NCBI RefSeq assembly: GCF_000219875.1
Contig: NC_017167.1
Coordinates: 1,761,572 to 1,825,571 of the forward strand
From: Alicyclobacillus acidocaldarius subsp. acidocaldarius Tc-4-1
GTDB lineage: Bacteria; Bacillota; Bacilli; Alicyclobacillales; Alicyclobacillaceae
DNA: 64,000 nt
Direction: 5' to 3'
The notes beneath the pieces were generated by a model. It was not told the origin of the DNA and did not search any database. It saw only the letters and a list, made by a program, of their open reading frames with translations. Within the stretch, counting starts at the first letter, position 1. Each line of letters opens with the position of its first letter. Both the position numbers and the translations under genes were made by a program. This document shows positions 1 to 64,000 of the stretch, in pieces.

Positions 1-20
1 CCTTTTTGCAGCACATACTC

Positions 21-950
21 TCACGCTTCACCGATGCAATTTTCCAGAACTCCAATTCGTTCGATTTCCACGCGTACCACATCCCCGACTTTCATAAACC
101 CCTTGGGATCCATCGCTACACCAACGCCCCCAGGAGTACCAGTCGCAATTACATCTCCAGGTTCGAGCGTCATCACCTGTGAGATAAAGGAGATTAATTG
201 GGCAACACTAAAGATCATGTTTCGTGTGGTGTCGTCTTGCCGGAGTTCGCCATTGAGCCACAACCGGATCGATAAGTTCTGCGGATCCGGAATGTCCTCA
301 ACCGTCACCAATGCTGGCCCCATCGGCCCCGTCTTATCAAACGACTTTCCCTGCAACCATTGGGACGTCCTTTGTTGCCAGTCCCGCACCGTGATGTCGT
401 TATATGCGGTATAACCCGCTATATATTCCAATGCTTTCTCTTGCGAAATGTCTCGGCCACGTTTCCCAATGATCACGGCCAATTCCGCCTCGTAGTCTAG
501 CTGGTCCGAGACTCGCGGAAATGGAATCACATCTCCGTGCGCACACACAGTGTTTTGTAGCTTTGCGAAAATTACAGGGATTCGTGGCAGATCACGCTTC
601 ATCTCAGAGACATGGTCATAGTAGTTTCGACCTACGCAGATGATTTTTCCCGGGCGCGGGACAGGCGCAAGTCGTTTAACCGATGAAGCTGGTACCAAGC
701 AATCTTTCAACTCTTCCCTGTGGTTTGTTACAAAAGCGAGTACCCTTCGAGCTTCGTCCATCGCACGCGCCCCCGCTTGCAAAAAGGAGAGTGGATCTGA
801 AGGGAGCAACGCGTTTGCCAATCGTTCTGGGGCAGGATCCCCTTGCATTTTTAACATGCAGGCGCACGCCCGGTTGGCATCGATAAACACGTCCCCTAGT
901 TCCAATCCTAGTCGCACGTCGCCGTTTGCATGAAATGTCACAATGCGCAC
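21..950 (-). CDS. Fumarylacetoacetate hydrolase family protein, probable fumarylpyruvate/maleylpyruvate hydrolase
   Basis: This 309-residue protein is a FAH-superfamily C-C bond hydrolase. The N-terminal 95 residues are a variable lid. The catalytic FAH fold follows, with CVGRNYYDH near 105-113, the metal-binding acidic cluster around E154 and E156 (DYEAELAV), D185 in AYNDITVRD, the GKSFDKTGPMGP loop near 201-212 and TGTPGGVG near 270-277. The GTG start has GGAGAG just upstream. It follows the gentisate 1,2-dioxygenase gene by 22 bases, so the likely role is hydrolysis of the ring-cleavage product to pyruvate and fumarate (or maleate) in the cytosol. No maleylpyruvate isomerase gene is visible, but the cluster may continue past the left edge. 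The exact substrate is inferred from the neighbour. Confidence 0.88.
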   Translation of the reverse strand: MRIVTFHANGDVRLGLELGDVFIDANRACACMLKMQGDPAPERLANALLPSDPLSFLQAGARAMDEARRVLAFVTNHREELKDCLVPASSVKRLAPVPRPGKIICVGRNYYDHVSEMKRDLPRIPVIFAKLQNTVCAHGDVIPFPRVSDQLDYEAELAVIIGKRGRDISQEKALEYIAGYTAYNDITVRDWQQRTSQWLQGKSFDKTGPMGPALVTVEDIPDPQNLSIRLWLNGELRQDDTTRNMIFSVAQLISFISQVMTLEPGDVIATGTPGGVGVAMDPKGFMKVGDVVRVEIERIGVLENCIGEA

Positions 951-972
951 AACGATCTCTCCGTTCTATTCC

Positions 973-2058
973 TTATTGGAACTCGGCCGTGACAACTTGA
1001 TGGCCGTTCGGATATTCCTCCCACCGCTCAAGTCTCAGTCGTTCCATGACGGGGCGGTCATTGGTAGAAAACAGATAGGCACTTCGCGATCCCGTGTTGA
1101 CGTGCTCATGCCACGCCCAGTTCGGGATTACAAAGGTATCTCCTTTCTCCCAAGCAAACCGAACTCCCTCGATGACGGTGTAACCACTGCCTTCAAAGAC
1201 ATGGTAAATAGCGCTGTGTACATGCCGGTGTGCACGCGTGTGATGTCCAGGAGGAAGCATTTGCATCATTGCACCGATTGTTTGGCCAGCCGCCTCCCCC
1301 GTGACAGGGTTAATGTATTCCATCGCATACGCATCGTAAGGATCGGGTTCTAATTGGCCCAACCGTTCCAGAGCTTGCTTTGTGAATGACCACTTGAATA
1401 CTGTCTGTGGCGCTACGAGGTTGTTACGGTCTTGAATCGGACGAAGTCCAGGAGCAGAATACCTTAGAAGAGCGTAGTTGTCTGGAAACGTTACAGGCTG
1501 ATTGAATTCAGGAAAATTTTCAAAAAACATTACGCCCAATTTGTAGAGAAGGGGTATATCAAGACAATCTAGCCAGATCATCGGCTCGTCGCCCTCATGC
1601 ACGTGATCGTGCCAAAGCCCTGCGGGCGTAATTAGAAAATCCCCTGCCTCCATCGCGATTCGCTCACCTTCGACGATGGTGAACGCACCAGACCCTTGGA
1701 TGATAAATCGAATCGCCGATTGATTATGCCTATGAGACGGCGCCTTTTCCCCGGGCAGAAGTAACTGGATCCCAGCGTACAACGTGTCAGTTGCAGCCCC
1801 CCAGCCCCACGGCTCCAGGTCAGCAACGCCGGGATTCCTAAAGAACACGACCCGGCGTTCCCCACCGCGGTCCAATGTCACAAGTTCTCCCGCTTCTTTA
1901 ACAAAGGGAGCAACGTCTTTCCACTTCCATAAATAGGGGATCGATTTAGGTTTCGGCTCCTTCGTCATGATGCTTCCAATCGAATTCCACAAAGGACCCA
2001 AGTGTTTCTCCTTAAGCCGTTCATAGTAAACACGAAAACGTTCGTCCAACGATTGCAT
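973..2058 (-). CDS. Gentisate 1,2-dioxygenase
   Basis: Bicupin Fe(II) dioxygenase that opens the ring of gentisate (2,5-dihydroxybenzoate) to maleylpyruvate. The first cupin shows HRHNQSAIRF (H111, H113) and a third histidine in WHDH (about 152), the usual iron ligands. The second cupin repeats the pattern as HRHVHSAIYHVFEGSG and WAWHEHVN. About 361 residues is typical of the family. Two in-frame ATGs lie at 2064 and 2058. The G-run abuts the first, so the second is better spaced and is taken as the start. It lies 22 bases downstream of the thioesterase and upstream of the FAH hydrolase, in one minus-strand operon. The bicupin fold and His set fit gentisate dioxygenase rather than 1-hydroxy-2-naphthoate dioxygenase, but that relative is not excluded. 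Confidence 0.9.
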   Translation of the reverse strand: MQSLDERFRVYYERLKEKHLGPLWNSIGSIMTKEPKPKSIPYLWKWKDVAPFVKEAGELVTLDRGGERRVVFFRNPGVADLEPWGWGAATDTLYAGIQLLLPGEKAPSHRHNQSAIRFIIQGSGAFTIVEGERIAMEAGDFLITPAGLWHDHVHEGDEPMIWLDCLDIPLLYKLGVMFFENFPEFNQPVTFPDNYALLRYSAPGLRPIQDRNNLVAPQTVFKWSFTKQALERLGQLEPDPYDAYAMEYINPVTGEAAGQTIGAMMQMLPPGHHTRAHRHVHSAIYHVFEGSGYTVIEGVRFAWEKGDTFVIPNWAWHEHVNTGSRSAYLFSTNDRPVMERLRLERWEEYPNGHQVVTAEFQ

Positions 2059-2080
2059 ATCCATCCCCCCAGAAGAGGAC

Positions 2081-2488
2081 TTATGAAACGCGAGCCGACC
2101 GAAGCCTTTCTAGCACGTCATCGGGTATCGGAATCGCCTGCAGCTTGCCACCTTGCTCCACCACCCAACCACGCCACTCATGTCCTCGCCCCGTAACGAT
2201 GCCGGCGCGCCGCACTGTGTGGTCGATCCGAATGGTTTTGTTACGCACTTCTGTGATCTCAGAAGTGATGACAATCTCGTCATCGTAGTAAAGCGGATTC
2301 TCAAACTCACAAGAAGCACTAAGGATAGGCGTAATCACCCCCTTTTTTTGTAACTCCCGAATCGACAGACCAATCATGCGAAAGTATTCGTGTGTCGCCG
2401 TATCAAACCATCTGAAATAGTTTGGATAGAACACGATGCCCGCGGCATCCGTTTCCCCCCACTGAACGCGCATCCTCATTTCATGCAC
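2081..2488 (-). CDS. Acyl-CoA thioesterase, 4-hydroxybenzoyl-CoA thioesterase (hotdog) family
   Basis: About 135 residues with the signature WGETDAAGIVFYPNYFRWFD at residues 10-29. D14 matches the catalytic aspartate of 4-hydroxybenzoyl-CoA thioesterase. The start is the GTG at 2488, eight bases after a perfect AGGAGG. A longer frame reading upstream overlaps the transporter gene and is not needed. It begins 14 bases after the transporter stop and is followed by gentisate dioxygenase. The context suggests it releases an aromatic acid, possibly gentisate or hydroxybenzoate, from CoA. This is inference: hotdog thioesterases are hard to assign by sequence. Confidence 0.82.
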   Translation of the reverse strand: MHEMRMRVQWGETDAAGIVFYPNYFRWFDTATHEYFRMIGLSIRELQKKGVITPILSASCEFENPLYYDDEIVITSEITEVRNKTIRIDHTVRRAGIVTGRGHEWRGWVVEQGGKLQAIPIPDDVLERLRSARVS

Positions 2489-2502
2489 AACGCACGTCCT
2501 CC

Positions 2503-3774
2503 TTACTGGTGAATAACTCGGACCGTCTCCATTTCGACAGCGATTCCTCGCCTCTTCAGAATCACTGGCGCAGTCTCTTTCAGTCCGAAGGAAACCAAGA
2601 ACACTAAGAACGAGCCTGCAGCAGCCATCCAAAGCGGGGCCGTTGGACTCACTGCGTCCGCCAAGGCGCCTGCAACCGTGGGGACAATCGTGCCACCGCA
2701 TAATTCACCCACAAGGATGATAAGCGACATGGCGGTCGCGACAAACGCACGCGGCACCGACTCACCCGGGATGACTGATAAGAAGATTGGCGCATATCCC
2801 TGTGCCAGGGCCGACAGTAGCGCTAGGATCATGAACGTACCCACGTTGACGTGTAGCAGCGCAATCAGAATCGGCGGGATGGTCGCAGCGAGACCAAAGG
2901 AAATAATCACAGGCTTCCTGCCGATTCGGTCTGACAAGTACGGTCCGATAAGTCCCCAGACAAAACTCCCAAGCCCCATGGCACTCATGATCAACGACGC
3001 CTGAGACGGAGAGAATTTGTCGATCGAGGTCAAAAACGTTGGCGCGAAGGTTGTAAAGGCGAACAGCCAACTCATGAACCCGATCGAAATCACCATGCAT
3101 AACCACACATTGCGGTGTTTGAAGACGACCTTGTAGTCACCAGGGTTTGGACGCACATGGGCCTCCGTCTCACTTTGATGGATGAGCTTAGGCTCGCGCA
3201 TGAACTTCATAAGGATGAACGCGACGATTAAACCCGGTATGGTGAGGATGTAAAACGCATTATGCCAACCCGCATGTTGAGCAATGGCAACGACCAGCAG
3301 AGGCGCCACAACGGTCCCCAGCAGAGCAGTGGAACTTTGCACAAAACCAATGTTGAATCCCATGCGATGCGGCGTCGATTCTGCGACGACGGACGTCTGC
3401 GCGATCGTCACCACTGGGCCTTCTGCAGCCCCCATAAGACCTCGCGCGAACAGCAAAAGCCCAAACGTCGTGGCCAATCCTGTCGAGAAGGATGCAAGCG
3501 AGAAGATGAGGATAGCAATAACCAGAAACCGTTTTTTTGCGTTGATAAGATCGGACCAACTTGAAAACAACCAACTAGAAATGGCCCAGCAGATGGACAG
3601 GATGGATACCGACATACCTATCTGGGCTTCATTCAATTTAAGTGTGGGCGCAATAAAGGGGAACAAGTAGGTGATGCTTAGCCGATCCATCATGACGAGA
3701 CCGTAGGTGAAAAACATGATAACGACAATGAAATTCTCATAAGTCCGCCACCGAAAGCGGTCCCTGGATTCCAC
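2503..3774 (-). CDS. MFS transporter, probable aromatic acid uptake
   Basis: 423-residue membrane protein with about 12 hydrophobic segments. The acidic residue in TM1 (VMMDRLSITY) and the loop-2/3 motif SSWSDLINAKKR followed by LFARGLMGAAEGP resemble anion:cation symporters of the major facilitator superfamily, a group that includes aromatic acid carriers. Starts at GTG 3774 with GGAGGG a few bases upstream. It heads the downstream group of transporter, thioesterase, dioxygenase and hydrolase, after a 236-base gap from the CoA ligase. Import of an aromatic acid is inferred from the neighbours. Confidence 0.8.
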   Translation of the reverse strand: MESRDRFRWRTYENFIVVIMFFTYGLVMMDRLSITYLFPFIAPTLKLNEAQIGMSVSILSICWAISSWLFSSWSDLINAKKRFLVIAILIFSLASFSTGLATTFGLLLFARGLMGAAEGPVVTIAQTSVVAESTPHRMGFNIGFVQSSTALLGTVVAPLLVVAIAQHAGWHNAFYILTIPGLIVAFILMKFMREPKLIHQSETEAHVRPNPGDYKVVFKHRNVWLCMVISIGFMSWLFAFTTFAPTFLTSIDKFSPSQASLIMSAMGLGSFVWGLIGPYLSDRIGRKPVIISFGLAATIPPILIALLHVNVGTFMILALLSALAQGYAPIFLSVIPGESVPRAFVATAMSLIILVGELCGGTIVPTVAGALADAVSPTAPLWMAAAGSFLVFLVSFGLKETAPVILKRRGIAVEMETVRVIHQ

Positions 3775-3804
3775 GACTCATCCCTCCAAATTTTACATAG
3801 AAAC

Positions 3805-3829
3805 GGTGTAATCGTGAGCATTTTACACC
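3805..3829. promoter_or_regulatory. Inverted repeat upstream of the MFS gene, candidate operator
   Basis: Perfect 7-base arms GGTGTAA and TTACACC separated by 11 bases, in the 236-base gap between the CoA ligase and the transporter gene. It sits about 30-55 bases before the transporter start, where a repressor site would be expected. No T-run follows, so it is not an obvious terminator. Confidence 0.4.
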
Positions 3830-4010
3830 ACTGCGGTACAACTCCATTTCACCAAGCTCACGCCCCATTCGTCCCGTTTGACTCCATCACCAAACAGAAG
3901 AAAAATGTCGTTTAGGCGAAGGAACTCGCTTTCGTCTTACATCGCCTCCTCGTACACCAAACTAGCTGAGATTATCGGCAAAAGAGTTGGATGATTTAGT
4001 GAAAACGGAT

Positions 4011-5639
4011 TCACTGAGTCGAGTTTTCAACGCGCCCGTAATACACCGGGGGATGCTTTTCACGCATTTGCTTGGCCAATTCGAGCTTATAAATCTTTCC
4101 GCTGCTATTTAATGGCATTTCATCTAGGATCTCAATGAAATCTGGCACCTTGAAGTCGGCTAGATTCTGGCGGCAATATTCCCGAATCTCTTCCTCGGTC
4201 AACGTGTGACCCGGCTTGAGCGTGACGCAAGCGCACGAACGCTCGCCTAGGACCGGATCAGGAACGCCTACCACCGCCGCCTCTTGCACTGCAGGCAGTT
4301 GATAAAGGAGCTCCTCCACTTCCTTGGGGTAGATTTTTAATCCACCGCGGTTGATCATCTCTTTGATGCGTCCCACAATGGTCACGTAACCTGCCTCATT
4401 GATAGACGCCAAATCCCCTGTGTGAAACCATCCCCGCTCGTCGATTGCGGCCTTGGTCGCTTCCTCGTTGTTATAGTAGCCCAACATTAGGCCAGGGGAG
4501 TTGGCGACGAGCTCGCCGACGTGATCCGGCGGCAAGAAATTTCCGTTTTCATCGACGACTGCTAATGCGACGCCCGGCAACGGCCTACCCACCGTCGCGT
4601 ACACCCACGGCTCGTTCTCAAAGTGCGTCGCTGTGAGCGCGGGCGAGCACTCGGTCATGCCATAGGACAAAATCGGGTTGAGGCCGAGTTCCGAGCGTAT
4701 GCGTTGGACGATCTCGTAGGGACAAGGCGCTGCCGCGACGATCCCCGTGCGAAGTGATGACAGGTCATAATGCTTTCGGTTCGGATGATTGAGCTCGAGG
4801 ACGAACATCGTCGACACGCCGTGGTGGACCGTCACTTTCTCCCGTTCGACGACTTTGAACACGTCTTCCGGATGAAACTGCTCCATGAAGACGACCGTTG
4901 AACCCATCAGCACGCCCATCAGGGTGACCGAGAGCCCGAAGATATGACAAGCGGGGACCACGACGAGCACGACGTCCCTGTCGCTGTTCTCCAGAGCTGC
5001 GTTCATTCTGTTCGCTGAGAACAGCAAGCTTTGGTGGGTTAACATCGCCCCTTTCGGAACACCTGTAGTCCCAGATGTATACACGATGGCCGCGACGTCC
5101 GCAGGTTTCACGTTTATCGCTGAAGCAATCCTGTGTTTCCGTCCCATTTCAAGGAGGTGGGCAAATGACACGCCCTTTTCGAGCGCGCTTCGGTCACCGG
5201 GGGACACCGCCACGACGTGCTCTAACCCCGGGACATGGGCTTGGCACTCAAGGAACAGCTCGTAATGGGAGAGAGCATCCTTCGTATCGCTGTGTGCGAC
5301 CAAGGCTGCCTTGGCCCCTGAGTTCTGGACAATGAATTCGATTTCATGTCTGCGCAACCGCGGATTGGCAGGAACAAGAATGAGACCCAACATTGACATG
5401 GCATAAAGGGAAATGACGAATTCGGGCCAATTGGGCATGCATACGACTACGCGATCTCCTTTCTTCAGCCCCAACTGCGACAACCCAGACGCCAGTGCCG
5501 TCACTTGCTCGTAAAGGTTTTCGTAGGACAGGCGAATGCCCCTTTCCACCTGCACCAAAGCCGTTTTATAAGGGTTTCGGTTGCGGGCGGCGATTAAGCC
5601 GTCAAACAGGGTCTGTTCTGTCTGGTCGGACGATAGCAC
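4011..5639 (-). CDS. AMP-dependent acyl-/aryl-CoA ligase
   Basis: ANL-superfamily ligase that adenylates a carboxylic acid and transfers it to CoA. The P-loop-like motif YTSGTTGVPKGAMLTH lies near residues 187-202, the aspartate motif in GWFHTGDLASINEAG, the hinge in GRIKEMINRGGLKIYP, and the C-terminal catalytic lysine in PLNSSGKIYK. The frame stays open to ATG 5711, but its first 24 codons overlap the thiolase C-terminus in another frame. I therefore take the GTG at 5639 (542 residues), just after the thiolase stop. The start is uncertain because AGGAG is only three bases away. Neighbours suggest an aromatic or phenylpropanoid acid as substrate. Confidence 0.83.
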   Translation of the reverse strand: MLSSDQTEQTLFDGLIAARNRNPYKTALVQVERGIRLSYENLYEQVTALASGLSQLGLKKGDRVVVCMPNWPEFVISLYAMSMLGLILVPANPRLRRHEIEFIVQNSGAKAALVAHSDTKDALSHYELFLECQAHVPGLEHVVAVSPGDRSALEKGVSFAHLLEMGRKHRIASAINVKPADVAAIVYTSGTTGVPKGAMLTHQSLLFSANRMNAALENSDRDVVLVVVPACHIFGLSVTLMGVLMGSTVVFMEQFHPEDVFKVVEREKVTVHHGVSTMFVLELNHPNRKHYDLSSLRTGIVAAAPCPYEIVQRIRSELGLNPILSYGMTECSPALTATHFENEPWVYATVGRPLPGVALAVVDENGNFLPPDHVGELVANSPGLMLGYYNNEEATKAAIDERGWFHTGDLASINEAGYVTIVGRIKEMINRGGLKIYPKEVEELLYQLPAVQEAAVVGVPDPVLGERSCACVTLKPGHTLTEEEIREYCRQNLADFKVPDFIEILDEMPLNSSGKIYKLELAKQMREKHPPVYYGRVENSTQ

Positions 5640-5646
5640 GCGCTCC

Positions 5647-6827
<1,181 letters not shown>

Positions 6828-6849
6828 GATCCATCCCCCCTTGATTTAT

Positions 6850-6889
6850 TTTATGAAGAGATAAAATTCATCACCAAAAGCTTCATAAA
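6850..6889. promoter_or_regulatory. Perfect 9-base inverted repeat between hydratase and thiolase genes
   Basis: Arms TTTATGAAG and CTTCATAAA with a 22-base A/T-rich spacer fill the 63-base gap between the enoyl-CoA hydratase stop and the thiolase start. It could be an operator or an RNA hairpin in the operon. No T-run follows. Confidence 0.35.
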
Positions 6890-6890
6890 T

Positions 6891-7667
6891 TCATACATTC
6901 GAGAAGACAGGTTTGCGCTTTTCAACAAAAGCCCGAATGCCCTCCTGACCGTCTCGACTTTGAAACGCCGTCATGAAAGCTCGTTGTTCCAGAGACAACC
7001 CCGCCTCGATGGGAACGTCGAGCGCATTCGCGATCGCTAGTTTGGCTTCGGCCAATGCAATAAGCGGTCGCTGAATGAGCTCATTCACAAGGTTTGTCGT
7101 CGCCTCCTCGAGTTTTTCTGGTTCTACAACATCGCAGGCGACTCCAAGGGCTTTCGCTTCCTCGGCCGGCAAAGGGCGACCAAGCATGACGATTTCTTTT
7201 GCCTTCGCCGGGCCAACACACCGCGTGAGTCGCTGAGTCCCTCCCCCTCCTGGAATGATTCCGAGACTGAGCTCGGGAAGCGCAAATACAGCGTTTTGGG
7301 CGGCAAGTCGAAAATCGCACGCAAGAGCTAGTTCAAACCCAGCACCGTATGCAATGCCACTGACAACACACACTACAGGCTTTGTACACTGCTCGATTGC
7401 TCGCAGCGCACGACCTGATATGCAATTGAACTCAGCCATCTGGCGCGCGTCATATTGGGCCACTTCTTTGACATCGATCCCTGCAACGAACGATTTTTTA
7501 CCACTACCTACAATCACGACAACACGGACGTTCGGATCTTTTTCAGCTTCTTTGATACACTCGTACAGAGCTTCGAACGCGGCACGGTTGAGTGCGTTAA
7601 CCGGCGGATTGTGAATCGAGATTCGCGCGCAGTTTGATTCAACTGTCATTTGAATGATAGAGCTCAT
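6891..7667 (-). CDS. Enoyl-CoA hydratase/isomerase family protein
   Basis: 258-residue crotonase-fold protein. The oxyanion-hole segments are KSFVAGIDVKE and SGIAYGAGFELA. Both catalytic glutamates of true hydratases are present (E112 in GFELALACD and E132 in LPELSLGIIPG), followed by GGGGTQRL. The start ATG overlaps the restored stop of the dehydrogenase as ATGA, so the two are translationally coupled. It would hydrate an enoyl-CoA such as a cinnamoyl- or fatty-acyl-type thioester in the same beta-oxidation-like route as its neighbours. Confidence 0.88.
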   Translation of the reverse strand: MSSIIQMTVESNCARISIHNPPVNALNRAAFEALYECIKEAEKDPNVRVVVIVGSGKKSFVAGIDVKEVAQYDARQMAEFNCISGRALRAIEQCTKPVVCVVSGIAYGAGFELALACDFRLAAQNAVFALPELSLGIIPGGGGTQRLTRCVGPAKAKEIVMLGRPLPAEEAKALGVACDVVEPEKLEEATTNLVNELIQRPLIALAEAKLAIANALDVPIEAGLSLEQRAFMTAFQSRDGQEGIRAFVEKRKPVFSNV

Positions 7668-8535
7668 TCCTTACCTTCCCCCTCGTAGTCATACCATCCT
7701 TTCCCAACCTTTCGCCCGAGTCGCCCCGCCCTTACGAGCGTGCGCAGCGAGTGAGGAGCGGCATACCGAGGATCCTTTGTTTCATTGTAAAAACATCCAT
7801 AACATACAGACCGATTTCGACTCCTGCGAAATCCTGCAACTCAAACGGACCCATCGGGTAATTCAAACCAAGTTTCACTGCGGTATCGACGTCCTCTTTT
7901 GTTGCGACACCTTCTTCAACCAGCCGAATCGCCTCGATGAATTGCGGAATCATTATGCGATTCACAATAAACCCTGGCGTGTCCTTTTTGACCTCGACTG
8001 TTGTCTTTCCGAATTTCTCCGCGAGTTCTTTTGCAACTTTGACTGTCTCGTCACTCGTGTTGAATCCTCGCACAATCTCAACCAAGCGCATAACCTGGGG
8101 AGGATTAAAGAAATGCATCCCAACAACCTTGTCTGGCCTTTCAGTCACCGATGCAATGCTTGTGATCGAAAGCGACGACGTATTGGTTGCAAGGATGACC
8201 TGAGGGCTACATATCTTATCTAATTGCCCAAAAACTTCTTGTTTAACTTCCAAATCTTCTACAACTGCTTCGATCACGAAGTCTACTCGGGACAGCTCAG
8301 TTATCTGCGACGTGAAACTAACTCGCGAGAGCATCGAATCCGCGGCTTCTTGTGAAAGTTTTCCTTTAGAAATCTCTTTATTTACCAAATATTGAATATT
8401 ATTCCTCCCCTTTTCTAGTGCCTCTTTAACATTATCAACGACGATAACTTCGAATCCTTGCTGTGCAGCGACATGCGCAATTCCTGCTCCCATGCTCCCA
8501 GAACCAACTATTCCTAATAATCTTATCTCTTCCAC
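7664..8535 (-). pseudogene. 3-hydroxyacyl-CoA dehydrogenase, frameshifted near the C-terminus
   Basis: NAD-dependent 3-hydroxybutyryl-CoA dehydrogenase type. The Rossmann motif GIVGSGSMGAGIA is at residues 8-20, with NTSSLSI and GMHFFNPP further on and the C-terminal domain from about 180. It begins at GTG 8535 after GAGGTGA. The open frame ends in a false tail after YVMDVF. In the next frame the family ending continues (YNETKDPRYAAP, then VGKGWYDYEGEGKE) to a stop at 7664 that overlaps the hydratase start. The break is at a five-T run (coding strand, 7789-7793) that appears one T short. This is the same kind of lesion as in the thiolase. Confidence 0.85.
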
Positions 8536-8555
8536 ATAGAATCACCTCGCGTTCA

Positions 8556-8576
8556 TGTTCTCTGAACACTATGATA
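8556..8576 (-). promoter_or_regulatory. Candidate operator and -10 element ahead of the catabolic cluster
   Basis: Palindrome TGTTC TCT GAACA (8556-8568) lies 21 bases before the dehydrogenase start and directly beside a possible -10 (TATCAT on the minus strand, 8571-8576). This is where a repressor would block initiation. No good -35 is visible, so the promoter is tentative. Confidence 0.35.
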
Positions 8577-9012
8577 GGCCCGAAAACCGACATTCGAAAT
8601 ACGCGAATCAAATGGACACTGCACAGCAAAATCCTCAGATATGCGGATTGAAGTCCCGGCACAATATGTTTGAGCCTTTTGCAGAATGACGGATTCCATT
8701 GCGAGCGAAAACGACGCACACTTCTCGTGAAAGATAACTTATTCCACAAAAATCCTTTTCTGCTGTGTGGATAGATCACGCCCCTTCGGTAGTGCTCGTT
8801 CGAGTCATCAGAGTAGATGCCAAGAGCACAATCGCGTGGATGTACGCATGTACGGTGACTTTCTCGATGCCACGTACATGCACGCTGTCAACATCGGTTG
8901 TAAAATCCCCAACATAAATATCAAGACTCATAAGTTAGTAGGGACGAGCCCCCACTTAGGCTGGTGTATTGTCGTAGAGAGGTTTGGCCAGTGCACAAGC
9001 GTTTAGGAGCCG
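8577..9012. other. Intergenic stretch without a convincing gene
   Basis: About 435 bases between the catabolic promoter region and the IS21 remnant. Short open frames exist on both strands, but none has a ribosome site or recognisable protein. It may hold the upstream promoter or regulator sites of the catabolic cluster. Confidence 0.5.
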
Positions 9013-9210
9013 CTTGTGTGTTTGTCAAGCGAAAAAGTTGACCACTTTGCTAATTGAAAAGTTGACCACCCTGGCGTAGTGGGTCTGGTGCCTGGCGAAG
9101 GCATGACAACCTCGTCACAACTGGGTTGCCGCTCGTCTTTGGCTCTCTCGGAATCGATAGGATTCGCCTTCAAACAGCAGGATGTGGGAGTGGTGGGTGG
9201 TGTTAGGTTA
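9013..9210 (-). mobile_element. IS21-family end with istB 3' remnant
   Basis: On the minus strand 9115-9210 encodes the last residues of an IstB-type ATPase (THHSHILLFEGESYRFRESQ and a short tail, stop at 9115). Beyond it come two direct copies of AAAAGTTGACCAC (about 9032-9045 and 9056-9069), the repeated end structure typical of IS21 elements. The gene is cut at about 9210 by the left end of the IS3 element, so only this end survives. Confidence 0.6.
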
Positions 9211-9267
9211 AAACAGTGGACGCAGCGAATCGAGAATGTAAGAATAAGTCGATTCGAGGTGAGCCAC

Positions 9268-9555
9268 GTGACACAAAAATACGACAACGACTTTAAACTC
9301 CATGCTGTTCAACTCGCTTTGGAAGGCCACAAGGCAGCAAGTGAAATCGCACGCGATCTCGGGATATCTGTGAAGAGTTTGTACGGGTGGATCGCGAAGT
9401 ATCGCGAAGATCCTGAAACCCCGTTCGTCGGAAGCGGAAACCTGAGACCAGAAGCGAAAGCGATGCGCGATCTGGAGTGGGAAAATCGCCAATTGCGAGA
9501 GGAGAATGAGATCCTAAAAAAAGCCATGCGCATCTTCACCAACGACCGGAAGTAG
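9268..9555 (+). CDS. IS3-family transposase OrfA
   Basis: 95-residue DNA-binding protein with a helix-turn-helix (HKAASEIARDLGISVKSLYGW) and a C-terminal leucine-zipper-like coiled coil (LEWENRQLREENEILKKA). The start is GTG 9268, five bases after GAGGTGAG; the frame is open further upstream but without a site. It overlaps orfB in the -1 frame, and the two are normally joined by frameshifting. Confidence 0.85.
   Translation: MTQKYDNDFKLHAVQLALEGHKAASEIARDLGISVKSLYGWIAKYREDPETPFVGSGNLRPEAKAMRDLEWENRQLREENEILKKAMRIFTNDRK
9516..9522 (+). promoter_or_regulatory. A7 slippery heptamer for -1 frameshifting
   Basis: Seven A residues read in orfA as CTA AAA AAA, the A AAA AAA class of slippery site. 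A -1 slip leads into the orfB frame without an intervening stop, giving the OrfAB fusion typical of IS3 elements. Confidence 0.7.
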
Positions 9556-10457
9556 TGTATGCCTGGATCCACAAGCACCGCTCCGAATTTCCGGTTCAGA
9601 AGATGTGCAAAGTCCTCGGTGTATCTCGGAGCGGCTACTACGCATGGCGCGGACGGCCCGAAAGTCTTCGGGCCAAGCGCAGGAAGCGACGGATTCGTCG
9701 CATTCATGAACTGTTCCTGCAATCTCGTCGATTGTATGGGAGTCCAAAGATCACAGCGCTCCTACGTCGGGACGGGGAACGCATCGCACAAAAGACGGTA
9801 GCGCGTCTCATGCGAGAGCACGGGCTTCGGAGTCGTACCGTACGCAAGTACAAAGCGACAACCGATTCGAAGCATCGTCATCCCGTGCATGAGAACGTCC
9901 TCAATCAACGCTTTGTGGCAGAACGGCCAGGACAGGTCTATATGGCAGATATCACGTACATTCCGACAGATGAAGGCTGGGTGTATCTTGCCAGCGTTGA
10001 AGATCTGTACAGCCGTAAGATTGTGGGTTGGAACGCAGGTGCGAGGATGTCCAAAGAGCTCTGCATCCGCGCGTTGGAGCAAGCACACAAACACAGGCAG
10101 CAACGCGACGGCGTTGTCCTGCACCATTCGGATCGTGGAAGCCAGTACGCGTCGCATGAGTATCAGAACCGGCTCAGAGCCTATGGGATGACGGCAAGCA
10201 TGAGTCGGAAAGGGAATTGTTATGACAATGCTTGTATGGAATCATTCCACAGCGTGCTCAAGCGAGAACTCGTGTACCTAGAGAGATTCCGGACGCGAGC
10301 TGAGGCCATCCGACGGATCTTCGAGTACATCGAAATCTGGTACAACCGACAACGGATCCACGGTGCAGTTGGGTATCGGACGCCCGATGACGTCGAGCGC
10401 CAATACTTCGAGGCGAAGTTGAAAGGTGTCGGTGCAGATGGCCAAGTGAGTGCTTGA
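9555..10457 (+). CDS. IS3-family transposase OrfB (DDE integrase domain)
   Basis: 300 residues. The N-terminal HTH_21 region contains LGVSRSGYYAWRGRP, then the rve integrase core with the first aspartate in YMADITYIPT, the second in HHSDRGSQYAS, and the glutamate in CMESFHSVLKREL. The DDE triad is intact. The GTG at 9555 overlaps the orfA stop as TAGTG, and most product is expected as an OrfAB fusion through the A7 heptamer. Confidence 0.9.
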   Translation: MYAWIHKHRSEFPVQKMCKVLGVSRSGYYAWRGRPESLRAKRRKRRIRRIHELFLQSRRLYGSPKITALLRRDGERIAQKTVARLMREHGLRSRTVRKYKATTDSKHRHPVHENVLNQRFVAERPGQVYMADITYIPTDEGWVYLASVEDLYSRKIVGWNAGARMSKELCIRALEQAHKHRQQRDGVVLHHSDRGSQYASHEYQNRLRAYGMTASMSRKGNCYDNACMESFHSVLKRELVYLERFRTRAEAIRRIFEYIEIWYNRQRIHGAVGYRTPDDVERQYFEAKLKGVGADGQVSA

Positions 10458-10560
10458 CGTGGAGAGGCGGGCATGATAGCCTGGCCGGTCTTCCAAGGGC
10501 GAGCGTGGCTCGGCTGCGGTCAAACGCGACATCATGCCCGCGGAGGCTCCATGTCAAGCA
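10451..10560. repeat. Large imperfect inverted repeat at the IS3 3' end
   Basis: Arms of about 27 and 30 bases (10451-10477, containing TGCTTGACGTGGAGAGG, and 10531-10560) enclose about 53 bases. The left arm overlaps the orfB stop. The predicted hairpin could block readthrough or fold the IS end; I see no typical T-run. Confidence 0.6.
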
Positions 10561-10625
10561 CGGCCGAGGCAGCGCATCGCGCAGGAAATCTTGTACATTC
10601 TCGGTTTTGATGTGTCCACTGTATT

Positions 10626-11675
10626 GACTCAATACCACTTCGGTATGAGCGGTTATCTCGTCCTCAACCCGTATTCGCAAAATAACACCGCTCCCATTCG
10701 TCCGGGGTATGGTATCCGATGGATGCGTGGATTCGCTTTCGGTTGTACCAGACTTCGATGTACTCAAAAATCCGCTGGATGGCCTCCGCACGCGTTTTGA
10801 ATCGCTCCAGATAGATGAGTTCCCGCTTGAGAACGCTGTGAAAGGATTCCATGCAGGCATTGTCATAACAGTTTCCCTTTCGACTCATGCTTGGCACCAT
10901 ACCATACGCTCGTAGGCGATCTTGATACTCGTGCGACGCGTATTGGCTACCGCGATCCGAATGATGGAGCGTGACACATCCTTCTCTGCGCCGTCCTCGT
11001 CGATAGGCCTGATCAAGTGCGTCCAAGCAAAGTTCTTTCGTCATGCGTGCATCCGCACGCCATCCGACGATCTTTCGAGTATACAAGTCCTCCACGCTCG
11101 CCAGATACACCCACCCCTCGTCGGTCGGGATGTACGTGATATCGGCCATGTACACCTGACCGGGGTGCTCCGTCACAAAGCGTTGGTCGAGCACGTTCTT
11201 GTGCACAGGATACGTGTGTTGTGACGCCGTGGTGGCCTTGTGCTTGCGCACCGTCCGGCTTCGGAGGCCGTGCTCTTTCATCCAACGCGCCACGGTCTTT
11301 TGAGCAATGCGTTCTCCTTCTCGACGAAGAAGTGCCGTAATCTTCGGACTGCCGTACAAGCGCCTGGACTCCACAAACAACTCGTGAATCCGTCGAATCA
11401 AGCGCTTGCGTCGCTTCGCACGTTGGCTTTCCGGGCGTTTGCACCAGGCGTAATACCCGCTCCGAGAAACCCGTAGGAGTTGGCACATCTTCTGAACCGA
11501 AAGCTCGGAGCGGTGTGCATGGATCCAAGCGAAGGCTACTTCCGGTCGTGCGTGAAGATGCGCACAGCTTTTTTTAGGATCTCGTTCTCCTCGCGCAAAC
11601 GTCGGTTTTCCCGCTCCAAATCGCGTTGGGCTTGTGCATCCGGGCGCAGGTGTCCACTTCCAACAAAGGGGTGAT
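10626..11675 (-). mobile_element. Second IS3-family copy, truncated
   Basis: Related to, but clearly diverged from, the neighbouring IS3 (the proteins look similar through most of OrfB). It keeps orfB and the 3' part of orfA. Its orfA is cut at about 11675, where IS1380 begins; the rest of the element beyond IS1380 and IS66 is missing. Where its own left end meets the first IS3 is unclear. Confidence 0.7.
10664..11667 (-). pseudogene. Truncated IS3-family transposase (OrfA fragment plus OrfB)
   Basis: OrfB, about 290 residues, runs down to 10664 with the DDE residues in YMADITYIPT, HHSDRGSQYAS and CMESFHSVLKREL. OrfA remains only from FVGSGHLRPDAQ onward, including the coiled coil NRRLREENEILKKAV, and stops at 11536. 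The orfA-orfB join again contains a run of A. With the orfA start lost to the IS1380/IS66 insertions it is unlikely to be made. Confidence 0.75.
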
Positions 11676-13359
11676 CCCTGAATCCGTGACAGGGCCGATG
11701 GAAAGAGGCTGATGTGTGTTCTCGCAAGCCCCTTCACTGCGATTTCACGGATGTACATTCAATTTTCTTAGGGATTGTGAATATCGGTTGGAGCCAGTGC
11801 GGCGAAAAGGCAGATGTCCCCCCTGGACTCGTGAATGGTTGGGTTCGGTTTCCATGTCAGGTCATATGCAGTGTCTTTGCTCGACACAGTTCACGTTACG
11901 CAAAGGCCAAGTACAATCGCCGAAATGCCGGGAGCCATCGATTCCCGTACCCCAATTTCAGCTTGGTCTGTCTGGCGTGTCGCACCATCTTCGCAGCCAG
12001 TGTCATCAGGTTCTGAATCACAGTCCGGATCCGGCGACGTTCTGCCTTTTTTCGTAGCGGCGCATCATTTCGCTTCAGACTCTCCTGGCCGATCACTCGC
12101 AGCAGATTGTACGCCACGCATACAAAGTGCAATACCAAGTTGTTCGTGGCGAATTTACCCGAGGGCAGCCGCTCGGCGTCCAGATCCGTCTTGATTTCGC
12201 TGTGGAACTGTTCCATCACGGCGTGGTCGTGATACAGGCGAATGATCACAGCCGGGTCATCCGGCAGTGAGGTCCAGTAGGCGCTGACCTCAATGTCCGG
12301 TACCAATAAGATTTGGCCGTCGGCCGTCATGGTCCGTTCGATAACTTCGAACACCATGCGAACTGGTTCGGATACACCCTTGACGGGACACATCAGCGAA
12401 CCATGATATACCTTCTTGCCGGGACGAGGTTCATGACATGTCCCGTGTCGCTGGGCAATCACAAGCCAGGCCTCGGGGCTCTCCTTTCGCAAGTTGCGCT
12501 TGATGATGAACTCGGCCCTGCTGTCCTGGGAGCGACACACGGCGATGTTTTCTGCACTGTCATTGCCGGCATCCAGACGAACCAGAAGCGGGAGGTCCGT
12601 CACCTGCCTTGCATACTGAATACTCTCCCGCAGGAAAGTCGACGTGCCCTTTTGTACGTGGGTACTGCCTTCACGCAACTGGACATTGACCACGTAGCCC
12701 TCTTGGCCAAGGTAAGCAAAGATGGGAGCATATCCGTCGTGCCCCTTGTATGTACGGGACACGCCTTCCTTCTTCGTGCCGGAATTATCAAAGGGACTGA
12801 CGTCGATATCCAGCGGGATGTAAGTTCGACGCTCTGCAGGCACGCCCAGTTCAATCGGATGCAGAGTTACATCGAGGGCTCTCAGGAGCCTTGCGGACTC
12901 TTCCCGGAGAATGGACTCCCAGCCGGATTTTCCGGCAACCATGTCCAAACGCTGGCGCAGCGTCGGGCTCGAAGGCACGTTGTCTACTTGCAGTGCGATC
13001 ATGAAAAACTCGTCATCTCGAAACGCTTCGATGTGGTCGAAGTCGGTCTTGCCTTGGCAAAGCAGCCCGATGTATGAGTATGCCACGTCCCGGTTTGAAA
13101 TATCCGGTTTGCCCATACCAGGCAGGCGGGTCTGATTCAACCGCTCGCCGATTCTGGTTTTATCAAGCAACACGCCGACAAGGGTCATTCCCGAATGCGT
13201 GACGATGACTTCATCGGATTCTTCAATGATGAAACGCAAGTGGTTCACCCCGATGGTGAAGAGGGATTGAATACAGCCGATATCCGAACTATCTCAATTC
13301 TACAGGACCAACCACGAGCGCTTCAGCAATTTTCGCACCTACTCGTCACGGATTCAGGG
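11676..13359 (-). mobile_element. IS1380-family insertion sequence with 5-bp target duplication
   Basis: 1,684 bp. Terminal repeats are CCCTGAATCCGTGAC (11676-11690) and its reverse complement (13345-13359). Both sides carry GTGAT (11671-11675 and 13360-13364), consistent with a target duplication. It inserted beside the left end of IS66, within the remains of IS3 orfA. The 220 bases between the left end and the transposase stop are noncoding. Confidence 0.88.
11896..13248 (-). CDS. IS1380-family transposase
   Basis: 450 residues, full length for the family. DDE-type segments include the first catalytic aspartate in YIPLDIDVSPFDNSG, the second in LLVRLDAGNDSAEN, and a glutamate in HAVMEQFHSEIKTDLD followed by LHFVCVAYNLLR. 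The frame is intact and lies within clean terminal repeats, so the element may still be mobile. Confidence 0.92.
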   Translation of the reverse strand: MNHLRFIIEESDEVIVTHSGMTLVGVLLDKTRIGERLNQTRLPGMGKPDISNRDVAYSYIGLLCQGKTDFDHIEAFRDDEFFMIALQVDNVPSSPTLRQRLDMVAGKSGWESILREESARLLRALDVTLHPIELGVPAERRTYIPLDIDVSPFDNSGTKKEGVSRTYKGHDGYAPIFAYLGQEGYVVNVQLREGSTHVQKGTSTFLRESIQYARQVTDLPLLVRLDAGNDSAENIAVCRSQDSRAEFIIKRNLRKESPEAWLVIAQRHGTCHEPRPGKKVYHGSLMCPVKGVSEPVRMVFEVIERTMTADGQILLVPDIEVSAYWTSLPDDPAVIIRLYHDHAVMEQFHSEIKTDLDAERLPSGKFATNNLVLHFVCVAYNLLRVIGQESLKRNDAPLRKKAERRRIRTVIQNLMTLAAKMVRHARQTKLKLGYGNRWLPAFRRLYLAFA

Positions 13360-13468
13360 GTGATCGGTGAACGTCAAATCCCGCCCACCTTGCATTCCGA
13401 CCACGGCTGCATCAAACTCATGCATGACGAACAACCCCGCCGGGGAACCAGCGGGGCAGTTTCGCATG

Positions 13469-15070
13469 CTATGCTTTTTTCGTCCGTCTGCGGATTCGCT
13501 CTGGCAGACGCTCCGACCACGGCAGCAAGTCGTCCATCGTCGGGTCGTCAGTTCGGATGTTGGGTAGCCGTTCGAACAGGTATTCCAGGTACAAGTATGG
13601 ATCCAGTCCGTTCTCCTTGGCCGTCTCCACTAGGCTGTACGCGATGGCGCTCGCCCGCGCGCCCCGTGGCGTGTTCGCGAACAGGAAATTCTTCCGGCCA
13701 ATCACAAACCGCTTGATCGATCGTTCGCTCCGATTGTTGTCCAACTCCAGATGCCCGTCCTCCAGAAACGCCGTGAGCTTCGGCCATTGGTTGAGGCAAT
13801 ACGAAACCGCCTGCCCCAAGGCGCTCTTGGGCAGTACCTGTTCACCCTGCTCCTGAAGCCACGTCAAAAACTCGTCCAGCACCGGTCGGCTTAATCTCTG
13901 CCGCTTTGCGTGACGTTCTTCTGGCGGCGCGTCTTTCAGGGCGCGTTCAATCTTGAACAACCGGTTGCAGTATTCCAATCCTATCCTGGCCGCTGTCGGT
14001 TTCTTTCGCTCCTCTGCCGGCAGCGCGGTATGCGCCTCGTGAAACTTGCGTCTGGCGTGTGCCCAACATCCAACCAGCTTCACATCCGGAATCTCGTTGT
14101 ACCCGCTGTACCCGTCCACGTGCAGATAACCCTTGAATCCCTTGAGAAATCGCTTCGGGTGCTCCTTCGAACGAGTCTCCTGATAGTCAAACAGAACAAT
14201 CGGTGGCCCATCCTGACCGCTTCGGTACAGCCACATGTACGATGTCGCCTCGGCAGGTCTCCCCGGCTCATGCAGCACCTGCAGTGTCGTCTCGTCCGCA
14301 TGGAGGTACCGGCGCTTGAGCAACTCCTCATGCAGCCGGTTGTATATCCATTCGAGCCACCGCGTCGTCCCCAACACCACCCAGTTCGCCAGGGTCTGCC
14401 GGGTCAACCGCAGGCCTTGCCGGGCAAACTGCTCCTCCAGGCGGTACAGCGGCAAGCCATCCACGTATTTCTTGTCGATCACGTACGCCAGCATCGAAGC
14501 GGACGCCAGGCTGCCCGGTATCGGGGGCTTGGGCATTTGCGCCTTGACCATGGGCGTTTCGGTCCGATGCTTGTCACACATCCGGCATGCGTATTGTTGC
14601 TGGACATGTTCGCGCACCTTCGTCTGTGCCGGGATGTGGATGAGCTCGCGACGGATCTCGACACCTGCCTCGTCCATGACCTCGCCGCAGCACGGACAGA
14701 TCCGTTCTTCCTCCGGCAGACGGTATTCAATCCGCTCCACCGGAAGGTCTGCCAGCATGGCGTCCCGCTGCCCTGGCTGCTTCTTGCGCCGCTGGTACGT
14801 CACCGTTTCGAAGGTGGGTTCCTCTGCCTCTGGCTGCGCCTCCGCCTCCGCCTCGTTGAATATCAGGTCCAAGCGTATCTGGTCGTCCGTTATGCGTTCG
14901 CTGGATTTCCCGAATTGCCGATGGCGGGCCAGACGAAGCTGTTCCAGCAGCAACTTGACCTGCTTTTTCAGCTCCGCGATTTCCTTCTCTTGTGCTTCGC
15001 AGCGCGCCTGCAGGGTTTCCAGTTGGTTCGGGGTCGCTGTTGGGTTCATCATGCAAAAGGACTTCGACAC
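13469..15070 (-). CDS. IS66-family transposase TnpC
   Basis: 533 residues. The N-terminus is a coiled coil with a leucine zipper ([20 protein letters not shown]). A zinc-finger segment ICPCCGEVM with CRMCDKH follows. The DDE_Tnp_IS66 core has the first aspartate in YLHADETTL, a conserved [12 protein letters not shown] block and [13 protein letters not shown]. Uninterrupted, in line after tnpB. Confidence 0.92.
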
Positions 15071-15113
15071 GGTCGTCGAAATCCCTTGACAGATACTTCT
15101 GTGTTTACCGGCC

Positions 15114-15479
15114 TCACACCACTTTTTTCGCGGTAACCCTTCGGTGTGCTTTCGGTTGGTTCCATGGCAGTCCGTCCAACAGCCAGTTCAGCTCCCGGTG
15201 GCTGATGACGAGGGTCTTGCCGTCGCTTGTGTCCGGCCATTGAAACCGGCCCCGCTCCAGCCGCCGATAATACAGCCAGAAGCCGTTGTGCTCCCAGTAC
15301 AGCAGCTTCAGTTTGTCCCGCCCCCGGTTACAGAACACGAACACCGCGGGAGAAAACGGGTCCAGGTGAAACGACTCCTGCACCAGAGCCGCCAATCCGT
15401 CGATGGACTTGCGCATGTCTGTGCTGCCGCAAGCCAGGTACACGCGCAACTCTCCCGGTCCAGCACCGATGTTCAGCAT
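15114..15479 (-). CDS. IS66 accessory protein TnpB (Orf2)
   Basis: 121 residues with the IS66 Orf2 pattern [20 protein letters not shown] near the N-terminus and [20 protein letters not shown] in the middle. Needed with TnpA and TnpC for transposition in studied members. Its start overlaps the end of tnpA. Confidence 0.9.
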
Positions 15480-15832
15480 AGCGAGGCCAAGGTGCGCACC
15501 ACATCGCGCAGCAGTTCAGTATCGTAACCGGGCGTGACCTCGATGACAGCAGGGCCCACGCGCACGGACAGCGGCTTGTCCGTCACTTCAGGCGCGGATT
15601 TCTCCACACGCACCGGGATGAAACGCGGCTCAGCATGATCACGTTGACGGCCGCTGTGGTTGGTGTCCGCCTTAAACTTGCCGACCCAATACCACAGCTG
15701 GTGTTCCTTGACCTGATGCGCAGCACACCACGCTGCGCCTGTCAATCCGCTGGCCCGAAAGTCCGCCACGCGGGCACGCCAAAGCTCGCGAAGTTCCTCC
15801 AACTCTGCTTTTGTCAAATGGATCCCTCCCAT
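15473..15832 (-). CDS. IS66 accessory protein TnpA
   Basis: 119 residues with an N-terminal helix-turn-helix-like segment (FRASGLTGAAWCAAHQVKEHQLWYW) typical of IS66 TnpA. First gene of the IS66 operon; overlaps tnpB by seven bases. Confidence 0.85.
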   Translation of the reverse strand: MGGIHLTKAELEELRELWRARVADFRASGLTGAAWCAAHQVKEHQLWYWVGKFKADTNHSGRQRDHAEPRFIPVRVEKSAPEVTDKPLSVRVGPAVIEVTPGYDTELLRDVVRTLASLC

Positions 15833-15900
15833 ATACGGCTCTGGGGGGATCGTCTCGCAGGAGAGGGCCTGGCGCTAGGTGCGGACTATTTGACGCTCAC

Positions 15901-16254
15901 CTTGAGGTTGATCGACCTCGTTTATCGACGCGTGTGGCAAATTAGCCCTCATATCAGAAAGTAAGTCTGGAGTCCCTAATGCAAACACAGAAGAATATCG
16001 ACGTTCTTGGATGTACATGATTGTGGCCCATCCAGACGTGTACACCTGCTCTGGATGTACATCCAGGCCCAATCCACGCAAACGCTGGGTCACCTGGTCC
16101 CGAGTTGGTCGAGGATCATTGGTCAGGAAACGTATAATCTTTTGATTTTTTGAAGCCGTGCAAGCGATGCTTGAACTTCAGGAAGGAGCTCATCCCCCAG
16201 ATAGATAACTCCATCGAGATCAAACAGAAATACGTCAAATTCCTCGGCAATCAT
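15901..16254 (-). pseudogene. HAD-superfamily (NagD/p-nitrophenylphosphatase-like) hydrolase, broken
   Basis: Begins at ATG 16254 after GAGGAGAG and reads [19 protein letters not shown], the HAD motif I (DLDGV). At a T-rich run (about 16141-16152) the frame breaks. The next frame continues with motif II-like [12 protein letters not shown] and then YTSGWATIMYIQER. The gene is cut at 15900 by the right end of IS66. Two independent lesions make it a clear pseudogene. It marks chromosomal DNA next to the prophage-like element. Confidence 0.8.
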
Positions 16255-16436
16255 GTTGGGCGGTCTCTCCTCAAAGGGAATTCATGAAAGGGTAGAGTAG
16301 ATAGCAGATTGGCTTAATCTGAAGAAAGAATACTTATGCCGAAAACTTTCGTTACATGACAAATCGTAGCACAGTTATCCTCTGTGGTCTATGATCCCTC
16401 CTGTTCAGACCATGTCAAGTTTTCGTAGGAAAGACC
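16255..16436. other. Intergenic region, probable left boundary of the integrated element
   Basis: About 180 bases between the broken HAD gene and the first element gene. Reading on the minus strand there are promoter-like pairs such as TTGTCA 18 bases before CATAAG, plausible for the HAD gene. The element's left attachment site should lie in or near here, but I found no word shared with the region downstream of the integrase. Confidence 0.35.
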
Positions 16437-16976
16437 TCACCGACACAACGTCCACGGTGTGTGGGCACCCATCAGCCTGTCAATCGCACAATCCAAATCT
16501 CTCCACAACCCCAACTGCACCCCCTCCACCCTCTTCAACTTAGCCCTCGCCCGCTCCACATACATCTGCACCGTCCCACGCCGAATCCCGAGTTCCCGCG
16601 CAATCGCCGAATACGTCATGCCGGACTCATACGCGAATAAGCACGCCGCTTCCCGCAGGCTCAGGATCGACTGCCACGCCACGGGAAGGCGCTCCTCCTG
16701 CGTATCCGCCTCCTCTGTGTCGGACGAGTCACTCCACCGCCTCCGCCGCGCCGCCAGCCTGTCCAGATCCACCAGGTCGCCCATGAGAACCTCCCGCCGC
16801 GGCGCACGGTAATGGCCCTCCATCTCCGCCAGCGCGTAGTCAAGCGTCTTCACCATGCTGTCGTACAGGGCAGCGTCGTGGTCATTGGACTCTTGTCGCG
16901 CGCGGTTGCGGGCTTCTCGGATCGAGTCGCGGGTAGACTCGTACTGTGCGATCAGGTCGTCCAGGTCCCGACGCAT
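16437..16976 (-). CDS. Sigma-70 region-4-like HTH protein
   Basis: 179 residues from ATG 16976, placed 6-10 bases after GGAGGG. The N-terminal half is charged and probably helical. The C-terminal half matches sigma region 4 or LuxR-type helix-turn-helix (LREAACLFAYESGMTYSAIA then RELGIRRGTVQMYVERARAK). Phages of Firmicutes use proteins of this build as late-gene activators. It is the last gene of the cassette transcribed from the promoter at 18.6 kb, 40 bases after the ATPase gene. Whether it serves the cassette or the whole element cannot be told from sequence. Confidence 0.65.
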   Translation of the reverse strand: MRRDLDDLIAQYESTRDSIREARNRARQESNDHDAALYDSMVKTLDYALAEMEGHYRAPRREVLMGDLVDLDRLAARRRRWSDSSDTEEADTQEERLPVAWQSILSLREAACLFAYESGMTYSAIARELGIRRGTVQMYVERARAKLKRVEGVQLGLWRDLDCAIDRLMGAHTPWTLCR

Positions 16977-17016
16977 GGGTGTCCCTCCACAGGTTGTCCA
17001 CAGTCTATCCACAGAG

Positions 17017-17898
17017 TTATCCACAAGTCACGCATGCCTCGTCCTTCAGCCAACTGAGTTCCTGCGCAAGCTCCGCATAAGCAAGATCGAGCGCCATGCC
17101 GCTTATGTCGCGCAACGACTTCGGGTGCATGATCCCGTCTACCCAGAACACCGGTATCGCACAATGCGGAGCGGCGTCATCCATGAGATCAAACGAGAAC
17201 ACCGACTCCGTTCCCCAATCCTCGTCGTACAGCGTGTCTCGAAAGAGATCCCATGCGCGCTCGCGGAGCGCTTCCATGTGTTCGTCTGCGCGACGTAACG
17301 GGACCATTGCCGCAATGGCCTTGATGCGTTCGCGCACCTGTTCCGCGATACCGGATTCGAGCCACTTTCGGAACAAGAGGTTATACGTATTCCAGGTGCT
17401 CTCATTGTCCATCAAAAACGTCCACACCGTCGCGTCGAGCGACAGGACAAGCGAGGCTCCCCAAAGACCGCTTGGACCGTCAATCAACACCACCTCTGGT
17501 CGAATGGCAACCTCCATCATCGTGACGAGCTCTGCGATATCCTCCGCCCACGCCTCATTCGCATGAACCCGACCTACCTTACTCAGATAATCCCGAGTAT
17601 CGCGCCCGTAGGCCGGGACGACATCGATTTTCCCTGGCAGCTTAGCCGTCCATGCCGGCGATGCAAGCATGTCCCCGATGTCTACCGACTGTTCGATCAG
17701 CCAGTCCCCAACCCCATAGCGCGGCAGCTTGTCCGGCTCGACAAATCCACTTGTGGCGCCCGGAGAGTCCAGATGGGCATCCACCACGAGGACACGGCGG
17801 CCCCAATTCGCGAGCATCCGTGCGACGGCAAACGCCGTGGTCGTTCGACCCGTTCCACCGTTCACAGCGTACAGCAGAATGCGTTCCGTACCTTTCAC
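17017..17898 (-). CDS. ParA/MinD-superfamily ATPase of the KGGVGR-variant type
   Basis: 293 residues. The P-loop reads NGGTGRTTT (N13 to T21): the signature lysine and the phosphate-binding lysine of the deviant Walker A (KGGxGKTT) are replaced by N and R. The rest of the fold is kept: VLVVDAHLDSPG with D40, and VVLIDGPSG with D140 as Walker B. This matches the known group of KGGVGR-variant ATPases in which arginine takes the place of lysine, often found in variable gene islands. GTG start at 17898 overlaps the stop of a 14-codon frame. It sits between a partner protein and a sigma-like protein. Chromosome or plasmid partition is unlikely because no ParB or centromere repeats are seen. Confidence 0.7.
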   Translation of the reverse strand: MKGTERILLYAVNGGTGRTTTAFAVARMLANWGRRVLVVDAHLDSPGATSGFVEPDKLPRYGVGDWLIEQSVDIGDMLASPAWTAKLPGKIDVVPAYGRDTRDYLSKVGRVHANEAWAEDIAELVTMMEVAIRPEVVLIDGPSGLWGASLVLSLDATVWTFLMDNESTWNTYNLLFRKWLESGIAEQVRERIKAIAAMVPLRRADEHMEALRERAWDLFRDTLYDEDWGTESVFSFDLMDDAAPHCAIPVFWVDGIMHPKSLRDISGMALDLAYAELAQELSWLKDEACVTCG

Positions 17899-17939
17899 CC
17901 TCTATCGAAGTCACGGCGCATGGGTTCTTCCTCAGTCAT
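17895..17939 (-). CDS. Possible 14-residue coupling peptide
   Basis: ATG overlaps the stop of the upstream gene as TGATG, and its own stop overlaps the ATPase start as GTGA. The encoded peptide is MTEEEPMRRDFDRG. The ATPase GTG has no good ribosome site of its own, so this frame may serve to carry ribosomes across. Purely an inference from the overlaps. Confidence 0.35.
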   Translation of the reverse strand: MTEEEPMRRDFDRG

Positions 17940-18568
17940 CAACGTTCGTCGAGTCGGACTGAGTACCCGAGGAGCTTCGAGGCGTCAGGGAAATTGAGCC
18001 GACCAATGTCGAACAGGTCGGGCCGCAGGAAGATCTTCGCGCGAAGGCGTTGCCACCTGCGCAGGCGGTCGAACCAGAACCCGATGAGTGCACGGATCGG
18101 CATGTACGAGCCCACGGCGTCAAAAGCCTCAAGCCCGTCATACGCGATAAACAGCCATTGGTCGATTGCCGTGAAGTGCTGGTCTATCGTATCAAGCACA
18201 TCGCTTGCTTCTTCAAAAAAATTACGACGAACCGCCGGATACCAACCGCTGATGTCGGCCTCCTCAACGTCCGAGACCCAGTCCTGCGGGAACTGCTCAT
18301 GGACGAAGTCGCGAATTTCAGACGAATTGTGCAGAAGACAACGGAGTAACAGGCCGAGCCAAAACACGCGCCACCCGATCACGTCCTCGTCTCGGAGGCA
18401 TTCGATCGCAGCCTCGGGAGCCGGAAACGAGTCATCCTGGCCATAACCACGCACCCAGTTCTGATGCGCTACGAAATCCGACCGTTCAACTGTCCGTTCT
18501 GGGGAGGTCAAGATGAGCATGACATCAGGATCGCAGATACGACCTTCCATCACCATCGACTTCATCAT
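17939..18568 (-). CDS. Uncharacterised partner of the KGGVGR-type ATPase
   Basis: 209 residues, cytosolic. The C-terminal half (QWLFIAYDGLEAFD, then RAKIFLRPDLFD and NFPDASKLL) resembles the Walker-B and sensor portion of P-loop NTPases, and this pattern is met in large proteins of the same ATPase family. No Walker A is visible, so it may be a degenerate or split half. First gene after a strong promoter at 18.6 kb; a GGAGG site precedes the start codon at 18568. Function unknown. Confidence 0.55.
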   Translation of the reverse strand: MMKSMVMEGRICDPDVMLILTSPERTVERSDFVAHQNWVRGYGQDDSFPAPEAAIECLRDEDVIGWRVFWLGLLLRCLLHNSSEIRDFVHEQFPQDWVSDVEEADISGWYPAVRRNFFEEASDVLDTIDQHFTAIDQWLFIAYDGLEAFDAVGSYMPIRALIGFWFDRLRRWQRLRAKIFLRPDLFDIGRLNFPDASKLLGYSVRLDER

Positions 18569-18609
18569 CTCTCATTCCTCCGTTATGTTCGTTCAACTTA
18601 TTTGTTCCT

Positions 18610-18637
18610 ATAATAGCACATATATACTGGTTGTCAA
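18610..18637 (-). promoter_or_regulatory. Sigma-A-type promoter for the ATPase cassette
   Basis: On the minus strand TTGACA (18632-18637) is separated by 16 bases from TATTAT (18610-18615), with an A/T-rich spacer. It lies about 45 bases before the partner gene and after the exonuclease stop, so the three-gene cassette can be transcribed independently of the replication operon. Confidence 0.7.
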
Positions 18638-18640
18638 CAC

Positions 18641-19363
18641 CTAAATTGCCCTTCCTGTCCATCCAAGCCCCTGTTCCAACACCCGCTGCATGCTCCACCG
18701 CAAGTCCGGTGAGAGATCCTGCATGTTGTGCAGCGCCCAGTCCAGATAGTCCAGCGGCACGTCCTTGAGCGGCATGCCCTTGTGCTTGCCGAACGGCATC
18801 GTCTGCACCTCAATCGGCGACTCCGCAAAGGAGATGAGCTCGTCCACGTCGTCGGGATACCCCGCCTCCAGATACGCCCGGAGCTCTCGTTGGAACACGT
18901 GCGCCGTCACGATCGCGTCGCCCAGCGCCCGATGGGGTTGTCCCACTTCCACGTCAATCCCGAGCCAGTACCGCAGAACCTGGTTCGAATGCTTCGGCGC
19001 GTCCGGCCAGAGATGCTGCGCCAGGCGCTTCGAACAAATCCACGGTCGACCTGTCTCCGGCAACATCCCGCGGTCGAACTCCGCGTTGTGCGCGACAAGA
19101 ACCGCGTCGCCGATGTATCCGAGCACCTTCGGCCAGATCTGGGATAGGCGCGGCTTTCCTGCGACATCTCGGTCGGTGATGTGGTGCACTGCGGAGGCCT
19201 CCGGTGGGATCGGACAGCCTGGATCGACGAGTGCCGAATACACGATCTGCGACTCGCGGTCCAGACCGACTTCGACCAATGCAAGCTCCACGACTCGGCC
19301 ATCTGGAGGCAAGCCCGTAGTTTCTGTGTCGACGACGACAAATTTCGCTTCACTCAGCCTCAT
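18641..19363 (-). CDS. DEDDh 3'-5' exonuclease (DNA polymerase III epsilon-like)
   Basis: 240 residues from ATG 19363. Exo motif I is VVDTETTG (D12, E14), motif II HNAEFDRG and motif III HRALGDA with the catalytic histidine. The C-terminal 50 residues (MPFGKHKGMPLKDVPLDYLDWAL) form the short domain also seen at the end of exonuclease-X-like proteins. Start overlaps the previous stop by 14 bases. Probably a proofreading or processing nuclease of the element's replication module. Last gene before the independent cassette. Confidence 0.88.
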   Translation of the reverse strand: MRLSEAKFVVVDTETTGLPPDGRVVELALVEVGLDRESQIVYSALVDPGCPIPPEASAVHHITDRDVAGKPRLSQIWPKVLGYIGDAVLVAHNAEFDRGMLPETGRPWICSKRLAQHLWPDAPKHSNQVLRYWLGIDVEVGQPHRALGDAIVTAHVFQRELRAYLEAGYPDDVDELISFAESPIEVQTMPFGKHKGMPLKDVPLDYLDWALHNMQDLSPDLRWSMQRVLEQGLGWTGRAI

Positions 19364-19583
19364 CGTTTTCGCCCTTTCTTTTTCGCCCTTTCTTTGCTTG
19401 AGTTGGCGTTCTTGGTACAACGGGGCGGTGATACGGCTCCAGTTGTCGTTTGCCATACTTGCGCTCGAGATACGATTCGACCTCATGCGGCTCCCAGCGG
19501 TACACCGTAACGTCCGATGACCCGGTGGCCCGTTTCTCGTTATTCCAATTGGGTACTGATGTCGCGTGCTCGCGGTTCCTCAT
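19350..19583 (-). CDS. Small basic protein, unknown
   Basis: 77 residues from ATG 19583, which overlaps the upstream stop as ATGA. The middle VYRWEPHEVESYLERKYGKRQ could be a helical nucleic-acid contact and the tail is very lysine-rich. Coupled on both sides within the operon. No family recognised. Confidence 0.6.
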   Translation of the reverse strand: MRNREHATSVPNWNNEKRATGSSDVTVYRWEPHEVESYLERKYGKRQLEPYHRPVVPRTPTQAKKGRKRKGENDEAE

Positions 19584-20113
19584 CCGATATCCCGCCCCTG
19601 AATTGCCTGCCACACTCGCTCACACATCTCGTCTTCCGTCATGTCCGATGTGTCGATCACGACACCCCGCACATAGCGCCATTGCTGCTCCGTCTCATCC
19701 TCGTTCGTCCTCGCGTCCGGAAGTTCTCCGTCACGTTGCAGAATTCGGCGCCGACGCACGAACTCGGATGCCATCAGCACAATGACCGAGCAGCCCTGCC
19801 GATCCGCCCACACTGCTTCTTCAGCCGTTCGCCCATCGTCAATTACAACCGGCGTCTGCACCGACTTCAGCACCTGTTCGGCATGGAAGAGCAGCGGGTT
19901 CGGCTGGAACTGTCGCAGAAAACGACCGACTTTCTGCATGTAGGGTCGTTTGACCGCCTTGCTCGCGCCTGTAAGCCACGGCGCGGCGATCTCCAGCACC
20001 GCTTGCACCGGCGAAGCCAGCGAGTACCTCACGTAGCCATGTTGTTGACATAGGTATTTCGCTACCGTCGTTTTGCCCGCACCCATCGGGCCAATCAAAA
20101 AGACATTTCGCAC
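19580..20113 (-). CDS. Phage-type P-loop (deoxy)nucleoside monophosphate kinase-like protein
   Basis: 177 residues with Walker A IGPMGAGKTTVAKYL at residues 7-21 and a conserved PVVIDDGRTAEEA segment. Length and layout fit the AAA_33/deoxynucleotide kinase group common in phage replication modules. GTG start, 19-base overlap with rusA. Substrate cannot be told. Confidence 0.7.
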   Translation of the reverse strand: MRNVFLIGPMGAGKTTVAKYLCQQHGYVRYSLASPVQAVLEIAAPWLTGASKAVKRPYMQKVGRFLRQFQPNPLLFHAEQVLKSVQTPVVIDDGRTAEEAVWADRQGCSVIVLMASEFVRRRRILQRDGELPDARTNEDETEQQWRYVRGVVIDTSDMTEDEMCERVWQAIQGRDIG

Positions 20114-20493
20114 TCCGACAACGCCTCCAGCTCAATTTCGATACGCGGATTTGCTTTGTCGATCTCAAAATCCATTTCTCGAACCAGCACCCATCGATCG
20201 TCGACGTATAGCACGCCCTCCAGAGCATCCAGCAATACTTTGTTCCGATTGTTCGTATCCGTTCGTCTTCGGTTTGACCAGTAATACCATATCCTTAAGA
20301 CGACCTTTGTACCGGGCGGAGGCACGCACCAACCGGTCCGCTGCACCCATTCGCGCGCCAACCACGCCGCGTCGCGTTTGAAACGCTCGGCCTCATGCGA
20401 CAGCACCCGCATCCGCCGCCCGGTCCTCGGGTGGACGAAATTCCGATAGGCGTGGTTGACGCTCGGTGGAAGAGGGAGTACCAAGCGCCGCAT
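20095..20493 (-). CDS. RusA-family Holliday junction resolvase
   Basis: 132 residues from ATG 20493. Opens with LPLPPSVNHAYRN and contains DTNNRNKVLLDALEGVLYVDD, the RusA metal-binding aspartate cluster. Resolves four-way junctions during phage recombination and replication. Upstream in-frame codons have no ribosome site. Confidence 0.9.
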   Translation of the reverse strand: MRRLVLPLPPSVNHAYRNFVHPRTGRRMRVLSHEAERFKRDAAWLAREWVQRTGWCVPPPGTKVVLRIWYYWSNRRRTDTNNRNKVLLDALEGVLYVDDRWVLVREMDFEIDKANPRIEIELEALSECEMSF

Positions 20494-20512
20494 GACAAAG
20501 CCCCCAACTGGA

Positions 20513-20725
20513 TTACGAAACTTTTGGATCAACGGATCCGACCGACGCTGGGGTAGCAATCGCGTCCAGCAACTCGGCCAGGTACGCCTGCTCGGCTCGA
20601 TAGCGCTCATAGAGTTGGTTCGCGCGATCGGTGTGACGGTTCACGAACCAAATCGCCTTCGCGCGAGCAACGCGCTCACCGGCCTGTTGTAACTGTGATG
20701 CGAGTAAAGTCAATCGTTCGTTCAT
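20513..20725 (-). CDS. Small hypothetical helical protein
   Basis: 70 residues from the ATG at 20725 just after GAGGAGC. Mostly helical (LASQLQQAGERVARAKAIW). No family recognised; ends with SVDPKVS 20 bases before rusA. Confidence 0.55.
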   Translation of the reverse strand: MNERLTLLASQLQQAGERVARAKAIWFVNRHTDRANQLYERYRAEQAYLAELLDAIATPASVGSVDPKVS

Positions 20726-20849
20726 GCTCCTCTTCCTCCTCGAACTCATCAAGACAATCTTGGCAGAGACGGCTCCACGGATAGTAGACAGGCTGCCCGC
20801 ACAGTCGGCATCTCGGTCTCTCCATCATCCTCGCTGTTCGTTTGGACAT
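20676..20849 (-). CDS. Small zinc-ribbon protein
   Basis: About 57 residues. CRLCGQPVYYPWSRLCQDC is a four-cysteine zinc knuckle, followed by an acidic stretch. Start chosen at MSKRT; ATGs a few codons further on are possible. Overlaps its neighbours on both sides, as is common in this operon. Confidence 0.5.
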   Translation of the reverse strand: MSKRTARMMERPRCRLCGQPVYYPWSRLCQDCLDEFEEEEEHERTIDFTRITVTTGR

Positions 20850-21052
20850 CCTTGAAATCCCGCCTTTCGCTTGTGTTGAAATGCGCTCTCCGGTCTCAAA
20901 ATGTATTCCTGAATGCGAACCTGGCCGTTGACCTCCATCACCACTTCGAGCACCGTCGGCAATCCGCGCCGCCATTTGAGGGGTCGGGCTTCAACGACCG
21001 TGGCCTGTCGTTGGTCATGTGCGTTCTGCATCTTCATCACCCAGTCGCGCAA
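20825..21052 (-). CDS. Small hypothetical protein
   Basis: 75 residues; beta-like segment LPTVLEVVMEVNGQVRIQEY then a basic tail. Overlaps both neighbours. No family recognised. Confidence 0.5.
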   Translation of the reverse strand: MRDWVMKMQNAHDQRQATVVEARPLKWRRGLPTVLEVVMEVNGQVRIQEYILRPESAFQHKRKAGFQGCPNEQRG

Positions 21053-21254
21053 GCCATTCGAGAACGTCTAATGCCTTAAAGCGCGCAACGGTATAATCTT
21101 GATGAACCTCCAATACATCACCGAACGGCCCGCTGGTTGGCGTTATGCGAATCCGATCCATCCTGGCGATTCGCGGAATCTTATAGACGACGTAGGCATC
21201 GCGGTCTTGTTCCATCGCGTCAATGCAATCTTCAACTATTCCCGCAACATTCAT
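21015..21254 (-). CDS. Small hypothetical protein
   Basis: 79 residues, mixed alpha/beta (DAYVVYKIPRIARMDRIRI; VARFKALDVLEWLARLGDED). Start ATG overlaps the stop of the 46-residue gene upstream, so it is coupled. No family recognised. Confidence 0.55.
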   Translation of the reverse strand: MNVAGIVEDCIDAMEQDRDAYVVYKIPRIARMDRIRITPTSGPFGDVLEVHQDYTVARFKALDVLEWLARLGDEDAERT

Positions 21255-21391
21255 TGAGAGTCATCCTCCCAAGCTTCAGGCGTAGCGGGCGGTTGTCGGC
21301 GCTCGGGCGGGTCAATCGGGATCCACACCCGCGGTCTGCGCCCAAGCAACCATTGCCGGATCCAACGCCGCCAACGCGTGCCCCTGTGCAT
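21251..21391 (-). CDS. 46-residue arginine/tryptophan-rich protein
   Basis: Frame from ATG 21391 reads MHRGTRWRRWIRQWLLGRRP and ends TPEAWEDDSQ, with TGA overlapping the next start. It fills an otherwise empty gap and keeps the operon's overlap pattern. The amphipathic basic start could contact nucleic acid or membrane. Not recognised. Confidence 0.45.
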   Translation of the reverse strand: MHRGTRWRRWIRQWLLGRRPRVWIPIDPPERRQPPATPEAWEDDSQ

Positions 21392-21397
21392 CGCGCA

Positions 21398-21604
21398 TCA
21401 CTCCCCTTCCGCTTCTTCCTCGTCATCGCAGTCGTCATCTACATCAATGTCCGCCAACACTTCCCTCAATGCATCCATTGGCTCATCGAGACTTTCGCCC
21501 CGTTCCCAGGCCCGATAGACATGACTTGCCGCCACGGCAAGCGCGTGGAGATCGAGCGCCAAGTTCTTTATCAGGTGCCTGTAAAATTGCTCTTGATAGT
21601 CCAT
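21398..21604 (-). CDS. Small acidic hypothetical protein
   Basis: 68 residues, helical, ending in an acidic tail DIDVDDDCDDEEEAEGE. No family recognised. Confidence 0.6.
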   Translation of the reverse strand: MDYQEQFYRHLIKNLALDLHALAVAASHVYRAWERGESLDEPMDALREVLADIDVDDDCDDEEEAEGE

Positions 21605-21613
21605 GTGACCCCC

Positions 21614-21943
21614 TCACACTCGATGAACGGTTTCCGACAGGGTTTTTACAGGATACAGGCAGCCGACCACCCGGAACCCAATGCACGGCTCCTGCTCGAC
21701 GCCGGGCGGCGGAGGCTTCCGTCTGCGATACCGCTCGCGCCGGGCGTAGAACTCGACGATCTCTCCCGAGCGAAGCGGCGGTTGATACTGAGGCGACCGC
21801 CCGAGCTGGAGCCACGCGTGCTTGCGCAGCAGATTCCCGTCGCGATCCCGAACGTCATACACCAGCGCCACGAGATCCCGATTCGGTGTGTGTCGACTCC
21901 ACAAGGCGAACTCCGCTGTGTACCGCTCCAGTGCGGCCCGCAT
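21614..21943 (-). CDS. Hypothetical protein
   Basis: 109 residues from ATG 21943, three bases after the previous stop. Contains RDLVALVYDVRDRDGNLLRK and a basic loop ERYRRRKPPPPG; may be a small beta-barrel. No family recognised. Confidence 0.6.
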   Translation of the reverse strand: MRAALERYTAEFALWSRHTPNRDLVALVYDVRDRDGNLLRKHAWLQLGRSPQYQPPLRSGEIVEFYARRERYRRRKPPPPGVEQEPCIGFRVVGCLYPVKTLSETVHRV

Positions 21944-21945
21944 GG

Positions 21946-22356
21946 TCAGCGCCCCCTGACTGGGTCGAGATAGACCACTTGCGACTTCTTGCCGTCGCCC
22001 GGATTCGTTGTCGTCTTGAGCGTGACCCTGACCCGGGTGCCGACACATTTCCCCACAAGCGATTCCAGTTTCGAGACATAGTCGTTGTATCCAATCGCCA
22101 GCAGATCGTTCTTCAGCCACGCAAGAGCCTTCTCGTTGTCGGCGATGACTCTGTTGTGATAGACTCTCCGACCCTTCATTGTCCCCTCGTCAACCACAAG
22201 CACCAAGAACAAGTGCTTGCCGTCGTTGCCCTTGTTCTTGCGGACTTCGGCTCGCTCCAGGCGACAGACGTACTTGCCATCCGGCAACGGCTCGTATCTG
22301 CCGCCCCGGGCCGGCTCCACCTTCATGTACTTCTCGTCCAAGTCAGCTAGATTCAT
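21946..22356 (-). CDS. DUF669-like putative single-strand DNA-binding protein
   Basis: 136 residues: DGKYVCRLERAEVRKNKGND, LFLVLVVDEGTMKGRRVYHN and KCVGTRVRVTLKTTTNPGDG follow the pattern of phage DUF669 proteins, which sit beside recombinases and bind ssDNA. The GGGAGG site is a few bases upstream of ATG 22356. Assignment from overall pattern, not from a search. Confidence 0.6.
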   Translation of the reverse strand: MNLADLDEKYMKVEPARGGRYEPLPDGKYVCRLERAEVRKNKGNDGKHLFLVLVVDEGTMKGRRVYHNRVIADNEKALAWLKNDLLAIGYNDYVSKLESLVGKCVGTRVRVTLKTTTNPGDGKKSQVVYLDPVRGR

Positions 22357-22463
22357 AGTTCAACCTCCCGTTCTACATTGTTCCATGTGTTGAGAGTACA
22401 CGGCAGCGACTCCTCTCTGCTGAAGAGGGGAGTGAATGACAACGATAAGGTTTTGGAGTGCCC

Positions 22464-22814
22464 TTAAGTGTCTCGGGATTCCTCCAGCCCAATCGCAGCA
22501 ATGCACTCCATGGTGTATTCCACCGGTCCAATGTCGTCCCAGTCGATCACGAATATGTCTTGCTCGGGCTCAAACTTGACCAACGTCCCCAACGCCTCAT
22601 CTTCTGAGCGATGATAGACCCGATCCCCAACTCGAATGGGAATGTCCGTACCATCGTAGTAATGTTCATTGACGAAGACGTGCCCGGCAAACACCTCTTC
22701 CAATTGCTCTTGCGCGATCTCCAGCGCTTCGTCTCTCGAAACCCCAATCGCTAATAAGGTCCGAAATCCATCGGCCAGCAATTCGTTTGCTCGGAAGAGA
22801 TCAAGATCTTCCAT
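22464..22814 (-). CDS. Hypothetical protein with KOW-like loop
   Basis: 116 residues from MEDLDLFRAN. N-terminal helices, then IRVGDRVYHRSEDEALGTLV and IFVIDWDDIGPVEYT, similar to small SH3-like folds. No family recognised. A weak hairpin without T-run lies downstream at about 22411-22433. Confidence 0.5.
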   Translation of the reverse strand: MEDLDLFRANELLADGFRTLLAIGVSRDEALEIAQEQLEEVFAGHVFVNEHYYDGTDIPIRVGDRVYHRSEDEALGTLVKFEPEQDIFVIDWDDIGPVEYTMECIAAIGLEESRDT

Positions 22815-22927
22815 ATCTTGTTCACCAACCAGATAAGATGTTCGCGAACACCGTTTGCTTAAGGGCGTGGGTGCGTTTCTTGTCGACAAGTTCGAAAGAA
22901 TATCGAGAGTGATCAATAAATCTAAGC

Positions 22928-23110
22928 TCAATTCGAGAATACTTCGCCATCTCTCATCTCTCCGTGATGTTGCCCATACACGGCAGCCACTTGCCGTCGC
23001 AATCCTTCCAACACGATTTCCTCAGAAAACCCCATATCTCTCAATGTCTCAATCCCTGCGGCAATTCGCTCGCACGTCATCCTCAGCAAGAGATCATCCA
23101 AGGCGGTCAT
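22928..23110 (-). CDS. 60-residue hypothetical protein
   Basis: Starts MTALDDLLLRMTCERIAAG after GAGGGAACA; helical (EEIVLEGLRRQVAAVYGQ). Similar helical layout to the N-terminal part of the next gene, which also has a DEALEIAQEQLEEVFA helix. No family recognised. Confidence 0.5.
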   Translation of the reverse strand: MTALDDLLLRMTCERIAAGIETLRDMGFSEEIVLEGLRRQVAAVYGQHHGEMRDGEVFSN

Positions 23111-23117
23111 TGTTCCC

Positions 23118-23351
23118 TCACCCCTCACCAACCTCCACATTAGCTGACAGAATGGTACAGTCCTCACGCGGAATTGAGTAAATCTGATCCATAATGGAAG
23201 GAGACCACCATACATAAAAGTGAGTTTTTGTGTATCCAGCAATGCTGAATACTTCTCCGCTCTTAATCCCGCATGGTTGATCTCGTTTCACGCAAATGGT
23301 GACAAATTCCTCGGGCCAGTCTATAATCACAGTTCCTTCAATGATTTTCAT
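23118..23351 (-). CDS. Hypothetical protein
   Basis: 77 residues from MKIIEGTVIIDW after GAGGGGG. Beta-rich (GEVFSIAGYTKTHFYVWW). Overall layout is similar to the gene at 22464-22814. No family recognised. Confidence 0.5.
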   Translation of the reverse strand: MKIIEGTVIIDWPEEFVTICVKRDQPCGIKSGEVFSIAGYTKTHFYVWWSPSIMDQIYSIPREDCTILSANVEVGEG

Positions 23352-23424
23352 CCCCCTCACGCTCCGTTCAGGTAGTTGCATGTCTCGTGCATGGCTATCG
23401 CCGCATCGCCATGTTGCCCTCCTG

Positions 23425-23450
23425 CTTATGCGTGGATTGCAAGACAAATC
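23425..23450. repeat. Dispersed repeat, copy 1
   Basis: GCGTGGATTGCAAGACAAATC with flanking CTTAT lies directly before an AGGAGGGC site (minus-strand sense). Near-identical copies occur at 25401-25422 and 26838-26862, each again next to a ribosome site. Confidence 0.55.
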
Positions 23451-23482
23451 CATAGAGCAAGCCATTTTCGCAGTTGTAAGCC

Positions 23483-23755
23483 TTATAACTCAGCTACGCC
23501 GAGTACGCACGGCACCTCAACCTGTTCCCTCACCCAATCTTCCGCCCGTTTGGTGATCGGTTCGTCTGTGTCGTCAAGCAGCGTGACGAGATCCCCGCTT
23601 GGCACCAGCCGAATGATGATCTCCTGGCACAGCGGCCATTCCAATTTCTCGTCGACTATTGTCCCGGTTACCGTCTGTAAGGCCTCCAACGGCGTTGCCG
23701 CGACAACGTAACCGTAGTTCTCACCATCGCTGACGTACCAGAGCTTCACGCTCAT
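23483..23755 (-). CDS. Hypothetical protein
   Basis: 90 residues, MSVKLWYVSDGENYGYVVAA start; may adopt a small alpha/beta fold. Overlaps the previous gene by four bases. No family recognised. Confidence 0.6.
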   Translation of the reverse strand: MSVKLWYVSDGENYGYVVAATPLEALQTVTGTIVDEKLEWPLCQEIIIRLVPSGDLVTLLDDTDEPITKRAEDWVREQVEVPCVLGVAEL

Positions 23756-23967
23756 ATCTCACTGTCCCCCGTTGCGTCGTGGTCGTCATCCACGTCATCA
23801 TCCTGAAGTTCGCGCTCCACATCGGCATCGATCACGTCCCAATCGTCGGACCATAGTTCGTCCTGGGCCATTTCAAGCGCGATGGATTCCGCCTCGGATT
23901 CATCGGTCGCCTCTACGGTGTACACGCGCGAACCGCTCCATGTGACCAAAACCTCGTATTTAGGCAT
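23752..23967 (-). CDS. Small acidic protein, DpnD/PcfM-C-like
   Basis: 71 residues: YEVLVTWSGSRVYTVEATDE then SEAESIALEMAQDEL resembles the DpnD/PcfM C-terminal small domain (strand, strand, helix), followed by a very acidic tail. Role unknown. Confidence 0.5.
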   Translation of the reverse strand: MPKYEVLVTWSGSRVYTVEATDESEAESIALEMAQDELWSDDWDVIDADVERELQDDDVDDDHDATGDSEI

Positions 23968-23979
23968 CGTTACTTCCCC

Positions 23980-24234
23980 CTACTCAAAGTCTTCGTCTTT
24001 CAAATCCACAACCCAAGCAAACAGCGCCTGGGGGATCGACAATTCCAGCCTTTGATCGGTACGATCTACCGACTCTACCCGACAAAACAATTGCCGCATA
24101 CTGCGCCCGTCCCACTCGGGGATATGGACGCATAGAAATTCGCCTACGTACGGATCGCCCACAACCTCGATCGGACCAAACAAGTTGCTATCCCATCGAC
24201 TCGACGGCATTTGCGCTCCCCCACCATGATTCAC
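23980..24234 (-). CDS. Hypothetical protein
   Basis: 84 residues, beta-rich (GPIEVVGDPYVGEFLCVHIP). The start may be the internal methionine MPSSRW. Overlaps the membrane-protein gene by four bases. No family recognised. Confidence 0.5.
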   Translation of the reverse strand: MNHGGGAQMPSSRWDSNLFGPIEVVGDPYVGEFLCVHIPEWDGRSMRQLFCRVESVDRTDQRLELSIPQALFAWVVDLKDEDFE

Positions 24235-24485
24235 CTTGTGCGACTGATTTGTTGTAACGATGCATGCAGAGTTGCTAGGTCGTGATGGATTGACATTGAC
24301 AAAAACAGCAAAACCAAAGAAACCGGAATCGACAGGGTTATCAGGCTAGCCACACCAAGTTTCCATCCACCAGCAACGGAAACCCAGGCGGATACACCCA
24401 AAACACTCACACAAGCGAAGAAAACTACATTTTGAAACATCATCCACGCGTTTGTTGCAGCCTGGATGTACATCAATTCGAACAT
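24231..24485 (-). CDS. Small membrane protein
   Basis: 84 residues with two hydrophobic segments (FQNVVFFACVSVLGVSAWV; VASLITLSIPVSLVLLFL) and a short cytosolic tail. No family recognised. Confidence 0.55.
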   Translation of the reverse strand: MFELMYIQAATNAWMMFQNVVFFACVSVLGVSAWVSVAGGWKLGVASLITLSIPVSLVLLFLSMSIHHDLATLHASLQQISRTR

Positions 24486-24509
24486 CGTCCTTCACCCCAA
24501 GCAAATTGT

Positions 24510-24707
24510 TTAACTTGCTACCAACGGCCCGCCGCTTCTAGGACCGTCTCCTCGTTGCAGCACAAGATCAAGCCCATCCCGCAACTTGCGGGCCGTAGAT
24601 TCGTCCACCACAAGTTCCACCGTCCCGTGTTCGTCCTGCATCATCACACGAATTTCCGAGTCCTCGGCGATCACCTGAACTTCCGCTTTTCGTACGCTCA
24701 ACCGCAT
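24510..24707 (-). CDS. Small hypothetical protein
   Basis: 65 residues: strands (VRKAEVQVIAEDSEIRVMMQ) then a helix TARKLRDGLDLVL. Overlaps the upstream gene by ten bases. No family recognised. Confidence 0.55.
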   Translation of the reverse strand: MRLSVRKAEVQVIAEDSEIRVMMQDEHGTVELVVDESTARKLRDGLDLVLQRGDGPRSGGPLVAS

Positions 24708-25195
24708 GAAATTTCCTCCAGTTCTCGTTCAAGCTCCTTTTCCTGTTGTGCCAAGATCTTGAGCACCCGCTTCTCATCGTCGAGCGCCATCCGCATCTGT
24801 TCCGTCAACAAGTCACGGCCCAAATCGTCGTATGTGTGTCGCATGGCTTCCGCGGCGTCTGCACGGCGTTTCACCGCCGCGTACAACTCCACCAGCGCCT
24901 TGTACCGATCTGCTGGAATCAGCACTGCGTTGTTTCCAAACACCGCGCGCATTTGCACATCGTCCGACCATGTCTTGGCCATCATCCGTGTCTCAATCAG
25001 ATCCTGATAGAGATCCAAGAGATGATCGAACACGTCCCGATACACACGTGCTCGACTCCGAAGTGCGGAATTATTGCTCGTCTCGCACTGTGCCCAGTGG
25101 CTCTGCAATTCCCGCAGGAAGTGGTCGTAGCACTCGCAGACAATGGTCAGACGATTGTAGACCTCAGTGACTGACACGCCCCACGTCGTTTCCAC
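24698..25195 (-). CDS. Coiled-coil hypothetical protein
   Basis: 165 residues from GTG 25195, nine bases after GGGAGG; the longer frame would run through the neighbouring gene. Long helices, ending EEKELERELEEISCG-like (QQEKELERELEE). No family recognised. Confidence 0.55.
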   Translation of the reverse strand: METTWGVSVTEVYNRLTIVCECYDHFLRELQSHWAQCETSNNSALRSRARVYRDVFDHLLDLYQDLIETRMMAKTWSDDVQMRAVFGNNAVLIPADRYKALVELYAAVKRRADAAEAMRHTYDDLGRDLLTEQMRMALDDEKRVLKILAQQEKELERELEEISCG

Positions 25196-25388
25196 GCTGC
25201 CAAACCTCCCTTGCTTCGCGTAGAATGCTCGATACTTCCGCCCGTGCCGCCTGCAAACGAGCAAACGCAACCGGTTCGTGATCAGCGTCCGCCAGATCGT
25301 ATAACGCCTCAGCGTCTTCAACACGACGACACGCCAGCTCCAACGCCTCTCGGTACGGTTCAAGGTCTCGCTCCACAAGCAGGTTCAC
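25164..25388 (-). CDS. Small helical protein
   Basis: 74 residues, MNLLVERDLEPYREALELAC; helical throughout. Preceded by GGGAGGGG and by a copy of the dispersed repeat. No family recognised. Confidence 0.55.
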   Translation of the reverse strand: MNLLVERDLEPYREALELACRRVEDAEALYDLADADHEPVAFARLQAARAEVSSILREAREVWQRGNDVGRVSH

Positions 25389-25400
25389 CCCTCCCTATCC

Positions 25401-25422
25401 TGCGTGGTTTGCAGGACAAATC
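25401..25422. repeat. Dispersed repeat, copy 2
   Basis: TGCGTGGTTTGCAGGACAAATC, matching copy 1 at all but a few positions. Lies between the clamp gene stop and the ribosome site of the 74-residue gene. Confidence 0.55.
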
Positions 25423-26533
25423 AGTCGCGCGTCAGGATCGCCGAGATCAGATGCAGGTTGTCGCACTCGTCTGAGAACAACACCGAGCGTCTGTCCCGCG
25501 CCACTTGCATCCGAACGGTCTTGCTGGATTCCACTGCGCTCAACGTATCCAGCACATACCGCGCATTCAGCGCGACCTTGACCTCATCGCCCTTGAACGC
25601 AGTCAACGGCACTTCTTCCCTCGCGTGCCCGCGCTCCGCAGACCTCGACGTCAGCTCCAGCACACCGTCCTTGACGTACAGTGAAACCGTGTGGCGTTCG
25701 TTCTCCGCCAAGATCGTCACGCGCTCAATGGCTTCCTCCAACCGTCTCCGCTCAATGCTGCACTCCGCCGCGAACTCCCGCGGCATCACCCGCGATGTGT
25801 CCGGATATTCGCCCTGGTACAGCCGCCCGAACAATTGCACTCCGTCCCACGCGAACATCACGTAACTCGCCGACTGGTAGACCTGCACTTCCGCATCCTC
25901 GTCGGCATCCAGCAACCGGGTAAGTTCCATGAGCGTGCGTCGCGGGATCGTGCAGCGAATCGACATCTCCCGATCGACGGTTTGCGACACCTTCGCTAAC
26001 CTCAGCCCGTCCGTTGCCATCCAAATCAGCTTGCTGTCCTCGCACGCGACGTGGACGCCTTCCAAAATAGGCCGAGTCGCGTCCTGCTTCGACGCGGCGT
26101 ACCCAACGCTTTCGATGGCCTCCACCAGCGTCTTTGCGGAGATCTCCACCGGCGCAATGCCCGTCATGTCCGGCAAATCGGGAAACTCCTCTGGGTCGAA
26201 GCCATGAAGTTCTGCGTGAGTGGTGCCCACGTCAATCGACGCGCTCAAGTGGTGGGGCGCGATCGTCGCAATATCAACCGTCCCCTTGGGAAGCCGCCGA
26301 ACCAGTTCCGCGAACAGCTTCGCCGGAAGCACGACGCTGCCCGGATCCACCACGGAGGCCTCGACGGTCATGCGCAGCGCGACGTCGTAGTCGTAGGCGC
26401 TCAACGTCACCTGACCTCGCTCCGCCTCAATGAGCACACCCTGCAACACCGCCGCAGGCGTGCGCGTCTGCGCAATCCGCGCCAGTGCGCTCAGCGCAGG
26501 CTCCAAGACTTGCTGCTCCATCAGACAGCGCAT
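25421..26533 (-). CDS. dnaN: DNA polymerase III beta subunit (sliding clamp), element-encoded
   Basis: 370 residues from MRCLMEQQVL. Three clamp domains: PAAVLQGVLIEAERGQVTLS in the first, KQDATRPILEGVHVACEDSKLIWMATDGLRLA in the second, and LNARYVLDTLSAVESS with VLFSDECDNLHLISAILTRD at the C-terminus. A clamp inside a phage-like replication operon would load host or phage polymerase. No replicative polymerase gene is seen in the window, so it may recruit the host enzyme. Confidence 0.9.
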   Translation of the reverse strand: MRCLMEQQVLEPALSALARIAQTRTPAAVLQGVLIEAERGQVTLSAYDYDVALRMTVEASVVDPGSVVLPAKLFAELVRRLPKGTVDIATIAPHHLSASIDVGTTHAELHGFDPEEFPDLPDMTGIAPVEISAKTLVEAIESVGYAASKQDATRPILEGVHVACEDSKLIWMATDGLRLAKVSQTVDREMSIRCTIPRRTLMELTRLLDADEDAEVQVYQSASYVMFAWDGVQLFGRLYQGEYPDTSRVMPREFAAECSIERRRLEEAIERVTILAENERHTVSLYVKDGVLELTSRSAERGHAREEVPLTAFKGDEVKVALNARYVLDTLSAVESSKTVRMQVARDRRSVLFSDECDNLHLISAILTRD

Positions 26534-26823
26534 GGCGTCTCGCCCTCCTTGGATCCCATCAGCAACTCGCGCAACTTGCCACGGTCCCACGGAACAACTG
26601 CCTGTGGAACGACCAGATAGATCTGATAGACCACCGACACATTGCAGAATCTCGGCACCGCCATGACCAATCGTGTCTCGTCACAGGGTTGATTGGGGTC
26701 ATAGGCCATGTGAAACCTGCGATTCTCGTACGTTGGCGGGTACTCATCTTCCGCTACAACTCCCAAGCACAACCCGCGCTTGAGGCGAACTCGCCCGTGC
26801 TCCCAAACCGCGAACTCAATCAT
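26521..26823 (-). CDS. Hypothetical protein
   Basis: 100 residues from MIEFAVWEHG, after GAGGAGGG. Beta-rich (NVSVVYQIYLVVPQAVVPWD). Overlaps the clamp start by about 13 bases. No family recognised. Confidence 0.55.
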   Translation of the reverse strand: MIEFAVWEHGRVRLKRGLCLGVVAEDEYPPTYENRRFHMAYDPNQPCDETRLVMAVPRFCNVSVVYQIYLVVPQAVVPWDRGKLRELLMGSKEGETPCAV

Positions 26824-26834
26824 GGAATCCCTCC

Positions 26835-27200
26835 TCACTTATGGGTGGATTGCACGACAAGCGGCTCGATCTCGCCGTTGTGATACTCAAACATCGGCAT
26901 CCCCAAGGCCTCCGCAATCTCCCGTTCCAACCGCGCGCCGCGCGAAGACTCCCAGTCCGGTAGGAACACCACCGCGTGACATCCGAGCAGGCAGTGCAGC
27001 GCCGCACGCATCCAGTCGTCCCACTCCCAGTCCTCGTCACCCGAGATCTCCGCCGGATTGACCACCACGAGGCCCTGCGCCCTAAGCCTCGCCGCCGCCT
27101 CGTGAAACGCCGGGCGGTTGAAGTCCGGGTAGCCGGACATGGGCCCGGCTAAGTACCAGCGACCGTCACGTTTAAGCGTCTCTAGGTCTTTCAGTGCCAC
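26835..27200 (-). CDS. DUF4406 protein (nucleoside deoxyribosyltransferase-like fold)
   Basis: 121 residues: WYLAGPMSGYPDFNRPAFHE and GLVVVNPAEIS near the N-terminus, CHAVVFLPDWESSRGARLE near residue 80, all characteristic of the DUF4406 family found in phages, related to nucleoside 2-deoxyribosyltransferases. Might act on nucleotides; activity not established. Confidence 0.8.
   Translation of the reverse strand: MALKDLETLKRDGRWYLAGPMSGYPDFNRPAFHEAAARLRAQGLVVVNPAEISGDEDWEWDDWMRAALHCLLGCHAVVFLPDWESSRGARLEREIAEALGMPMFEYHNGEIEPLVVQSTHK
26838..26862. repeat. Dispersed repeat, copy 3
   Basis: GGGTGGATTGCACGACAAGC preceded by CTTAT. Overlaps the last codons of the DUF4406 gene and abuts the GAGGAGGG site of the next gene. 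Confidence 0.5.
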
Positions 27201-27385
27201 GCGATTCGCCGCCTTTCTTGCTCCTCCGCATATCGGTCAATGACTTCAAACCACCGCGCGAACCGCGCCCGCAGCGCCTGACCCGCCCGCGGGTCGTAGT
27301 CCTCCAGTTCGACGATCAGTTCGTCCGCTTCGCAAGCGATGTTGATGAGTGCGTCTAAGTAGTCCTTCGAAACGACGGCCTTCAT
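27191..27385 (-). CDS. Small helical protein
   Basis: 64 residues: MKAVVSKDYLDALINIACEA; AGQALRARFARWFEVIDRYA. Overlaps the DUF4406 gene by ten bases. AAAGGAG site upstream. No family recognised. Confidence 0.55.
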   Translation of the reverse strand: MKAVVSKDYLDALINIACEADELIVELEDYDPRAGQALRARFARWFEVIDRYAEEQERRRIAWH

Positions 27386-27404
27386 CGCATACTCCTTTCA
27401 AAAT

Positions 27405-27478
27405 AGAAACTCTTAAGTTGTTTTCGAACTGAAAAACGATCAGGTTGGAATTAAAACTCGTAACCCTGTAGAGTTTCT
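27405..27478. repeat. 9-base inverted repeat
   Basis: Perfect arms AGAAACTCT and AGAGTTTCT enclose 56 bases of A/T-rich sequence in the gap between two genes. No T-run; may be chance or a regulatory fold. Confidence 0.3.
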
Positions 27479-27492
27479 GAGCATCCCATTCC

Positions 27493-27846
27493 CTATCTCA
27501 TTCTGAAGTTGACGACCCTGTTGCTCTTACGTTGCTTTCGCACCTTGGAAACTCGAGAGATTTGAACTGCGATCCACCCAAAAACAAATCCCGCCACGAC
27601 GGCGACGAAAACAGGTACTACAATGGGCGCCAACAGGCCGAGAATCATCCCTACAAACGATGCCGCAAGCGCCACGATGGAAAGCGTGCCGACCACTTCC
27701 AGTACATGAGTTTTTTCTCGAACTAATAACCAAGTAGAAACCATTGAACCTATGAAAACTGCAATTACCGCACCACCCCCGGCGCGTGCTTGAGGCGACG
27801 CCGTGTACAACAGTCGTTCCGTCTCAACGATCCAGTGCCACACCAC
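27493..27846 (-). CDS. Small membrane protein
   Basis: 117 residues with three or four hydrophobic segments (AVIAVFIGSMVSTWLLV; LSIVALAASFVGMILGLLA; PVFVAVVAGFVFGWIAV) and a basic C-terminus. No family recognised. Confidence 0.6.
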   Translation of the reverse strand: MVWHWIVETERLLYTASPQARAGGGAVIAVFIGSMVSTWLLVREKTHVLEVVGTLSIVALAASFVGMILGLLAPIVVPVFVAVVAGFVFGWIAVQISRVSKVRKQRKSNRVVNFRMR

Positions 27847-27859
27847 ATGCTCCCTCCTA

Positions 27860-28381
27860 TCAACTCACCGTCTGCATGACAACCCACCGTTCGCGCACCC
27901 GCCTCAACGCCCGGCACACCGAGGGCTGGGTTACGCCCAACCTGCGCCCGATCTCAGCCTGTGAATACCCCGCGACCGTCCACCCGACAATCTCACGGTC
28001 TCGAGGCGTCAGCCCCGCCATGAACTCCCGAATCTCGACCACACTCCAGTCCGCCTCGTGCCAAAGGTCTCGACTCTCCACATGCTTTTCGCCTTCCTCC
28101 TCGTCTTCGAAATCCAGCAAGATCGAGCGTTGCAAAGGGCGTCTCCCTGCCCGCAGGATCAGCTTCTTCAACTCGCGCGCGATGGTCGGCGCGGCGAATC
28201 CCACGAACTTTCCGACTTCGGATTGATAGAACAACGTCGCCCTGCACAACGCCAACAAACCCGCAGCCACGAGATCGTCGAACTCGATTCCGAGTCGTTC
28301 GGCACGGTAGCGATAACGACGAGCAATGTAGTAGACCAGCCCAATGTTCTTGGCAGCTAGTTCGCGTTGAGCGTCGTTCAT
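27860..28381 (-). CDS. Sigma-70 family RNA polymerase sigma factor
   Basis: 173 residues from MNDAQRELAA. Region 2 is clear (NIGLVYYIARRYRYRAERLG; FDDLVAAGLLALCRA), and region 4 is a helix-turn-helix (LTPRDREIVGWTVAGYSQAE then IGRRLGVTQPSVCRALRRVR). Region 3 is short. Similar in build to the sporulation sigma group, but here in a phage-like operon, so it probably directs transcription of element genes. Confidence 0.8.
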   Translation of the reverse strand: MNDAQRELAAKNIGLVYYIARRYRYRAERLGIEFDDLVAAGLLALCRATLFYQSEVGKFVGFAAPTIARELKKLILRAGRRPLQRSILLDFEDEEEGEKHVESRDLWHEADWSVVEIREFMAGLTPRDREIVGWTVAGYSQAEIGRRLGVTQPSVCRALRRVRERWVVMQTVS

Positions 28382-28386
28382 CCGCG

Positions 28387-28572
28387 TCACCATTGCCTCA
28401 CTGACGCCTCCTGCATGATGACCCTTGACTCCGGTTCTTGGTCTCGTTTGCGTTTGGTGTCATATTCCGCGAGCGTTCGCTGCCCGAACACCTCGATGAG
28501 GGGTGGAAAGTCGTCGCGTGGCCACCATTGGACGACCACCCAGACCGTGTCATTCGCTTGCATCGTTCTCAT
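28387..28572 (-). CDS. Small hypothetical protein
   Basis: 61 residues from MRTMQANDTV; NDTVWVVVQWWPRDDFPPLI and RTLAEYDTKRKRDQ. First ATG alternatives are close together. No family recognised. Confidence 0.45.
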   Translation of the reverse strand: MRTMQANDTVWVVVQWWPRDDFPPLIEVFGQRTLAEYDTKRKRDQEPESRVIMQEASVRQW

Positions 28573-28677
28573 TCGCCTCCAATCTCGATTTCCAATAGAG
28601 CCTCCACGTGCAGGAATCGAACATCTTCTTCTCGAATGCCTAGGTATCAATGCCATCTCCTTTGTTCTGGAGGTATC

Positions 28678-29289
28678 ATGAGACCATCAGAACCAAACCC
28701 CTGTAAGGAACCAGAGAAAGGCGGAAATCAAGAGACCAAAGATGCTATACACCAATGCGAAAGCTCCGGCCTCTTCTTCGAACTCTCCCCGATGGCGTTT
28801 CGGTCGCAATTTCAAGAATCCCAAAAGAAAGAAGAATGCCGAAGCATACAGAACGAACATTCATCTGCCCCCTCCAGTCCTTTTCTGTCTTTGCTTTGGT
28901 CGTGGTATCGCGATTCGTTATGGGGAATCTTTTGCTGGTTCCATCCACGCTTCAAAAGTACAAATCCATACAACCGCTCCACGATAGAAATGTTCATGAT
29001 ATGTCTCAGCGGAGCCATACTATTCTTTGTAATGTATTTTCTACTCGAAAATTCACGATCTGTACCAAATCTAAGTTGGTCGAATCCCGGAACCTGGTTT
29101 TTATTCCTCGGATTTTCTCTCTTTTCGTTGCTCGCATCAATTTTAGGTGCACTTTTCACGGTTGTGATGTTTCCCCTCCTTTTGTGGATTGCAAGATGGT
29201 GCGTCACTTGTCTGAAATCCGCAAAGTCCAAATTGAAGCGTTCGAAGAAAAAGCGGCATACCAACAACGAAATAGGTAAAACTAATTAA
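28678..29289 (+). CDS. Membrane protein on the strand opposite to the operon
   Basis: 203 residues from ATG 28678 with TGGAGG just before. The C-terminal half has two or three hydrophobic segments (FMICLSGAILFFVMYFLLEN; WFLFLGFSLFSLLASILGAL; VVMFPLLLWIARWCV) and a lysine-rich tail (KSKLKRSKKKR). The only plus-strand gene inside the minus-strand replication module apart from the IS. May be a lysogen-expressed cargo gene. Not recognised; the N-terminal half is less convincing. Confidence 0.5.
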   Translation: MRPSEPNPCKEPEKGGNQETKDAIHQCESSGLFFELSPMAFRSQFQESQKKEECRSIQNEHSSAPSSPFLSLLWSWYRDSLWGIFCWFHPRFKSTNPYNRSTIEMFMICLSGAILFFVMYFLLENSRSVPNLSWSNPGTWFLFLGFSLFSLLASILGALFTVVMFPLLLWIARWCVTCLKSAKSKLKRSKKKRHTNNEIGKTN

Positions 29290-29481
29290 AATGTCCAAGA
29301 AAGCATAGGTTTTCTTTAGCAAATGTACTGAATGATATAAATACAAAATCAGATTCACATATGTCCCTCCAAGCTCTAACTTGAATTTTGTTGTTTTTTG
29401 GAGCATGTACTCATACTGTAATCATCAGATACCTAAGTCTCCTCGCTTCATGGAATCTACTTCTTACTTATGGGTGTCCCG

Positions 29482-31299
29482 TCATACACCGATCGCCTCC
29501 GCCGCCGCTTTAGACTCCTCATGCCTCTGCACCACGTCCCGGAAGATCTCCCACCTGTGCGGCAGCACCATCGCGTACCGCACCAGAAACTCCTGTCGCT
29601 CCAGCCGTTGCCCAAGCACCGCATTGAGCAGCGCGTTCGCCTCGTCCATCGTCTCGGGCAACAGCGCGTACGGGATGTTGTTCGCCTTGAAGATCCGCTT
29701 AAGCAACTCTTCCTGCCTCGGCGTTGGCTTCGTCAGGAGCTCCGCCGCCTCCCACCGCGTCTGCGGCGCTTGCAGACCTCGGCGCTCCAGCGCCGCCACT
29801 TGCTTCTCCGTCGGCGGCAGATCCATCCACTCCTCCTCGGCCCCCACCGCACTCTTTGACAACCCGATCTGCGCGTACGTCGCCGCCGCGCCCCAGGCCA
29901 TCTCGGAGTCCGGCCCGAAGTACACTCGGTGCATCTCGGGCTTATCGCTCGGATCGTCCGTACTGAATCGTCCATAGGCCACGTACCAGCCGACCTGTGT
30001 CTGCTCGACCCGGACAAAGTTGCCGCGGAAGTCTTTCGCAAGCCACACACGCTCGCGAACCCGCATCCACCGAAACGCGCTCGCCGTAAGCCGCTTGGCA
30101 ACCCGCGGACCGCGCTCCCCGCCGGCCCGCTCGCGCTTCTCGCCGCTTTCGTCCTTGTCTTCGCCCGCGAGCAGCCGATCCACCGTCATCAGCCGATGCA
30201 CGTCCGTGACCCCAACCACGTCGAGCACCAGACAATCCTTTTTGAAGATTTGCGGCGCAATCCGCAGACCTCGACCGACGCACTGGACGTAAAGACTGTG
30301 ACTCAAGGTAGGTCGCGCCATGATGATGCACGACACTTCCGGGCGATCGAACCCTTCTGTAAGTACTCCATAGTTGCATAGGACTCGAATATTTCCATCT
30401 GAGAACGCGTCAAGGATCTGCCGGCGTTCTTCCTTGGGCAAGGCGCCGTGCACCACCGCCACGGGGACTCCAGCCTGCTCGAACTCCGCCGCCAGGTGAT
30501 AGGCGTGTTCCACACTGGCGCAGAACGCGATCGTCAGCCTGTCGGAGGCCTGTGCCTGCCACACCGCGACGATCTGTTGGTTGACGCTTGGCGTGTCCAC
30601 CGCGCCCTCGACCTCGGCGTCCGACCAGTCGCCGTCGTCCTTGCCTTCGAGGCCTTCGACGATCTCGAGCTTCACCGACCTCGGCGGCACCAAGAAACCC
30701 ATGTCGATCAAGTCATGGATTCCAATCGCGTAGGCCACGCCGTCGTACACCTTGCGGAGGTCGGCCTTGTCGGTCCGATAGGGCGTGGCCGTGAGCCCCA
30801 GATGCACATGACCCTCCGGCACAGTACCGAGAAACCCGAGAGCGGCGTAGATCCGCATGTACGATCTCGCCGTCGCATGGTGGCACTCGTCAGTAATCAG
30901 CGTCGGCGTCGTCTCATGCGCGTCCATCCAACGCTCCAAGCGCTCTGTCTGCGAGAGCGTCTGCACCGACGCCACCGCAAAGTCCGCCTCAACGTCGTCC
31001 TCCGGCCCCTGGATCCTGCCGACCTTGATCTCACGCCCCTGTTCGCCAAAGGCATCGAACACCACCGAGAACTTGTCGAGCGTCTGGTCCAGGAGCTCGT
31101 CACGATGGGCCAAAAACAACACCGGGCCGCGCTCCAGCCGTTCTACGGCGAACTGCGACGACATCACCGTCTTCCCGGCTCCCGTCGCCGCGACGAGGAT
31201 CGGACGAGGCTTGGGATACCGTCGGATGGCGTTGACGGCTTCGATTTGGTAATCGCGGAGTTTTAGTTCGTTTTTGTGTTTGGCGGTGATGACTCTCAA
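29482..31299 (-). CDS. SF2 DEAD/DEAH-box helicase
   Basis: 605 residues. Motif I AATGAGKT near residue 38, motif II DECHH, motif III LTATP, and motif VI QCVGRGLR. A further 200-residue C-terminal extension contains MDLPPTEKQVAALERRGLQ. The layout is that of the SSL2-like helicases common in Firmicute phages, acting in replication or recombination. First gene of a short gap after the primase region; frame intact. Confidence 0.92.
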   Translation of the reverse strand: MRVITAKHKNELKLRDYQIEAVNAIRRYPKPRPILVAATGAGKTVMSSQFAVERLERGPVLFLAHRDELLDQTLDKFSVVFDAFGEQGREIKVGRIQGPEDDVEADFAVASVQTLSQTERLERWMDAHETTPTLITDECHHATARSYMRIYAALGFLGTVPEGHVHLGLTATPYRTDKADLRKVYDGVAYAIGIHDLIDMGFLVPPRSVKLEIVEGLEGKDDGDWSDAEVEGAVDTPSVNQQIVAVWQAQASDRLTIAFCASVEHAYHLAAEFEQAGVPVAVVHGALPKEERRQILDAFSDGNIRVLCNYGVLTEGFDRPEVSCIIMARPTLSHSLYVQCVGRGLRIAPQIFKKDCLVLDVVGVTDVHRLMTVDRLLAGEDKDESGEKRERAGGERGPRVAKRLTASAFRWMRVRERVWLAKDFRGNFVRVEQTQVGWYVAYGRFSTDDPSDKPEMHRVYFGPDSEMAWGAAATYAQIGLSKSAVGAEEEWMDLPPTEKQVAALERRGLQAPQTRWEAAELLTKPTPRQEELLKRIFKANNIPYALLPETMDEANALLNAVLGQRLERQEFLVRYAMVLPHRWEIFRDVVQRHEESKAAAEAIGV

Positions 31300-31405
31300 T
31301 GGGCGTCACTCCTCGTCGCTAAGCGGGACGAAGTATTCCAGAAAAGCGTCCACCGCATGAACCTCCATCGCCATTGTCCATCATTCAGTAAGCAGTTCTT
31401 GACCC

Positions 31406-32074
31406 TCACCTTTGTTCCTTGCAGGTATGCTTATGGTCTAAGATTTCGAGCACCGACAATGTAGGCTCAGCAAGTTCATAAACATCCCAATACCGAGGAT
31501 TACAGAGTGCTTCTTGAAGACCGAACCTACCTTTGTGAAGATGAAACGTGGCACATACGGGGCAAAAGGCAATCCATGAATTCGGTTCGAAACCAAACAT
31601 TGTATAAAGAACGGGTACTCCATTGAAACTTCGACGCCCAATCCACGGTATCAATGATTGAATTAATTCCAAGTTTTCTATGTTTTCCAGTGTGTAATAA
31701 GGCGACAAATCTGGCGAATACCACGAAACTTCCACTTCTGTTTTCGAAGCACTACCCAACGACACTCCGAAATGAAATCCGCCTGATGAATACTCCGCCT
31801 TTTTGTCTCGGACCAGTTGCATCGCAAAAGGATCTTGTAGCCATTTATCCATCAACCGCCTAGCCGGTATAGAATCAGCAAACAATTCGTTTACCTGAAC
31901 CAAAGTAATCACAATACGATGAATGAATCTCGCATCTGGTTCGTTATCAGGCGTATTCTTTAGTTCGCACCAAGGGATCAAAGTTCTTAAATCAACTAAC
32001 TCCATGATTTTTCGATTCTTCACCCATTTCTCAATTCCATCTAGATAGTCCCTTACTTCCCTCAATCCCACCAA
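31406..32074 (-). CDS. Hypothetical protein
   Basis: 222 residues; a possible zinc pair in FCPVCATFHLHKG and a C-terminal ILDHKHTCKEQ. GTG start overlaps a 32-codon frame. No family recognised. Confidence 0.5.
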   Translation of the reverse strand: MVGLREVRDYLDGIEKWVKNRKIMELVDLRTLIPWCELKNTPDNEPDARFIHRIVITLVQVNELFADSIPARRLMDKWLQDPFAMQLVRDKKAEYSSGGFHFGVSLGSASKTEVEVSWYSPDLSPYYTLENIENLELIQSLIPWIGRRSFNGVPVLYTMFGFEPNSWIAFCPVCATFHLHKGRFGLQEALCNPRYWDVYELAEPTLSVLEILDHKHTCKEQR

Positions 32075-32160
32075 AGAGGTTTGACCAAATCAGACAGATG
32101 CTTCGTTGGAAGCAATGCAATCTCAACATCTTTAAACCTTTCCTCGATGTGCCTTGCCAT
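32062..32160 (-). CDS. Possible 32-residue protein
   Basis: ATG 32160 follows GGAGCA and reads MARHIEERFKDVEIALLPTK, ending in PLWWD with a stop overlapping the next start region. Fits the operon's overlap pattern between primase and the 222-residue gene. Confidence 0.4.
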   Translation of the reverse strand: MARHIEERFKDVEIALLPTKHLSDLVKPLWWD

Positions 32161-32169
32161 TGCTCCAGA

Positions 32170-32406
32170 TTACCTCCTCGCGGCTCTTTTCTGATCGCCC
32201 CAACGTTTCTGAACAGCCTGCGCAGCTTTTTGAATTTCCAGTTCATACTCGTCCATCAGGTTGGATGTGACAACCACAAGTTCCCCAGTCTTTGCATCAG
32301 GAACATGACGAATGCGAGTAAGCTCATAGGCGGCTTCACCCAAACGCACGCCAACCCACAACGGCTTTCGTCTTCCATCTTTCCATGTTCCATACACTTC
32401 TTTGAT
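32170..32406 (-). pseudogene. 3' part of the primase-helicase gene, separated by an IS
   Basis: Reads IKEVYGTWKDGRRKPLWVGV, then LGEAAYELTRIRHVPDAKTG, and stops at 32170. Removing the IS (32412-34400) and one GTTGC copy joins it in frame to the main primase gene at NYGN, giving a C-terminal continuation of about 78 residues. No ribosome site of its own. Confidence 0.85.
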
Positions 32407-32481
32407 GTTGCGAGAGCTCTGAAAAAGTCATTGTTCATTGGGCGATTTCACGGTATTCTTATATGTGTATAACACATCGGA

Positions 32482-32814
32482 TTGGTGGTGATCCCTTTGT
32501 CTAAAAGAAGCATCCTCGTCCTACATCGAAATCGTCAACAGCAACACTTGCTCGCTCATCTCGATGGAGCGATCGCTGGCTCACTTGTCGAAACCTACCG
32601 CACTTGTGGCAAACCCAATTGCATCTGCCATTCCGGGCAAAAACACGGGCCGTACTACCTGCTGACGTGGTCGGAGAATGGCCGGACGCGTACCTGCCAC
32701 GTCCCCGCCGACAAAGTGGATGCCGTACGCACTGGGGTTGAGCGTTTTCGCGCCGCGCGAGAGGCGCTACAGAAACTGGGCGAGTACAATCGCCGTCTGA
32801 TGCTGGAGGACTGA
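32482..32814 (+). CDS. IS-associated DUF6788-like protein
   Basis: 110 residues; ETYRTCGKPNCICHSGQKHG is a conserved cysteine segment, with HGPYYLLTWSENGRTRTCHV following. Proteins of this type accompany some DDE transposases. Ends six bases before the transposase start. Confidence 0.6.
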   Translation: MVVIPLSKRSILVLHRNRQQQHLLAHLDGAIAGSLVETYRTCGKPNCICHSGQKHGPYYLLTWSENGRTRTCHVPADKVDAVRTGVERFRAAREALQKLGEYNRRLMLED

Positions 32815-32819
32815 TCCTC

Positions 32820-34256
32820 ATGCTCACGCGCTTCCCGGATTCACGTTCGCTATGGGATGACTGGTTGATTCGAAAGCTGTTGCCGGAGAATCACATTCTT
32901 CTTGCCATTGACCAACATATCGACTTTTCTTTCGTGGAAGAAGAAACCCGCGATCTGTATAGTCTCCATCATGGCCGTCCTGCCTATGCGCCTGAACAGC
33001 TCCTGCGTGTGCTGTTTCTCGCGTACTTCTACAACCTGTCAGACGTACGGGTTGCAGAGGAGCTGCGGTACAACCTGTTGTATCGTGCCTTTGCCCACTT
33101 TTCTCTGGATGACGATACCCCTGACGACTCCACCCTGGTCGTGTTCCGCCGCCGACTGGGACCTGAACGATGCGCCCGGCTATTGGACCGCATCGTGGAA
33201 CAGGCCCGCCAAAAAGGGGCTTCTTGAAGGGAAACGGCAGTGTGTGGATGCCACGGTGATTTCGGCGAATGCAGCCGTACAAAACCGGAAGGAGTTACTC
33301 CGTGCTGCACGGCGGCGTCTGTTCCGTGCTTGGGAGCGCATAGATGCCAAGACCGCTGCGGAGACGGCGAACCAGCTACAAGAAGAGTACACGAATGCAT
33401 CCGAGCCGGACCTGGCCAAAGAGGAGAAGTTGACCCAACACTTGCTCGACGCGGTTGATGCTGCGGGCCATACGGAATTGCAGTCTTTGCGGGACACGGT
33501 GGCACAGATTCTGTCGGGGGAAGGGGGTGTGACCAACTTGATCGACCCGGACGGCAGGTGGGGATTCAAAAACAAACGGACTCCGTTTTTTGGTTACAAA
33601 GCCCACGCGTCCATGGATGCCTCTGGGATTGTCACTTCTGTTCAAATATTGAGCGGGAACGAACACGAAGGAGAGCACCTGCCAGAACTGCTTGAACAGG
33701 ACGTCCGCAAAGGGCATCGGTTTACTTCGGTGGTGGCCGACAAAGGCTATGACTCGATCGGGAATCGAAACGCCATTCGCAGCCATGGCGCAAAGCCGGA
33801 GATTCCTTCACGAAACGCCGGTGTCCTGGCGAAGACACGATTCCGTTATCGGCCTCGGAAAGACACCTTTGTGTGCCCAGGACGGAAGGAGACGAGCGGA
33901 AAAACGCCTTTCAAAAGGCGGGTTTCTGTACTACTTTTCGCAAACCGATTGCCAAAACTGCCCATTGAAAAACCGCGTGTCTGGGAAAGAAGGAAACCCG
34001 GAAGCGAGTGTATCTCAGCGACCGGGTTCGGGAGTCACTTCAGAGCCAGCGAAGTTTACGGCGAGCATTGCACGACCGGAAGGCCATCGAACGCACATTT
34101 GGCGAGTTGAAACAATGGCATGGCCTGGGACGCGCACGCTACCGCGGCAAGTGGCGTGTAGCCATCCAAGTGTATCTCACGTTTTTGGTTGTGAACGTGA
34201 AACGGATCGTCAACCTGATCCAGGGTCGAGCATCGAAACCCGTCCCTGCTTCGTAA
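32820..34256 (+). pseudogene. IS1182-like transposase, frameshifted more than once
   Basis: Begins MLTRFPDSRSLWDDWLIRKL with the family's N-terminal domain (HGRPAYAPEQLLRVLFLAY). The frame is lost at AAAAAGGGG near 33217. The second frame carries CVDATVISANAAV, GRWGFKNKRTPFFGYKAHAS and VVADKGYDSIGNRNAIR. Further breaks lead to FYFSQTDC-like sequence (YYFSQTDCQNCPLKN) and finally RKAIERTFGELKQWHGLGRA in a third frame, stop 34256. The DDE residues are present but spread over three frames. Confidence 0.8.
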
Positions 34257-34313
34257 TGTGCTAAGGATGGTCAACGGAACAAATCGACGGAAATACGAAC
34301 CAGCCCCACTCAT

Positions 34314-37184
34314 TCAGCCTTCAACCACAGGTATCCGACCACACGGATTTCTGATTGGCTCCCCTGATCCCGCGAAATTCCCCACTTTTTCAGAGCTCTC
34401 GTTGCCGTAGTTTGACCGCAGACGTTCAAAAAGCGTGCTGGTACTGACCTTTTTACGACCCAATTCTTCTGCAAAGAGTTCGATCGCTTTCGTCGCCAAT
34501 GCTCGCGGAACGACGTACTGATCAGCATCCCTATCGTGAGTCGGAAACTCGAAGATGCCATTTTGAATAGCCGCCTGAACTACATCGTTATTGGCCCAAT
34601 AATCCAAGCGAACACGGCGCATTTCAGGAGATTCGGTGAGCCTTCGCCCGTCTAAGCGCATCTTCAGGTAATACTTCACTGCAAGGAAGAATAGATAGGA
34701 CAGCGCCTCTTTCGTGTGCAGCCGCTTTTCCCAATCCGCGTTCATTACGGGAAACTGCTTATGGAAAGGGAAAATCAACGGCCTGCGGAAGAAGCCAAAG
34801 CTCGTATCTGGTGTCGGTGGCAGATAGTTTGCTGCCATCCACAGTTTCAAACGCGGGCGGAAAGGAAACGCATCCCGATACTTCATTTCCGCAGTAAGCA
34901 AATCATTCCCTGTAAGTTTCTTGATGGTTTCCGTGTCCTTTAAAGTTTGATTTGAGGCGTCGGCGACGATGTTTACTGCAGCACGAGCCAACCGTCCTGC
35001 CGCAAATCGATTCTCCGCCAACTCTTGCAACGTTACCGTCTGTACAAACTTTCCACACATCGCCTCCAGAATCCTCAAGAACGTGCCCTTCCCGTTGTAT
35101 CCAGGACCTAGCAATATGAAGTACCTCTGTTCTCTCATATCAAATCGCGCCAACGTGTAACCCAAGGCTTCCAAGAGAGCCTGAAGAGTTTCCGGTGTAA
35201 ACTCATACAGACTCAAAAACTCGTCGATGTCTTCTTGGGCTTGCTTCATCGCCGGTGTCCAACGCCGCGGCCCCTCCGCCCACTGTGGCCACCATTCCAC
35301 ATTGATTTTCCACGTGACTCGACAATCAGGTGTGAAGTCCCGGAGAACTGGGTGCCCATCCGATACATCGAGCAACCCATTCAGCACCGGAAACACAGGA
35401 TCGGCGTCAAAGACGTCCACCACCTTGGCATCATCAACATTTCGTTCTTCATCAGCTTCTAAGAAATTCTTGTAAAGCGAAAAGATGTGGTTGATAGTGC
35501 CCATCGTCGCCCATCCCTTGTTTCGAGAGGCCAAGGCCTCTCCGATAAACCGCTTGACGACTTCCTCGTCCCCTTTTCTGAACTCGTAGTAACTGCCGTT
35601 ATACAGATTGATGCCCGAATAGAAGTAGTAGGAAGGAAAATCTTGATACAAGATCTTTGCAAAGTCCCAATGCGTCAACTCCCACTTGTCTCGTTCTTCG
35701 TCATAACGAACAGCTCGATTTCCAGAATGTTGCATCCAAGACTTGGCGATCTCAAATCTCATGCCTTGAGTACGCCAATAGTCTCTTGGAACAACTTCTT
35801 TCGTTTCGTCGAGCCCCCGGAGCACATCAAAGACTTCTGGATCCCGAACGATCACATCGTCCTCTCGTTCAACCTCGGTCCATTCGCCCGGGCTCTGCGT
35901 TGCGTTGTCTGTTCCTACCGTCCGTTTCATATTGGGATCGCCCGAAGGTAGACGATCGAACGTGATGCCATCCACCTGGCGCCCATCCAATCGAATCTCT
36001 TCTTTTGAGCTTCGCGGCATGCCGTAAATTCCCGTTTGTCCAATCGCCTTTGCATATGCTCTCCGCACCACTGTCGCCGGGCTGGTCTGTTTTGCGAAGT
36101 GCGGACACTCCTGGCATAATTGCAGCGGATCGAGGGCGTGAAATGTTGAACAACGAATCGGCTTTCCCTGACTCGACCGGAATTTGCGCTCCGTTTCCGG
36201 GAAACGGTATCTCTTATCCGGACCTGCGTTGTAACCCTTGGACCATTCGTGGAAGAGTACCGAATCCGGGTTGAGAGATTTCAGGAGCGACGCCATCTTG
36301 TGCCACACTGGTTCTGTCACGACGTTCGGCTCTGCGATGTACAACGCCATCCTGGGACATAACGCCGGCAAGTTCTCCCGGATAAAGTCTATCGGTACAG
36401 GATCCCATGCTTCGGTACTTCGCGAGTCGTCTGTGCGCAAGTCAATCGATTCTGATGTGTCAATTCCCATGGCTGCTGCCGCCTCGTCCAGCGCGTGTTC
36501 AAACGCGTCCGGATCGTACCTGTCATCGTTCTGGCTTTCGATTTTCACAAGAATCGGCGTACCTGATTTGGTATGAAGAGAACCCGGAATTCGCAATACC
36601 CGTGCCGCATCAGCCACTGCCGGATCACTGCCAAGCACACGCGCCAGTTTTCGCGAGATCTGAACACCTGTTGAAGCGTCAACGGACTTCGTGAAGCGGA
36701 AGTACAAGTGCTTGCCTTGCCCCCCACCGGAACGCACCACCGCGCTTGGCACGATCCCCAAGTCAGCTAATACCTCCAGCGCGCGCTCGGCGTGTTTCAT
36801 CCGCTGCGCGTCATCTTCATCGCCATGATCGTCTATGTCCGCCCAAGCGCCTCGACAACAATCGACATCCTCTCGACTACCGCCAACCCAACGTCCATCT
36901 TCTTCTCGTTTCACAGGTTTGTATCGAGGGCAGACACCAAAGTACCAGCCACACCGCGCCATGATCGCATCTTGGTAACCAGCGCGCAAGTGGTCCTCCA
37001 CATCCTCCAACCTGTTCGTCTGAAACGAACGCCGCCATCTCAAGGCCATCCTTGCTGCTTCCTCATCTTCACGGCGGTTGGGAATGGGACGAATTTCTAC
37101 GTACCCAAAGACCCCTTCAAACCACCATTTCAAGAATTCAACCGAAATTCTAGAATCACCATATACAACTTCCTGTTCCGGCAT
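34314..37184 (-). CDS. Phage-type primase-helicase (D5-like), C-terminus replaced by IS sequence
   Basis: 956 residues as read. The N-terminal part is an archaeo-eukaryotic-primase-like domain (WADIDDHGDEDDAQR; VVRSGGGQGKHLYFRF; AARVLRIPGSLHTKSG). A D5_N-like region follows. The SF3 helicase has Walker A GPGYNGKGTFLR, a Walker B region NIVADASNQTLKDTE, and LKLWMAANYLPPTPD. The last 29 residues (from ESSEKVGNFAG) are encoded by the IS end; the true end lies at 32170-32406. The helicase core is complete, so the protein may still work. Iterons lie just upstream of its start. Confidence 0.88.
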   Translation of the reverse strand: MPEQEVVYGDSRISVEFLKWWFEGVFGYVEIRPIPNRREDEEAARMALRWRRSFQTNRLEDVEDHLRAGYQDAIMARCGWYFGVCPRYKPVKREEDGRWVGGSREDVDCCRGAWADIDDHGDEDDAQRMKHAERALEVLADLGIVPSAVVRSGGGQGKHLYFRFTKSVDASTGVQISRKLARVLGSDPAVADAARVLRIPGSLHTKSGTPILVKIESQNDDRYDPDAFEHALDEAAAAMGIDTSESIDLRTDDSRSTEAWDPVPIDFIRENLPALCPRMALYIAEPNVVTEPVWHKMASLLKSLNPDSVLFHEWSKGYNAGPDKRYRFPETERKFRSSQGKPIRCSTFHALDPLQLCQECPHFAKQTSPATVVRRAYAKAIGQTGIYGMPRSSKEEIRLDGRQVDGITFDRLPSGDPNMKRTVGTDNATQSPGEWTEVEREDDVIVRDPEVFDVLRGLDETKEVVPRDYWRTQGMRFEIAKSWMQHSGNRAVRYDEERDKWELTHWDFAKILYQDFPSYYFYSGINLYNGSYYEFRKGDEEVVKRFIGEALASRNKGWATMGTINHIFSLYKNFLEADEERNVDDAKVVDVFDADPVFPVLNGLLDVSDGHPVLRDFTPDCRVTWKINVEWWPQWAEGPRRWTPAMKQAQEDIDEFLSLYEFTPETLQALLEALGYTLARFDMREQRYFILLGPGYNGKGTFLRILEAMCGKFVQTVTLQELAENRFAAGRLARAAVNIVADASNQTLKDTETIKKLTGNDLLTAEMKYRDAFPFRPRLKLWMAANYLPPTPDTSFGFFRRPLIFPFHKQFPVMNADWEKRLHTKEALSYLFFLAVKYYLKMRLDGRRLTESPEMRRVRLDYWANNDVVQAAIQNGIFEFPTHDRDADQYVVPRALATKAIELFAEELGRKKVSTSTLFERLRSNYGNESSEKVGNFAGSGEPIRNPCGRIPVVEG

Positions 37185-37312
37185 TTATCAGAACCCTCGC
37201 TTTCCACATGATCCTCTTCATGATATGTTCATCATGAAAATCGATCAGTGTGGCAATGGTGCCATAATCTCCTCTTCCTTCTTCCTCCTCTCTCTCTTTT
37301 TTAAGGGGGGGT

Positions 37313-37567
37313 GTATAGGTAAAGAGAAAAGTGCGTAGGTAGTGTGTAGGTATTGCTTAGGTGTGTGCTTAGGTAAGAATGGCGGTATGACGCGGTTTTT
37401 GGGGATTTGCTTAGGTAGAGGGTAGAGTGTAGATTTTGTTTTGTGGTAATGTAGATTTGCGTAGAACCTCTGACCTAAGCAAATCGTTTGGATCCGCGTC
37501 GTTATGCGATTTTTACCTAAGCAGGAACCTAAGCACACCCTAAGCAGTTCCTAAGCGCAACCTAAGC
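37313..37567. repeat. Iteron arrays, candidate replication origin
   Basis: Short repeats with core GCTTAGGT lie in two opposed clusters. Left cluster: GCGTAGGT 37333, GTGTAGGT 37344, GCTTAGGT 37355 and 37367 (steps of 11-12), plus one at 37409. Right cluster, reverse complement ACCTAAGC: 37473, 37515, 37527, CCCTAAGC 37538, TCCTAAGC 37549, ACCTAAGC 37560 (steps of 11-12). Between them is a T-rich stretch. It sits right upstream of the primase-helicase gene. The 11-base step equals about one helical turn, as in iteron origins. The right cluster runs into the 3' end of the next gene. Confidence 0.75.
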
Positions 37568-37884
37568 GATCGTTCAGTTTCTTCCAGTTTTCTTAGGGCT
37601 GCTGTGATTTTCCCTGCATTCGGAAGGAGCCATTGGCGTCGGAACTCTTCCCAATCCTCCTTTGTGTCAAACCCTCGTTTCGGGTCAATGGTCGGTTCGA
37701 TGCGGTAGTGTCCGTCTGTCAGAAACAATCGGCATCCTGCACATCGTGCGCCATTTAAGATCCAGCCAATTTCTTCATCATCCACAACTTTAGTTAGAAG
37801 AAGTTCCCACACATCATGATCAAGTGTGAGTTCAGACCGCGGATCCCAGCGCCAATCATGTGCATGCCAATCACTAATACCCAC
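37540..37884 (-). CDS. Hypothetical protein next to the iterons
   Basis: 114 residues as read from GTG 37884; a later start is possible because AGGAGG is only two bases away. RCAGCRLF is a possible metal pair, and the C-terminal residues ETERSLRLRLGT are encoded by iterons. Could be an origin-binding or regulatory protein, but nothing in the sequence proves it. Confidence 0.5.
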   Translation of the reverse strand: MGISDWHAHDWRWDPRSELTLDHDVWELLLTKVVDDEEIGWILNGARCAGCRLFLTDGHYRIEPTIDPKRGFDTKEDWEEFRRQWLLPNAGKITAALRKLEETERSLRLRLGTA

Positions 37885-38058
37885 CGCCTCCTTTCACCAT
37901 CTGCAATACAACCGATTCGATGGATCATTGTTGTCAACCATGTGGCGTCCCGACAGGCGCGAACGCGCCTGAAGCGCGGAACACTCGCCTTTGCCGTGTC
38001 CCAGATTTGCGCCTGCCGAACGCCACAGGCGGGCGGTGCCTCCGCCGCCCGGCGCAGC

Positions 38059-38115
38059 GCACGAACTGCTGGGACAACAGTGCGCCATTTGGCGCGTGAT
38101 TATTGCAGCTCGTGC
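38059..38115. ncRNA. Candidate branched RNA fold
   Basis: Outer arms GCACGAACTGC (38059-38069) and GCAGCTCGTGC (38105-38115) pair with one mismatch and enclose a perfect inner stem GCGCC ATTT GGCGC (38082-38095). No known family recognised. Confidence 0.35.
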
Positions 38116-38241
38116 ACCGGGCGGGGCAGCGGAGTGGCACGAACGTGTGCCGAGAGAAGACCTCTCTACTCACAGGTGTGCTGTAGGACAAACACACGTT
38201 CGCAAAAATCCCCAAGAACCCGCGCCACGACTGGGTTTGTT

Positions 38242-38291
38242 ATTTTCATCCAAACGAAATCTCGATCATGAAATTTTCGTATGGATGAAAT
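38242..38291. ncRNA. Candidate long hairpin
   Basis: Arms ATTTTCATCCAAACGAAAT (38242-38260) and, on the other side, sequence whose complement is ATTTCATCCATACGAAAAT (38272-38291), with an 11-base loop. Only one or two bulges and mismatches. A/T-rich, unlike its GC-rich surroundings. Confidence 0.4.
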
Positions 38292-38461
38292 GCATGAACA
38301 TAAACATCGTGCATATTCAGTTTTCAAGGTTCGGTCTAGCACCGCACATCGCCCAATGTTGCGAATCTCGTTGCGTTTGGCGATACGCTGGCGCCGAGGA
38401 CACCAAGGGCATCCTCTGCTGTTGCTTAAAGCGGGCGTCGTCAGACACCCGAGAGGGTTCG

Positions 38462-38526
38462 CGGTTCGCCCCTCCACTCTGTACCGAAGACCTTCGGTAC
38501 AGGGCGCAAGGGCGAAGCCTTGCGTT
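38462..38526 (-). ncRNA. Double-hairpin element, copy A
   Basis: Directly after the Bro-N gene stop on the minus strand: stem CGCAAGG with loop, then CTGTACCGAA paired with TTCGGTACAG (38479-38502), then GGAGGGGCGAA. The order stem, stem, G-rich tail with GGCGAA is shared with copies B, C and D. Confidence 0.55.
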
Positions 38527-38528
38527 GA

Positions 38529-39305
38529 CTATTCCTCTAGGTCGATTCGGTTCCCCATGAAATGCTTGGTTAGCATCTCACGCCCGCGTTCGTTATATCG
38601 AAACGCTTCAACCTGCTTGTTGCTGTATGGCGACTTGTCGAGTACGAACTTCCCAAATTCGTCGGTCTTTAATCCAAGTGCGTTCGCTGCGCGGCCAACT
38701 GCATTAGCCGATACACCAAGTTCCTCTGCAATTTCCGTCGCCGTATACAATCGCTCCGTCGTTGGAAGCGGAAGCATTTCACGTCCAGCAAGCAAATTTG
38801 CACTGAACGCAAGCAAACTCTCGATCGCCACATCCGACAGGCGATCTTTGAATCGATATGTCATGTCAAGGAGCAATTTCGCTTGGCGTGTCTTGGCGTT
38901 GAGCTCCATGATCATGATCCGCTTTTGCGCGATCTCATCCTGCTGTCTGCGCTCGGACGTCTTGTATTCGCCGGTTTTACGAATGGAAGGTAGGACTTCG
39001 TGATAAGTCCAACGCTTGAATTGTTCGGCTTGCTCCACGCGACTCGTAAAGATTAAGCGGTACAGGCCTGCCTCGTTAACAACAGCCATCTTCTGAGGAC
39101 CACCAGGGGTGTAAACAGTACTTACACCCTTTTCGTCGTCATCCAACCGCTCCAGTGCGGCGCGATTGTTAGAATGCCCCAACGCTTCACACACATCTTT
39201 TGCTACCCACCATGGCTGACCGTCAATGATAACAACTCGCACCTTGCGTCCTTGATACGTCAACTCCATCAGCGAACTGCTGTTTTCTGTGTCTGTTGGC
39301 TTCAT
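38529..39305 (-). CDS. Bro-N domain phage antirepressor
   Basis: 258 residues. The N-terminal Bro-N domain shows QPWWVAKDVCEALGHSNNRA, LDDDEKGVSTVYTPGG, VVNEAGLYRLIFTSR and FKRWTYHEVLPSIRKTGEY. The C-terminal half has a helix-turn-helix TATEIAEELGVSANAVGRAA. Such proteins act as antirepressors or DNA-binding regulators in temperate phages. Flanked on both sides by double-hairpin elements A and B. Confidence 0.88.
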   Translation of the reverse strand: MKPTDTENSSSLMELTYQGRKVRVVIIDGQPWWVAKDVCEALGHSNNRAALERLDDDEKGVSTVYTPGGPQKMAVVNEAGLYRLIFTSRVEQAEQFKRWTYHEVLPSIRKTGEYKTSERRQQDEIAQKRIMIMELNAKTRQAKLLLDMTYRFKDRLSDVAIESLLAFSANLLAGREMLPLPTTERLYTATEIAEELGVSANAVGRAANALGLKTDEFGKFVLDKSPYSNKQVEAFRYNERGREMLTKHFMGNRIDLEE

Positions 39306-39349
39306 AGAATCCCTCCCATCGATGTTAGGGAACGACCGACATCTGGAGG

Positions 39350-39427
39350 CTTCGCCCCTCCGCTCGACGCCGAATCGCTTCGGCGCCCGGCGCAGGGGCG
39401 CGCCCTGCGCGCTCTCTAGGCGTTGAC
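39350..39427 (-). ncRNA. Double-hairpin element, copy B
   Basis: Minus-strand order: GTCAACGC, stem GCGCAGGG with CCCCTGCGC, stem GCGCCGAA with TTCGGCGTC, then GGAGGGGCGAAGCC. Begins with the same GTCAACGC as copy A. Lies in the leader of the Bro-N gene. Confidence 0.55.
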
Positions 39428-39440
39428 AAAGGGAGGTTCA

Positions 39441-39700
39441 CCCACTGTAACAGTGGGCTATGGTGCCGGCTGTTTTCACCCGCTACCACGGCGGGCAGCG
39501 CACAACCGGCGAAGCGACCATGCCTTGCCATAGCCTGCCGAACCTGACCACGCCTCAGCCCGCCTCACCAAGCCATTCCAGACCCTACCCCACCGAGGCT
39601 TGCCGTGCCACACCCGGCCATGAACGTTGGAGCGGTTCTTCGCCGCCCCGACCCGCCTCCGAGACACCTCGGAGACACGTCGCGGAAGCGAAGCTTCCGC
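39441..39700 (-). ncRNA. Conserved noncoding unit C (double hairpin, pentamer run, 3' domain)
   Basis: Fills the gap between the RAMP-like gene and the Bro-N leader. In minus-strand sense: stems GCGGAAG/CTTCCGC (39682-39700) and CTCCGAG/CTCGGAG (39657-39674), then GGGGCGGCGAAG, the pentamer run, and a closing block containing GCTTCGCCGGTTG and CAGCCGG, ending with the hairpin CCCACTG TAA CAGTGGG (39441-39457). The same order and closing block occur in unit D, so the two are duplicates. No coding frame is conserved. Confidence 0.6.
39518..39622. repeat. Phased pentamer run CCNNN, 21 units
   Basis: Twenty-one consecutive 5-mers, 18 starting with CC on the plus strand (CCATG, CCTTG, CCATA, CCGAA, CCTGA, CCACG, CCTCA and so on). 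The phase is never lost although the other three bases vary, so this is not simple-sequence slippage alone. The opposite strand reads GGNNN-type repeats. Confidence 0.85.
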
Positions 39701-39709
39701 TCAAGGCAC

Positions 39710-40330
39710 TCACTCCACGTCGTCCTCCAACACCTTATACTCCACCACCTGAAATCTTCCAAACATTGGCCTATAATCTCCAATTCCAACCAACCTTCCC
39801 GCTTGAACCAGTAGGTCATAGAGCAGTTCCGGACTGATATATTCTGGAAGAAGACACTCAACTTGAAATTCAACTTCCCACCCTGGTAACAGCGCTGGAC
39901 GAACCCTGGTAACTCCCGCTCGTTGAACTAAAACACGGCGTCTATCAAGAAAGTCTGGTTGTGCTTTTCCCGTTGAAGCCAGCCACGGCGTCACGATAAA
40001 TGCAGCTTTAGATAAATCTGACATTGACTTTCTTGGCGAGCGAGGATCCTGCTTGAACTTCGCAGCGTTCGCTAGTGCCTGATGGAGATATGTAGCGGGA
40101 ACACAGATTTCTCCATCCTCGTTGCGGTAGAGATAAGCTTCTACATTATCGGTCTTCTTGGCAGAGCTACCCTTTGCAGCCTGCGCCTTGGCTTCGACGT
40201 CTTCACAATCCCATCGGTGAAATAACAGCGGAACCGTGCCCTTCAGCTTGACCGCCACCCGATACGGCAGTGCAAATTGAACGTTGTTTCCATCGACCGT
40301 GAGACCTATAATGGAGTTGGCAACTGACAT
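39710..40330 (-). CDS. RAMP-like phage protein of unknown function
   Basis: 206 residues. The C-terminal glycine-rich stretch GRLVGIGDYRPMFGRFQV resembles the G-rich loop that closes ferredoxin-like RAMP folds (Cas5/Cas6/Cas7 type). Middle contains EICVPATYLHQALANAAKF and a lysine-rich loop KGSSAKKTDN. It lies between the two duplicated noncoding units and downstream of the zinc-ribbon and nuclease genes. Nucleic-acid binding is a reasonable guess; RAMP relation is only a motif impression. Confidence 0.55.
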   Translation of the reverse strand: MSVANSIIGLTVDGNNVQFALPYRVAVKLKGTVPLLFHRWDCEDVEAKAQAAKGSSAKKTDNVEAYLYRNEDGEICVPATYLHQALANAAKFKQDPRSPRKSMSDLSKAAFIVTPWLASTGKAQPDFLDRRRVLVQRAGVTRVRPALLPGWEVEFQVECLLPEYISPELLYDLLVQAGRLVGIGDYRPMFGRFQVVEYKVLEDDVE

Positions 40331-40357
40331 TCGTCTTTCACCCTTTCGTTTAGGATG

Positions 40358-40608
40358 GAGCGGCGCGAACGCCGCTCTTTTGTTGTTCCCGGCTGATTTC
40401 AGACACTACCTCGGTGTCCAGCGCTCAACCGGGGAAGCGGCCATGCCTTGCCAAACCTCACCGCGGCTCACCCAACCAGGCCCGACCTCACCATGCCATG
40501 CCACGCCTCGCCTAGCCTGACCATGCCATAATTTATGGAGCGACTTGTTCGCCGCCCCACACCGCCTCCGAAGCATTCGGAAGCGTTGTGCGGAGGCGAA
40601 CCCTCCGC
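40358..40608 (-). ncRNA. Conserved noncoding unit D (double hairpin, pentamer run, 3' domain)
   Basis: Starts two bases after the stop of the zinc-ribbon gene. Stems GCGGAGG/CCTCCGC (40590-40608) and CTTCCGAA/TTCGGAG (40566-40583), G-rich tail GGGGCGGCGAAC, pentamer run, closing block with GCTTCCCCGGTTG and CAGCCGG, and a perfect terminal hairpin GAGCGGCG CGAA CGCCGCTC (40358-40377). Duplicate of unit C. Confidence 0.6.
40441..40530. repeat. Phased pentamer run CCNNN, 18 units
   Basis: Eighteen consecutive 5-mers, 17 beginning CC (CCATG, CCTTG, CCAAA, CCTCA, CCGCG, then GCTCA, CCCAA, CCAGG and on to CCATA). The first two units match those of the other run. Same phase throughout. Confidence 0.85.
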
Positions 40609-40609
40609 A

Positions 40610-41209
40610 TCACGCCTGCGCAGCCTGAGCGGTTTCCTCCGTCGCACTCGGTTGCGCGTCGGAAACGCCGTCCACCGCCAAGTAATCGGAGATTTCAACC
40701 GAGATTGACCGGTGCTTCGCCTCAAGCTCCTTTCCAATTTTCAACACTCGCGCCTTCTCCAACGGCGTTAGCTCTCTAACAATCTTTGGTGCAGTGAGTT
40801 GACTCCAAGTCATCGCGCCGTTTCTACGAACTTCCAACGATAGTTCAATCAAATAACTCGATACCAATTGACCTCTGAATTTGATTGCACTTACAAATTT
40901 ATCCCAAGCCTTATGCGACGACGGCGGCAAGTTTACAATCGCCGGAATCGCGCTGTCGCCTTCCAAAACATAGAGCCTGCGAATCGTCTTACACGCTTTT
41001 CCTCTTCCTCCGTTTGGATCCGTCCCAAAAACGTTATATGGACAGGATTCGCACTTTCGGAAGCAAGTGATTCCGTTCTCATCTAGATACTTTCCGACTC
41101 GCCCATCATGAGAACTGCAAAGCGGCAGCGAACTTTCTCCTTCGGACTGTGGCGTGAACAAAACCCGAGCGGTGTGAAAATATGGAACTTTTACTTGGAG
41201 TTTTTGCAC
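40610..41209 (-). CDS. Phage zinc-ribbon protein, possible ssDNA-binding or annealing partner
   Basis: 199 residues. CFRKCESCPYNVF followed by GRGKACKTIRRLYVLEGDSA is a pattern seen in phage proteins encoded near recombination nucleases. Later part: HKAWDKFVSAIKFRGQLVSS. Overlaps the start of the 78-residue gene upstream by 19 bases; followed at once by unit D. Function by context only. Confidence 0.6.
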   Translation of the reverse strand: MQKLQVKVPYFHTARVLFTPQSEGESSLPLCSSHDGRVGKYLDENGITCFRKCESCPYNVFGTDPNGGRGKACKTIRRLYVLEGDSAIPAIVNLPPSSHKAWDKFVSAIKFRGQLVSSYLIELSLEVRRNGAMTWSQLTAPKIVRELTPLEKARVLKIGKELEAKHRSISVEISDYLAVDGVSDAQPSATEETAQAAQA

Positions 41210-41427
41210 AATTTCTCCGGTTGCCTCATTTTGGAAGGCGCCTGCCGCCCCAACGATCCGAAACGAACCGGAACAATCTCAGCTTCCGCCTCAAGCTGCG
41301 CAGCCTCTTCCTGAAGCTTTGCGTACTCTTCCAACGTGATCCCATTCGCTTCGAGTTCCTGCGCCTGCTGAACTGTGAGACCAAGCTTCCTCAGAAGTTC
41401 CTCGTCAAACTGAACCGGCAGTGTCAT
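41191..41427 (-). CDS. Small coiled-coil protein
   Basis: 78 residues: VQQAQELEANGITLEEYAKLQEE-type helix (split here: VQQAQELEANG, ITLEEYAKLQEEAAQLEAE). AGGAGG before the start. No family recognised. Confidence 0.55.
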   Translation of the reverse strand: MTLPVQFDEELLRKLGLTVQQAQELEANGITLEEYAKLQEEAAQLEAEAEIVPVRFGSLGRQAPSKMRQPEKLCKNSK

Positions 41428-41461
41428 TGTCCATTCCTCCTTGTTTCGTTGGAATTCGTTG

Positions 41462-42391
41462 TTAAGCTGTCTCGATACTCAGTTCATCGTGTTGTTGCGT
41501 TGACAAGAAATACAGTGACTCTCTTGCACCTTCCACATTTAAGCAAAGTGGAAGGAACGGGCACCCACCGTATTGGTGGCAATTGGCGGTGTTGTGACGA
41601 ACCACACCCGAACGCGCTTGCCAATTGCGTTCCAAGCACTCCATCCAAAGTTCGCTTTCAAACTGTTTGATCTGTTCTGGGGCTCGGATCACCTCGTCTT
41701 CTGACAAGTACTTGTCGGGGTTCGACTCGTACTCCGCCAGGAGCCGGTCCCGGAAGTCCTCCCAGGTTTCCACCACCTCTCCGTTGCGCCGTTTGGGTTC
41801 CATGCGGCTCTTCTGCACAGCTCTCACGATTGCACCTGCAATCGGCCTGTCGAAGACCCGCGACGCAGCATATACATATAATGTTAATTGTTGGGACATA
41901 CCGTAACTCTGTTTGAACTGTTCGATGGAGGCCGTGGTCTTGTTCTCAAGAATCCACAGGTTTCCATGTTCATCTTCGCAAATCCCATCGATCTTTCCGC
42001 CCAGCGCGTACTTTCTCGACTTGTGCCCGGTGGCGGGATTCAAGATTGGAATTTCAAACTCTCTCTCAACCGCTACCAACCGTCGCGGTTTGAAATGTCG
42101 AACTGCGAACCGAATCATGCATTCGGTGCGGATGCGCTCAAGCTGGAGTTTGTACCGCTCCTCTTCACTCTCCGGTCGGATCCAGTCCAACGTCTCCAAG
42201 CCCGTCCTCACCGCACCGTCCTCGTCAACCTCGCCCCGCTGCCACAACTCCAACCCCCGATGCCACGCGCTTCCAATTGAGAGCGCCCAGGAGACCTCGC
42301 GCGGGCGAAGCCGCTCCACGTACCACAACCATTCCTTCGTTGGGCACGTCTGCCGCATCGTGATGCGGCTGTGTGTCAGTAGTTCCACCAT
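41462..42391 (-). CDS. PD-(D/E)XK nuclease, RecB/Cas4-like with Fe-S cysteines
   Basis: 309 residues. H44 in GSAWHRGLE, E110 in VAVEREFEIP, D135 in GGKIDGI and E149-x-K151 in LWILENKT form the RecB-type active site, with a QxxxY motif at about 168-172. C16 plus CHQYGGCPFLPLC at the C-terminus give four cysteines as in Cas4 and AddB [4Fe-4S] nucleases. Probably the 5'-3' resection nuclease of the element's recombination system, together with the zinc-ribbon and RAMP-like proteins. Confidence 0.88.
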   Translation of the reverse strand: MVELLTHSRITMRQTCPTKEWLWYVERLRPREVSWALSIGSAWHRGLELWQRGEVDEDGAVRTGLETLDWIRPESEEERYKLQLERIRTECMIRFAVRHFKPRRLVAVEREFEIPILNPATGHKSRKYALGGKIDGICEDEHGNLWILENKTTASIEQFKQSYGMSQQLTLYVYAASRVFDRPIAGAIVRAVQKSRMEPKRRNGEVVETWEDFRDRLLAEYESNPDKYLSEDEVIRAPEQIKQFESELWMECLERNWQARSGVVRHNTANCHQYGGCPFLPLCLNVEGARESLYFLSTQQHDELSIETA

Positions 42392-42476
42392 TTTTTACGC
42401 CCTCCCCTTGCCAACGCCCGAGCTTCGTGCTAGAATCTGTGGTGCGCTGTGCGTATTGTTCTACTGCCTGTTCCCA

Positions 42477-42695
42477 TCAGGCGTTCTCTTTTTGCACCTC
42501 GATTTCGTCTTCCCCAATGATCTCCGTCGACTCCCAGCATTCCGAACAGAACCAAGATGCCCCGTCCTGAATGGCGGTGTCCTCATCGAGCACGTCTCCG
42601 CAGCACTCGCATTCCAGAACCTCGTCCTCATCATCGAAGCTCCACAGTGCCGCGTCTTCTTCGGGCGTCATCAACTTCCACTGATCGTAAGTCAT
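42477..42695 (-). CDS. Small zinc-finger protein
   Basis: 72 residues from MTYDQWKLMTPEEDAALWSF; ECECCGDVL and WFCSECWES make a four-cysteine knuckle. Start ATG overlaps the previous stop. No family recognised. Confidence 0.65.
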   Translation of the reverse strand: MTYDQWKLMTPEEDAALWSFDDEDEVLECECCGDVLDEDTAIQDGASWFCSECWESTEIIGEDEIEVQKENA

Positions 42696-42808
42696 GCCAC
42701 CTCGACCTCCTCGTGAAGTGCTTCGAGATCCGCGATGGTGTACCGCGCGCGGTCCGGGTCGTTCCGGTCGCCGTCGCACAGTTTGGAGATGATGTACTCA
42801 TACAGCAT
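42692..42808 (-). CDS. 38-residue acidic protein
   Basis: Frame MLYEYIISKLCDGDRNDPDR then RYTIADLEALHEEVEVA, its stop overlapping the next ATG (ATGA). It fits exactly between two coupled small genes. Confidence 0.5.
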   Translation of the reverse strand: MLYEYIISKLCDGDRNDPDRARYTIADLEALHEEVEVA

Positions 42809-42965
42809 GGTTCGTTGCCTCCTTCAACTCACGAATCATCCGCTGGAATGTGATCTCCGTCTGAACTCCCCAAGGACTCTCGAATTGGCTTGCAAACTTC
42901 GCCGCCGCTTCGAACTCCCCAATAAGCTCGTTTGCGAAGGTGATGTCATGTGTGGTGACGATCAC
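42798..42965 (-). CDS. 55-residue small protein
   Basis: GTG 42965 overlaps the repressor stop as GTGA and follows AAAGGAG by eight or nine bases. Reads MIVTTHDITFANELIGEFEA, ending IRELKEATNHAV. Second gene of the early operon. No family recognised. Confidence 0.55.
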   Translation of the reverse strand: MIVTTHDITFANELIGEFEAAAKFASQFESPWGVQTEITFQRMIRELKEATNHAV

Positions 42966-43189
42966 TGGGGTTGCTCCTTTCTTGCTTTGTCTGTTTGCGA
43001 TGTCAAAAGTTCCGAAATTGGAACGTTTAGCGCATCAGCCAAACGTTCTAACGTATCGATGGCAGGCTGAACTGCACCCGATTCAAACTGGCTGATTGCC
43101 GATTGCACAACCCCCACTCTCTTCGCAAGCGCCGCCTGGCTTAACCCTCGTTCATTGCGGATTCTTTGCAACGCTTGCGCGTTGAACAT
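42962..43189 (-). CDS. XRE-family regulator (Cro-like), first gene of the early operon
   Basis: 75 residues: helix-turn-helix NERGLSQAALAKRVGVVQSAISQFESG (helix 2 and 3 within residues 13-38) and IDTLERLADALNVPISELL. Transcribed leftward from the TTGACA promoter at 43.2 kb, divergent from another repressor. Position matches Cro. Confidence 0.85.
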   Translation of the reverse strand: MFNAQALQRIRNERGLSQAALAKRVGVVQSAISQFESGAVQPAIDTLERLADALNVPISELLTSQTDKARKEQPQ

Positions 43190-43212
43190 TCAATTCACTC
43201 CCTTCGCTTATT

Positions 43213-43307
43213 ATCTTATTAGCATTACTCATCGATGTCAAGAGTGACACTAATTTTTGTTGTCTTCTTTTTTGGCGCTTGTGTAGGATTGAATTAGTGT
43301 TACTGAT
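43213..43307. promoter_or_regulatory. Divergent operator-promoter region 1
   Basis: Minus-strand promoter TTGACA (43236-43241) 17 bases from TAAGAT (43213-43218). Three related sites with consensus ATTAGyrTyACT: 43218-43232, 43241-43254 (reverse orientation) and 43293-43307. Two of them flank the promoter spacer and the third lies before the rightward repressor. Confidence 0.7.
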
Positions 43308-43324
43308 GGAAGGGGAGCCGTGCA

Positions 43325-43642
43325 GTGTTTGATGTGGGTGCTCGCTTGCGCTCCCTTCGTATGGCAGCCGGATTAACAACCAAACAGCTTGCTGAAGCCG
43401 TCGGCGTTCACCAGTCCTTCATCAGTCAAGTCGAGAACAACGCCAGCGGAATCAAACTGCAGACGTTGGAATCGATCTGCGATTTTCTAGGGATTTCTTT
43501 AGCCGAATTCTTTAGCGATCATTCTCCTAACGAACTACCAACTGACCTTTTGCAACTGATGCGAGCAGCCAGCAATCTAACGGTCGATCAACGTGTTCAA
43601 CTCACCAAATTCCTAGAGAGTCTGGGTTCTTCGAAGGAGTGA
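43325..43642 (+). CDS. XRE-family repressor (CI-like)
   Basis: 105 residues, GTG start after GGGGAG. LRMAAGLTTKQLAEAVGVHQ and SFISQVENNASGIK form the HTH; the tail LTVDQRVQLTKFLESLGSSK may dimerise. Divergent from the Cro-like gene; coupled to the following gene. Confidence 0.85.
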   Translation: MFDVGARLRSLRMAAGLTTKQLAEAVGVHQSFISQVENNASGIKLQTLESICDFLGISLAEFFSDHSPNELPTDLLQLMRAASNLTVDQRVQLTKFLESLGSSKE

Positions 43643-43647
43643 TCCCC

Positions 43648-43965
43648 TTGCCCGAAACCCGCGACCAATCCGTAAACGAGATCTTTTCTCGCTTCGTTGG
43701 GCGGCAGGTTCGTGCGCACTTACAATTCCATGAGGATCATGCAGTCCTTGAATTCGATACAGTTATTGGTCACGTGACTACAGGTGAAGACGGTCTGCAC
43801 CTCATTCACTTGGATAAAGGCGTCTTCTGCATACCAAAAGGTGAAATCGTGTCATCATCCCCTGTCCACTTCATGATTCGAGGAAAACATTGGAATTTAT
43901 TCGTTACACTTTGGCGAGGTTCTGAGCCTTATCCGGATGTTTCATGCACAACACCGCAAATTTGA
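43648..43965 (+). CDS. Hypothetical protein, paralogue 1 of a duplicated pair
   Basis: 106 residues from TTG 43648, eight bases after AAGGAG; a GTG three codons earlier overlaps the repressor stop. Begins LPETRDQSVNEIFSRFVGRQ; beta-rich (VLEFDTVIGHVTTGEDGLHL). The ribosome site and first codons are nearly identical to those of the gene at 44107. Function unknown; cotranscribed with the repressor. Confidence 0.6.
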   Translation: MPETRDQSVNEIFSRFVGRQVRAHLQFHEDHAVLEFDTVIGHVTTGEDGLHLIHLDKGVFCIPKGEIVSSSPVHFMIRGKHWNLFVTLWRGSEPYPDVSCTTPQI

Positions 43966-44086
43966 TCGTGTTGATGATCTCCTGAACCTGTGGAAACTCA
44001 ATGTGCTTGCTCAGGAGTTGAATGCTGCGTTCGTAGAGGACGATCAAATCCTCGTTTGCTAGGTTCTGTGCAACCATGAGTCCCAT
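43904..44086 (-). CDS. Possible 60-residue protein opposite to the paralogue pair
   Basis: MVAQNLANEDLIVLYERSIQ then LLSKHIEFPQVQEIINTIKF; coherent helical protein with GGGATGGG upstream. Overlaps the end of paralogue 1 on the other strand. May be real or chance. Confidence 0.35.
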   Translation of the reverse strand: MGLMVAQNLANEDLIVLYERSIQLLSKHIEFPQVQEIINTIKFAVLCMKHPDKAQNLAKV

Positions 44087-44106
44087 CCCTTTAAGGAGTG
44101 ATTCCC

Positions 44107-44457
44107 TTGCCCGAAACCCGCGACCGCGCCGACGAAATTATTGAACGCTTCGTCGGGGTGCCCGTCCGCATGACACTCATGTGCGGCGGCAGGTCATCCC
44201 TCATTATCGACACTGTGATCCACAGAGTCTCCCGCCACAAGGAGGGCGGGCTGATTGCCCTGGACGGCGGCGCGTTCTTCGTCGAGTCCGCCATGCTCGT
44301 CGAAGTCTCACCCACCATGCTGGTTCTGCGCGACACCGAGCGTCGATGGTCGCTGTCCGTCCTCAGATGGTCTGATCTGCCCGAGGAGTTCAGACCTTAT
44401 CCTCGTGGTCAGTGGGTGGACCCGCGGCCGGAGGACGACGATCCGTTTGCGGATTGA
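44107..44457 (+). CDS. Hypothetical protein, paralogue 2 of a duplicated pair
   Basis: About 116 residues from TTG 44107 after AAGGAG. LPETRDRADEIIERFVGVPV matches paralogue 1 at its start; core SLIIDTVIHRVSRHKEGGLI has the same strand pattern. Tail acidic. The duplication includes the ribosome site. Confidence 0.6.
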   Translation: MPETRDRADEIIERFVGVPVRMTLMCGGRSSLIIDTVIHRVSRHKEGGLIALDGGAFFVESAMLVEVSPTMLVLRDTERRWSLSVLRWSDLPEEFRPYPRGQWVDPRPEDDDPFAD

Positions 44458-44477
44458 CTCTATAGAACTGTCAAGGT

Positions 44478-44696
44478 TCAAGCTACGTGATTGTCGCTAT
44501 CGTTAAACATCACTTCTTCAAGTGTCAGTCCGAGTGTTTCCGACAACTTTCGCGCTGTCTTCCAAGAAGGTTGCCGTTCACCTTTCTCGATGTATCGAAC
44601 CGCTCGCTCAGATACACCGATCGCTTGGGCAAGCTCTTGGTAGCTCATGTTTAATTCCAGCCTGCGCTCGCGCAATCGGCTTCTCATCATCACCAC
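44478..44696 (-). CDS. XRE-family regulator
   Basis: 72 residues: LRERRLELNMSYQELAQAIG and VSERAVRYIEKGERQPSW form the HTH. Leftward arm of divergent switch 2. Confidence 0.82.
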   Translation of the reverse strand: MVMMRSRLRERRLELNMSYQELAQAIGVSERAVRYIEKGERQPSWKTARKLSETLGLTLEEVMFNDSDNHVA

Positions 44697-44705
44697 CCCA
44701 AGGAG

Positions 44706-44758
44706 TTCTTGAACATTTCGTTCAAGAACATCGTACTGAACGTTTTGTTCAATGTCAA
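44706..44758. promoter_or_regulatory. Divergent operator-promoter region 2
   Basis: Minus-strand promoter TTGACA (44753-44758), 17-base spacer, TACGAT (44730-44735). The spacer contains TGAAC GTTTT GTTCA (44737-44751). A stronger palindrome with 9-base arms TTCTTGAAC / GTTCAAGAA lies at 44706-44728. Core GAAC-N5-GTTC is common to both. Confidence 0.8.
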
Positions 44759-44780
44759 GTGGTTACTCAGGAGTTTTGCC

Positions 44781-45032
44781 ATGACAACTTTCGGCCAACG
44801 TCTGCGTTCGCTTGTCCATGAACACGGAATTCGCCGCGAAGAATTAGCCTCTTATCTTGGAGTGCACTGGCGAACCATTTACCATTACGAAACGGACAAG
44901 CGTGAACCGAATATCAGCCAACTGAAAGCTCTCGCCGACTTCTTCAACGTCAGCCTGGACTACCTCGTCGGCCGCACCGACGATCCAACGCCGCCGAAGC
45001 GCAGCTCGTCGTCGCAGGAGCCGGGTTCGTAG
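44781..45032 (+). CDS. XRE-family repressor
   Basis: 83 residues from ATG 44781 after AGGAG. FGQRLRSLVHEHGIRREELA and SYLGVHWRTIYHYETDKREP, then FFNVSLDYLVGRTDDPTPP. The C-terminal part is shared with the repressor at 45334. Confidence 0.85.
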   Translation: MTTFGQRLRSLVHEHGIRREELASYLGVHWRTIYHYETDKREPNISQLKALADFFNVSLDYLVGRTDDPTPPKRSSSSQEPGS

Positions 45033-45037
45033 TCCGG

Positions 45038-45244
45038 TCAAGCGCTTCTCGACTGGCGTTGCGCCAGGTCGCGAACGTCGACGCCGAGGATGTCGGACAA
45101 CCGAGCTGCAACATCCAACGTCGGACAGCGCTTGTTGCTCTCATAGTTCTGGTAGGTTCGAACGTGAATTCCAGCACTGTCCGCAACCTCTTGTTGCGTC
45201 ATGCCCTTTGCTCTGCGGGCTGTTTTGAGAACACTACCGAGCAC
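45038..45244 (-). CDS. XRE-family regulator
   Basis: 68 residues: RRAKGMTQQEVADSAGIHVR and TYQNYESNKRCPTLDVAARL. Leftward arm of divergent switch 3. Confidence 0.83.
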   Translation of the reverse strand: MLGSVLKTARRAKGMTQQEVADSAGIHVRTYQNYESNKRCPTLDVAARLSDILGVDVRDLAQRQSRSA

Positions 45245-45266
45245 CTTTCACCACCTTCTTTGCATT

Positions 45267-45327
45267 GAACACGCACAATCGTGTGTGTTCTTGCTCTTAA
45301 TCATACACGCACAATTGTGCGTGTCAA
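45267..45327. promoter_or_regulatory. Divergent operator-promoter region 3
   Basis: Perfect 20-base palindrome ACACGCACAATTGTGCGTGT (45305-45324) covers the 16-base spacer between minus-strand TTGACA (45322-45327) and TATGAT (45300-45305). A second, imperfect 24-base copy lies at 45267-45290 with core ACACGCACAATCGTGTGTGT. Confidence 0.85.
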
Positions 45328-45333
45328 GGGTTT

Positions 45334-45588
45334 GTGATTATGATGCCGAAGTTTTCAGAGCGACTTGTCGCATTGCGAAAGCAATTTGGACTCACTCAAA
45401 AACAACTTGCTGGCGAACTTGGACTCCATGTGCGTGCGGTCCAAAACTACGAAGCTGGTCGCCTTCCCGACGCCGAAGTTCTCATCGAACTGGCGAAGTA
45501 CTTCCATGTTTCGATTGACTACCTCGTCGGCCTCACCGACGACCCTACGCCACCGCGTCGCAACTCCTCATCCGACCGGGATCCATAG
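45334..45588 (+). CDS. XRE-family repressor
   Basis: 84 residues (or 82 from ATG 45340): RKQFGLTQKQLAGELGLHVR, AVQNYEAGRLPDAEVLIELA, then VSIDYLVGLTDDPTPP. Rightward arm of switch 3. Confidence 0.85.
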   Translation: MIMMPKFSERLVALRKQFGLTQKQLAGELGLHVRAVQNYEAGRLPDAEVLIELAKYFHVSIDYLVGLTDDPTPPRRNSSSDRDP

Positions 45589-45592
45589 GACG

Positions 45593-45847
45593 CTACGCGC
45601 TCACTGCGTCGTCGTACTCCAGCCCCAGGATCGCCGCCTCGCAGATCCTCATCACCGCCTCGGGATCCCCCGTCGCCCGCGCGTAGCCCCTCAGCACACA
45701 TAGCGTCGGTTGCCGTGTACCGAGCTCTACCCTTGCGATCTGCGCCTGCGTTGTCCTTGCGCAGTAGGCCACGTACTCTTGCGTGACGTCGGCCTCCAGT
45801 CTCAGCATGCGAAGGGCTTGTCCAAGCCACATCGTCTCCGTCTCCAA
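45593..45847 (-). CDS. XRE-family regulator
   Basis: 84 residues: RLEADVTQEYVAYCARTTQA and QIARVELGTRQPTLCVLRGY. AGGAGGTGA precedes the start. Its own upstream palindrome suggests autoregulation. Confidence 0.75.
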   Translation of the reverse strand: METETMWLGQALRMLRLEADVTQEYVAYCARTTQAQIARVELGTRQPTLCVLRGYARATGDPEAVMRICEAAILGLEYDDAVSA

Positions 45848-45857
45848 TCACCTCCTT

Positions 45858-45871
45858 TAGGAATATTCCTA
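45858..45871. promoter_or_regulatory. Perfect 14-base palindrome TAGGAATATTCCTA
   Basis: Lies between a TACAAT -10 candidate and the AGGAGG of the XRE gene that starts at 45847. Unlike the operators of the neighbouring switches. Confidence 0.5.
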
Positions 45872-45989
45872 GATATTGTAGATTCGGCTTTTCGCTTGTA
45901 TTCTGTGAAACGTGAGTTCCCCTTCCCCACCTCCGCGCCTCGCCCCGCCATTCCCAAGGCGGGCGGGTGGGGACCACCATACTAGTTGT

Positions 45990-46232
45990 TTAGTTAGTGC
46001 TTTCCTGATAGTCAGGATGTCCACACCATCTTAAGAAAGCTTCACGATTCACTCGTACGTACTTCCCGATTCTCACAGATGGAAAATCTGGACGATAGGC
46101 TAATTCATAGGCTTTAGTTCTCCCGATACGTAGATATCTTGCTACATCTTCCATCGTAAGAATTGGGGGCAAGTAAGATGTTTCGATACCTTGAATCTCC
46201 TTACTCCCATGATTACTCATAAATTTCATCAC
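45990..46232 (-). CDS. Excisionase-like HTH protein
   Basis: 80 residues: ILTMEDVARYLRIGRTKAYE then FPSVRIGKYVRVNREAFLRW is the winged-helix HTH_17/Xis-like pattern. Near the integrase, so a directionality factor is likely; it may also repress. Leftward arm of switch 4. Confidence 0.75.
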   Translation of the reverse strand: MMKFMSNHGSKEIQGIETSYLPPILTMEDVARYLRIGRTKAYELAYRPDFPSVRIGKYVRVNREAFLRWCGHPDYQESTN

Positions 46233-46282
46233 CGCCTATCCATCAGCCAAGTTTGTTATATCTTTCTCCATCCGTTACCACT

Positions 46283-46383
46283 ATTCTATGTTCACGATAG
46301 TGATGTGTCAATAGCATTTATCATACGTTTCGTGAACAAGGTTTAGGTTCATTTTTGTTGGTCTATACTACGTATCGCGAACA
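46283..46383. promoter_or_regulatory. Divergent operator-promoter region 4
   Basis: Minus-strand TTGACA (46306-46311), 17 bases, TAGAAT (46283-46288). Operator-like sites of consensus TATCGTGAACA at 46289-46299 (reverse, in the spacer), 46328-46338 (TTTCGTGAACA) and 46373-46383 (TATCGCGAACA). The last overlaps the region of a rightward TATACT -10 candidate. Confidence 0.75.
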
Positions 46384-46407
46384 TTTGACTAAGGGGGTAT
46401 AAATCTC

Positions 46408-46893
46408 TTGGCTTCGATACCTGCACTTGCTTCTCGACTCCGATTGCTTAGACAGATGAAAAATTGGACGCAAGAAGAGTTTGGGCGCAAATTGAATATT
46501 TCCAAAGTTACAGTATCTAGTTACGAAAGTGGGGTAAGAACACCCGACGCGAAAACCTTAATCAAGATTGCTGATCTCTTTGATGTATCAGTGGACTATT
46601 TGTTAGGTCGCACGGACGGCAAGAACGAAGGATACGCCTCGGAAGTATTGGTTTCGAAAGATGAAAAGGAACTGCTTGAACGATTCCGCAATTTGTCCGA
46701 AAATGATGCTAAAGTTCTATTGCAGTTAGCGCGGATTCTCGAACGAAGGGGCCGAATATCTGATGAATTAAACCCTGTGAGTCACATCACCAGCGAACAA
46801 GGTAAGAACGAAACCGGAATTAGTAACAGCCACGGAAAAGAGACCATTACTTTCCTAGATTATTTGGAGATGTTGAGGGAGCAACGACCTTGA
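46408..46893 (+). CDS. XRE-family repressor of the integrase operon
   Basis: 161 residues from TTG after AAGGGGG. LRQMKNWTQEEFGRKLNISK, VTVSSYESGVRTPDAKTLIK, FDVSVDYLLGRTDG, and a C-terminal helical region (DEKELLERFRNLSENDAKVL). Stop overlaps the integrase start; the two are coupled. Confidence 0.85.
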   Translation: MASIPALASRLRLLRQMKNWTQEEFGRKLNISKVTVSSYESGVRTPDAKTLIKIADLFDVSVDYLLGRTDGKNEGYASEVLVSKDEKELLERFRNLSENDAKVLLQLARILERRGRISDELNPVSHITSEQGKNETGISNSHGKETITFLDYLEMLREQRP

Positions 46894-48023
46894 GAGGTCA
46901 CGTCCGCAAGAGAGGGAATAAATGGTGTTTTGTTATTGATGTCGGTCGAGATGAACAAGGAAGAAGAAAACAAAAATGGTTTAGTGGTTTTGCAACAAAG
47001 AAGGAAGCCGAACGAGCGCTTGCAGCTAAACTTCAGGAGTTAAATAACGGGTTACTTTCCACAAGCGATATGACTGTCGGAAAGCTTCTTGAAGATTGGC
47101 TGCTCGATAAGCAATTACACGTTAAACCCACTACATTTCAACTCTATTCGCGTATTGTGACGATACACATTGCACCGATGATAGGTCACTTTAATTTATC
47201 TGATCTTCGCCCCGATCATATACAAACTATGTACCGCAAGTTACAACAAAAAACTCCACCGCTACAAGCGAAGACAATACGCACCATTCATAGTATTTTG
47301 CGAAATGCTTTAAAGAGAGCTCTCAAGTGGGGGCTCATACCTCGCGATCCATCGGAAGCTGTCGAGCTACCTCGCTCTCCTAGGCGGACGCTAGCAATAT
47401 GGACTCCTGAGCAGATCCGAACCTTTCTCACTGCAAATCAGAGTATCGATTCGAGATACTACACGGTTTTCATCTTAGCGATTTACACGGGTATGAGAAA
47501 GGGAGAGATCCTCGCGCTTCGATGGAGCGACATCGACTTTGAGAGAAACATCATCCACGTCACCAGGACATTTAGTTGGGTGGATGGCGAAGCAATGTTC
47601 CTAGAAACAAAAACTCACCATTCAAATCGTTCTATAGCCATCTCCCACAATGTCAAAGTTCAATTGCTGCGTCATCGCGAGTTCCAAGAACAAGAAAAAC
47701 GACTTTATGCAGATTCATATCATGACCGCGATTTGGTGGTCGCACGTCCGGATGGCGAACCTATTCGGCTTAGTTCGCTGCAAAAACAGTGGAGACGCGC
47801 GGTTAAGCGGGCTGGACTTCCGGAAATTAGATTTCATGATCTTCGACATACACACGCGTCGCTGTTACTTTTGCAGGGAGTGCACCCTAAGGTAGTTAGC
47901 GAACGATTGGGGCACTCGAACATTAGCATTACTATGGATACGTACTCACATGTTCTGCCCTCGTTGCATCGCGAGGTTGCCGAAGACTTTGCCAGTCTTA
48001 TCAGTAACAAAAATACTTCGTAA
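46890..48023 (+). CDS. int: Tyrosine recombinase/integrase
   Basis: 377 residues. AP2-like arm-binding N-terminus (GNKWCFVIDVGRDEQGRRKQ), SAM-like core-binding domain (LLEDWLLDKQLHVKPTTFQL), catalytic domain with R in TGMRKGEILAL, HDLRHTHASLLL, LGHSNISITMDTYSHV ending in the catalytic Y. Tn916/phage type. Last element gene; the attachment site should lie just beyond. Confidence 0.95.
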   Translation: MRGHVRKRGNKWCFVIDVGRDEQGRRKQKWFSGFATKKEAERALAAKLQELNNGLLSTSDMTVGKLLEDWLLDKQLHVKPTTFQLYSRIVTIHIAPMIGHFNLSDLRPDHIQTMYRKLQQKTPPLQAKTIRTIHSILRNALKRALKWGLIPRDPSEAVELPRSPRRTLAIWTPEQIRTFLTANQSIDSRYYTVFILAIYTGMRKGEILALRWSDIDFERNIIHVTRTFSWVDGEAMFLETKTHHSNRSIAISHNVKVQLLRHREFQEQEKRLYADSYHDRDLVVARPDGEPIRLSSLQKQWRRAVKRAGLPEIRFHDLRHTHASLLLLQGVHPKVVSERLGHSNISITMDTYSHVLPSLHREVAEDFASLISNKNTS

Positions 48024-48112
48024 TCACGAAGGTTTGCATTTTGTTTGCGAGCAGCCTTGCAAACACGAGGTTTGTCAGTGTAGATGCCTTATTTTAAGCT
48101 ACATTTTAGCTT
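48017..48112 (+). promoter_or_regulatory. Repeats after the integrase, candidate attachment site and terminator
   Basis: Hairpin CTTCGT AATC ACGAAG (48017-48032) spans the integrase stop. Next come GTTTGC at 48032 and 48043 and its complement GCAAAC at 48059, arranged like core sites. Then AAGCTA CATTT TAGCTT (48096-48112) followed by TTTTC on the plus strand, terminator-like. No matching core found at the other end. Confidence 0.4.
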
Positions 48113-48484
48113 TTCGATTCTATCACGTTTTGTTAGGTGTATGATAGACATTGTATCCGAGACAGTCCCCTCTGTCACTCGGATCGAAACGCTGACCTGC
48201 CTACCTGATGTCGAACTCGTCAGAACAGCTAGATGATTCGCCACACGAACCTGTAGAAACGCAGGCAAGTGTCCTCCTTGGGATAACGCATCCTCGACTG
48301 GTCGCGCAAGCGCGAATGCAACTGCCCGACACTGGAGAAAAGTCAGATTTCTCGCCTCGGAACGGAGAGCGAGCGAACCCGTCACCATGGTCGCGGCAGC
48401 GATCAGCGCTAGACCGGAAGTGCAAGCCAATACGTACCATATCACAAACCCCGAGTCTTGGTTGGACCCGTAGTGATACCTCAT
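48089..48484 (-). CDS. ComGG-like competence pilus protein
   Basis: 131 residues with an N-terminal membrane helix (SGFVIWYVLACTSGLALIAA) and no prepilin cleavage site, as in ComGG. Last gene of the comG-like operon, immediately left of the interrupted comGF. Identified by position and membrane topology; the sequence itself is poorly conserved in the family. Confidence 0.6.
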   Translation of the reverse strand: MRYHYGSNQDSGFVIWYVLACTSGLALIAAATMVTGSLALRSEARNLTFLQCRAVAFALARPVEDALSQGGHLPAFLQVRVANHLAVLTSSTSGRQVSVSIRVTEGTVSDTMSIIHLTKRDRIEKLKCSLK

Positions 48485-48493
48485 CGCGACGCC

Positions 48494-48645
48494 TCACCCC
48501 CCATTTCCAACGTCCCACGACAGGCTCTGACCATCTAGCGTTTGGACAGATATGGTGAGTAACCATCCCGCGGAAGCGGACTTCTGCGAGGCCGAGAAGG
48601 CCCGGACATCGGTGGCAATCACAGCCGGGTCAAGTCCGAGATTGT
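48494..48645 (-). pseudogene. 3' fragment of a comGF-like gene
   Basis: Reads HNLGLDPAVIATDVRAFSAS through SLSWDVGNGG. It is the C-terminal part of the pseudopilin whose 5' part lies at 50009-50365 on the other side of IS256. Confidence 0.7.
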
Positions 48646-50008
48646 GTGTAAAATTGCCCTCTTCGGCGAATGGAGCGGTGAGCACTTAGGCCGTTGCTGC
48701 ACAAGCCTGAGCTGATTCTCTCCAGGCCTGTTGCGCCTTCTTCCATGCCTCATACTCGTCCATGTTGAGATATTTCCGCCCTGTCGTCCATTCTTCGTCG
48801 ATTTCCATCAGTAACGCCCCCAGCAGACGGATCGCCGATTCCCGGTTGGGGAAGATGCGAATGACGCGCTCGCGGCGCCGAATTTCTTCGTTGAGCCGTT
48901 CGACACCGTTGGTGGTGCGTAAACGCCGCCGATATCGCTCAGGTAGCACCAAAACCGCGGTGACATCATCAAACCCATCCTCCAACACCTGCACCGCCTT
49001 CGGCGCTTTCTCTGCATAGGCTTCGACAAATGCCTCCTTGAGCAACCGCGCGGTCTTCAGATCCGGCGCATCGAGGATCGCGCGTACCTGCTGGTACACC
49101 TCCTCCTGCAACGCCTTGGGTGTGGCGTCCAAGAGATTGCGCATGAAATGGGTCTGGCACCGTTGCCACGTCGAGCCCTGAAATTCGGTCTGAAGCGCCT
49201 TGACGAGTCCGCTGTGACTGTCGGACACGACGATATCCACGCCGCTCAAACCGCGTTGCTTCAGCCAAGCGAAAAACTCCCGCCAACTCGATTCCGATTC
49301 GCTGTTGCCTAGCATCAAGCCGAGAATCTCTCGATACCCCTCGTCATTCACACCGACGGCAATCAAAGCCGCGCGCGAACGGATGCGTCCGTCTTCCCGA
49401 ATCCGGAGGACCAGGGCATCGACGAGCAGAAACGGATAGCGGTGCTCGGCGAGGCTTCGTTGGTTCCACGCCTGGACGATCGGGTCAAGGCGTTTGCACA
49501 GATCCGAAACCGTCGATTTCGAGAAGGACGTGCCACACAACTGCTCCGTGACCTTCGCCACATCTCGAGTCGACACGCCGTTCACCACCATCTCCATCAA
49601 GGCAAGGAGGAAGGCTTGCTCGCTACGCTGATACCGAGCAAAAAGCTCGGTTGAGAATTCGCCATTTCGAACCCTCGGCATACGTAACACGAGCCGCCCC
49701 ACCCGTGTGGTGAGCGTGCGCGTGACGGTCCCATTGCGGTAACCCCTTCGCTCCTCTGTACGCTCGTAGGGTGCGGCCTTCAACTGCTCTTGAACCTGCG
49801 CTTGGAGAATTTGATTGACGACGCTTTCGACGAGCTTGGCCACCCCTCCATCCCGCTGAAAGAGCCCTTCCAAAATCGCGTCGTCCACGGTAATCTGGTA
49901 CTGAGCCATCCGGTATCCCTCCTGGTGAAGTGGTTTCTTCTCCGTCTCACATTCTACCAAAGAGGGCCGGATGCTCATTTTATGTCACCTGGACCATCCG
50001 TTTTACAC
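48646..50008 (-). mobile_element. IS256-family insertion sequence
   Basis: 1,363 bp. Ends share GTGTAAAA (48646-48653; reverse complement TTTTACAC 50001-50008). No matching 8-9 bp flanks are seen (AGATT-side versus ATGATACC), so the target duplication is absent or the gene lost bases. Inserted in a comGF-like gene. Confidence 0.8.
48686..49909 (-). CDS. IS256-family transposase
   Basis: 407 residues from MAQYQITVDD. Mutator-type DDE enzyme: FLLVDALVLRIREDG with the first D, GVDIVVSDSHSGLVKAL with the second, the CxxH-like QRCQTHFMRNLLD, and TNGVERLNEEIRRRERVIRI with the E. Complete and probably active. Confidence 0.93.
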   Translation of the reverse strand: MAQYQITVDDAILEGLFQRDGGVAKLVESVVNQILQAQVQEQLKAAPYERTEERRGYRNGTVTRTLTTRVGRLVLRMPRVRNGEFSTELFARYQRSEQAFLLALMEMVVNGVSTRDVAKVTEQLCGTSFSKSTVSDLCKRLDPIVQAWNQRSLAEHRYPFLLVDALVLRIREDGRIRSRAALIAVGVNDEGYREILGLMLGNSESESSWREFFAWLKQRGLSGVDIVVSDSHSGLVKALQTEFQGSTWQRCQTHFMRNLLDATPKALQEEVYQQVRAILDAPDLKTARLLKEAFVEAYAEKAPKAVQVLEDGFDDVTAVLVLPERYRRRLRTTNGVERLNEEIRRRERVIRIFPNRESAIRLLGALLMEIDEEWTTGRKYLNMDEYEAWKKAQQAWRESAQACAATA

Positions 50009-50365
50009 ATGATACCGGACACGACTCACAGCCGTCCCACCTCCTGCCTTGACACGGACGAGTTGGTGATTCGCATTCAAATAGTAGGTATAGAGAGCCC
50101 CACTCAGTTCCCGAAGTACGAGGCTTGCGCCAAAGGCACTCGCGCTCGAGGACGCATGAACATCTGCCAAGGTGACGCGGCGCACACTGTCCAAAACCGC
50201 CCAATCCTCCGCAACCTGACTGACGCGGCCTGCACCTCTCAGGACAGCGATAGCTGTCATCGAACAGGTGAGAAGGACAAGTGAGGCGATGGAAATTGAA
50301 ACCATGGCTTCAAGAAGCGAAAATCCCCCGTGTACATGTCGGGATGACGATCGTTTGAACGGCAC
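50009..50365 (-). pseudogene. 5' part of a comGF-like pseudopilin gene, cut by IS256
   Basis: From about GTG 50365: leader ending GGFSLLEAMVSISIASLVLL, a type IV prepilin cleavage motif G|FSLLE and hydrophobic helix, then ALYTYYLNANHQLVRVKAGG. Ends at the IS256 terminus; the rest is at 48494-48645. Confidence 0.75.
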
Positions 50366-50657
50366 TTTCACCGATATCCAGCGTGACCATTTGGTCCTGA
50401 CATGCCGGAGCCTGTGCATCCGGCACCTGTGTACAGTGAACTGCATACACGCGACCGGCTTCCTGCACACTCTGTGGAATCGAACTACCATGCATCACAT
50501 CCTCCATCACGCGTACCTCTGCCGCTTCGATCTGTTGCATCGAGACAACCTTTTCCAAAACCAGATACGCGTGAGTCTGAGACAGCCAAATCGCTGGAAT
50601 CAGCATGACCAGGATCAGCGCAGCAAACAGGTTCTCCCACAGCATCATGCAGTCCAT
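50310..50657 (-). CDS. ComGE-like minor pilin
   Basis: About 115 residues from MDCMMLWENLFAALILVMLI; single N-terminal membrane helix and two later cysteines (CTQVPDAQAPAC). Overlaps comGD and comGF-like genes. Identified by position. Confidence 0.6.
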   Translation of the reverse strand: MDCMMLWENLFAALILVMLIPAIWLSQTHAYLVLEKVVSMQQIEAAEVRVMEDVMHGSSIPQSVQEAGRVYAVHCTQVPDAQAPACQDQMVTLDIGESAVQTIVIPTCTRGIFAS

Positions 50658-51118
50658 CCCCCCATCTGCCACCCGGTTCCCATATACAGATGCAAGTCGT
50701 CTTCGCGCTGCCCATCGGTTAGTCGGATGACACCGGCCACCTGCGCATTGCCGAGGTTGTCGTACGAAATGACGTGTGCCGGCAACTGAAGGTACCCATC
50801 CACATAGTTCACACCGAGCGCGAAAGCGTCCGACTCGAGCGTCTGAGTCCCCTGAAGAAGCCGATATCCTGTGTCGTAAGGGTCCAGCCACACCTCTGTG
50901 AAGGTGTCACTTGTGGATGCCAGATTTTGCATGGAACGCATCTGAGCCAATAAGGTGGATGCCGTGGCCCGAAGTGCCATGCCCCGTTCCAACGAAACCA
51001 GCGATCCCGTCAGCATCACGACAGAAACAGCGTAAAGGGAGAGAACCACCATGACCTCAAGCAGCGAAAATCCACCCTGGTCTTGTCGATGAACAGGTTG
51101 GCAACAAACACGCCCCAT
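50645..51118 (-). CDS. ComGD-like pseudopilin
   Basis: 157 residues from MGRVCCQPVHRQDQGG. Cleavage motif G|FSLLEVMVVLSLYAVSVVML; C-terminal VIRLTDGQREDDLHLYMGTG. Minor subunit of the competence pilus. Confidence 0.75.
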   Translation of the reverse strand: MGRVCCQPVHRQDQGGFSLLEVMVVLSLYAVSVVMLTGSLVSLERGMALRATASTLLAQMRSMQNLASTSDTFTEVWLDPYDTGYRLLQGTQTLESDAFALGVNYVDGYLQLPAHVISYDNLGNAQVAGVIRLTDGQREDDLHLYMGTGWQMGGWTA

Positions 51119-51122
51119 CCGG

Positions 51123-51495
51123 TCACATCCCTCCAGGGGACAGGCACGTAACGGCAATGTTATTGGCGTCCGAGTCCTGGATGACGTAATTGCCGGACAA
51201 CGCATCGTTGGACAGCAAACCGTCAGAAACAAGTGCTTGAATTTGCTGAACGGAATTTCCAGTTGGCAATTGCCCGTGGATCAATTGATATTCGGCCAAC
51301 GCTGCGGAAATTGTGCGCACATTGCCCGCGCACGCCGTGTTTTGAGCCCTACCAGACGCCCGCAATAATTGCGGGGTGATCATCACAATCAGAATGCCAA
51401 TGATCACGACCGCGATCATGATCTCAATCAGGCTGAACCCTGTGGTTTTCCTCCCGAGCGGGAAGCTCCCCTGTGCGGAATCCGTTGCATACCAT
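51123..51495 (-). pseudogene. ComGC-like major pilin without a readable start
   Basis: The mature part is clear: TTG|FSLIEIMIAVVIIGILIV and NTACAGNVRTISAALAEYQL with two cysteines. A good AGGAGG precedes ATG 51495, but that ATG is in another frame and meets a stop; no ATG, GTG or TTG opens the pilin frame before its cleavage site. One base too many in the leader (for example in the GGGG run) would explain it. Confidence 0.65.
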
Positions 51496-51510
51496 CACAC
51501 CTCCTCGAAG

Positions 51511-52617
51511 CTAAGACAGGCGCGCGATGGCTTGATACATCGGCACCATAAGGCTGTACACCATCACGCCAACCACGAGGCCCATCACAGCCACGGCAAC
51601 GGGCTCTGCGATTTGTGCGATGGACTCCAATCGATGAACGACATCCCATTGCATGAGACGCTGCCCTTCTCGCAGCCGATCCGCTACTTCGCCCGTGATT
51701 TCTCCGACCTCGACCAGTGTCAAAAAGAGGGGATCGAGCACGTGTCCAATCGACGCGAAGGCTTCACAGAGCGAGGCGCCCCGCCGAACTCGGTCGTGTA
51801 CCACCCTCATCTGGCGACCAAGTCCGCCACGCCGGCCGGCGATCCACGCGACAGCATCCCACGCCCCAATGCCGGCCTCGAGTTGCGAAGCAAGTTGATC
51901 CGCTAGGCGCTCCGTGCGCATTCTGCGAATGAGCCGATCAAACGGCGGGCGGATGGGCGCAGAGGGCCAACGGTTCTTGATCAAGAGGGCAACGGCAACC
52001 ACGACAAGCCCTGCGGTGAAGATCAACAAACTTGCGCCCGAGAGGGTCGTCGGCGTCCAACCTCGATGCGCTGCCGCTCCTGGAGTCAGCGCGGCAAGTT
52101 TCTGGAGCGTAGGAAGAATCGCGATCATCATGAACCCAAAGAGCCCATACGTCCCGCATAAGAGAATGAGCGGATAGGCCAATTGCTTCACAAGCGCCCG
52201 ACGCCATCGCACACGTTCCATCATGCGTGACGCAACGCGCTGCATCCCCTCGGCAAATGCCCCGGCTCGTTCGGCCGCGGCAAGGCCCACCCAATCCATT
52301 TCTCGAACCCACTCCGCGAATGCTTGCACCAAGGGCTGACCGCGTTCTACTTGTTCGAGGACCGCTTCCGATAGAGCCACGCCCACATACGCGCTGCTCG
52401 AACGAAGCGTCGAAGCGGCCAAACGAACGTCGACCCCCGCCTGGAGCATGCTCGAAAATTCCATCATCCACAAGGCGATCTCGCGCTCCACGCGGGGCAA
52501 GCGTGCCAATCGCACGAGCGCGCGACGCAAACGAATTCTAGTGCGCCGACGCAAAGCCTTTCCCCACCCTCGATTTGCTTGGCACTCGGCCGGATATCGC
52601 CTGAGTTCCGTTCTCAT
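51511..52617 (-). CDS. ComGB/GspF-like inner membrane platform protein
   Basis: 368 residues from MRTELRRYPAE. Two GspF repeats (MMEFSSMLQAGVDVRLAAST and LADQLASQLEAGIGAWDAVA) and three membrane helices (LAYPLILLCGTYGLFGFMMI; LLIFTAGLVVVAVALLI; PVAVAVMGLVVGVMVYSLMV). Overlaps comGA by 80 bases. Confidence 0.85.
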   Translation of the reverse strand: MRTELRRYPAECQANRGWGKALRRRTRIRLRRALVRLARLPRVEREIALWMMEFSSMLQAGVDVRLAASTLRSSSAYVGVALSEAVLEQVERGQPLVQAFAEWVREMDWVGLAAAERAGAFAEGMQRVASRMMERVRWRRALVKQLAYPLILLCGTYGLFGFMMIAILPTLQKLAALTPGAAAHRGWTPTTLSGASLLIFTAGLVVVAVALLIKNRWPSAPIRPPFDRLIRRMRTERLADQLASQLEAGIGAWDAVAWIAGRRGGLGRQMRVVHDRVRRGASLCEAFASIGHVLDPLFLTLVEVGEITGEVADRLREGQRLMQWDVVHRLESIAQIAEPVAVAVMGLVVGVMVYSLMVPMYQAIARLS

Positions 52618-53494
52618 GATGAAACAGCCGATCCACACCCAGGACACGATAGGTACGGCCGCCGTGCCCCGCAGACTCAACAAACACAACTCCGCTCAAG
52701 ACTTCTTCCAAGATGGACACCGGAACCCCCAAGTCGAGAAACCGCGATACCACACCCATCGGTCTGCGCGCGTGAACCGTCGCGATGACGAGCCTCCCTG
52801 TCATCGCCGCCCGGCACGCTGCCGCCGCAGAGACCTCATCGCGGACTTCACCGATGAAGATGACGTCGGGATCCTGCCGAACCATAGCTCGAAGCGCCGA
52901 ATCAAACGTGAGACCATGTTTTTCTTGGATTTCGACCTGGCGACATCCCGGCACTCGAACTTCCACAGGGTCCTCAATGGTAAAAACGATTCGCCCCTGA
53001 TGGAGCAAGTGTTCTAGCATCGCATAAGCTGTGGTGGTTTTCCCGGCTCCCGTGCGACCTGCGAGCGCGATCAACCCGCTATCACGTTGCAACCAGCCGC
53101 GAATGCGGGACAGCGATTCCTGCGAGAGACCGAGGCCCTCCAGCAGGTTCGCTGAAAGCCCCGGATGAAAGAAGCGCAAAACGAGAGATTCTCCTCCAAA
53201 GATAGGAACACAAGACGCGCGAATGTGTGCCATCTTCCCGTCTGCTATCCATTGAAAGCTACCTTCCTGCGGCAGGTGTCGGACCGTGACGTCCATACGT
53301 GCTAGCGCTTTGAGACGACGTACAGTCTCCTCTACGAACGCGATTCCACTCATAAACGGCATCATCTTCCCGCCTAGGCGAAACGAGACCTCTAAACGTC
53401 CGTTCATCAGATAGAGATGAACGTCGCTCGCGCATGCGCGAATCGCTGCGCTCAGAACTGCATCGACGACCTGAACCGCTGCAAATCGCTCCAT
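52538..53494 (-). CDS. ComGA-like type IV pilus/competence ATPase
   Basis: 318 residues. Walker A AGRTGAGKTTTAYAM, Asp box FTIEDPVEV, Walker B DPDVIFIGEVRDEV, His box MTGRLVIATVHARRP. Short for GspE, right for ComGA. First gene of the comG-like operon powering the transformation pilus. Confidence 0.9.
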   Translation of the reverse strand: MERFAAVQVVDAVLSAAIRACASDVHLYLMNGRLEVSFRLGGKMMPFMSGIAFVEETVRRLKALARMDVTVRHLPQEGSFQWIADGKMAHIRASCVPIFGGESLVLRFFHPGLSANLLEGLGLSQESLSRIRGWLQRDSGLIALAGRTGAGKTTTAYAMLEHLLHQGRIVFTIEDPVEVRVPGCRQVEIQEKHGLTFDSALRAMVRQDPDVIFIGEVRDEVSAAAACRAAMTGRLVIATVHARRPMGVVSRFLDLGVPVSILEEVLSGVVFVESAGHGGRTYRVLGVDRLFHHENGTQAISGRVPSKSRVGKGFASAH

Positions 53495-53597
53495 GCATTC
53501 TCACGCTCCCTTCGCCCAAAGAATTCGCGAAGCGAGCGCGACTTCCTGTTTTCTGGAATTTATCTTTCTGATGATTTTGTAAATCGAACGGGGAATC

Positions 53598-55720
<2,123 letters not shown>

Positions 55721-55740
55721 AGACCACCCTCCTCCAACAG

Positions 55741-55781
55741 AAAAGAGGCAATCTGAAGCGCTATTGCGCACAGACTGCCTC
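55741..55781 (-). terminator. Rho-independent terminator after rpmA
   Basis: Minus-strand stem GAGGCAGTCTG with GCGC pairing back to CAGATTGCCTC, followed by TTTTCTG. Separates the rplU-prp-rpmA operon from spo0B-obg. Confidence 0.85.
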
Positions 55782-55795
55782 GCCGCAGACTTTCG

Positions 55796-56104
55796 TCACT
55801 TGCCGACGACTTCCGCCTCCGTGGCGACAGGATAGACGCTCACGCGCTTCTTCCCCTTGCCAAACCGCTCGAAGCGCACCTGCCCTGTGATTTTCGCGAA
55901 CAGCGTGTCGTCTTTTCCAATGCCGACGTTGCGGCCGGGATGGATCTTGGTGCCGCGCTGCCGCACGAGGATGCTGCCAGCGTGCACGACCTTGCCGTCG
56001 GGTTCCTTGACACCCAGTCGCTTGGAGATGCTATCGCGGCCGTTCCGCGTGGAGGAAGCGCCCTTCTTGTGCGCAAAACGCTGCAAATCAAGTCGCAACA
56101 TCAT
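55796..56104 (-). CDS. rpmA: Ribosomal protein L27
   Basis: 102 residues. Starts [20 protein letters not shown]: the Firmicute N-terminal extension ending in LDLQRF, cleaved before AHKKG by Prp. Core [20 protein letters not shown] is standard. Confidence 0.97.
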
Positions 56105-56159
56105 GGATCATCCTTTCCGTCGCTCTTCTATCGCATGCGGAGCTGTGGTGGCATGCGGA

Positions 56160-56480
56160 TTAGCGCGCACGAACGTGTCGAATGCGCACATGGTCCGGGT
56201 ACTGCTCCGCGACCTGTTCGATCCCGAACAGCATGCTATCGAACAACAACTTTGCGCGTGAATTCAGCGCCGGAGGAAAGCGACACGACAATTCATCGCC
56301 TCGATCTCGCACCTCGAGGGGCGTATCCGCAAACCGCTCCGCCGAGTTGATGAAATTGTACACCAACACGCTGACGGCCGCACAGACGATGTCGCGCCCC
56401 GCCTCCGCGTAACCCGCGTGACCGCGAACGCGAAAGCCCTCCAGTCCTTCACCGCGCAGGAGGACGTCCAACTCGATCAT
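56160..56480 (-). CDS. prp: Ribosomal-processing cysteine protease Prp
   Basis: 106 residues with [20 protein letters not shown] containing catalytic H20-region histidine and the cysteine. Removes the L27 extension. Between rplU and rpmA as usual; overlaps rplU by four bases. Confidence 0.93.
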
Positions 56481-56791
56481 GCGAGCTGAATGGACTCCAC
56501 CGTGAGCTTGGTGTACGGCTGACGATGACCCTGCTTTTTGTGGTAATTCTTCTTGGGCTTGTACTTGAACACGATGATCTTTTCGCCTCGGCCGTGTTCC
56601 ACGACCTTCGCGACGACCTTCGCCCCTTGAAGATAAGGCGAGCCCACCTGGACCTGGCCTTCGTTCTGAACGAGAAGGACCTTGTCCAAGACGATTTCCG
56701 ATCCGACCTCACCCTCGAGCTTCTCCACGACGAGGGTGTCGCCCTGGCTCACCTTGTACTGCTTCCCACCAGTCTCCACAATCGCGTACAT
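56477..56791 (-). CDS. rplU: Ribosomal protein L21
   Basis: 104 residues from [40 protein letters not shown] and GHRQPYT as in the family. First gene of the ribosomal operon. Confidence 0.97.
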
Positions 56792-56828
56792 CCGACAACG
56801 CTCCTTCACTCAGACTCGCTGCTCCGGC

Positions 56829-56920
56829 AGGCTGCAAGGCGCGCAGCCTTTGAAAGCCGGCGGCATGCGGTTACAGTGATGCACTCGAAGCATTGTATCA
56901 CAACTTTGAAACATCCACAA
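56829..56920 (-). promoter_or_regulatory. rplU promoter and probable L21 leader
   Basis: TTGTGG (56915-56920), 17 bases, TACAAT (56892-56897) on the minus strand, overlapping the spoIVFB stop. The roughly 100-base leader contains the stem GGCTGC GCGCCTT GCAGCC (56829-56847), fitting an autogenous L21 leader. Confidence 0.65.
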
Positions 56921-57806
56921 CGCCAGGATTCGACAGTTCGCCCACCGGTGTATCCCACTTTCCGGAGAACACTGCCTCGGCAATCTCCCATTCCTCGACG
57001 ATATCGACGACCCGGTCTTCATCGTCGAGCACGTAGACCATATGGACGCGATCCGGTGCAAACTGTCGAACCACATGCCGAATCGGCGTGTCCATCCGTG
57101 CCACGAGCGAACGCGCACGTGCGACCGGTTCAGACCGCCTGCGCTTGGCGTCCAGAAAGCGAACGAGGTCCACGCGCAGGTCTCTCAGGCCTTGCGACGC
57201 CGAGACGGCGAGAAAGAGACCTAGGACAAGCGCGCCAAGGTGCGGCCTTCCCGCAAAGAATGCGATCACGCCGAGGGCCATCAATAACGCCGCGATCACA
57301 AAGCCCATTCGATATGCTCCTTCCGTCGCGCGCGCGTACCCCACGCTGCGGCTTCGGCTCGACCGCCACAGCCGCCCGCCGTCCAAGGGAAGGCAAGGAA
57401 GCAGATTGAACACAGCGAGCCACAGATTCAGCGTCACCCAGGCGCGGTACGATTCGGACGACGAAACGCCGCTCGCTGCAAGCGTGAGACCTAGCCATCC
57501 CAGTCCGAGGTTGACCACAGGTCCGGCGATGGCGACCAACGCTTCATGGCGAGGGACACACCCCAGATCGCCGTTTGCGAGCTTCACGACGCCTCCAAAC
57601 GGCAAAAGCTGAATTACCGCCACTTTGTAGCCCAGCGCGCGCGCCACCGCTGCATGCCCCAACTCATGCAGGAGGACGCACAGAAACAGGATGGCCACGT
57701 GCAGGGCCATGTGTGCGACACAGGCTGCCAACGCCGACAACACAAAGAGCGGGTGAATGCTCACCCGCACCCCTTGGCGCACAGTCCTCGCCCGGCCAGA
57801 CGTCAT
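56898..57806 (-). CDS. spoIVFB: Stage IV sporulation protein FB, M50 intramembrane metalloprotease
   Basis: 302 residues from MTSGRARTV. Zinc motif LLHELGHAAVAR, second ligand motif NLLPCLPLDGGRL, several membrane helices, and a C-terminal CBS-like region (MDTPIRHVVRQFAPDRVHMV). Processes pro-sigma-K in the mother cell. Confidence 0.92.
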   Translation of the reverse strand: MTSGRARTVRQGVRVSIHPLFVLSALAACVAHMALHVAILFLCVLLHELGHAAVARALGYKVAVIQLLPFGGVVKLANGDLGCVPRHEALVAIAGPVVNLGLGWLGLTLAASGVSSSESYRAWVTLNLWLAVFNLLPCLPLDGGRLWRSSRSRSVGYARATEGAYRMGFVIAALLMALGVIAFFAGRPHLGALVLGLFLAVSASQGLRDLRVDLVRFLDAKRRRSEPVARARSLVARMDTPIRHVVRQFAPDRVHMVYVLDDEDRVVDIVEEWEIAEAVFSGKWDTPVGELSNPGVVDVSKL

Positions 57807-58669
57807 GCGCTTCCCCCTGCAAAGGAGATCCATCGCTGTGGATTCTCAAATTTTCCGTCTTTCTCGAGCGAAAAACGAAACACGGGATGAGCGGGGTGGC
57901 TCGGCAAGGTCCCAATCTCCTGCCCGGCGAGGACGACATCGTCCGGGTGCACCGCGACGGAACCCAAGCCGCCGTATAGCGCGATCCCGTCCATGCCGTG
58001 ATCGATCTTCACCAAATACGTGTGACCCGTCTCATACACGCCGAGAACGGTACCAGGCGCCGCTGCCTGCACTGGATCGCCAGCGTCTCCCTGCACCCAG
58101 ACTTCCGGATGATTGGGGCCGTAGCCCTGGACCACGCGGCCGAAGACAGGCGCCCGCATGCCCGCAGCCTGAACCACGCCCAGCGAAATGTGACGGACAC
58201 GAAGCGACGCCAACAGGCGATCCAGCACAGGTTGCACGCGATAGGTGTAGTCCGCATCGAACGCATCGATGGCATGGGCGGCGATGGGCGAAGGAATTCG
58301 GGGATCGTGTTCCACCGCGTAGCCCGCGGCTACGAGCATCAGCGCGCCGAAGAACTGCCACGTCAATCGAGGCGCACGGCGCACCTGGCTCGGGTTGCCG
58401 GCCTCATGAGGCTGGAACCCGCGCGCCGATCTCGAAGATCGCAATCGCACAGGACGAAGCCAAGTTGCGCTCTCGACCTGCCGAATCCCGCCGTCGTCGT
58501 CCGCTGACCCGTAGGGGGAAAGCGGCGACTCCGGCCAGTCTTCGCCGCCCGCGTCGCCCATGGTCCAACGATTGGGGGCTTGGCGGGAACCGACCTCCAT
58601 ACCGTTCGAATCGTCCGCCCCTGAAGGCTCCTGTCGTTTCCACGGCCAGGCTCCGAAGTTTCGCGGCAT
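57803..58669 (-). CDS. spoIVFA: SpoIVFA-like protein with degenerate M23 domain
   Basis: 288 residues from MPRNFGAWPWK. One membrane helix (TWQFFGALMLVAAGYAV) then a LytM/M23 fold (PVQAAAPGTVLGVYETGHTY; VKIDHGMDGIALYGGL) lacking the full HxH zinc set. Tethers and inhibits SpoIVFB. Overlaps spoIVFB by four bases. Confidence 0.85.
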   Translation of the reverse strand: MPRNFGAWPWKRQEPSGADDSNGMEVGSRQAPNRWTMGDAGGEDWPESPLSPYGSADDDGGIRQVESATWLRPVRLRSSRSARGFQPHEAGNPSQVRRAPRLTWQFFGALMLVAAGYAVEHDPRIPSPIAAHAIDAFDADYTYRVQPVLDRLLASLRVRHISLGVVQAAGMRAPVFGRVVQGYGPNHPEVWVQGDAGDPVQAAAPGTVLGVYETGHTYLVKIDHGMDGIALYGGLGSVAVHPDDVVLAGQEIGTLPSHPAHPVFRFSLEKDGKFENPQRWISFAGGSA

Positions 58670-58732
58670 ACCCGTCCTCCTCTCACTACAACATCTGTAC
58701 GCGATGAGGAGGACAGGTATGCGCATGGCTTG

Positions 58733-59536
58733 TTACCGACCGCCCACCCACTTGCGGAAGCGACCCCAAAGTCCCGATTTTTCCTCGAGGTGCATGAGCG
58801 GCACGGATTCGCCGAGGATTCGCCTCGCGATGTTGCGATATGCCGTTGCGGCCGGGACGGCGGTGTCCAATACGACGGGTTCACCGCGGTTGCTGTTTCG
58901 GATGACCCGTTCGTCATCCGGAATCACGCCGAGCAAATCGCAACCCAAGACCTGCACGATCTCGTCGATATCCAACATGTCTCCGCGTTTCACCATGTCT
59001 GGCCGGATGCGATTGACGATAAGCCTCGGCTCCCCGACCTTATCCCGTTCCAGCAGTCCGAGCACGCGGTCTGCGTCCCGTACCGCTGTGTGTTCGGGCG
59101 TCGTGACGACGATAGCCATATCAGCCGGCGCCACAGCCACTCGAAAGCCTTCCTCGATGCCTGCGGGACAGTCGATCATCACGAAATCGAACGACCGCTT
59201 GAGTTCATTCACCAACTCAACCATTTTTTCCACAGAGAGCGCGCGCTTGTCCTTCGTTTGCGCGGCCGGGAGCAAGACGAGGTGTTCAAATCGTTTGTCG
59301 CGGATGAGCGCCTGTTCGAGCCGACAGTCGCCGTTGGCCACGTCGACGATGTCGTAGATGATCCGGTTCTCCAGTCCCATCACGACGTCAAGGTTCCTCA
59401 GCCCGATATCGGCGTCCACCATACACACCTTTTTCCCAAGGAGGGCGAGCGCTGTCGATACATTGGCCGTCGTTGTAGTCTTGCCCACCCCGCCTTTGCC
59501 GGATGTCATCACAATGGCGGTGCCCACTCGCTTCAC
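58733..59536 (-). CDS. minD: Septum site-determining ATPase MinD
   Basis: 267 residues. Deviant Walker A GKGGVGKTTT (K14, K19), MVDADIGLRNLDVVMGL, MIDCPAGIE, and a C-terminal amphipathic membrane helix GLWGRFRKWVGGR. Division-site placement with MinC, whose stop it overlaps. Confidence 0.97.
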   Translation of the reverse strand: MKRVGTAIVMTSGKGGVGKTTTTANVSTALALLGKKVCMVDADIGLRNLDVVMGLENRIIYDIVDVANGDCRLEQALIRDKRFEHLVLLPAAQTKDKRALSVEKMVELVNELKRSFDFVMIDCPAGIEEGFRVAVAPADMAIVVTTPEHTAVRDADRVLGLLERDKVGEPRLIVNRIRPDMVKRGDMLDIDEIVQVLGCDLLGVIPDDERVIRNSNRGEPVVLDTAVPAATAYRNIARRILGESVPLMHLEEKSGLWGRFRKWVGGR

Positions 59537-60201
59537 CTCCGCTCTTCACGGCCGGAACGTTTTCGGAGCTTGTGCCATGGAAGAAAGTATTTCATTTCCG
59601 CTACGCGCATCTCCCGGCCTTCCAAATAGGCGTACTCCATGGTCGCGCGCATCTGAGGCGCACGACTGACCACATCCGCGATGCGAATTTGCATGGGAGC
59701 AAACTCCGCGGCCGCGACAATGGCCGTTTCATCGCCGCCCACGCCCGCATGAGCAATGCCCAGAAGGCGGCCGAACACGTAGATGTCGCCCGTCGCCTCC
59801 ACCACGGCGCTCGGGTTCACGTCTCCGATGATGACGACATCCCCGTCAAAGGACAGGGGTTGCCCCGATCTCACTAAGCCGTGATAGATGTGTTGCGCGC
59901 GCGCGTCGTGGTAACGGCGCGATGCGTCCCGCGCCTCCGGAGTGCTGCCCCAAGCCCTCACCAGGAAGTTGTCTCGCTTCCGAAACACGTCTAGAATGCG
60001 CCAGGTCTCCTGGGGGGTCAAGGTTCGCTTGCCGTAATCGACATAGACGTCCACAGTGGGGCCTTCGAACAGCTTCCCGGTTTCACCCGTGATGAGGGTC
60101 TCGAGATACGCGCAGACGCGTTCCACGTCCGCTCGCTCGTCCAACAGGAACGTGAGACCTTCGCGCGTGCCCTTCACCGTCACGGGCGGCCTATGATCCA
60201 T
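59533..60201 (-). CDS. minC: Septum site-determining protein MinC
   Basis: 222 residues from MDHRPPVTVKGTREG. N-terminal inhibitory domain, then the beta-helical domain (GQPLSFDGDVVIIGDVNPSA; GDIYVFGRLLGIAHAGVGGD). Inhibits FtsZ. Confidence 0.95.
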   Translation of the reverse strand: MDHRPPVTVKGTREGLTFLLDERADVERVCAYLETLITGETGKLFEGPTVDVYVDYGKRTLTPQETWRILDVFRKRDNFLVRAWGSTPEARDASRRYHDARAQHIYHGLVRSGQPLSFDGDVVIIGDVNPSAVVEATGDIYVFGRLLGIAHAGVGGDETAIVAAAEFAPMQIRIADVVSRAPQMRATMEYAYLEGREMRVAEMKYFLPWHKLRKRSGREERR

Positions 60202-60316
60202 CAGCGGCTCACTCTCTAAAATCAACGGCTGTTCCCTCCAGGATGGCGCGATCGCCCAACAGGCAATATTCGCCCTGAAATCGCCGATTTCCTTCCCATC
60301 AACGAAATCAGCGAGT

Positions 60317-60838
60317 TCAGGGCGAATCCGTAGTGTGCAAAGCATCATATCGGCGCCGCCGAGGGCGGGTAAACCACGCGCTGTACAACGGATACAAGGC
60401 GAGCGCAACGACACCGTTGACCATCATCGCCTGGAGCGACGCAGACATCGCGAACTGGATGGAGTCACTTGTCAATTCAAACAAGCGCATGAAACCGTAG
60501 GTCAACCACGAATGCACGAAACTGAGACCCATCGTGGTCAGGAAAGCGATAGCAAGATTCTTCTGCATGAACTGGCTGAAGACTGCGGCCGCGATATAGG
60601 CGGTCAACCCGTACGCGAATGCGTTGAGTCCGATGAACGGGCCATAGCAGACATCCTGGATGAGGCCAATCGCAATCCCGAAGACCATCGCCAAATTCGC
60701 GCCACGGAACAGCGCGAGGAGGACGAGAATCACGAGCACGAAGTCCGGATGAATGGCGTCCATCGGCGGAATCTCGAACAGCGTAGCCTGGAGAATCAGG
60801 CCGACCCACAGGGTCACGAATGCGATGGCGGCCTTCAC
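60317..60838 (-). CDS. mreD: Rod shape protein MreD
   Basis: 173 residues, five or six membrane helices (FVTLWVGLILQATLFEIPPM; FVLVILVLLALFRGANLAMV; YGPFIGLNAFAYGLTAYIAA). Overlaps mreC by four bases. Confidence 0.93.
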   Translation of the reverse strand: MKAAIAFVTLWVGLILQATLFEIPPMDAIHPDFVLVILVLLALFRGANLAMVFGIAIGLIQDVCYGPFIGLNAFAYGLTAYIAAAVFSQFMQKNLAIAFLTTMGLSFVHSWLTYGFMRLFELTSDSIQFAMSASLQAMMVNGVVALALYPLYSAWFTRPRRRRYDALHTTDSP

Positions 60839-61701
60839 GGTGAACTCCCCTGTTCCCGCACCACGAATACGTCCTGTAGAAAGTCCATCGGAGCTGCCGG
60901 CTGGACAATCGCAGATTTCGCGGTGTTGTGCGCGCCGTAAACCACTTTCGTGATGGTGCCAATCACCAGCCCCCGGGGGAAAACGTCGCCGAGCCCCGAT
61001 GTCACAACTTCATCGCCCACGAGCTGAGAGGATGGCAATTGGATGATCTGGCCGAGGAAGTCCAGGTTGAGCTCACCGGGGTTTGTGGTGGACCCGGTGA
61101 CCACGCCGAAGGGCTGCATATGGCTCGCCTCGACGAGCGCCGAGACGCCATCTCCCAACTCTGTGTCGGTGATGAGCACCACTCTGGCGCTGTGCGCGCT
61201 AACCGTGTCAACGCGCCCCACGAGACTCCCGTCCGGCGCCACCACGGCCATGTTTGGTTGCACGCCGTCCGCGCTGCCCACGTCGATTGTGAGCGCCGAA
61301 TTCCACTCCGATGGCTCGCGTCCCACCACAACAGCCGGAATCTCATGCAGCTGGTTAACCGTGCGGCGATAAAAGTGGAGCATGGTCTCCAAGCGCTGAT
61401 TCTCGGCCTGAGCATCCGCGAGTTCGGCGCGCAAGGCTTGGTAGTTCTCCATCTCCTGTTTCAGCGCGGCATTCTCTTCGTACATTTGACGGAGGTTCGA
61501 CAGACCGGCAAAAAACCCCGTCAGCTTGCTCACCGGGCGATACACGATTCCGGACACGGCGCTCTGGATGTCCATCAACACGCGCTCTGGAAAGGTCGCG
61601 CGGCGTCCCGTCTGCGACAACGTCAGTCCCGCGATAATCATGAGGACGATGAGGCTGCCGAGGATCAGGAACAGCCGGCGACTCGTCAAATATCGGGACA
61701 C
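60835..61701 (-). CDS. mreC: Rod shape protein MreC
   Basis: 288 residues, GTG start. N-terminal membrane helix (RLFLILGSLIVLMIIAGLTL), coiled coil (YEENAALKQEMENYQALRAE), beta domains with VVGREPSEWNSALTIDVGSA. Links MreB to the cell-wall synthases. Confidence 0.95.
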   Translation of the reverse strand: MSRYLTSRRLFLILGSLIVLMIIAGLTLSQTGRRATFPERVLMDIQSAVSGIVYRPVSKLTGFFAGLSNLRQMYEENAALKQEMENYQALRAELADAQAENQRLETMLHFYRRTVNQLHEIPAVVVGREPSEWNSALTIDVGSADGVQPNMAVVAPDGSLVGRVDTVSAHSARVVLITDTELGDGVSALVEASHMQPFGVVTGSTTNPGELNLDFLGQIIQLPSSQLVGDEVVTSGLGDVFPRGLVIGTITKVVYGAHNTAKSAIVQPAAPMDFLQDVFVVREQGSSP

Positions 61702-61724
61702 GGGTATCCCTCTTCTCCATCACC

Positions 61725-62759
<1,035 letters not shown>

Positions 62760-62775
62760 TCAACGGTGGCTCCTC

Positions 62776-63477
62776 TCATGAAGTGGAATCCATATACCCT
62801 TCCGCGCGCAAACTTACAAATCGCCCATCGCCTATCACAATGTGGTCCAGCACCGCGATGCCGAGTATCCGCCCCGCCTCGACGAGACGCCTTGTGACCG
62901 CAATATCTTCAGGGCTAGGAGATGGGTCGCCACTGGGGTGATTATGTATGCACAAGATGCTCGAAGCGCTGATGCGGATTGCACGGCGAAAGATCTCGCG
63001 CGGATGTACAATAGAAGCATCCAGGCTGCCCACAGACGACATATCCTCAGCCAGGACTCGGTGTTTCGTGTCCAGAAGAAGTGTTACAAAATGTTCCTTT
63101 TTAAGATACCTCAGTCGATCCATCACATACTTTGCGGCGTCCTCCGCAGTGCGAATCTGCCGTTTGTCATTGGGTGGCTTTCGCACCACACGTCTGCCCA
63201 ACTCGACGGCCGCCGCAATTTGCACGGCCTTGGCAGGCCCGATGCCGGGAACGGTGAGCAGTTCCGCCACCTCGAGATCCGCAAGCCTGTCCAAATCGCC
63301 CAAATGGCGACAAAGCGACTGGGCAATCTCGTACACGTTCTGCTTCCCGTTGCCCGACTGCATGATGCAGGCCAAAAGCTCGTCCACGCGCAGTGCGCTC
63401 GGTCCGAGACGCATCAGGCGCTCGCGTGGGCCATCTTCCAATTCCGAAGCAACGCACACATCCCAGTCCACGTTCAT
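62776..63477 (-). CDS. radC: RadC/MPN-domain DNA repair-family protein
   Basis: 233 residues from MNVDWDVCVAS. Helix-hairpin-helix LLTVPGIGPAKAVQIAAAVE and the JAMM motif CIHNHPSGDPSPSPEDIAVT. Standard position before mreB. Role remains unclear in the family. Confidence 0.95.
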   Translation of the reverse strand: MNVDWDVCVASELEDGPRERLMRLGPSALRVDELLACIMQSGNGKQNVYEIAQSLCRHLGDLDRLADLEVAELLTVPGIGPAKAVQIAAAVELGRRVVRKPPNDKRQIRTAEDAAKYVMDRLRYLKKEHFVTLLLDTKHRVLAEDMSSVGSLDASIVHPREIFRRAIRISASSILCIHNHPSGDPSPSPEDIAVTRRLVEAGRILGIAVLDHIVIGDGRFVSLRAEGYMDSTS

Positions 63478-63503
63478 CCCACCTCGTCTCCTTGGATGAC
63501 CTG

Positions 63504-63532
63504 AGCATACGGAAACGAGCGGATGGGGACAA
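63504..63532 (-). promoter_or_regulatory. Candidate radC-mreBCD promoter
   Basis: TTGTCC (63527-63532), 17 bases, TATGCT (63504-63509) on the minus strand, about 27 bases before the radC start. Confidence 0.45.
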
Positions 63533-63571
63533 ACGGCTGCAGGAAAACGATGATACGGAAGTTGAAGACCC

Positions 63572-63597
63572 AAAAAAAGGGTCCGGTGCGTCCGGAC
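63572..63597 (-). terminator. Rho-independent terminator upstream of radC
   Basis: Minus-strand stem GTCCG GACGCAC CGGAC followed by CC and seven T. Ends the operon of the partial gene to the right. Confidence 0.75.
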
Positions 63598-63700
63598 GGA
63601 TCGAAAGCGCTACGAAACCTGCAACGGATCGCGGGACTCATCGGTTCACACTGCGAGCATACCGCGACGGTACTATTGTGAACATGTTCGACACTGTTCG

Positions 63701-64000
63701 TCAATGGCTCATTTTCGACAACTCGGTGAGGCCGGCCCATCCGCACAACTGAATCCAGTCGTCGAGCGCCCGCACCGCCAAGGCTTCCGAGCTGCGCGCA
63801 TTCCCTTGACGAACGGCGGCAAGAAGCCCCTGAAGCGCCTGATGCAGATCACCCGCGACGCGGCCTTCATCGCCCGGCCATGCGCGCCAGACGCCCGGTG
63901 AGATGGCGAGCGCATTCTCGAGCGCTCGCCCGGCATCGACTTGCCTTCCCCCATCGGCAGCCCAGGACACGGCCGCCAACAGCGCACTTTCCGCGGTCGC
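63701..64000 (-). CDS. Partial protein of unknown function, continues past the right edge
   Basis: The C-terminal 98 residues or so are present (ESALLAAVSWAADGGRQVDA; HQALQGLLAAVRQGNARSSE; IQLCGWAGLTELSKMSH). The frame is open to the window end, so the start is outside. Alanine-rich helical; no family recognised. Confidence 0.55.
   Translation of the reverse strand, partial: ATAESALLAAVSWAADGGRQVDAGRALENALAISPGVWRAWPGDEGRVAGDLHQALQGLLAAVRQGNARSSEALAVRALDDWIQLCGWAGLTELSKMSH

Follow-up and report, generated by a model that had tools for sequence, protein, structure and literature searches.

Two tandem arrays of Alicyclobacillus acidocaldarius subsp. acidocaldarius Tc-4-1, together with the small gene that lies between them, very probably form a prophage-borne VIPR system, consisting of two vrRNAs and a Cas7-like Vipr protein, with guides that fit genes of competing mobile elements. 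VIPR was described in a 2026 preprint (PMC13142463) as a phage RAMP protein, Vipr, with vrRNAs of alternating GGY and NN motifs that carry a 3′ tail; it reads double-stranded DNA via the NN letters, with one base skipped, and acts against competing phages. The examples in the preprint are Escherichia phage SUSP1 and a Pseudomonas fulva prophage, and a search of the literature found no further paper on the subject. The evidence from Alicyclobacillus consists of the arrays themselves, the homology and fold of Vipr, covariation in the tail, matches with a skip of one base beyond those of shuffled guides, and a poorer match of guides to their own alleles.

The window (the whole stretch of 64,000 nucleotides that was analysed) contains two runs of consecutive pentamers whose positions, unit counts and phase agree with the original prediction, with CC in 18 of 21 and 17 of 18 pentamers and no phase slip. 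Its reading of the units as CC pentamers holds, but the strand has to be corrected: the meaningful strand is the minus strand, that of the operon, and the unit is NNGGY. The remark that no standard element has this form was fair before the VIPR preprint, which describes it. Both arrays are far from chance. Within phased windows of 18 pentamers CC was seen 17 and 15 times, against a maximum of 13 in 20000 order-1 Markov sequences generated from the letters of the two runs themselves. An NNGGY detector gave the two runs scores of 70.3 and 73.8, compared with 20.4 as the top of 20 Markov shuffles of the 64 kb, and the autocorrelation, a check that had been proposed with the prediction, is 0.40–0.58 at lags 5, 10, 15 and 20 and 0.18–0.33 at the remaining lags up to 19. 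Since the detector, and likewise the unit counts near Vipr relatives given below, presuppose GG, base frequencies at detected array sites are biased. The tandem YNNGG organization, with conserved GGY and variable NN, is that of VIPR. Leader-like, hairpin-rich stretches free of pentamer runs were also seen by eye on either side of the BRO gene, at 38455–38525 and 39345–39420.

Table 1. Features of the VIPR locus (window coordinates)
Feature	Position	Strand	Basis or remark
BRO-family anti-repressor gene, downstream of vrRNA 2	38529..39305	minus	PF02498; anti-repressor PHROGs
vrRNA 2 3′ tail, two nested stems	39461..39516	minus	covariation over 13 distinct tails; single-sequence fold
vrRNA 2 repeat tract (guide 2)	39517..39621	minus	21 NNGGY units, GG in 18
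Hairpin-rich leader 5′ of array 2	39622..39700	minus	sequence
vipr gene, 206 aa	39710..40330	minus	Cas7-like RAMP fold; phrog_4652 (annotated unknown function)
vrRNA 1 3′ tail, two nested stems	40384..40439	minus	covariation over 13 distinct tails; single-sequence fold
vrRNA 1 repeat tract (guide 1)	40440..40529	minus	18 NNGGY units, GG in 17
Hairpin-rich leader 5′ of array 1	40530..40608	minus	sequence
Zinc-ribbon gene (phrog_23155, annotated unknown function)	40610..41427	minus	target of other prophages' guides
Zinc-ribbon site corresponding to L033:8001-8085 footprint	41250..41287	plus	holds one-base gap vs relatives
PD-(D/E)XK nuclease gene, same operon	41462..42391	minus	PF12705; exonuclease PHROGs
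Own allele of small gene fitted by guide 1 elsewhere	42767..42808	minus	20/28 letters match

The genes are transcribed in the order PD-(D/E)XK nuclease, zinc-ribbon gene, array 1, RAMP-like gene, array 2 and BRO anti-repressor, and the window's zinc-ribbon gene is frameshifted into two frames (41191–41427 and 40610–41209). We assign the locus to a prophage because the operon region holds phage-type genes (an anti-repressor, a phage primase and matches to exonuclease PHROGs), which are not structural genes; carriage mainly by phages or proviruses is also a property of VIPR. The nuclease probably has a role in phage recombination rather than in VIPR. A clear vipr-accessory (vap) gene was not seen at the window locus, where no gene like vap1 directly follows vipr, and zinc-ribbon and nuclease genes are rare beside the vipr genes of relatives. 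A contig of a Bacillota MAG (L104:8-1396) begins with a Vipr relative, after which comes a zinc-ribbon gene that shares 52 % identity with the one of locus L029; no array was seen in the stretch examined.

The earlier description of the gene between the arrays as RAMP-like was correct, as judged from both its homology to the SUSP1 Vipr and its fold. In a single comparison, the window protein is 28 % identical over 188 aa (E-value 5e-13) to the product of the SUSP1 gene at 28474–29061, which we identify as vipr because the one array upstream of it and the three downstream agree with PMC13142463. An AlphaFold model of the window protein, made with a nine-row alignment, has a mean pLDDT of 73.8 and a pTM of 0.71, and the structures that it matches best are Cas7/Csm3-type subunits of CRISPR effectors (Foldseek E-value 2.3e-5; VIA-align Z 11.2, with 164 residues aligned at an rmsd of 4.1). 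The protein is thus a small RAMP homologous to a known Vipr that shares the fold of the backbone subunits (Cas7, Csm3) of Class 1 CRISPR-Cas effectors, and RNA-guided recognition by a filament of such subunits is presumably a principle common to both; the two differ in that the code is gapped rather than contiguous, and the sequence identity is very low (7–18 %). No repeat-spacer array of the CRISPR kind was present among the tandem repeats or the gathering-score Rfam matches of the window, and no cas family was found in Pfam for eight neighbouring proteins, so that the locus does not qualify as a Class 1 CRISPR-Cas system.

A lack of homologues outside this genome had been named with the original prediction as part of what would refute it; homologues occur well beyond it, in both named and viral genomes. 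A DNA search of 15 Alicyclobacillus genomes with unit 1 gave matches in four, its own included, and the RAMP-like protein is found in five of the 15, two of these matches being weak (E-values 2e-8 and 4e-7). The first of the two lies beside a 16-unit array (L041:2127-2206, genome G007), and no adjoining array was found for the second. A second locus of this kind in the genome of Tc-4-1 itself repeats 270 bases around array 2 without a change and has another two arrays; within the genus the 15 arrays, representing 14 distinct guides, are 14–22 units long. Eight Vipr loci were found in viral contigs with a single-protein query, and 80 were retained from the 325 candidate stretches that an alignment query gave. 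Another 31 loci are in named genomes, many of them Planctomycetota, with others in Bacillota, Pseudomonadota, one cyanobacterium and more; Alicyclobacillus sendaiensis NBRC 100866 is among them. When a phage collection was searched at the nucleotide level with 39300–40640, Phage DSL-LC04 alone matched (E-value 3e-3). The DSL-LC04 protein (OR003939; annotated as 'helix-turn-helix transcriptional regulator') is 56 % identical to the window protein and likewise has NNGGY arrays beside its gene, as do the phrog_4652 relatives of IMG/VR loci L021–L028 (48–54 % identity in aligned rows). The layout of the arrays in these relatives nevertheless differs from that of the window: at L027:1229-1885 the Vipr gene is followed by about nine blocks of 9–12 NNGGY units with T-rich spacers resembling TACTTTGTTTATTT. 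Felixounavirus genes, such as gene 95 of Escherichia phage wV8, match the window protein in sequence and have NNGGY runs on both sides, two of which score 46.6 and 47.9, although the relationship is distant (41.7 % identity over 72 aa) and another gene directly follows the wV8 gene, as in SUSP1.

A period-5 GG array lies within 1.5 kb of the Vipr relative, on the strand of the gene, in 101 of the 118 loci with enough flank (one of 119 was dropped for short flanks), and was below the detection threshold in the other 17; arrays with periods of 3, 4, 6, 7 or 8 were found on either strand in 0 to 2 of the 118. This association bears on two readings of the arrays that do not involve a guide RNA. 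One, which we consider very improbable, is a DNA element, either a site that stimulates recombination or a quadruplex, a G-rich fold that the nuclease would use. A GG every five bases does permit two-layer quadruplexes, and a PD-(D/E)XK nuclease gene lies upstream, but the arrays accompany vipr, whereas the nuclease is near Vipr at only one of 122 loci and the zinc-ribbon gene at three (counted in flanks that reached at most 5 kb and were often shorter). The fixed 3 nt loop is moreover not something that a quadruplex requires. One genome, G002, has arrays and the nuclease without Vipr. A recombination site and a G-rich fold had both been suggested in the original prediction, and neither gained any support. 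The other reading, in which a coding repeat lost its frame and left the runs behind, is barely credible: some open frames do cross the runs, but a period of five bases is unfit for codons, no phase slip occurs in runs of up to 31 units in which just two of five letters are near-invariant, and the arrays lie beside Vipr and, in the genus, are followed by a covarying RNA tail. The phase and the code likewise argue against this origin, which had been named at the outset as one that would overturn the prediction.

We favour the reading of the arrays as RNA, and a structured 3′ tail follows each tract. The flank shared by the two units, described originally as CCGGCTG...AACCGG...GAAGCG, is this double-stem tail, which on the minus strand is 3′ of the array. 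Among 13 distinct tails, double-sided changes were found in 10 of the 14 pairs, 99.5 % of cells are paired, and the covariation score was matched by none of 500 shuffles. No Rfam family was found on the arrays at the gathering score, nor on nine viral and phage loci, which therefore have no hammerhead either; three weak Rfam matches within 37000–42500 were rejected as being at chance level. The sole Rfam match in the window at the gathering score is a ribosomal protein L21 leader (RF00559) at 56802–56882 on the minus strand.

If the arrays are guides, their NN letters should specify DNA targets with a 1 nt skip. The NN letters of the 14 distinct guides, with the last units left off, were compared with 420 kb at skips of 0, 1 and 2. 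This target set was chosen, not random, and comprised stretches around VIPR arrays plus one element that had come from the genome search with guide 2, which makes the guide-2 result of the scan partly circular; its wider test is a model search of 15 genomes. A skip of 1 scored above skips of 0 and 2 for 11 of the 14 guides. Controls with shuffled unit order cover skip 1. Of 60 shuffled guides, not one equalled the real guide for six of the 14 (guide 1, guide 2, L029:9830, L029:10899, L030:1141 and L033:8001), and one did so for another three (L005:9544, L031 and L032); L005:6506 (3/60) and L034 (7/60) are weak, and three guides gave no target signal in the scan (L029:10003, 14/60; L030:1326, 32/60; L030:218, 60/60). 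L032 and L034, L005:9544 and L029:10899, and L031 and L005:6506 are related pairs, so the 14 guides amount to about 11 independent ones. In model searches of the 15 genomes, with up to 150 candidates scored per genome, guide 1 found G012:C81:3660-3700 (E-value 1.5e-5) and G002:C1:1135681-1135721 (3.3e-4), the next match being at 0.17, and guide 2 found G000:C1:352504-352553 (2.0e-5), with the next at 0.15. In the 10 best guide–target pairs the skip falls on the third codon position of the respective frame, a placement that for the antisense L033 pair was obtained by reading of the alignment and for L005:6506 refers to a frame that may not be a gene.

These matches are what tells against a further explanation, in which Vipr coats the arrays only as a scaffold or decoy RNA, or the arrays attenuate their own operon in cis in the manner of TRAP sites, and the NN letters are without information. 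The fixed 5 nt register, the RNA structure that adjoins the array and the location within an operon would suit it, as would the three guides without a target signal. It does not account for skip-1 matches of the NN letters to rival genes that, for six of the 14 guides, shuffled guides fail to equal, for a skip that in the 10 best pairs falls on the wobble base, or for two genome-wide model searches that rank these sites far ahead of the next match, and we regard it as improbable. Most probably the variable NN letters encode targets, and the element would then be a guide RNA. An earlier suggestion of a structured or protein-wrapped RNA with a 5 nt register came close to this but missed the guide role of the NN letters.

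Guide 1 fits two other, related prophages, in each of which 12 of 14 units match a short open frame that precedes the nuclease gene on its upstream side. Guide 2 fits, in 13 of 18 units, an 85-aa frame flanked by a Rep_trans-like gene (below the Pfam cut-off) and a divergent HTH gene. These are the best matches seen, and a perfect target was found for neither guide of the window. By letters, guide 2 fits its target in 31 of 36 positions over 18 units and in 32 of 42 over 21. The surrounding region also holds an FtsK-like gene and an integrase and is read as an integrative element; its FtsK-like, Rep_trans-like and HTH genes lie in L071:1-417 and L070:17112-19810 (about 349600–352900 of G000:C1), on the same chromosome as the window and thus as two copies of guide 2. 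The same 85-aa frame is fitted at another site by two related guides of other loci, making three guides in all. Other guides fit the zinc-ribbon gene (L029:9830, L030:1141 and L033:8001), the primase gene (L031) or a primase-like sequence (L005:6506), and the vipr gene itself (L032 and, weakly, L034). Four other genomes have homologues of the protein whose gene guide 2 fits, with no guide match in any of them (best 22 of 36). When the guide-2 model was run over the family (41 genomes), three matches were obtained beyond its own genome (E-values 6.8e-4, 0.0056 and 0.0079), none of which we count; the first, close to the end of a contig in G039, matches nine full units in a row. An exact 18-letter pattern from guide 1 had no match in viral contigs, and three matches to that from guide 2 were taken as chance, their full-guide scores being 24, 20 and 23 of 36.

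The last three or four pentamers of the guides seem not to be read. In the best 10 pairs, some of which were chosen without the last units, the number of letters matched per unit (of two) is 0.5–0.6 in the last three units, 1.1 in the fourth from the end and 1.5–2.0 in units 5 to 15 from the end, and this poor matching suggests that the guide ends short of the tail by three or four pentamers. All 14 distinct guides have AT or GT as their final unit.

Four guides were compared with the copy of their target gene in their own locus, and for each of them the own allele is the lowest or tied lowest by letters. Guide 1 matches its own allele in 20 of 28 letters and the best rival in 26 of 28; the corresponding values are 18/26 and 25/26 for the L033 guide, 20/28 and 26/28 for L030:1141, and 10/18 and 17/18 for L029:9830. 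Counted by full units, one rival of guide 1 falls below the own allele (8/14 versus 9/14). Several of the orthologous sites in this comparison were aligned incompletely, and a separate alignment was used for the L030 guide; the comparison covered guide 1 and the three zinc-ribbon guides.

Genome G002, in which the zinc-ribbon gene is present without vipr, carries three vrRNA loci beside that gene, each with an array and a tail (L032:8642-8736, L033:8001-8085 and L034:79-188), L034 being a near-copy of L032 that is three units longer. No Vipr was detected in this genome at an E-value of 0.001, and a search of the vrRNA surroundings at an E-value of 10 gave chance-level matches only. The G002 guides nevertheless fit genes of Vipr-bearing loci, with the fit to vipr being the weaker (1/60 and 7/60 shuffles). 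It is possible, though rather doubtful, that these orphan vrRNAs, aimed at Vipr-bearing rivals, could load onto a rival's Vipr in a shared cell and so turn the weapon on its owner, in which case the frameshift in the window's zinc-ribbon gene, a one-base gap against its relatives that lies within the footprint of the L033 guide, would be an escape mutation. The L033 footprint covers about 5 % of that gene, and the position of the frameshift could therefore also be a coincidence or a sequencing error. The main text of PMC13142463, in which vrRNAs against other VIPR systems and single-vrRNA systems are reported and the words self, solo and escape are absent, was not found to contain unread last pentamers, a vrRNA genome without Vipr or a frameshift inside a rival's footprint.

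In most respects the Alicyclobacillus locus resembles the VIPR systems of SUSP1 and the P. fulva prophage, with a RAMP protein, a GGY/NN tract and a structured 3′ tail; as in SUSP1, there are arrays on both sides of vipr, and as described in PMC13142463 the code has a skip of 1 that falls mostly on the wobble base and the targets belong to competing mobile elements, other VIPR loci among them. It differs from the preprint's systems in having 14–22 units rather than 9–16, in a tail modelled here as two nested stems without a pseudoknot test, in the last three or four units that seem to go unread, and in the one genome with vrRNAs in which Vipr was not found; the differences from SUSP1 lie in the low identity of Vipr and in what follows the gene. 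An RNA–protein complex, DNA binding and repression are reported for other members (PMC13142463), and we infer the same for Alicyclobacillus. Two vrRNAs would be made from the operon strand, each an NNGGY tract followed by the double-stem tail, and Vipr would line up along the tract, gripping GGY and exposing NN. The NN letters would pair with double-stranded DNA as NNx NNx ..., leaving out one target base per unit at the codon wobble position, and the bound Vipr–vrRNA complex would repress the target gene. The guides would thereby act on rivals, guide 1 on a small operon gene of related prophages and guide 2 on the 85-aa gene of the integrative element.

The gapped VIPR code is thus supported, from sequence alone, in Alicyclobacillus, a genus that the main text of PMC13142463 does not name, and an end of the guide is suggested. 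We note that self-avoidance, escape and guide piracy could be tested in this small set of related prophages, for which guides, targets and own alleles are available.
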